Virus record (IMG/VR): IMGVR_UViG_3300010885_020079
Coordinates: 1 to 24,503 of that record
Direction: 5' to 3' (one strand)
DNA from: a virus
Length of the DNA: 24,503 nt
Each line of letters begins with the position of its first letter. The first letter of the stretch is position 1. A program made the position numbers and the translations under genes. The notes under the pieces were generated by a model, which saw nothing but the letters and a program-made list of their open reading frames with translations, made no database searches and was not told the DNA's origin. Below are positions 1-24,503 of the stretch, piece after piece.

Positions 1-176
1 ATGCTGCTGATGCTGCTGCTGATGCTGCCGATTATGCTGCTGCTGATGCTGCTGCTTATGCTGCCGCTTATGCTGCTGCTGATGCTGCCGCTTATGCTGC
101 TGCTGATGCTGTCGCTTATGCTGATTATGCTTATGCTGCTGCTGCTGCTGATTATGCTTATGCTACTACTAAAAAA
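1..176 (+). repeat. Imperfect 12-nt (GCT-rich) tandem repeat
   Basis: The stretch is made of GCTGCTGCTGAT, GCTGCTGCTTAT, GCTGCCGCTTAT and shorter variants, roughly a dozen units, starting beyond the window edge. It encodes the AAAD/AAAY units of the overlapping protein. Unit length is a multiple of three, so gain or loss of units keeps the frame. There are no spacers, so it is not a CRISPR array. Confidence 0.85.
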
Positions 177-233
177 CAAAATCAAAAACAAACTGCTGAT
201 ATTTGCAGAAAATATTTAAAGTTGGAGTTTTGA
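1..233 (+). CDS. Ala-rich (AAAD/AAAY) repeat protein, C-terminal part, cut by left edge
   Basis: The real frame appears to be the one read from base 3: 76 codons, then TGA at 231-233. It encodes about 50 residues built of four-residue units AAAD or AAAY (12-nt units such as GCTGCTGCTGAT), followed by a basic tail TTKKQNQKQTADICRKYLKLEF. The Asp/Tyr spacing of four would place these residues along one face of a helix. Long helical Ala-rich tails of this kind occur at the end of phage proteins sometimes labelled Imm-5-like putative immunity proteins; that link is from memory of the pattern and weak. A competing same-strand frame starting at base 1 gives a Leu/Met-rich product and ends at 219; I regard it as a by-product of the repeat. 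The stop lies just ahead of the next gene, whose Shine-Dalgarno GGAG (225-228 area) overlaps the end of this frame, as expected for an operon. Confidence 0.6.
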   Translation, partial: AADAAADAADYAAADAAAYAAAYAAADAAAYAAADAVAYADYAYAAAAADYAYATTKKQNQKQTADICRKYLKLEF

Positions 234-234
234 T

Positions 235-510
235 ATGATGAAGAAGAAAATAGCAGTTTTTGAATATATAGACTCATGCCTAGCCGGCGTTCAGACGGTT
301 CGCGATTACGAAGGAAGTGGCTCTACAATTCGCGTTAGCGAATGGCTGGAAGTAGACTTCCCAGAGCGTGAAAAATCCGAAATCCTGCCGGAAATCGTGG
401 AAGGAATTGATAAGGAAATCGAAGAAATCAAAGAGAAGGCAATGAACGCTGTGTCTGAGTTGCAAACAAAAAAAGCTGAATTACTGGCTTTGAGGCATGG
501 TGAACAATGA
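235..510 (+). CDS. Hypothetical small phage protein, coiled-coil C-terminus
   Basis: A 91-aa protein. Residues 1-50 are mixed and may form beta strands (STIRVSEWLEVDFPERE); residues 48-85 are rich in Glu and Lys with a helical, coiled-coil-like pattern. A second ATG follows at 238, so the start may be one codon later; a GGAG lies about 8 bases ahead. The start of the next gene overlaps its stop as ATGA. Small proteins with a VSEW-EVDFP type motif and acidic helix are common in phage early or accessory regions, but no function is known to me. Cytoplasmic by sequence. Confidence 0.8.
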   Translation: MMKKKIAVFEYIDSCLAGVQTVRDYEGSGSTIRVSEWLEVDFPEREKSEILPEIVEGIDKEIEEIKEKAMNAVSELQTKKAELLALRHGEQ

Positions 511-716
511 TAAGGGGCACGGTGGATGTCCGCATAAACTCAAAAATAATTCTCACTGTGCAGTATATCTATACTATACAGGATGGTGAACCTGCTATCG
601 ATTATGATCACGTATGGCTAAATTCAATAGATATTTCCGAACTGATTGAGAACAACTATATCGTACAAAAAACAATTGACGATACCATAATAAAATATGA
701 ACAATCAACAATTTAA
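507..716 (+). CDS. Hypothetical protein, 69 aa
   Basis: It begins at the ATGA overlap with the gene before it, so translation is probably coupled. The product is small and acidic, mostly beta-like with Tyr and Ile (QYIYTIQDGEPAIDYDHVWL) and a helical C-terminal part. No signal peptide, membrane span or recognised motif. Its 3' end overlaps the next small gene by 20 bases. It belongs to the plus-strand cluster of tightly packed small genes. Confidence 0.7.
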   Translation: MIRGTVDVRINSKIILTVQYIYTIQDGEPAIDYDHVWLNSIDISELIENNYIVQKTIDDTIIKYEQSTI

Positions 717-873
717 TAATTTAAACGTGGGTGACATAGTACGATCAAATCCCACCGGATTGGCGTATATAGTCACTCAAATATTTGGTGACAGAATAAC
801 GGCTGTTAGATCTGTCGATATAACAAATCCTATCGAATGGGAATTGGTGAGAAAAAATGAACAAAACCATTGA
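697..873 (+). CDS. Small SH3-like hypothetical protein, 58 aa
   Basis: ATG at 697 opens a 58-codon frame that overlaps the previous gene by 20 bases and the next by 17. The product reads MNNQQFNNLNVGDIVRS followed by NPTGLAYIVTQIFGDRITAV and ends in NPIEWELVRKNEQNH. The pattern VGDIV-x(6)-G-x-x-Y-IV-x(5)-GD-x-I-x-AV is that of a five-stranded SH3-like barrel, a fold frequent in tiny phage proteins. The open minus-strand frame across 745-948 is its shadow. Function unknown; the fold is inferred from hydrophobic spacing only. Confidence 0.72.
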   Translation: MNNQQFNNLNVGDIVRSNPTGLAYIVTQIFGDRITAVRSVDITNPIEWELVRKNEQNH

Positions 874-1012
874 AAGCATACAAGGTCTTTTAGACACCCT
901 AGAACGCGAGACAAAGAGCTCAGATGCATTGATTATTATTGATCGCATGCGCCTAAATCTTGCTTTATTAAAACAAAATCACACTAAAAAGAAATTTCAG
1001 GAACAAAAATGA
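857..1012 (+). CDS. Small helical hypothetical protein, 51 aa
   Basis: ATG at 857 is preceded by GGTGAG at about 8 bases, a good ribosome binding site. The 51-aa product is almost wholly helical: MNKTIESIQGLLDTLERETK, then a central SSDALIIIDRMRLNLALLKQ, and a Lys/Gln-rich tail. TGA at 1010-1012 overlaps the start of the secreted protein gene as ATGA. Charged and amphipathic, no membrane span. No family recognised. Position and overlaps on both sides support it as a real gene. Confidence 0.7.
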   Translation: MNKTIESIQGLLDTLERETKSSDALIIIDRMRLNLALLKQNHTKKKFQEQK

Positions 1013-1500
1013 AAAAAATATTACTTACAACAATTTTAGCAATGTCAGCATTAACTGCCAGTGCGGATATGATATCAATCGGGCTATTTGAAAAGGTTGA
1101 GCCACCAGACGTGCCATTAGGTGAGCCAAATTTGCCACCTGCGCATCATGTTCGGTCCTTTAGCGATGGCAATGGAGCGATAGGCGATTTAATACCGGCA
1201 CAGTCAGGAGCTTATCACGATTTAATGATCCCCTTTATTGATGGTTCTCTTAATGGGATCAAGACAATTACAGTCTGCAATGCCTCGGCTCCTGGCAGTG
1301 GATTGAGCGTAACCAGTGCATTAAAAAACCTGGGTAATGGAGAGTATTATCATTTTGAGATGGTGCAGCCGCAGGCTTGTGTTACTCATGTTTTTCCTGC
1401 TGTTTTGCACTTTACGCACCATATCAGGAACAGAACGAAATGTTTAAATTATGGCAATACTGATGCTGTTTGTAGATATCAGATATTATTGACCTATTAA
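1009..1500 (+). CDS. Secreted protein with Sec signal peptide, unknown function
   Basis: The 163-aa product starts with a typical Sec signal peptide: MKK, hydrophobic core ILLTTILAMSAL, and a signal peptidase I site TASA before Asp at about residue 20. CAGGA lies about 7 bases before the ATG. The mature part of about 143 residues is Gly/Pro/His-rich at its start and holds four cysteines (in TVCNA, QACVT, TKCLN and AVCRY), enough for two periplasmic disulphides. The central TITVCNAS and GEYYHFEMV parts look like beta strands. I do not recognise the family. A secreted product in a cluster of small phage genes away from the structural operon could change the host envelope, for example by blocking superinfection, but this is inference. 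Gene overlaps its upstream neighbour by 4 bases. Confidence 0.78.
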   Translation: MKKILLTTILAMSALTASADMISIGLFEKVEPPDVPLGEPNLPPAHHVRSFSDGNGAIGDLIPAQSGAYHDLMIPFIDGSLNGIKTITVCNASAPGSGLSVTSALKNLGNGEYYHFEMVQPQACVTHVFPAVLHFTHHIRNRTKCLNYGNTDAVCRYQILLTY

Positions 1501-1503
1501 GCA

Positions 1504-1656
1504 ATGATTAAGTGTATTATCTGCAAGCATAAAGATAATCGAGGAGATAGCTTTATGCTCCCTGTTTATTGTAAAATTACGGGCCAAAGAGTTGAAGAAT
1601 GGATAAAAATCTATCCGCCTAATTGCCCAAAAATTATAACTAAAAAAATAAATTAA
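1504..1656 (+). CDS. Small Cys-containing (zinc-ribbon-like) protein, 50 aa
   Basis: ATG at 1504, three bases after the previous stop, opens 50 codons ending in TAA at 1654-1656. The product starts MIKCIICKHKDN and has a CxxC pair, a further Cys in PVYCKI and one in PPNCPKI. Four cysteines, with a first CxxC knuckle, would suit a tiny zinc-binding or disulphide protein; the second pair is widely spaced, so this is tentative. No strong Shine-Dalgarno is seen, so expression may depend on coupling to the secreted protein gene. Confidence 0.6.
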   Translation: MIKCIICKHKDNRGDSFMLPVYCKITGQRVEEWIKIYPPNCPKIITKKIN

Positions 1657-1734
1657 TCTTATGCTGAATAGAACCAGCCAAGCCTATTAACAATGCTCAA
1701 ATCGTGCTGGTCTTTTATTAAAAAGAAGCCAAAA

Positions 1735-1995
1735 ATGAACTGGAAAGACATCAGTATTTATAGCAAAGATGATAAAATAAAAGTGCCGAGAACTTATGAA
1801 TTTAGATGCGCAGGGTTTTGGATTATAGTCACAAGAAGTCTATATCACTCCCCAGATGCTTGGATTTTGAGTTGCACGCCGTTTGTGAGGAATTTAGAAA
1901 TAAGTACGGGGACATACGAAGAAGCACAAGCAGCGGCAATTGAATATATGCGAAAGTATTTTGAAAGCGCCATTTCTATTCTCAGTGGACTTTAA
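1735..1995 (+). CDS. Hypothetical protein, 86 aa (100 aa if started at 1693)
   Basis: Two in-frame starts exist. ATG 1693 has no clear ribosome binding site; ATG 1735 has an A/G-rich AAAAGAAG ahead and gives a product that starts MNWKDISIYSKDDKIKVP, which looks like a natural beta-rich N-terminus, so I prefer it. The centre (YEFRCAGFWIIVTRSLYHSP) is beta-like, the end (EEAQAAAIEYMRKYFESAIS) is an amphipathic helix. The layout resembles small compact alpha/beta phage proteins, but no family is recognised. Its TAA (1993-1995) overlaps the stop of the converging endolysin gene. Confidence 0.65.
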   Translation: MNWKDISIYSKDDKIKVPRTYEFRCAGFWIIVTRSLYHSPDAWILSCTPFVRNLEISTGTYEEAQAAAIEYMRKYFESAISILSGL

Positions 1996-2438
1996 GCAAT
2001 CACTCCACCGGCATCAATATAAGCGATTTTTAATTTATCAAGCTTATTTTCATGTTGGCCATAACCGGCGCCAGGTAGAGAGGCCCAAATCCTAGAACAT
2101 TTTTTAATAGCTTCTTCAAAATTTCCATTATTAATATCATCGATTGCTTTGCATTCTTTAATTTGTTGTAAAGCAATTATATCCTGGGTAATAGGTGAAA
2201 AGTCATTTAATTTCAATCTTATACAATAAGCTATCCAATATTTATAAAGCAATTGATAGCGACCGGCAGCCGTAGAATAATTATTTATTGATTTTATAAA
2301 AACTTTGGCATTAGGATGTTTTGAATAATCATTAAATAATGCACCACCGACAATCACATTATAACCATTATCGCCTAATTTTGACGTACCTTCACTTACT
2401 GCAATCATATCCAAAAAAGCTTTTTGATTCTGATTCAT
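1992..2438 (-). CDS. Lambda-type endolysin (GH104 lytic transglycosylase)
   Basis: This enzyme cuts the glycan strands of peptidoglycan at the end of infection. It matches lambda R along nearly its whole length: NQKAFLDMIAVSEGT, GYNVIVGGALFNDYS, a TAAGRYQLLYKYW block, DFSPITQD, and IWASLPGAGYGQHE. The catalytic Glu is in SEGT (residue 16 from this start). The frame can be extended upstream to 2468, but ATG 2438 starts MNQNQKAFLD, which aligns with the lambda N-terminus, and overlaps the preceding stop as TAATG; the protein is then 148 aa, close to lambda R at 158. No signal peptide, so it needs a holin to reach the wall. It is the last gene of the late operon and faces the plus-strand cluster with a 4-base overlap. 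Confidence 0.93.
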   Translation of the reverse strand: MNQNQKAFLDMIAVSEGTSKLGDNGYNVIVGGALFNDYSKHPNAKVFIKSINNYSTAAGRYQLLYKYWIAYCIRLKLNDFSPITQDIIALQQIKECKAIDDINNGNFEEAIKKCSRIWASLPGAGYGQHENKLDKLKIAYIDAGGVIA

Positions 2439-2677
2439 TATTTTAATAATCCGTGTGAGTTCATCCAAACAGCTATGCCAATAATTGATGCGCCAATTAT
2501 AAAAAACAATTTACCAGTTATTTCCTTGCCAAAGTCAATAACATTATTAGCAAGTTCTAATTTAGCTTCATCTTTAGCCATTTCATAAAGTTTTTTAGCT
2601 AATATTTCTAAATGCTCATCTGACAAATGGTTATATTCATTATATTTTGGACAATTTTTAAAATTATCTTCAATCAT
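2438..2677 (-). CDS. Small membrane protein, holin-like, C-terminal TM
   Basis: A 79-aa protein with an acidic, helical N-terminal part (SDEHLEILAKKLYEMAKDEA) and one membrane span at about residues 56-73 (LFFIIGASIIGIAVW), ending in a short tail. Small phage membrane proteins with this HLS-x-E-x-LE-x-IA pattern and one C-terminal span are common next to endolysins. It may be the holin or an accessory of it; a single span with the bulk in the cytoplasm is not decisive. It starts at an ATGA overlap with the gene before and ends in a TAATG overlap with the endolysin, so the three are translated together. Confidence 0.75.
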   Translation of the reverse strand: MIEDNFKNCPKYNEYNHLSDEHLEILAKKLYEMAKDEAKLELANNVIDFGKEITGKLFFIIGASIIGIAVWMNSHGLLK

Positions 2678-3135
2678 TTGCTAGCCTTAATTACCCGCTT
2701 TTTTTTTATTGCTTCCAATTCATATTGAAGTTTATTTAATTTTGAAAGTTGATCATTAATTGACTCGTTAGTATCGCCTAAAATCTCTGTTTGTGATCCA
2801 TCGATTTTAGAAATTTTAGGTTGATACTTTGCGTCAAGATCGTGAGAATAAATCCAATAGCCGCCAACAAGTGTACTCATAAGAGTAAAGCTGCCTGCCA
2901 TAAGTTTAAGTCCATTACTTATTTGATCGCGTAGGGCATTAAGGCCGGATGAGATAGCAGTTAAGGCAATAGTAAGCTCGGTATCACGCAGTGATAGTTT
3001 ATCAATCGTCTCTTCGTGATCAATTTTTGATCGTATCAAATCTTCGTGCGTTATTTCAAGACGCACGACGCGATCACGTAAATCATTTAAAACATCAATC
3101 CTTCTATCTCCACCGCTTACATTTTCATTTTGCAT
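2674..3135 (-). CDS. Membrane-anchored coiled-coil protein in lysis cassette
   Basis: The 153-aa protein has a charged coiled coil (about 12-70), one membrane segment (about 77-97, LMAGSFTLMSTLVGGYWIY) and a second helical, coiled-coil region (about 123-147) ending in a basic tail. The N-terminal coil plus span recalls XhlA-type haemolysin proteins of phage lysis modules; the second coil on the other side of the membrane recalls the periplasmic part of an inner-membrane spanin. Neither is certain. AGGTG lies about 9 bases before the ATG. A 42-base A+T-rich gap precedes it, the only clear gap within the cassette. Confidence 0.75.
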   Translation of the reverse strand: MQNENVSGGDRRIDVLNDLRDRVVRLEITHEDLIRSKIDHEETIDKLSLRDTELTIALTAISSGLNALRDQISNGLKLMAGSFTLMSTLVGGYWIYSHDLDAKYQPKISKIDGSQTEILGDTNESINDQLSKLNKLQYELEAIKKKRVIKASK

Positions 3136-3177
3136 AATTTACACCTAATAACAATAAATAATTAAATTTTGATATAA

Positions 3178-3501
3178 TTATAAGTGTTTTTTGATCTTGC
3201 AATTAAAGACTTCACGTTTTGGAGTAGAATTTTTATCATTGCATAATGATTTACAGCCAAAATCAGTCCTTTCCCACCTATCCTTTTTGTGTCCTTCAAT
3301 AAATGTTTGATAGCTCATGTTGATAGGATTATCAATCCCACCACATTCAAGCGGACAAACGTGATCTACAACAAATCCCCTGCGCCCATGCGGATAACCC
3401 TGTTGTTTATCAAAATGATGTTTTTGTGTTTGTGACCGGCACGTTGTTTCATCTGCATAACTTGCAAACGATAATGCAATCAATAATAAGAACAGTTTCA
3501 T
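3178..3501 (-). CDS. Secreted HNH-nuclease-like protein
   Basis: A 107-aa product with a short signal peptide (MKLFLLLIALSFASYA, cut about residue 16). The body carries an HNH-type pattern: GYPHGRRGFVVDHVCPLECG with the Asp-His pair at 46-47, then GG-x-DNP-x-NM (Asn58 and Asn61) and HKKDRWER with His71. Cysteines at 21, 49, 53, 83, 87 and 101 could form disulphides in the periplasm. This exact style of short HNH domain (YPHGR-x-x-xVVDH-x-x-PL-x-CGG-x-D-x-P-x-NM) is known in bacteria and phages; an exported form beside lysis genes suggests degradation of DNA outside the cytoplasm, which is inference. It starts at an ATGA overlap with its upstream neighbour. Confidence 0.82.
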   Translation of the reverse strand: MKLFLLLIALSFASYADETTCRSQTQKHHFDKQQGYPHGRRGFVVDHVCPLECGGIDNPINMSYQTFIEGHKKDRWERTDFGCKSLCNDKNSTPKREVFNCKIKKHL

Positions 3502-3779
3502 TTTGATTGCGCCTGTGATGTAACATAAATAAATGCTAATTTAATCAACGAATCGAGCAGCGCCCCGGCGATTTCTTCTGCAAATGGTAGCAACTCCACT
3601 TTAAATAACATAGTTAAGTCTGCTTTAATTTTGTCATGTTTTGCTTGTCCAGACAAATCTTTACCCATCATATCATGTGCAAACATTTTTGCATCTTCCC
3701 AAATTTGGGGGTTACTGGCTATACGTGAAACCACTACGCCAGCTATTTCTATTTCCATCTGTTTTGTATCGATTTTCAT
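3498..3779 (-). CDS. Small helical protein with hydrophobic C-terminus, lysis cassette
   Basis: The 93-aa protein is mainly helical (IEIAGVVVSRIASNPQIWED, then FAHDMMGKDL) and ends with an amphipathic-to-hydrophobic segment (EEIAGALLDSLIKLAFIYVT) that might enter the membrane. No signal peptide. It begins at an ATGA overlap with the Rz1-like gene and ends in an ATGA overlap with the HNH gene, so it is tightly coupled. I do not recognise a family; it may be part of the lysis machinery by position only. Confidence 0.72.
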   Translation of the reverse strand: MKIDTKQMEIEIAGVVVSRIASNPQIWEDAKMFAHDMMGKDLSGQAKHDKIKADLTMLFKVELLPFAEEIAGALLDSLIKLAFIYVTSQAQSK

Positions 3780-3943
3780 AAATTCTCACAAGTTAGTTTA
3801 AAAAGGATGTAAGCTTGGGGCGAGTTGAATTGCTCAATGCTCGCTCCAGGCTTACATTCAATTGGTTGCTGTTCTGAAATAGGTGCAGATGAGCAACTAT
3901 TTATCGTTAAAACCAATATGATCAGTAGACGCAACTGTAACAT
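3776..3943 (-). CDS. Rz1-like small lipoprotein (candidate o-spanin)
   Basis: ATG at 3943 opens 55 codons lying mostly in what would otherwise look like an intergenic gap. The product starts MLQLRLLIILVLTINSCSSA: basic residue, hydrophobic core and a lipobox INSC with the lipid-carrying Cys at 17. The mature part is 39 residues, with Pro, Gln and two further cysteines. Size and build fit an outer-membrane spanin or a similar small phage lipoprotein, which would link the outer membrane to an inner-membrane partner during lysis. Lambda Rz1 is nested in Rz; here the gene overlaps the membrane protein gene before it by 47 bases and the next gene by 4 (ATGA). GGTAG lies just ahead of the ATG. The lipobox is good, the o-spanin role is inferred. 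Confidence 0.72.
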   Translation of the reverse strand: MLQLRLLIILVLTINSCSSAPISEQQPIECKPGASIEQFNSPQAYILFKLTCENL

Positions 3944-4157
3944 AACTACCAAATACCAGTCCCATTTGCGTTAATCCGTTTGCTATTGTGTGCGCATCCA
4001 TCGTGCTGATGTGTGCGCCTGTTGGTAAAAAACCATCAACAAGCTGAATAAGCACAAGAAAAAAACCAGTCAATAGCTGGGCGTTTTTCCAGGCTGCCTT
4101 GTTGTCGAGGCTTTTCCCTTTGTATAAAACTTCTATTAATAATCCAATTTTATCCAT
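3897..4157 (-). CDS. Two-TM small membrane protein, probable holin
   Basis: An 86-aa protein with two hydrophobic segments, about 26-44 (AQLLTGFFLVLIQLVDGF) and about 57-77 (IANGLTQMGLVFGSYVTVAS). The N-terminal KGKSLDNKAAWKNAQ and C-terminal STDHIGF are a pattern I associate with small phage holin-like proteins placed directly after tail fibre genes. AGGG precedes the ATG by about 8 bases. It is the first gene of the lysis cassette, one base after the fibre stop, and its end overlaps the Rz1-like gene. Confidence 0.72.
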   Translation of the reverse strand: MDKIGLLIEVLYKGKSLDNKAAWKNAQLLTGFFLVLIQLVDGFLPTGAHISTMDAHTIANGLTQMGLVFGSYVTVASTDHIGFNDK

Positions 4158-4158
4158 G

Positions 4159-5472
4159 TTAATACCCTATTGCAAAATAATGTATAATTTGACCCGCAAC
4201 ATCAGAATGACCGTTAAAGCCATTGGCTGTTTTTGTGTCCCACCATGCTGTTGTTGCAGTCGTCCCCGTGCTTGTTGGCGTTAGTTGTATTGAGTTACAT
4301 GCTGTTGGGAAAGGCACAGGAAAAGTTACGGCAGTCGCTGCGCCAGGAGTCGCGCTTGCTGTAAATGACCCATGTTTATAAACCATTCCATTGGGCAGCG
4401 ATTGCGTTCCACTTGTACCTGTAGTTGATGCAAAGGCATCCGCATCAAGTCCAGAATTTAAAATATACCAAACAGTACCATTAGTAACCAATGTTACGCT
4501 CTGCCCTGGCTGAATTGTGCGCGTATTCGAATTTAGAGCGGATCTATAATAAATAAGTTCGGCGCCATTCGCCGTTATTGTGTATGTATAGTTTGAAGGT
4601 TGAAAAGTATATGTTTGCCCGGGCTGCATTGATACAACAGGCGGCAATGTGATTGCAATAGCGGCATTGACTTCGTACCAGTTGCCGGCTTCGTTTACAT
4701 CAAGAGTCTGGTTAGTACTTAATACACGGTCAATAGCACCACCCAGTTTTTTATACCACAAACCATGATTTGGATTTAACTCATTAATGTTTGTGCCATC
4801 TGTATAAACAATCAGATTTGTAAACCGACTTAATACTACTCCAGATCCGCTTGCTGTCTTTGTAGTAATTGAGTAATTGCCCGTCGTTTGGTTCGATACA
4901 ATCCATTTCCGTGCAGGAGATGCGGGTAAAATAACATTGATATTAGCGGTTATTGCGCCTGTCAATATAATTATATTACTCGCTGCTTCTACCGCTGTTA
5001 ATGTTACATTAGATGATCCAGCAACGGATTTTGTGAGCAAAGTTGTGTTAGCAGTCCCGGCCCAAGGCAACCATGAAATACCTATTGATGCCGGTGTGCT
5101 ATTGAAGTTTGTAGTATTGCTAGCCAAAACATTAACATAACTGTTCAATCCATCGTCAGACTGCAAAACTACGCCAACTGGATAACCGCCAAGCGCTGTA
5201 GACAATGCAGCATCAAAACGATATTGGCCGCCTTCTCCTTGAAAAGCCGTATGACTGGTTATCGCATTAAGTATGCCATTCATATCTTGACCGGACGGTG
5301 GGACACCGCCTGCGGCAGGGTCAAGAAAATTTAATGGCGGAAAGCCATCTGTAAAACTTGCCGCTCCAGGCGTTATACTAATTTGTGAAGCATCGGGAAC
5401 AGTGCGTTTATATCCTGCTCCTGCGCTTTCGCCGAAGGGTCTTAATAAGTTTGTGGGTCTTGTAATTGCCAT
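4159..5472 (-). CDS. Tail fibre protein, gp53-like C-terminal receptor-binding domain
   Basis: A 437-aa virion protein expected to bind the host surface. The N-terminal 95 residues (MAITRPTNLLRPFGESAGAG, then SGQDMNGILNAITSH and GGYPVGVVL) are the conserved attachment region seen in many phage tail fibres. The middle (about 110-345) is Thr/Asn/Ile-rich and repetitive, fitting a trimeric beta shaft. The last 90 residues (LPNGMVYKHGSFTASA, TFPVPFPTACNSI, and the ending HYFAIGY) match the gp53-like fibre C-terminal domain, with FP-x-x-FP and the final aromatic-Ala-Ile-Gly-Tyr. ATG overlaps the stop of the DUF2612 gene (TAATG). Followed at once by the lysis cassette. Confidence 0.88.
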   Translation of the reverse strand: MAITRPTNLLRPFGESAGAGYKRTVPDASQISITPGAASFTDGFPPLNFLDPAAGGVPPSGQDMNGILNAITSHTAFQGEGGQYRFDAALSTALGGYPVGVVLQSDDGLNSYVNVLASNTTNFNSTPASIGISWLPWAGTANTTLLTKSVAGSSNVTLTAVEAASNIIILTGAITANINVILPASPARKWIVSNQTTGNYSITTKTASGSGVVLSRFTNLIVYTDGTNINELNPNHGLWYKKLGGAIDRVLSTNQTLDVNEAGNWYEVNAAIAITLPPVVSMQPGQTYTFQPSNYTYTITANGAELIYYRSALNSNTRTIQPGQSVTLVTNGTVWYILNSGLDADAFASTTGTSGTQSLPNGMVYKHGSFTASATPGAATAVTFPVPFPTACNSIQLTPTSTGTTATTAWWDTKTANGFNGHSDVAGQIIHYFAIGY

Positions 5473-6155
5473 TATGAAAAGTCTCTAAAAAATGCGCCAG
5501 TTCCGAACGCGGTTGCGCGTCCGGTTTCTAAAAATCCAAAAGTTGTTGCTGTCGGGTATTCCATTATTTCAAAATTTACACCCGTCGGAGGCTCAAAGAC
5601 ATTTGATTGTTTTAATATTGCTAATTCCCAATGTTTCAAATAAAACTCAAATGTCAATCTAGCATTCATATTGCCTGACGTACCAATATAAGCACGTCCC
5701 CGATTGGGAAACAATTGCATCAAAATTTTATTATATGCGCTATAAGTAGTTCTTGATATATTAAATAACGCTTTAGCGAGTATCATTAACCTAAAAGCTT
5801 CATTCGACAAAGCATAATTTGTCGATGCCGGGATCCCCGCGTAAAATTTGGCTTGTCCAAAGCCTTTATAATTACCCTCTACAAATCCAAAATAATCTGA
5901 TTTAGGTAATTGAATAACACGATTTACATTAACAATCCTGCCCCAAATATTAAGAAATTCTCCTATTGCAGTGCTGATATTCCAAGCAAATCGATAAAAA
6001 TTCTCCGCATCTTTATCAAGACTTACAGCATTATCAAATGTATCAATTATCTCCAAAATAATAGGTGAATTAGCATATTGCGCCAAAATCTGTTGGCGTG
6101 CAAAAGCGCGCCATTCAGGGTTTGAATCAATATTATTTTGTTGTAAAAATAACAT
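5472..6155 (-). CDS. DUF2612 baseplate protein
   Basis: This 227-aa protein fits DUF2612, a baseplate periphery protein in simple contractile tails that joins the wedge to the fibres and works like Mu gp48. Landmarks are the helical N-terminus, WNISTAIGEFLNIWGRIVNV, the FGF-x-E region around 85-95, FRLMILAKALFNISRTTYSA and the C-terminal FGF-x-E-TG-x-A-x-AFG. No Shine-Dalgarno is visible ahead of the ATG, and the gap to the preceding gene is 9 bases, so re-initiation seems likely. In related phages this gene often follows baseplate J directly; here two host-recognition genes lie between them. Confidence 0.82.
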   Translation of the reverse strand: MLFLQQNNIDSNPEWRAFARQQILAQYANSPIILEIIDTFDNAVSLDKDAENFYRFAWNISTAIGEFLNIWGRIVNVNRVIQLPKSDYFGFVEGNYKGFGQAKFYAGIPASTNYALSNEAFRLMILAKALFNISRTTYSAYNKILMQLFPNRGRAYIGTSGNMNARLTFEFYLKHWELAILKQSNVFEPPTGVNFEIMEYPTATTFGFLETGRATAFGTGAFFRDFS

Positions 6156-6164
6156 TTTATTGTA

Positions 6165-8219
6165 TTAAAAAGATGACAATGCAGCTCTAACCCAAACATT
6201 CGTAGCCGTACAGATGTAGATATAGTTTGCAGTAATACGAATCTCTCCTGCTATTCCTGTATCCGTTGATGAGGCTGGTGCGGTATTTAAAGCATTAAGT
6301 TGAAATTTGCCAGCATGAGTAGTACCGCCCAGGTAAGTATCAGTTACACTGCTATTACCTAGCGTAGCGGTATTGCTGCCATTACCAGTTGCAGAGTCAC
6401 CTATAACAATTTCATTAGTACCACTACCAGCCTTGGCTTTTGTGGAGTCGCCAATAAATATTGAGGTTGTACTGCCCGTGTTAGCTGTTGATCCGTCCGT
6501 TAGATAGCGTCCAGCATTATAGCCAAAGCCAACACAATGATTACCTGTCGTCAGTCCAGCCAGCGCGTAAGCGCCAAATCCGTTATTAAGGCTAGATGAG
6601 GTAGAAGATCCCAAACAGCCGCTACCAAAAGCACAACCAGAACTTGTCGTTGTTATGTTTTGATAGGCTCCTGCGCCAAATGCTGTTGTATTACTGCCTG
6701 TTGTTAAGTTTCTCAGTGCTGATGCGCCGACCGCCGTTACGTTAGCCGATGTTGTTATATGCTGCGCTGCATATTGACCGATACCGCAAGAACTTGATGC
6801 TGTTGTTGCATCTTGTAACGATGCATAGCCGAACCCGGTAAGACCGCTGCCTGTTGTAGCATAACCACCGGACAATGTACCGGCAAATAGGTTGCAGCTT
6901 GAAATGTTTGCCCGTAAAGAAAATACATTATTTCCTGATGAATCAACAAGTTTCATAACTCCTTGAGACGAGTCATACAATCGTCTCAACGAAACAACAA
7001 TAGTGCCGTTAAAATCAGTTGTTGGGGTTATAGATAAAGTGCCAGTTGCTGCTGTTCCTGTATTAAACTCGCCTGTTGCTGTATAAGCTGCGCTTGTTAC
7101 GCTGCCGAAAGTTATAGTAAAACTACCGGCCGTCCTGCCAGTAACCGTAAATGTCGCCCTATATCTAATGCTTGCTGTAGCAGACAGGGTATTTGTAAGT
7201 GCTGTAGTATTGCCTGCCGTGTGCGTAAATCCAGCAGTAAAACCACCCGTCCAGCCCGTACTTGTCCAGTTGGTTGTATCAAGCAATTCGTTGGATAATG
7301 GCGGAAGTCCTGTTTGAACAATATTAGGATAGTTAATATAACTACCAGAGTATTTATAACCATTACCGACAGTGCTAAACAATTCAGTAAAGTTCTGCAA
7401 TATTTTATTGACTACCAGCGCCCGACCTGCCGGGTTAAAGTGCAGCGAATCACTGCGCAAAGAGGTTGGCGTAATGTCGTTGCCAAAATCTATAACGTCC
7501 TGTGCCTGGTTAGGATCGTATTGATTAACCATGTATGTGCGGATATCAATATAATGATTTCCGTAAGTCGCAGCGAGGTAATTATTAAGCTGTATTAAAG
7601 TAACATAATCGGCCTGTCCTTTATATTCGATTGCGTAGTTTCCGTTTGGTATTGATAAGATAAGATACTTGTCAGTAGTCAATGCCGCAACCATTTCGGC
7701 TATGTCTGCTTTTACTGTTGCTGGTGATTCGAGGTTGTTACGGCCTGCCCAAATTATTGTAGGTAATCCCCATTTTTCTGGATCTGCTAAGAAGCGTGCC
7801 TTAATCTGTGTTGATGTTTCACCACCCACGCCGCCGTTATAGACAATCTGATTAATCTGATTAGCTAAGATGTCAGGATATTTACTGCCTGGATCGCCTG
7901 ATGTTAGACTATCTCCCCAAGCCGCAATGGCAGAATCAATTACTAATGATCCTGATAGTGGAATCCAATTATTGCCATCACAAAGATATTTATCTATACC
8001 ACCAACTGTCCACTCGCCTTTTCCAAATAATGTAGCGCTTGGTCTGTCAGCTAATAAAGAGCTTGATCCACGATTGTACCATTCGACACCGTTAGATGAT
8101 AGATCAATATGATAAGCTGATGTTGAAATTTGCGCTGTACCAGCACCAAAAGCCGATGCTATTGGTAATACCGATAGTGATGAAATTGTTACGGGATTTT
8201 CTCTATTAAATAATGGCAT
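6165..8219 (-). CDS. Tail protein with SGNH/GDSL hydrolase domain and YadA-like repeats
   Basis: I start this at ATG 8219, preceded by AGAGGA at 7 bases; a longer frame to 8306 would run through the end of the neighbouring gene. The 684-aa product has four parts. Residues 1-90 look like a virion attachment region. Residues 94-282 are an SGNH hydrolase: block I WGDSLTSG with Ser104, block II GVGGE, block III GRNN and block V DSLHFNPAG with Asp257 and His260. About 305-412 is a beta-sandwich, carbohydrate-binding-like module. About 440-615 holds some five repeats of the type N-x-T-A-FG-x-x-A-x-x-x-LTTG, as in YadA-like adhesin heads, followed by a stem ending in GNSSVTDTYLGG. It probably deacylates a surface polysaccharide while the repeats form a trimeric beta roll. 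Confidence 0.87.
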   Translation of the reverse strand: MPLFNRENPVTISSLSVLPIASAFGAGTAQISTSAYHIDLSSNGVEWYNRGSSSLLADRPSATLFGKGEWTVGGIDKYLCDGNNWIPLSGSLVIDSAIAAWGDSLTSGDPGSKYPDILANQINQIVYNGGVGGETSTQIKARFLADPEKWGLPTIIWAGRNNLESPATVKADIAEMVAALTTDKYLILSIPNGNYAIEYKGQADYVTLIQLNNYLAATYGNHYIDIRTYMVNQYDPNQAQDVIDFGNDITPTSLRSDSLHFNPAGRALVVNKILQNFTELFSTVGNGYKYSGSYINYPNIVQTGLPPLSNELLDTTNWTSTGWTGGFTAGFTHTAGNTTALTNTLSATASIRYRATFTVTGRTAGSFTITFGSVTSAAYTATGEFNTGTAATGTLSITPTTDFNGTIVVSLRRLYDSSQGVMKLVDSSGNNVFSLRANISSCNLFAGTLSGGYATTGSGLTGFGYASLQDATTASSSCGIGQYAAQHITTSANVTAVGASALRNLTTGSNTTAFGAGAYQNITTTSSGCAFGSGCLGSSTSSSLNNGFGAYALAGLTTGNHCVGFGYNAGRYLTDGSTANTGSTTSIFIGDSTKAKAGSGTNEIVIGDSATGNGSNTATLGNSSVTDTYLGGTTHAGKFQLNALNTAPASSTDTGIAGEIRITANYIYICTATNVWVRAALSSF

Positions 8220-8221
8220 AT

Positions 8222-8656
8222 TTAAAATTCCTCTGCTATAAAAGTTTGTCCGGTTGTTGCACCATAAATTGAAATGGCATAACTTGTACATCCAGCAATA
8301 GGACATTCATATAATGCGCCTGGTTGTAATTGTTTTGATGATAAGCTCGCGATTCCATTTGTTATATTAAAATAAAGCGTTCCTGCACTTGTATTTTGCA
8401 AAGAAAATCCACGTCGAACAGGATTGGCAGCCATTAATTGCTGCGCTGTACCTCCAATCGTTATTGTCCCAGACCTATCAATAGGTGTTACGGGTGGAAA
8501 ATAGATAGGGATTGGATTTGTTTTGGAAACATCGCCATCATTAATACCATCAGATCCCAAAACGATTTTATTACGCTGATACTGAACACCTAAAATCTCA
8601 TCGCTTGCGACGATTGACCCATTTAGACCTGGATTTAAAACTACATTATCAGCCAT
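8222..8656 (-). CDS. Small virion structural protein, fibre-associated
   Basis: The 144-aa product starts with NPGLNGSIVASDEILGVQYQ and a KIVLGSDGINDGDVS-x-x-NPIPI block, a conserved module seen in small structural proteins of many tailed phages. A second beta-rich module follows (IDRSGTITIGGTAQQLMAAN, RRGFSLQNTSAGTLYFNI, and SIYGATTGQTFIAEEF). The exact place in the virion is not known to me; it is probably a tail decoration or fibre adaptor, given its position between baseplate J and the SGNH tail protein. AGGG lies about 10 bases before the ATG. Confidence 0.75.
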   Translation of the reverse strand: MADNVVLNPGLNGSIVASDEILGVQYQRNKIVLGSDGINDGDVSKTNPIPIYFPPVTPIDRSGTITIGGTAQQLMAANPVRRGFSLQNTSAGTLYFNITNGIASLSSKQLQPGALYECPIAGCTSYAISIYGATTGQTFIAEEF

Positions 8657-8666
8657 GTGCTGCGCC

Positions 8667-10088
8667 CTATGTAAAAGTTACTGTTATATTTGTGTCCGAA
8701 AGCGTAGGAATTTGATCCATTTGCATCGCCACGAATGTTTTATTCGCTGTGCCAACTCCGAGTTGAACGCTATATATATGCGCCCATGCACCAAGATTTA
8801 TGATTGCAGAATAATAACGACTCGCAAATATTGTCGATGCAATACGCGCTTTCCCTTGTTCATCCAGGCCGTTAAATGCGTCAATTATTGCTTGTTTGAC
8901 AAGCGATATAGCATTAGCCGGAACGCCGCTATTTTGTTGCATTGAAACATTAAATAAAATCGGTGTAACTATTGGAATTTGATAAGTAATTAAATAGGAT
9001 GGATATGGAACAGTATATAGACCATTTCCATTGTCATAAATTGTTACATTAGTATTACCATTAAAATCACAACCAGGAGACATTTTATTAAAAATTGCTT
9101 GTGCAATATTGTTTTGATTGCCACCATAAGCGGCGACATAGATCGAATGAGGCAATAAATAAACTCCATAAAAGCCACAATGTAATGAAGTTGAGCCTAA
9201 TGATTGACTAATACTCAAATTATAGGTTCCTATCCCACCTACGCCTGTTCCTGCGCTTATAATGGTTTGCCCTTGTTCGACAAGAACACCTGTTACCATC
9301 ATACCAATCTCAATAATACCTGACGATATTGCAGTAACCGTTAAAGTGGTTCCTGAGATTGAACCTGTAAAAGACGCGCCACGAGGCAACATGCTAGTAT
9401 TTTGATATGTAAAAGCATCGGTTACACCTGAAACATTTAAAACATTAGCTAAAATAGCGGATAATGATCCCTGTGCATTTAATGCGACAGATTGTTGTCT
9501 ACGATATTCAAATGCTTGTGGTGTTTCTACATTTGTTCCTGGTGTTCCTTCGGCTAAATTGGTTATTGAGTCCCAACCAGAAATGCCTTTATAAATTCGA
9601 TTCAAATAACCAATAGGGCAGGAAATTGGGCCAGTTGTAGAGCAAGAAAAAGTTAAATCAACGTAACCAGTTCCAGAAATAATGCCATCATTAAGACAAA
9701 CATAAACATTGCCCGCTTGATCTTGCGCGGTTAAATCTGCATTGATTAATGTATTTTGTAAACCATAACAACGTGCTGTAACAATTGTTGGAGATGCCGC
9801 TATACGTGTTAAATAATAAAGTTGTCCAATTCCATCCTGCATACGCCCGGTTGATGTGCGCGGGTCTATACCTGCAATGAAATTAAGCCATTCATTATTC
9901 TTATTGCCAATAATCGCCGCTTCGGATTGAGTTAATTGTCCAACAGGGTTGCTCAGATCATTGCGTAAATTACCGCCAAAAGCATTATTAAAATCATTGA
10001 ATCTACCTGTTAATATGTCCGCCTCTTGTGGTACAACAAGACCGTTTTCAGTCCATTGAATTTGTGGGACATTACTAGAAGCTGACAT
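8667..10088 (-). CDS. Baseplate J-like wedge protein
   Basis: A 473-aa protein of the baseplate J family (Mu gp47, P2 gpJ, T4 gp6), which forms the wedge ring that opens when the tail contracts. Landmarks: N-terminal helix region with NAFGGNLRNDLSNPVGQLTQ, the IDPRTSTGRMQDGIGQLYYL segment, the central EGTPGTNVETPQAFEYRRQQ and the C-terminal LPHSIYVAAYGG-x-x-x-x-IAQAI. Residues about 238-307 are an inserted beta domain (SFTGSISGTTLTVTAISSG, GTGVGGIGTYNLSISQS) that splits the family domain between FTYQN and GVYLLPHS. It overlaps the gp25-like gene by 14 bases. Confidence 0.92.
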   Translation of the reverse strand: MSASSNVPQIQWTENGLVVPQEADILTGRFNDFNNAFGGNLRNDLSNPVGQLTQSEAAIIGNKNNEWLNFIAGIDPRTSTGRMQDGIGQLYYLTRIAASPTIVTARCYGLQNTLINADLTAQDQAGNVYVCLNDGIISGTGYVDLTFSCSTTGPISCPIGYLNRIYKGISGWDSITNLAEGTPGTNVETPQAFEYRRQQSVALNAQGSLSAILANVLNVSGVTDAFTYQNTSMLPRGASFTGSISGTTLTVTAISSGIIEIGMMVTGVLVEQGQTIISAGTGVGGIGTYNLSISQSLGSTSLHCGFYGVYLLPHSIYVAAYGGNQNNIAQAIFNKMSPGCDFNGNTNVTIYDNGNGLYTVPYPSYLITYQIPIVTPILFNVSMQQNSGVPANAISLVKQAIIDAFNGLDEQGKARIASTIFASRYYSAIINLGAWAHIYSVQLGVGTANKTFVAMQMDQIPTLSDTNITVTFT

Positions 10089-10428
10089 TATTTAATTGTC
10101 CTGTCGTATCAATAAATTCAACTGCGCCTGTTAATTCACGATTGGTTAATCCTGTGATTATTGCTCGTGCTGAAACTACGCCATTAACTTTTAAGGCTTC
10201 ATCTTCAATCAATTTTTTAATTAGAGACATAGGCGGAAAATGGCCGAGTAATTGTTCAAAATACGGGATGCCTTTATCAGTATTATACCAGCATTCACCT
10301 TTAAATGTTCGTATTGCACTTGCCACATCCTGAGTGATAGAGTAGGGATCGCTAGCCACGGCAATACTGCCATTTGCATCAATTAATAAATCCCAGGTAG
10401 AGGGATTAAGTAAAAATGTATCTGACAT
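10075..10428 (-). CDS. gp25/W-like baseplate protein (sheath initiator)
   Basis: A 117-aa protein of the T4 gp25-like fold that seeds sheath assembly on the baseplate. Diagnostic parts are the N-terminal NPSTWDLLIDANGSIAV, the middle QDVASAIRTFKGECWYNTDK with GIPYFEQLLG, and IEDEALKVNGVVSARAI. Length agrees with the family. Its ATG overlaps the spike gene stop (TAATG), and it overlaps baseplate J by 14 bases, the usual order of these two genes. Confidence 0.88.
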   Translation of the reverse strand: MSDTFLLNPSTWDLLIDANGSIAVASDPYSITQDVASAIRTFKGECWYNTDKGIPYFEQLLGHFPPMSLIKKLIEDEALKVNGVVSARAIITGLTNRELTGAVEFIDTTGQLNNVSF

Positions 10429-11075
10429 TAATTAGGTGCTCCAGTATTACCACTGCCAGTTTGCACTCCACCATGAGTATGAGTATGTAAATGCGTACCA
10501 TTTGCCACTACATCAACGCTAGCTGTCAATGTTCCATTCACCTGCACAGCTCCATTAATTGTTGTTTGTGGGGCAGTTATAGTCACATTATTGGTTGATA
10601 TAATCTCTATCCCATTTATATCACTAATTCGTATAAAACGCAAGGGAATAGCATTTAAAAGACCACCAATATAAATCCCATCAGCCCAATCGTTACGCCT
10701 AGCACTACCTGGGGTAGAGGGAGCTTTTGATGCTTTTACTCCTGATATATCATTATTTGCAAATACCGCTAAACCAATATCGCCTATTTGTGGATCAATG
10801 ATAATTGCATTTAAACCTCCCTGTATGCGAATATAGCCCATTCCATAAATAACACCGTGAACAATAGGATTTTGCTTTCCGTCAACTTGGTGTACTAAAG
10901 GCTTAACGTCAACTGTACCCGTATAATTATTTGTCCCTGCATCCGGTAAATCAACTCCGACCACTTGCACAAGTGTCATAAATGTGGCCTTATTCAAGAT
11001 TGATGTAATAAGAGCAAGCTGTTCATTATAACCTTCTATTCCATCATTGGGTGTAAATACGGAAGTGGCTGTCAT
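10428..11075 (-). CDS. Gp138-type membrane-piercing spike
   Basis: A 215-aa central spike of the phi92 Gp138 kind. Residues about 15-110 fit the N-terminal OB fold (ALITSILNKATFMTLVQVVG, HGVIYGMGYIRIQGG, DPQIGDIGLAVFAN). About 145-190 is a short triple-beta-helix stretch (ISDINGIEIISTNNVTITA). The end THLHTHTHGGVQTGSGNTG places four alternating histidines at 195, 197, 199 and 201; in related spikes such HxH residues of three chains hold an iron ion at the needle tip. It starts at an ATGA overlap with the hub gene, so hub and spike are made together. Confidence 0.92.
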   Translation of the reverse strand: MTATSVFTPNDGIEGYNEQLALITSILNKATFMTLVQVVGVDLPDAGTNNYTGTVDVKPLVHQVDGKQNPIVHGVIYGMGYIRIQGGLNAIIIDPQIGDIGLAVFANNDISGVKASKAPSTPGSARRNDWADGIYIGGLLNAIPLRFIRISDINGIEIISTNNVTITAPQTTINGAVQVNGTLTASVDVVANGTHLHTHTHGGVQTGSGNTGAPN

Positions 11076-11947
11076 TGTCCTACCCTATTGCAATATAATG
11101 TTGTAAACCATGCGCCGCTACCGTTAGGCTGTTCGCTTTCAAGGGAGTGAATGATTTGATTAACTCCCCATATTCCACTTGCTGGTGTTATCTCCGATTC
11201 TACTTGAATATGATCGCCAAGCCTGAGAACAGAATTATAAATACAAGTGACCAAAATTCCTGCACCCGAATAAGTTGGATAGCCGACCATACCAGTATTA
11301 GGCGATAATAAAAACATTTCTCCATCTTCATTTCTTGCGCCGCCACGATTCCATATCGCAAGTGTGCCTTTTTCAATCGTAAAATTTATGCGAGCCGCAC
11401 GGCAAATAGCACGTATTTTATCAAGCGTTGATCCTGGGAAATAAGCATTGATTAACGTCACACTAATATTTTGTGTATTTTCAAAAGCAAGACCAGAATC
11501 TTTTGCAATACTGGCAAGCATATCTTTTACATCAGCCGCGCCTTTATAGCTTGTCGCTCCAGCTGGATTGATAGCCAAATCACCAGGCGTTGTTGATATG
11601 ATATTCAATACAACATCAGGCTGATTCGTTAAATCCGCCCAAGCTTGATTAATCGTACCTTCAAATGCCAGATGCATATCTCCATCAGTGCCTGCTGCTA
11701 TCAATATTTTATTATTTAAATATTCCTGTGGCGATATGTTGTTGACTGCGGTTAATCTATTTAGCATTTCAAGAGGCAAGCCAAAAATCTGGCATTGCAA
11801 TGTTCCTTGTGATTCTCCGCCTGCCTGTGCGATATATGCTCCGACGCGATGTCCTGTCAAAGTCATCGTATCGCCTTTACCATCGCCAAAAGTTGCAGGT
11901 TCTTTAAGCTGTATGGTTACATCGATTAATCTCTTTAAGAAAGCCAT
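11072..11947 (-). CDS. Baseplate hub protein
   Basis: A 291-aa protein between plug and spike genes. It has the layout of gp27-like hubs in simple contractile tails: N-terminal RLIDVTIQLK and GHRVGAYIAQAG, then LQCQIFGLPLEMLNRLTAVN, the DADA-like VKDMLASIAKDSGLAFENT, and TLDKIRAICRAARINFTIEK. The ending GDHIQVESEITPASGIWGVN with a HSLESEQPNG-x-x-x-T block is typical of hub C-terminal domains. It would form the trimer that caps the tube and holds the spike. It overlaps the plug gene by 13 bases. Confidence 0.85.
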   Translation of the reverse strand: MAFLKRLIDVTIQLKEPATFGDGKGDTMTLTGHRVGAYIAQAGGESQGTLQCQIFGLPLEMLNRLTAVNNISPQEYLNNKILIAAGTDGDMHLAFEGTINQAWADLTNQPDVVLNIISTTPGDLAINPAGATSYKGAADVKDMLASIAKDSGLAFENTQNISVTLINAYFPGSTLDKIRAICRAARINFTIEKGTLAIWNRGGARNEDGEMFLLSPNTGMVGYPTYSGAGILVTCIYNSVLRLGDHIQVESEITPASGIWGVNQIIHSLESEQPNGSGAWFTTLYCNRVGQ

Positions 11948-12228
11948 CTTAATTGAAACCTTGTACCGAAACCGCTGGAAACTGGATCATCAAATCCTTG
12001 CGTATCGACAAACATAAGCTGTCCTATAAACCCCGTGTAGCTATCAAAAGGCATTGCAGTCCTATCCAAACATTTTATACCTGTGCCTATTGCAATATTA
12101 CCCTGATATAAATCCAGATATATACCTGTTGATTTCTCATAAACAGTTATTTTATAGTTTTGTGATCCCAACAAAACGCCTACGCTTTGTGGCGTGTTTG
12201 GCTGTAATGGGATTATATATGCAGTCAT
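11935..12228 (-). CDS. Pam3 gp18-like baseplate plug
   Basis: The 97-aa protein fits the small plug domain first seen in the cyanophage Pam3 baseplate: N-terminal IIPLQPNTPQSVGVLLGSQN with YKITVYEK, then GIYLDLYQGNIAIGTGIKC and the end SSGFGTRFQLRWLS. It is all-beta and compact and occurs between the Dit-like and hub genes in related phages, exactly as here. It begins at an ATGA overlap with the Dit-like gene (12225-12228). Identification rests on length, pattern and order. Confidence 0.8.
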   Translation of the reverse strand: MTAYIIPLQPNTPQSVGVLLGSQNYKITVYEKSTGIYLDLYQGNIAIGTGIKCLDRTAMPFDSYTGFIGQLMFVDTQGFDDPVSSGFGTRFQLRWLS

Positions 12229-12800
12229 GTTGTTGTTGTCCTTATTTTTTGTACTTGACCGCCATTATTAACATTTTCTGCTGATTTTGATTTTACAGGA
12301 GCGGAATAACCAACATCATTTGTTAATAAAATCTCCTTAAAAAATAACTCTGCAAATAGAATGTTCGTTCCTTCATCAGAACGCTGTTTGTAATTATATC
12401 TCTCAAGATTGCAATTAGAATAAGTTATGTATTTTGTTACTACATCATATAAATTTAAATCATTATTGATTTTATCAATTTCTTGTAAACATCTATTTAT
12501 TTCATCAATCGTCCCTTCCTTGATGATTAATACAGGTATTTCAAAAGGCGTTATTACTTTGTTATATGAAGAAAATGCGCCTTTTTCTTGTCGATAATTA
12601 GCTATTATCGAGCCATTTGTAATATTAAAATCTAAAATACCATCAATAGTTAGAGCAGGTTTATTATTAAGATAAATGCCATATTGCGGCTGCAATAATC
12701 CTAAATAATCAAGCGCAAGATTTTCTATGGCTCTAATTTGCGTATAAATTTGAAAAGGTATTTGTAAATCATTTAATAGTGCAGGAATACCGTTAGCCAT
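12225..12800 (-). CDS. Dit-like tail/baseplate protein
   Basis: A 191-aa protein right after the tape measure. The segment about 58-155 has the Dit-like pattern: RQEKGAFSSYNKVITPFEIP, an acidic CLQEIDKINNDLNLYDVVT and the NCNLERYNYKQRSDEGTN stretch before LFAELFFKEI. Such proteins form the ring joining tube end and baseplate hub. The C-terminal 30 residues are polar and probably flexible. It begins at TAATG over the tape-measure stop and ends at ATGA over the plug gene. Confidence 0.82.
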   Translation of the reverse strand: MANGIPALLNDLQIPFQIYTQIRAIENLALDYLGLLQPQYGIYLNNKPALTIDGILDFNITNGSIIANYRQEKGAFSSYNKVITPFEIPVLIIKEGTIDEINRCLQEIDKINNDLNLYDVVTKYITYSNCNLERYNYKQRSDEGTNILFAELFFKEILLTNDVGYSAPVKSKSAENVNNGGQVQKIRTTTT

Positions 12801-14758
12801 TATGCTGTTTGTCCTGTATTAAAATTATTAAATAGTGTGCTCATCATTGCAGGCCGTATTGATTGCGCTATGCCTTTTGCGTCAGTAGCTTGGGTCGTTA
12901 TGTTAATTGCATTTATTTTAACGTCTGTTTGTGCATTATTTGTCGTTGTATTTGCCATTGGCTTGGCTGTTGCGCCATTTGCTATAGCAATAGGTTTGTG
13001 CATACGTGTTGCCCAATCTTGATAAGATTCAGGCTTATGCCCTAACAGATTATTTAAACTATCAATTATTGTTGATGGTGGTGGTTCTTTTTTAACTATG
13101 GGTTCTATGGGATGAGTTTCTTTTTTGACAATATTTATTGGTTCATAATTGCCTAAAATTTTCTTAACATAATTTTGTGTTTCAGGGAAATTAGGTAATT
13201 GATTATTTTTTATATTACCAGCCCCTGCATTATAAGCACCTAAAGCTAAATCAGTTCGACCAAATTTATCAAGGTTGATACGCATTAATTTAGCTTGTGC
13301 TTCAATGCTGGCTAATGGATCAAATGGATTAGCAAGTCCTATATCTTTCGCAGTATCGGGCATGAATTGTGAAAACCCCTTTGCACCCGCTGGACTCACA
13401 GCTTTAGGATTAAATCCACTTTCTTGTTTTGTTTGTGCTATCAATAAATTCGGATCAATGCCGTATTTCTTTCCAACTTCTGCATATTTATCTAGTACAA
13501 CATCATAATCAAAACCATATTGCTTAGAGGCTTTGCGCATAGCTTTTAAATTTTCTTGCGCAGCTCCTTCCTTACCTTCGCCAGTTACATACTCAATAAT
13601 TTTTTCACCAGCATTCAAACCTTTTTCTATTAATGGGTCTAATATTTCACCAAATTTTTTGTGAATTGCTTCCCCCTCAGCCATTCCTGCCCACATCACA
13701 CCCAAAGCCATTGAAACTTTGCCTAAGCTAAGAGCCAATAGACCAAGAGAATTAATTAAGGGCAATAATCGAATAGCTGCCAATCCGATTAAAATATTTT
13801 CCCATCCGCCCATTTTTTGCACTAATTCATCAATTTGATTTAAAAATGGCTGTGCAGATTTGTACCAGTCCTTGACCATTACAACAAATTCATCTTTGTG
13901 CGCTAAAATCCATTCTCCAAATCGCTCAAATTGAAAAATTGCCCATTTAATTGCAGGCAATAAAGCAAGAGTAATATCAACAGCAACGGCATTAAAACGA
14001 TCCTGTAATCCAGATAAAACTACACGCAATCCTTGTGCTTTCTCTGTTGCATCTTTGTTTTTGTTGGCTAATTCCTTTTGTGCGTCAACCAACTTTTTTA
14101 CAACATCTGGACCTTGTACTAATAAATTAAAAGCCCCTTCATCCAATCCCCACATTTGTGCCAATGCTAAAGCATCAGCTTTGCCATACTTATTTACTGC
14201 TTCTTTTAATACTCTAGATTGCTCTTTTAACCATTCCTCTGGATTATTGGCATATTTTTTTGGATCAAATTTTCCACCTAAGCTAAAAAAGCTTAAATCG
14301 CCAATATGAGCACTTGCAAGTCTTTCGCTAACAGCCCTTCCACCTTCATGAGCAAAAGATACGGCATCTTTATTCGCTTGCGCTAAGGCTCGCGTCATAC
14401 TTTCCGCCGATCCGCCTGCCTTTTCCGCTGCCATGCCCCAGGCTTGTAATCTTTCCGGTGCCATTTCCATATTAGCCGCGGTAAAGCCAAGATTAGCCAT
14501 ACTATTAACGGTATTTTTTACAATACGTTCTATGCCAGCACTTCCGGCAAATAATGATAGTAACAACAAAGCTTCATTACGAATCTGCTTAAAAAAAAGC
14601 GCTCCTTGTGCGCCGTTCTTTTCAAGGTCATCGGCAGTTCTTTTTGATGATTTGCGAGTTTTTTCTAAACCTTCCTCAGTTTCAACAATGCCTTTTGATA
14701 CGCCTTTATCGACGAAACCAAGTTCTATTAAAAATTCCTCAATTACATTGCCGGCCAT
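12800..14758 (-). CDS. Tail tape measure protein with SLT lytic transglycosylase domain
   Basis: The 652-aa protein sets tail length and enters the cell envelope during infection. The first 60 residues are charged and helical; about 60-90 and 320-360 are hydrophobic (NILIGLAAIRLLPLINSLG, LLALSLGKVSMALGVM) and could insert in the membrane. Residues about 423-537 form an SLT transglycosylase domain: KYGIDPNLLIAQTKQESGFN with catalytic Glu446, AVSPAGAKGFSQFMPDTAKD, and LALGAYNAGAGNI, which cuts peptidoglycan. The tail is Lys/Pro/Asn-rich. At roughly 1.5 angstrom per residue the full protein would span at most about 98 nm, a short tail. Its ATG overlaps the stop of the frameshifted chaperone (TAATG). 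Confidence 0.93.
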   Translation of the reverse strand: MAGNVIEEFLIELGFVDKGVSKGIVETEEGLEKTRKSSKRTADDLEKNGAQGALFFKQIRNEALLLLSLFAGSAGIERIVKNTVNSMANLGFTAANMEMAPERLQAWGMAAEKAGGSAESMTRALAQANKDAVSFAHEGGRAVSERLASAHIGDLSFFSLGGKFDPKKYANNPEEWLKEQSRVLKEAVNKYGKADALALAQMWGLDEGAFNLLVQGPDVVKKLVDAQKELANKNKDATEKAQGLRVVLSGLQDRFNAVAVDITLALLPAIKWAIFQFERFGEWILAHKDEFVVMVKDWYKSAQPFLNQIDELVQKMGGWENILIGLAAIRLLPLINSLGLLALSLGKVSMALGVMWAGMAEGEAIHKKFGEILDPLIEKGLNAGEKIIEYVTGEGKEGAAQENLKAMRKASKQYGFDYDVVLDKYAEVGKKYGIDPNLLIAQTKQESGFNPKAVSPAGAKGFSQFMPDTAKDIGLANPFDPLASIEAQAKLMRINLDKFGRTDLALGAYNAGAGNIKNNQLPNFPETQNYVKKILGNYEPINIVKKETHPIEPIVKKEPPPSTIIDSLNNLLGHKPESYQDWATRMHKPIAIANGATAKPMANTTTNNAQTDVKINAINITTQATDAKGIAQSIRPAMMSTLFNNFNTGQTA

Positions 14759-15383
14759 TATTTATTATCCATTTGTGCACGTTTATTAGCTTGATAAGCA
14801 TTAAAAGAATCAACAGTGATTATTTCAATCATATTATGTAAATCCTTTTGTCCATAAACTGTTTGTAATTCATGAAGAGTTGCCATTCTTTTACTGACTA
14901 CCAAACCGATAAAGCTGGACATATTGACATAATCAAGAATATCTTGTTCATCAATAGAAATGTGTCCATAGTCAACTACTTTTCGGCTATTAAAAAATCC
15001 AGATGCAACATTAATGCCTCTTTTCGTAATTTGGCGAGTGTTACCGGTTCTTCAATATCGTCCTGTATCAATTCCCTTATGACGTTTGGTTGTTTTGGAT
15101 CGGGAATGATTTTAATGCAATCAAGCAATTCATTAAGCAAAGGCTTGAGCGAGTGATAATCAATATTACCAACTGTTTTGCTAAAAACTGCTGATACAAC
15201 TGCCATCATGCCCAATTTTTGTGCATTTTTGGGTATATCAATACCTGCATTAAGCAAACATAAAATAGCGCGATAACCCCAATCTTCGGATTGTGCCGCG
15301 GGCATTTCAGTTATTAAAAATTGTTTTCCTGAATCACGACCGCATTTATCGTCGCAAGTATAGAGTTTTGTTAATCTAGCCAT
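14758..15383 (-). CDS. Tail assembly chaperone, long form made by -1 frameshift
   Basis: Reading the first 131 codons in frame zero and then moving back one base at T TTT TTA (14997-14991) gives a 208-aa product: after DFL the sequence continues NSRKVVDYGHISIDEQDILD and runs 77 codons to TAA at 14760-14758. The extension holds VNMSSFIGLVVSKRMATLHE and EIITVDSFNAYQANKRAQ, a normal helical protein composition. Its stop overlaps the tape-measure ATG. The extension has no ATG near its beginning and no other gene fills the 217 bases, so a frameshift product is the simplest reading. Lambda GT-type proteins link tape measure and tube protein in the same manner. Confidence 0.8.
14976..15383 (-). CDS. 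Tail assembly chaperone, short (zero-frame) form
   Basis: A 135-aa protein located between tube and tape-measure genes, where tail assembly chaperones lie. It starts MARLTKLYTCDDKCGRDSGK, with a Cys pair, QFLITEMPAAQSEDWGYRAI, and a helical rest ending LRKEALMLHLDFLIAEK. These are features of the phage tail assembly chaperone group that coats the tape measure. GGAA lies about 8 bases before the ATG. The frame stops at TAG (14976-14978), five codons past a slip site, which gives a short and a long product as in lambda G/GT. Function is assigned from gene order, frameshift and N-terminal pattern. Confidence 0.8.
   Translation of the reverse strand: MARLTKLYTCDDKCGRDSGKQFLITEMPAAQSEDWGYRAILCLLNAGIDIPKNAQKLGMMAVVSAVFSKTVGNIDYHSLKPLLNELLDCIKIIPDPKQPNVIRELIQDDIEEPVTLAKLRKEALMLHLDFLIAEK
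14991..14997 (-). promoter_or_regulatory. Programmed -1 frameshift slip site T TTT TTA
   Basis: On the minus strand the zero frame reads GAT TTT TTA ATA GCC, so the heptamer T TTT TTA is in the X XXY YYZ phase required for -1 slipping. The zero-frame TAG follows 12 bases later. No strong downstream stem-loop is obvious; only short pairings are seen. Confidence 0.78.
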
Positions 15384-15420
15384 TTAAAAATTCCAGTAAA
15401 ATTTTTACAGTAAAGAAAGG

Positions 15421-15474
15421 AATGGATGAGGGACGGTACTGTGCCGCCATTCGAGAATGACTCTATCATCCATT
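15421..15474 (-). repeat. Inverted repeat (9-bp stem) enclosing two smaller hairpins
   Basis: In the 103-base gap between tube and chaperone genes, AATGGATGA (15421-15429) and TCATCCATT (15466-15474) are exact inverse complements. On the transcript, the 36 bases between them can form GAG-UCAUU-CUC and GGCGG-CACAGUA-CCGUCC (one bulged U), giving a three-way junction. There is no U-run after it, so it is not a usual terminator. It could be an RNA processing, stability or translation-control element. Confidence 0.6.
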
Positions 15475-15486
15475 TAATTTAACTTA

Positions 15487-15924
15487 TTATACGCCAACCA
15501 TCGTTATTTTTTCCCATTGGATTTTGAACGAAATGGGTTGTGAGATTTTACGAATATCCGGTATAGATTTTCCGCTAATCAATATTCCGCGAGATAAAAC
15601 ATATTTATATCCAAGGTCTGGAATAATAATAGATGCCTCTGCACGATACATTGATTTATTAGTAATACTGGCTTGTAGCCAGTTAATAATCATCGGTACA
15701 CCATTTGATGTGGGCTGCAATGTTAACGTCTGTATAGGGGCATTAGGCACGAAACCGCCCAACAATTTACCCTCCAAACTCATGACTGTTTCCGCAATAA
15801 CCAAATCCTCAGTGCCAAAAGGCGCGTCCGCGCTAAATTGATCTAAAATCTGAGGTACTGGATAAAGGCTAGTAACTGCAAGGCCGAACGTGCAATTTGC
15901 CGCTGTAAGTGATTTTTCCGCCAT
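15487..15924 (-). CDS. Tail tube protein
   Basis: A 145-aa, mostly beta protein placed after the sheath gene, as tube genes usually are. It starts MAEKSLTAANCTFGLAVTSL and has a conserved-looking AETVMSLEGKLLGGFVPNAP, then TLQPTSNGVPMIINWLQASI and the final SFKIQWEKITMVGV, which fit the sandwich of tube proteins in DUF3383-type phages. Size agrees with tube monomers (about 140-170 aa). The assignment depends strongly on gene order. Ribosome site AGG is weak. Confidence 0.78.
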   Translation of the reverse strand: MAEKSLTAANCTFGLAVTSLYPVPQILDQFSADAPFGTEDLVIAETVMSLEGKLLGGFVPNAPIQTLTLQPTSNGVPMIINWLQASITNKSMYRAEASIIIPDLGYKYVLSRGILISGKSIPDIRKISQPISFKIQWEKITMVGV

Positions 15925-15936
15925 TGTCTTAGCCTA

Positions 15937-17418
15937 TTATTGTAAGAGAGTTGAAGTCATGTTAATTTTTTGTACAGCTTGACCGTCCATATACCAGAAA
16001 TTAATATTAGGGCTTGTCCGGTTGCCGCGAGCTGTGCCGCCTGGGTCTTTGACTTGTAGATACCAACCTTGTTGAAACAATGTTCGATCTATTGCGGTTC
16101 CGGCTGCATTATTAATCGCAACAACCTCAGTTGATGTTGGTTGTACACCTACACGGATAGCGCCATAATTAATAGCTGCATTAATATTATCTCTTAATGC
16201 TGTTTCAATCATTGTGTAGCCATAATCATTATATGGTATTGATGGGACACTCATTAACAAAGTCATCAAAGTGCTTTGAAAGCTAGCGTTCATCCAAATT
16301 TGATTGATATACGAATCCAACCATTTAAATGGACCTGAAACACTACCAGGATAAATAAAATTGAATCCCTGTGCAGCGGTTGCATAAGCGCCATAAAAGT
16401 TTAAGCCATTGGCAATAAGAACATCTCCGGTAGTTTGATCAGTAACACTCGGAATCAAGCCGGATTGATTTTTGAAAGCGAAAGTTGGGCGATTATTGGT
16501 TTGAGTAAAATCAATACTTGAAATAAAACCACATAAAGCCGCTGCGTGAGTTACGCTATTATATAATACGGTTGTTCCACTAGAGCCATTTTGCGCTAAT
16601 TGATATTCAAATGTTGCTGTGGTGTTAGGAACGATTGTATTGACATCGGTATCCCAAGCAATATAAACATAACGATTATTTTTGCTGTTTGTCCATGTTG
16701 CGAAAGCTGTTTTATCAGCCAAAACAGGCTCAAACAATGTAGTAAATACAACCCAGTTTGTTGAGATATTTGCAATCGCTGTCATTGCACTAGTAGGATT
16801 GGTAATTGCCGCGCCTTGAGACAATGTTCCTGCTGCCAAACCAATGCCAGCCGCGAGGGTTCCTGTCGCCTGTGTGATTGTAGATAATGCGCCCGTGGTG
16901 CTGGATGTAATGACAAATGCGCTTGATATAGAATCAAAAGTGCAAGTCACGCCGGTAAATCCGGCGGTAACTAATGCGCTTTGAATTAAAGTAGCTGCTG
17001 CGCTAAAAGATGCCGCACCGCTTAAATTGATTGATGCTGTAGTGTGCGCTGTGCCATCAATGGTTAATGTCAATGTACCGCTTAATGCCTGCAATTGAAC
17101 AAGTGTCATTGATGCTAAAGACGTGCCGCGTAAATAAGCCGCTACCGCTGCCGCATTATATTGATAAAAATACAATAATCCGGGTTTACTCTGACTGATT
17201 GAATAGCCATTGAAATAAACCGATGCTAATGTTGCTTCAGTTGATGTTGAACCAAAATAAGTTGCTACATTATCCGCGCTGGAAAAAGGCAATAACGAAC
17301 CGATAGGGACGCGGGTTGATGATGTTAAAAATACCGAATTGAGTGCAAGTTGTTGACCTCCCGCGCTTAAAACATTAGGATTGACTTGAACTATTGAACT
17401 GACTGGAATTGTAGCCAT
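15937..17418 (-). CDS. Contractile tail sheath protein (DUF3383)
   Basis: The 493-aa product matches DUF3383, the sheath family of simple contractile-tailed phages. Landmarks: [40 protein letters not shown] with [20 protein letters not shown]; residues about 113-203 form the family's Thr/Ala-rich beta domain ([38 protein letters not shown]). The C-terminal half has [36 protein letters not shown] and [17 protein letters not shown], the part that forms the contractile core around the tube. AGGA precedes the ATG at a good distance. Gene lies between tail terminator and tube. Confidence 0.93.
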
Positions 17419-17424
17419 TTTTTA

Positions 17425-17934
17425 TTATCCTGTTACTGGATGAAAAGTAGGTTGTAAGTTATTTGCTGATTGTTGAGGTAAATTGACAATTGGCGTATAG
17501 GCTAAATGGGCATCAATACTCCAGCGTTCTGTCATTTGATAATTGCCTCCAACAAAGGTTAATTGGCGCGGTTCGCTTGTATACATGGGTTTAATGCCAT
17601 ACTGAAATAAATAATCAGAACGCATCAAATTAAAGAAAATCATCACCATATTGCTAGAATTAGTCCCATAAAAATCAAGCTGAACCTGATAATCTGAATC
17701 TAATTTTTCTTGTCTGGTTATTTCGGCATTTGGCGCAATTAGATAATCTGACCCATTAGTACTTAACCGTGAAACCATTAAAGGCTGCATGGCAATGTAA
17801 TCATTAAGCGGTTGTGCAACACGGTTGCTTAATCCTTTGATAACTTCAACACCAAATAAATCAATCAATGCCAAACGCAAAGCTCCATAAACATCGTTTT
17901 GTGGATAGCTTTGTTGTTGATTAAGTAATAGCAT
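17425..17934 (-). CDS. Tail terminator / neck protein (gp12-like)
   Basis: A 169-aa protein immediately before the sheath gene. Features that fit the neck terminator family are ALRLALIDLFGVEVIKGLSN, the central LDSDYQVQLDFYGTNSSNMV with MIFFNLMRSDYLFQYGIKP and TSEPRQLTFVGGNYQMTERW, ending in a Gln/Asn/Pro-rich tail. Such proteins form the hexameric ring that ends tail growth and joins the head. It overlaps the gene before it by 14 bases. The start is an ATG without strong Shine-Dalgarno, so coupling is likely. Confidence 0.82.
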   Translation of the reverse strand: MLLLNQQQSYPQNDVYGALRLALIDLFGVEVIKGLSNRVAQPLNDYIAMQPLMVSRLSTNGSDYLIAPNAEITRQEKLDSDYQVQLDFYGTNSSNMVMIFFNLMRSDYLFQYGIKPMYTSEPRQLTFVGGNYQMTERWSIDAHLAYTPIVNLPQQSANNLQPTFHPVTG

Positions 17935-18292
17935 CTTGTTGAACTACTGTTACTGCTGACCAATCCGGCCATGCTTCATTAACCTTAATAATCAGCCATT
18001 CATAACCGCCAAATATTAAAATATCTCCACCGGATTGATCGGCCTTAACGATGCCATGCCAATTGCCGTAAAGATAAACCGTCCTTAAATTGCCTTGTAT
18101 TCCTTGTTGATCCAAGTAATACATTTGATCTGAGGGAATCCCTTGAACCTGTATTTTTCCGCTAACTTCGGTATATGTTGGATTCCTAGAACCATCGATC
18201 GCCGTTACATAGCCTAAACCACGACGCAAAGTTGCGATGATAAGCGGATTTATATTAGCTATTGATCCTACTGCCATGCTATGCAAATTCAT
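17921..18292 (-). CDS. Head-tail joining (stopper-like) protein
   Basis: The 123-aa product is beta-rich (TEVSGKIQVQGIPSDQMYYL, NLRTVYLYGNWHGIVKADQS, GGDILIFGGYEWLIIKVNEA). The strand pattern and its place between the gp10-like and terminator genes suit a head-tail stopper or adaptor ring protein. It begins at ATGA over the previous stop; a second ATG five codons on (18277) would start MAVGSIANINPLI and cannot be ruled out. Role is inferred mostly from order. Confidence 0.72.
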   Translation of the reverse strand: MNLHSMAVGSIANINPLIIATLRRGLGYVTAIDGSRNPTYTEVSGKIQVQGIPSDQMYYLDQQGIQGNLRTVYLYGNWHGIVKADQSGGDILIFGGYEWLIIKVNEAWPDWSAVTVVQQDAIT

Positions 18293-18804
18293 TTATCAAT
18301 TACCGCGTGAGTGATTGAACCTATTAAATTATGTGTATCTTGCAAAGCTGTAGTATTTTTAGATAAAGTTAAATTAGGATTATTAGTTAAAGCGCGTCTA
18401 GCTTCTTCAACTGTCGTCTTATTTATTGTTCTACCTTCATCACGCCATTTTCTTAATAATAAAGTTATATCGCTTAAATCGTCCGGCACATTCTCAATAG
18501 CTTGCTGAATATCAGCTCGAATCATATTGCCAATATAATCAAAAACCTGTGATTCTTTTGATATGCCTCGAATATAGTTTCCAGCAACATATTCAGCATG
18601 TAAAAACCACTTGTCTTTATTATCCGCAATCGCTGGACGCATAAAGGGACGAGCTGGTATTGTTTTGGTTCCAAATTCTTGCCAAATTGCGACTTCTGCA
18701 ACTGTTGTGTCTGTGCCAGGATATGATTTTCCTTCTAGCCAACCAACTTTAAGCCGTTTGCTAGTAAGATTCTTAACACGTTCAGCAATCTCAGAAAGAG
18801 CCAT
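18289..18804 (-). CDS. HK97 gp10-like neck / tail completion protein
   Basis: A 171-aa protein with the hallmark VAEVAIWQEFGTKTIPARPF followed by MRPAI, the diagnostic piece of the HK97 gp10-like and related tail-completion families. An N-terminal LKVGWLEGKSYPG leads into it, and a helical middle and the ending TALQDTHNLIGSITHAVIDK are also typical. It likely helps finish the neck between head and contractile tail. GAGAAAG lies 8 or so bases before the ATG. It overlaps the DUF4054 gene by 14 bases. Confidence 0.87.
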   Translation of the reverse strand: MALSEIAERVKNLTSKRLKVGWLEGKSYPGTDTTVAEVAIWQEFGTKTIPARPFMRPAIADNKDKWFLHAEYVAGNYIRGISKESQVFDYIGNMIRADIQQAIENVPDDLSDITLLLRKWRDEGRTINKTTVEEARRALTNNPNLTLSKNTTALQDTHNLIGSITHAVIDK

Positions 18805-19225
18805 TGGGCTTTCTCATTGCAGCTCGATTATAAGACCCGCCAATATATAAACCGCCAGTCGCAATAACAGAAAGCATAGCTAAAAGCTGTTGTCCGTATT
18901 GTGTAGCGGAAAGCCACCATTGCCATTGATTTTTTAGTGGAATCGTAGCAAAATTTATGCTTACCGATCCTTCACTTGCGCTTTGGGTAGTCTGGACAAG
19001 ATTGCCGGAAGCAATTCCATCCGCTATTTTTAACAAGTGAGCTGTCATTAAATACAATGCCAGCACTCGTGATGTTCCATTAAGATAACCAACATCATTT
19101 GTGCTGACAAAATTACTGCTCATGTCATAATACATCTGAATTGTAGCGTCAGGATAGCTCACAACATTATTAAATGCTGGAAATTGAGACCTAAACGCTG
19201 CAATATCAAGAATTATTATTGACAT
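18791..19225 (-). CDS. DUF4054 head-tail adaptor
   Basis: A 144-aa product starting MSIIILDIAAFRSQFPAFNN, with YPDATIQMYYDMSSNFV and a helical LALYLMTAHLLKIADGIASG, then a SASEGSVSINFATIPLKNQW block and a Gly-rich end. This is the DUF4054 pattern, an adaptor that docks on the portal ring in phages with DUF2184 capsids. No Shine-Dalgarno is seen; its ATG overlaps the upstream stop as TAATG, so translation is coupled. Confidence 0.88.
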   Translation of the reverse strand: MSIIILDIAAFRSQFPAFNNVVSYPDATIQMYYDMSSNFVSTNDVGYLNGTSRVLALYLMTAHLLKIADGIASGNLVQTTQSASEGSVSINFATIPLKNQWQWWLSATQYGQQLLAMLSVIATGGLYIGGSYNRAAMRKPNGSF

Positions 19226-19635
19226 TATTTTTTAATGCGTTTTTTGGTTGTATCATCATCATAGACTTTGATTTCAACGCCATCGGGAGCGCCAATATCA
19301 AGAATATCTGACTCGCTGATTGGTGCGCCTGGTACATCGATGTTCATATCGCCCGCTGCTTTTTCTACATCAATTTTATTGGAATCTATGTGCATAAAGC
19401 CTTGGCTTACATAATGATTAAATGACCAATCTTTCCGCAATAAATCAAGCTCTTCATCTGATACTTTGGTTACTACGCCAAGTGGAGTATGAAAACCAGC
19501 ACCAGCTTGAACTGCTAATTGTGCGCCTCCTTTAACTAAAATATGACGGATTGCTTTAGAGCTGCCATCTGGCAATAATTGCCAGACAGCAAAAGCATAA
19601 TCTTGAGGGCAGGTTGAATAAATATAATTACTCAT
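19225..19635 (-). CDS. Hypothetical head-module structural protein
   Basis: A 136-aa protein placed directly after the major capsid gene. Residues 1-95 are mixed and beta-like (AFAVWQLLPDGSSKAIRHIL, VKGGAQLAVQAGAGFHTPLG, VVTKVSDEELDLLRKD); the C-terminal 40 residues are acidic with a basic Lys-rich end. Proteins of this sort, with a VSDEE-x-xLL motif, are seen at the same place in related phages and are usually listed as hypothetical. It may be a capsid decoration or connector part. AAGGAG with 5-6 base spacing makes this the best Shine-Dalgarno in the module. Confidence 0.78.
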   Translation of the reverse strand: MSNYIYSTCPQDYAFAVWQLLPDGSSKAIRHILVKGGAQLAVQAGAGFHTPLGVVTKVSDEELDLLRKDWSFNHYVSQGFMHIDSNKIDVEKAAGDMNIDVPGAPISESDILDIGAPDGVEIKVYDDDTTKKRIKK

Positions 19636-19644
19636 AATTCTCCT

Positions 19645-20769
19645 TTACATTGCAGAAGCGCGATAAACAGCGATTGGGCGTAAGCAGAAAGTTCCTGCTG
19701 TGGCGCATGAATAGCCTGTTTTATATCCACCGACTAATTGTTGTGTGCCCAATGCCATAAATTTTGCAGGAATAACTTGACGAAAAGTTGAGCCATCATC
19801 AGTGCCGGTATTAGCTACTTCATCAGCAAATAAATACATTGCATTTAATGAACTTGCGGCACCATCCAAATTAGGTGAGGAAATAATCCGGCAGTTGGGA
19901 TAAGCCATTTCCATCCAGCCTGATAAGGTCAAATTGCCAAGCGTGTTGGTACCTTGGAAATATGGCCACATTGAAACAGGAATATTCAGCGTTGTCGGCG
20001 TGCCATTAGGACCGGCTGGATCGACACGGCCTTTAGTTTGAGTCATCAAACCTGAAAACATCGTGATCAAATCGGCTTGTTGCTGTAACCAGGTTTTAGT
20101 AGACCATAAAGGACTTGATCCTGTTCCTGTACTAGCAACGGGGACATAAGCCGGTAAGCCCGGATCATTCAGATAACCATAAGTTAAGTTATTGCCTGAG
20201 TTATAACCGTTATAGCCAACGAGATTTAAGATTTGTTGTAAAATCAAAGCCGCTGCGCCTTGTTTTTCTTCAGTATCTGAAACCATGCCGCGTGAAGCGC
20301 GAGCTTCTTGTAAGCGTTGAACTTCTACGCCTACTTCAAAACGCACAACATTGCGCTTTGCGAAGTTCATGTTCCAGTTTGCATTGGGTTTGGATTGATA
20401 ATCGCCATATTCCCTAGCGTAACCAGTCCATTCTATTACTCTTTGGATAATCTCGCTATCTTCCCAAAAACCTGCTTGAGTATATCCAATTGTTTTTTCA
20501 AGGACTAATGGCGCTTGGAAAATACGAATAACGCCAGGAAGAAAGGTTTGTAGGAATTGAACGAGAGTTGTGATGCTAGCAGTTGTTTGTAATGAAACAG
20601 GCGCTGCATCCATAATTGCATTATTATTGGTTGCAAAACCTAATTGACGCAAAATTTCAGCATCTTGAATTGATAGCTTTTTGCTTATGCCAAATTGTTC
20701 ATTTAATTTTTGGGCGTGTGCTTGCGCTCTACGACCAGAAACGCTAACGCCTTGTGGAGATACTTGCAT
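19645..20769 (-). CDS. Major capsid protein (DUF2184)
   Basis: The 374-aa product fits the DUF2184 group of HK97-fold capsid proteins. Residues 1-60 form a charged helical N-terminus (RRAQAHAQKLNEQFGISKKL); the family core follows with LVQFLQTFLPGVIRIFQAPL, YAREYGDYQSKPNANWN, RNVVRFEVGVEVQRLQEARA, a TLNIPVSMWPYFQG-x-x-x-LG block and GWMEMAYPNCRIISSPNLDG, ending in MALGTQQLVGGYKTGYSCAT. AAGGAT precedes the ATG. Its position after cement and protease-like genes is the standard order. Confidence 0.93.
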   Translation of the reverse strand: MQVSPQGVSVSGRRAQAHAQKLNEQFGISKKLSIQDAEILRQLGFATNNNAIMDAAPVSLQTTASITTLVQFLQTFLPGVIRIFQAPLVLEKTIGYTQAGFWEDSEIIQRVIEWTGYAREYGDYQSKPNANWNMNFAKRNVVRFEVGVEVQRLQEARASRGMVSDTEEKQGAAALILQQILNLVGYNGYNSGNNLTYGYLNDPGLPAYVPVASTGTGSSPLWSTKTWLQQQADLITMFSGLMTQTKGRVDPAGPNGTPTTLNIPVSMWPYFQGTNTLGNLTLSGWMEMAYPNCRIISSPNLDGAASSLNAMYLFADEVANTGTDDGSTFRQVIPAKFMALGTQQLVGGYKTGYSCATAGTFCLRPIAVYRASAM

Positions 20770-20780
20770 GATAATAATCC

Positions 20781-21506
20781 TTAGTTAGTCAAGGTGATAA
20801 CGCCGACGCCAGAAGTCGTAAGCGGAAAATGATTTACTCGGGCATTTGGTACAAACAGCTTACTCGCTCCGGGGATAGGTTGTGTAGTTGCTGTTGCGCC
20901 TGAAACTGTTGCGCTTGTTTCGACTACATAAGTACCATTACCACCGGTACCCGTTCCTAAGCTTTGTACTGTGCCAAGATAAGCGCCTGTTGAGCTAATA
21001 AATACAGAGCCTATGCCAATAGGAGTTGCACCAGTTGGGAATGAAGAAATAGTTGCGGTTGTAGTAGATTGATTATATGTTGAACCTGCGACAACAAAAC
21101 TAACAGTACTCAATGCTCCAGTCGTAGTGTGATATGCCACTAAATCGCCAATATTGCAAGCAGCTCCAAGAGCAACAAATACATCACCAAAAGAGCATAA
21201 TTCGCCGGTTGTGTAATCAGCTTTATTCAGTGTAGCTGCTAATGGGCCACCTGCCGTAGTACCAAAAGAAGCTGCTGCTTTAGGCTGGACCAAAATACCG
21301 GCAAATTTACCAGTGCCGCCGACTTGAGCAGTGTTGCCTAAAAGCATATCACCTGCGGTAGATTCAGTAAAAGCAAAGCCAAATGTTTGAGCTTGACCGG
21401 CCGAGTATAAAATTCGTGGTTGTACTCGTGGCTCTGGACCTAGATAGGCTAATTCACCAGGAATGCCGTTAGCAGTTGTAAAGTTTGTTACTGTTTGAAA
21501 GGCCAT
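20781..21506 (-). CDS. Capsid cement / decoration protein with inserted beta domain
   Basis: A 241-aa protein with the usual start of phage structural cement proteins: ANGIPGELAYLGPEPRVQPR, then ESTAGDMLLGNTAQ, GKFAGILVQPKAAASFG, ELCSFGDVFVALGAACNIGD and YHTTTGALSTVSF. The C-terminal PIPGASKLFVPNARVNHFPL is also typical. Between them, about residues 145-208, lies extra Thr/Gly-rich sequence ending in GTGTGGNGTYVVETSAT, a domain like that in the baseplate J protein of this window. Family members without it are shorter. AAGGAC serves as ribosome site, and the ATG overlaps the previous stop (TAATG). Confidence 0.85.
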   Translation of the reverse strand: MAFQTVTNFTTANGIPGELAYLGPEPRVQPRILYSAGQAQTFGFAFTESTAGDMLLGNTAQVGGTGKFAGILVQPKAAASFGTTAGGPLAATLNKADYTTGELCSFGDVFVALGAACNIGDLVAYHTTTGALSTVSFVVAGSTYNQSTTTATISSFPTGATPIGIGSVFISSTGAYLGTVQSLGTGTGGNGTYVVETSATVSGATATTQPIPGASKLFVPNARVNHFPLTTSGVGVITLTN

Positions 21507-21967
21507 TATTCGAAGTCCTTAATAGATAATTTAACTGATTGATACAAAGATTCAGTTGAATCTTGTACGTTGTTCTTTTTTAAACCGGACAAATAACCTT
21601 TTAATGTAGCTAATTCCTCGCCTTTTTTGCATTGCAATTCCAGCTTTTCAACGCCATAAGCCGCAAGTGAATCTAAGGTCATTTTATCGACTGAATCCAT
21701 AACGCCGACGTGAGGTTTTAGCTTTTTATAAAGTTTGTCTCGTTTCTCTACGCTTTCAAGACGTTGTTTGACTTTTTTGTCAATTATTTTTTCAATGAGG
21801 GCCTCGTCCATAACTTTGTCATCTTTTTTTTCTTCCTTTTCCTTTTCTTCTTCTTCGACTTCCTTTTCTTCTTCATCAGTAACTTTATTCTCCGGTTCGG
21901 CGGCTTCCTCGCCTAAAAATTCGCCAAGCGCCTGATAGACTGCTTTTAGTTTATCTAAATGATTCAT
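21506..21967 (-). CDS. Possible nested scaffold protein (internal start)
   Basis: An in-frame ATG at 21967 (Met196 of the DUF2213 protein), with GAG about 9 bases ahead, starts MNHLDKLKAVYQALGEFLGE at the exact border between protease-like and scaffold-like parts. It would give a free 153-aa scaffold, as lambda Nu3 arises from within the C gene. The ribosome site is only moderate, so this is a hypothesis. Confidence 0.35.
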   Translation of the reverse strand: MNHLDKLKAVYQALGEFLGEEAAEPENKVTDEEEKEVEEEEKEKEEKKDDKVMDEALIEKIIDKKVKQRLESVEKRDKLYKKLKPHVGVMDSVDKMTLDSLAAYGVEKLELQCKKGEELATLKGYLSGLKKNNVQDSTESLYQSVKLSIKDFE

Positions 21968-22552
21968 TTTTGTGTGCTCATGTTGTAAGGGATGTATTGT
22001 AGTTAAAAGTGAAATGTCATCTTGATCCAGTACAGCAACGCCGCTACCCATGCGGCCGCTATCAACCAAAGCAAGATGATTAAAAACAATGTTTTTTTGA
22101 ATAGCGTCATAGTCTTTACCTTCAAAAGTGCCCGCTATAAAATCATGGTCTGCTCGATAACCTGCGCTTAAATCCTTTTTTCCTTGATTATCGATCTTAT
22201 CCATAAGGCCTGAACTGTGGATTTTAAGATTGCCTTTGATTTGTTTGGCTTTGGAATCGTAATAAACTTTTTCGCCTACTACACCATGCACGCCTTTTTT
22301 TTCTGCTGGTGTCTCACCATTGCCTAACATTTCATGATCGTCCACGATAGGCATTAGACGCAAAGAATCAAGCGTATCTTTACGACTTAATTCTTCTTCA
22401 GGTCGCAAAACATAATAAATTTTTGACGGGTCTTTACCACCGATCATTGATCCCAAATAGGGATAAACTCCGACCGCACTTATGGGATTGTCAGGTATCT
22501 CGACAAAGCCATTGGTGTCTATTTCGCGTTTATCTATTATAGCTTTGGTCAT
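21506..22552 (-). CDS. DUF2213 prohead protease-like protein with scaffold-like C-terminus
   Basis: A 348-aa protein. Residues 1-180 fit DUF2213, thought to be related to prohead proteases of the herpesvirus-protease fold: LRLMPIVDDHEMLG with His73, KGVHGVVGEKVYYD, LKIHSSGLMDKID, DLSAGYRAD with candidate Ser129, and NIVFNHLALVDSGRMGSG. Residues 215-260 are very rich in Glu and Lys, followed by helical, coiled-coil sequence, as in scaffolding proteins; so capsid maturation and scaffold roles may be joined in one gene. No Shine-Dalgarno is visible before the ATG, which follows a 117-base A+T-rich gap, the longest within the head genes. Confidence 0.87.
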   Translation of the reverse strand: MTKAIIDKREIDTNGFVEIPDNPISAVGVYPYLGSMIGGKDPSKIYYVLRPEEELSRKDTLDSLRLMPIVDDHEMLGNGETPAEKKGVHGVVGEKVYYDSKAKQIKGNLKIHSSGLMDKIDNQGKKDLSAGYRADHDFIAGTFEGKDYDAIQKNIVFNHLALVDSGRMGSGVAVLDQDDISLLTTIHPLQHEHTKMNHLDKLKAVYQALGEFLGEEAAEPENKVTDEEEKEVEEEEKEKEEKKDDKVMDEALIEKIIDKKVKQRLESVEKRDKLYKKLKPHVGVMDSVDKMTLDSLAAYGVEKLELQCKKGEELATLKGYLSGLKKNNVQDSTESLYQSVKLSIKDFE

Positions 22553-22669
22553 ATTTAATGTTTGAAATACTTTTAATATTTATATATTGCAAAAGTAGGC
22601 AAGAAAAGACTTATAAATTTATTCGCAACAGTAACATAATCTATTCTTTTTTGCAAAGAAATTTATATA
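22553..22669 (-). other. A+T-rich gap, possible weak internal promoter
   Basis: This 117-base gap is much more A+T-rich than the genes around it. A TTGCAA (22651-22656) and TACTGT (22628-22633), 17 bases apart on the minus strand, roughly fit -35 and -10 boxes. Both match the consensus poorly, so a promoter for the capsid genes is only possible. Confidence 0.25.
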
Positions 22670-23485
22670 TTATTTTATTTCAAATAATACCGGCTTGAAC
22701 AAGCACCGGCAGTTCGGCATATCCGAAGGATAGCCGTAAACAGGTTTACCATACATATCACCTATATAAGGCGGATCATCAAATGAAAATTGCTTTCCAT
22801 TTAATTCTTCATGTAGTTTTCTCGGCTCACGAGATCCACTTGTGTGCATCCATTCAAATTTCTCTATTCCTGCATTTTTCATCTGAGCCATTGCTATGCC
22901 ATTATAAGCTTTAGCGGATTGATCTTGTGTTCGAGTAATGGCGTAATTCTTTATGCCTGGATTGCGCGCTTCGAAAAATGGCACAAGATCAGCATAGCCT
23001 TTACCATTAGCAATACTGTTAAATACGGCTTTCTGTACATCATTATGATAGATAGGCGCTATGGTCTTAAAGAGTGCTGCGCTTTCCTGGGTAACTGCGC
23101 TTAACACTTCCTTCATCGTACCGGATTGAAATGCTATCGGGGAGAGTGAGACTTCACTAACCATTTTGGCAAATGCTTTATTAAGCTTTGCTTGATTGAT
23201 AATCGCTGATTCTGTGGTGATTTTTTTCGCCCATATTGGCGCATAAAAGCCTAGTAGATTTTCGTATTTTCTTAATAGAGTATCAAGCCTTAAATTGATT
23301 AAGCCTGCAATCGTATCGTCATCAGCGTCCATAATAGCTTTGCGATTACTGGCAAATAATGCCTTAATCTCTGTTTGATATTCCTCTGTCATTTTTTGCA
23401 CAAGTTCGCCCACTTGCTTTTTTATCTCTGCAAAAACAGGCGGGTGAAGAGGAGTGCTGACTATTGTTTTTCGTCTTTTTGGCAT
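22670..23485 (-). CDS. Minor head protein, Mu gpF/SPP1 gp7-like
   Basis: A 271-aa protein whose C-terminal third carries the Mu gpF-like head morphogenesis signature: ITRTQDQSAKAYNGIAMAQM, FEWMHTSGSREPRKLHEELN with GKQFSFDDPP, and YGYPSDMPNCRCLFKPVLF with the NCRC motif near the end. The N-terminal part is helical and basic at its start (MPKRRKT). Such proteins bind the portal and take part in head assembly, and some enter the host with the DNA. It overlaps the helix-turn-helix gene by 25 bases. GGA lies shortly before the ATG. Confidence 0.9.
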   Translation of the reverse strand: MPKRRKTIVSTPLHPPVFAEIKKQVGELVQKMTEEYQTEIKALFASNRKAIMDADDDTIAGLINLRLDTLLRKYENLLGFYAPIWAKKITTESAIINQAKLNKAFAKMVSEVSLSPIAFQSGTMKEVLSAVTQESAALFKTIAPIYHNDVQKAVFNSIANGKGYADLVPFFEARNPGIKNYAITRTQDQSAKAYNGIAMAQMKNAGIEKFEWMHTSGSREPRKLHEELNGKQFSFDDPPYIGDMYGKPVYGYPSDMPNCRCLFKPVLFEIK

Positions 23486-23628
23486 TTACATCCAAGCAAA
23501 ACAATTTTAAATAATTCCGGCTTATTCTTAAACCAATTATTTAAGGTTTGAGGACTAACGCCAGTTAGTTCGGAGACTTCAGCAAGGCTTTTAACCCCTG
23601 CTTGTTTTGCGAATTGTGAGGCTTTCAT
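23461..23628 (-). CDS. Small helix-turn-helix protein, 55 aa
   Basis: ATG at 23628, preceded by AGGG at 7 bases, opens a 55-codon frame ending in TAG. The product starts MKASQFAKQAGVKSLAEVSE and continues LTGVSPQTLNNWFKNKPELF, a clear helix-turn-helix (helix, G-V-S turn, recognition helix QTLNNWFKN). It has KIVLLGCKCQK near the end. It may bind DNA as a regulator, or be an adaptor in the packaging region; small HTH proteins of this kind are seen near terminase and portal genes. It starts at an ATGA overlap with the acidic protein gene and its end overlaps the minor head gene by 25 bases. Confidence 0.78.
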   Translation of the reverse strand: MKASQFAKQAGVKSLAEVSELTGVSPQTLNNWFKNKPELFKIVLLGCKCQKDEKQ

Positions 23629-23783
23629 TCCATAACCCTGAATAAAATATCTTCGTTTTCTTCTCTTAGCTCTTCAGCTCTTTTTTTTGCGTCATCTTCT
23701 GTTTCAAAATAACAGGCATCTTCAAAATCACAAGATGATGAAAGCCATGACTGAGTTAACTCATTGAAAAATTCTATCCTCAT
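23625..23783 (-). CDS. Small acidic hypothetical protein, 52 aa
   Basis: ATG at 23783 with GGGAG 8 bases ahead opens a 52-codon frame. The product MRIEFFNELTQSWLSSSCDF goes on with a very acidic middle (EDACYFETEDDAKKRAEELR) and ends DILFRVME. The build, a strand, then a helix of Asp/Glu/Lys/Arg, resembles tiny phage proteins of unknown role. ATGA overlaps at both ends tie it to the right-edge gene and the HTH gene. Confidence 0.72.
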   Translation of the reverse strand: MRIEFFNELTQSWLSSSCDFEDACYFETEDDAKKRAEELREENEDILFRVME

Positions 23784-24503
23784 TGATTTTCTCCCAATAA
23801 TTTTTTAACGCCATTGCTTAATTCGAGGCCATGTTTTTTTGATAATTCTTTTATTTTATCTATATTCTTAGTGTCCACCATAAATACACCTGATTTTATG
23901 TATTTTGCCCCTTGAATATTTTTAATATCTTTATAAGCACTATCAGAATATCCATATTCCATCATAATTTTACCTGCGTGTTGTCCGCTAGTCATTAATG
24001 ACGACTTTAAATTTGGTAATGTTTTTGCAGGCTTAGCAATTTCTTCTGTTGATCCAGATATGTTTTTAACATCTTTTTTTAATATTTCATCAAAAAAACT
24101 AAATAATGGCGTGTACGCTCCTGTAGGTAATTTTATTTCTGTATTGATTTCTTTATTTTTTGACTCGTTTATTTTTGTTTTTAAAATATCAAACAATTCT
24201 TTGTTTGTTTCAGGCTTTTTAATTCCATTTTTTTCCAGTGCGCTTAATAAATCAGCTTTAATCATGCTTGCTTGTGATTTATTAGTTGAATCGGCTTGGT
24301 TTTTATACCAGTCTGACTCGGACAGTATGTGCGTCAACAAATTAAATCTATCTTTATGCTGACTCATAAATTTATCTACATTCATTTTCGTACCCTCGGT
24401 TGATTGTGATTTTTCTTTAACTTCGGGTGTTATTGTTTCATGTTTTTGTTGTTCTGTCAAATTGTTTGATGTTTCTTTGCTTTCAGATTCTTTCTTTTCG
24501 CCG
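23780..24503 (-). CDS. Unidentified protein of head/packaging end, cut by right edge
   Basis: The frame is open from the window edge to TGA at 23780-23782 and may continue beyond. The visible 240 residues begin GEKKESESKETSNNLTEQQK, a charged linker, then a helical part from MNVDKFMSQHKDRFNLLTHI on, and a compact ending QGAKYIKSGVFMVDTKNIDK with KELSKKHGLEL. TTG 24460 and ATG 24385 could be starts; the latter has a strong GAGGG at 7 bases, so the gene could be a complete 201-aa protein. Alternatively this is the C-terminal extension of a larger protein, such as the portal expected here. The C-terminal strand-helix-HG pattern looks like small domains of large polyvalent phage proteins, a weak resemblance. 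I cannot name it. Confidence 0.65.
   Translation of the reverse strand, partial: GEKKESESKETSNNLTEQQKHETITPEVKEKSQSTEGTKMNVDKFMSQHKDRFNLLTHILSESDWYKNQADSTNKSQASMIKADLLSALEKNGIKKPETNKELFDILKTKINESKNKEINTEIKLPTGAYTPLFSFFDEILKKDVKNISGSTEEIAKPAKTLPNLKSSLMTSGQHAGKIMMEYGYSDSAYKDIKNIQGAKYIKSGVFMVDTKNIDKIKELSKKHGLELSNGVKKLLGENQ

Follow-up and report, generated by a model that had tools for sequence, protein, structure and literature searches.

The -1 frameshift of tail assembly chaperone genes is an established phage mechanism, reportedly described by Xu, Hendrix and Duda in 2004 for the gpG/gpGT tail assembly chaperone of lambda. In lambda G/GT, a short and a long chaperone are translated from one start, the -1 slip (at G GGA AAG) is placed near the end of the short ORF, and the gene is located directly upstream of the tape measure. 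Such chaperone genes form the training class of PRFect, which refers to the 28 phages of Xu et al. (PMC10274946). The same frameshift argument is published for the Vandenendeviridae in the paper on the Pakpunavirus Adele, in which a conserved -1 frame is accompanied by a poly-T slip motif (GTTTTT) and the downstream part is noted to be routinely annotated as a hypothetical gene (PMC12846349). Thus, the initial annotation of the locus analyzed here was right to regard a G/GT-type arrangement as already known in phages. No report of frameshifting in the present phage group was found in the open-access literature.

The locus is carried by a linear, AT-rich fragment of 24.5 kb from a viral record, the whole of which (24,503 nt) is termed the window. 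The phage is a contractile-tail phage with a DUF3383-type sheath, and its minus-strand genes are ordered as a Mu F-like head protein, a DUF2213 protease, the major capsid protein, small head-tail genes, the DUF3383 tail sheath (15937..17418; phrog_205, E 1e-90; PF11863, E 1.2e-124), a virion structural protein in the tail-tube position (15487..15924; phrog_1964, E 8.4e-37; PF22764 E217_Gp32, E 1.8e-15), the chaperone gene, the tape-measure protein and further ORFs that include an endolysin. The tape-measure protein (12800..14758, minus strand) is matched by phrog_9570 and phrog_2276 (tape measure), by the lytic tail protein family phrog_2013 (E 4.6e-68) and, through its SLT lytic transglycosylase domain, by Pfam SLT (E 2.9e-23). 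The gene under study is located between the tail tube/sheath genes and the tape measure, which is the usual position of a tail assembly chaperone.

The predicted short chaperone is a G-type zero-frame ORF of 135 aa (14976..15383, minus strand), with its ATG at 15383, its TAG at 14978-14976 and CTG GAT TTT TTA ATA GCC GAA AAG TAG as its last codons. These include the slippery heptamer T TTT TTA (14991..14997, minus strand), set in the phase X XXY YYZ, 12 nt before the TAG. Re-reading of A14991 leads into an extension of 77 codons (14758..14991, minus strand; NSRK...MDNK) that terminates in a TAA at 14760-14758 and overlaps the tape-measure ATG (14758) as TAATG, the last A of the TAA being common to both. 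The -1 frame opens 73 nt ahead of the zero-frame stop, and the predicted fusion product is 208 aa, of which the N-terminal 131 residues are common to the short form. The coordinates initially assigned to the heptamer and to the 77-codon frame on the minus strand hold, as does the 217-nt length of the apparent gap between the TAG and the tape-measure ATG that this frame fills. The gene is a clear new example of the established mechanism: judged from sequence, it is very probably (at roughly 0.95) subject to programmed -1 ribosomal frameshifting that yields a short and a long tail assembly chaperone. As in lambda G/GT, the two forms share one start, the -1 slip is near the end of the short ORF and the gene is directly upstream of the tape measure. 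By contrast, the slip site is T TTT TTA instead of the G GGA AAG of lambda, and the window gene belongs to a contractile-tail phage and is without Pfam match to a described chaperone family. The poly-T slip motif, the conserved -1 frame and an extension that annotations usually treat as intergenic or as a hypothetical gene of its own are shared with Adele and the Vandenendeviridae (PMC12846349); however, the phage families are others, and the motif is T TTT TTN rather than GTTTTT.

Both halves of the predicted fusion belong to phage protein families. The short ORF is matched by phrog_1932 (E 1.8e-37), a family with the annotation tail assembly chaperone, and the extension matches phrog_3976, a 67-aa family of unknown function (E 1.1e-17); no Pfam match was found for either half. 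In tblastn searches of phage records with the fusion, 109 records were matched at E <= 0.01, of which 81 cover at least 80% of the query, and the best match it as two adjacent pieces. Matches to the ~88 kb Pseudomonas phages such as PAK_P3 were only marginal. Homologous halves in the -1 relation are found in AP22 (Obolenskvirus, Acinetobacter), Aeromonas vB_AsaM-56, Pantoea PA-1 and Edwardsiella Edno5, which are distant (23-40% identity to the window fusion); AP22, PA-1 and Edno5 share T TTT TTN with the window, whereas vB_AsaM-56 has G GGT TTT. A sequence search of the PDB returned no match for the short chaperone and only a chance match for the extension. AlphaFold2 models the short form at pLDDT 87 and the extension at pLDDT 92, the latter with a long C-terminal helix. 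In Foldseek searches of viral models, the short form is closest to named tail assembly chaperones and AB1gp01, which together with phrog_1932 relates the N-terminal domain to known chaperones, and the best matches of the extension (E 0.004-0.4) include Bcep781 gp47 and small phage proteins. In a PDB fold search with the short form, the first-ranked match is the HK97 tail assembly chaperone (2OB9), a non-significant hit (E 0.91, TM 0.32).

The open -1 frame continues as a conserved protein domain in a broad set of relatives, assembled from 20 phage regions plus 126 loci found in genomes of IMG/VR and GTDB. A search with the single fusion protein gave no confirmed relatives, and a 12-sequence alignment (A1) was too diverse as a query; the loci were found with a 5-sequence alignment (A2). 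The positions of both halves could be determined for 139 sequences, window included, and the extension is in the -1 frame in 138 of these. This frame is uninterrupted over the extension in the relatives; the broken -1 frame by which the initial annotation would have been refuted was not seen. One of the 138, L017 (Xanthomonas), turned out to match spuriously, and its removal leaves 137. The sole exception among the 139 is L109 (Paraburkholderia panacisoli), in which the two halves stand in a +1 relation at about 3395-3425, around GATTTTTTCTTCTCG; an error, decay or a -2/+1 shift are candidate readings. In the annotated phage records examined, the extension is never joined to the short ORF; it either has a hypothetical CDS of its own or lacks annotation. 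Thus, the long product is missed by gene calling as initially stated, and the present analysis corrects the annotation of a gene that these records either split or show as a gap. Since the mechanism is established elsewhere, the finding adds a new member and not a new mechanism. The 137-locus family set makes slip-site strength, spacing and loss comparable, together with the natural one-frame version of Bcep781.

Canonical heptamers are common in the AT-rich window (37 in phase among 6769 codon positions, ~1 per 180 codons), so the heptamer alone is weak evidence and the argument is carried by the relatives. The junction Phe codon was located by a simple motif in 130 loci, which greedy clustering at 70% identity reduced to 58 representatives. 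At this codon, 39 of the 58 have T TTT TTN, 8 have G GGT TTN and 2 have A AAT TTN, i.e., a canonical heptamer in 49/58 compared to 8/7193 other in-phase positions of the same ORFs. The remaining 9 are non-canonical (6 T TTT TNN, 2 T TTT NNN and 1 V TTT TTN) and keep the T run. Conservation of the heptamer in relatives, which the initial annotation had put forward as a check, is thus borne out in two grades, with 39/58 retaining the T TTT TTN form and 10/58 another canonical heptamer at the same Phe codon. The junction Phe is TTT in 56/58 representatives versus 102/284 Phe codons elsewhere in the same genes, and the codon before it ends in T in 57/58. In the 41 representatives with GC3 >= 0.6, TTT is used at the junction in 39/41 versus 50/202 elsewhere (Fisher p 6e-18); at precisely this position, synonymous choice has thus settled on the slippery codon. 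Non-canonical junctions include T TTT GTA in the Klebsiella and Raoultella loci, T TTT TCN in several relatives, CAT TTC in L068 and L082, and CTA AAA G in L011. The family thus has no strict requirement for the exact heptamer, and these relatives would need single-tRNA slippage or another site; the heptamer of the window is itself unaffected. In L089 (3375-3381) and at the same site in L099, T TTT TAA places the zero-frame stop directly after the slip codon, where slippage would compete with termination.

The separate CDS given to the extension in the records of Pantoea PA-1, AP22, vB_AsaM-56 and Edno5 raises the alternative of a small gene that has its own start codon and is translated either independently or through re-initiation past the TAG. 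In-frame start candidates do exist in the window, at extension codons 24 (ATG), 30 and 36, and an SD-like motif precedes some in-frame start in 9/58 representatives. However, no Shine-Dalgarno sequence was found before the window candidates, which lie upstream of the conserved core, and the -1 frame is protein-like right from the heptamer on, including a conserved R-R motif ahead of these starts. The nearest relative, L023 from IMG/VR (79% identity in the best segment and 77% over the fusion), is informative on this point. Its junction, T TTT TTG, occupies the matching position, 12 nt ahead of its stop, and L023 has no start codon at extension codons 24, 30 or 36; its sole and first candidate is codon 54, which lies within the conserved helix of the domain. 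The absence of the window candidates from L023 argues against a separate gene. The extension is thus not a conserved gene of its own, an arrangement that would have refuted the initial reading. Differences between the two extensions are distributed over the codon positions of the -1 frame as 14/9/34; in this frame, 19 of the codon changes are synonymous and 21 nonsynonymous, versus 2 and 1 synonymous changes in the other two frames. The third-position bias is thus confined to the -1 frame. No second close relative besides L023 was found in a scan with the two closest sequences. A separate gene would also leave the synonymous T-run bias at the junction unexplained, and this alternative is considered highly improbable.

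Two further explanations place the origin of the frame break outside the ribosome. A mutation or sequencing error in a normally continuous ORF would be in line with the error-prone nature of T runs and with Bcep781 gp47, in which both halves are in one frame; however, the same -1 relation in 138/139 loci, from isolates, metagenomes and bacterial genomes alike, refutes this reading, the probability of which is close to nil. Alternatively, the long form could arise by transcriptional slippage, in which the polymerase adds an extra base to the mRNA on the T run. T or A runs can provoke polymerase slippage, and the site has six T's in the window and seven or more in some relatives. By contrast, the T runs of L040, L146 and L147, which have G GGT TTC, are short and compatible with tandem tRNA slippage only; the T run is, moreover, in register with the codons. 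A transcriptional origin is regarded as very unlikely.

Programmed ribosomal frameshifting, the preferred reading, would proceed as follows. Most ribosomes would read 15383-14976 and release the 135-aa short chaperone. We infer that a minority, when decoding Phe-Leu at U UUU UUA, slip, both tRNAs moving back by one base, and that these ribosomes miss the UAG 12 nt on and add 77 residues to form the 208-aa long chaperone. If the roles match those of lambda G/GT, the tape-measure protein would be coated or protected by the short form, and the C-terminal domain of the long form would connect the tape measure with the tail-tube subunits. This link between the tape measure and the tube subunits would set up tail assembly.

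Stimulatory RNA elements were sought on both sides of the slip site. No SD-like stimulator was found 6-20 nt upstream of the site in the window, and in the family such motifs occur at 9% of sites versus 22% of controls. Downstream, a possible stimulatory stem-loop (14905..14987, minus strand) follows the heptamer after a 3-nt spacer, with helices formed by 14987-14978 with 14915-14905 and by 14968-14963 with 14921-14916. Several window lengths were tried for this structure: at 91 nt, z is -2.53 in the window, which ranks second among 101 scanned windows, and -4.83 in L023, and in 50-60-nt windows z is 0.41 and -0.43 in the window. Each of the 15 pairs in the two main helices is retained between the window and L023 (a comparison of two sequences only), with two compensatory changes and one G-U/G-C change, and slid versions of the comparison keep 23-47% of cells; the shuffle control of pair conservation was not exceeded (119/500). 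The stem-loop thus appears to be conserved between these two sequences, which is suggestive only. Over the family, z averages -1.29 for 50-nt windows at the site versus -0.16 upstream; at 91 nt, the average is -1.10 at the site, compared with -0.88 for the tape measure and -0.22 upstream. As the 91-nt mean is little beyond the tape-measure control, it is no general proof of a stimulator.

A version of the same pair of proteins is found in Burkholderia phage Bcep781. Its gp47 (170 aa; phrog_18181) has both halves in order and in one frame, as detected by hhalign with the profiles of the short ORF (E 1.8e-5) and the extension (E 1.7e-10), and the adjoining gp46 is a phrog_1932 chaperone (E 5e-31); the two genes are at 2019-2938 of the Bcep781 locus (L013). 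Similarly to the window, Bcep781 and Bcep1 (Naesvirus) have a short-type chaperone and a long-type protein with both halves; by contrast, the long and short forms are two separate genes. As the long form is in a single frame, no frameshift is needed in Naesvirus, and the two products of the frameshift are apparently provided by two genes in Bcep781. No similarity between gp46 and gp47 was detected by BLASTP, so duplication is only a candidate origin. A broader reading, held tentatively and at somewhat less than even odds, would combine these observations: slippage at T TTT TTA may be stimulated by the conserved stem-loop, which starts 3 nt downstream of the heptamer and extends across the zero-frame stop, and the need of DUF3383-sheath myophages for two isoforms may be met in two ways, by -1 slippage at the T run or by two separate genes as in Naesvirus.

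Other features of the window were noted. An abiF RNA (Rfam RF03085) at 1674-1711 (plus strand) scores 50.4 bits versus a cut-off of 37 and is followed by a T-rich stretch; no AbiF/Abi_2 protein was found among the neighbouring ORFs of this fragment tested with Pfam. In C. difficile, an AbiF-associated RNA is a type III antitoxin to AbiF (PMC12373285), and thus the orphan phage RNA could be a counter-defence decoy or a remnant. An orphan antitoxin-type RNA of this kind is more surprising than the frameshift gene. A looser abiF RNA pattern is present in 10 viral contigs of IMG/VR (L149-L158), near a capsid gene in L154, and ten neighbouring ORFs from six of these contigs gave no match to Abi_2; orphan abiF RNAs may thus recur in phages. 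Near the lysis region, a 107-aa ORF (3178-3501, minus strand) has no match in Pfam or PHROGs and displays, by eye only, a signal-peptide-like start and an HNH-like pattern of His, Asp and Cys. A likely tail fibre is encoded at 6165-8306 (minus strand) and includes, again by eye only, an SGNH-hydrolase-like stretch (DSLTSGDPGSKYP ... DSLHFNPAG).
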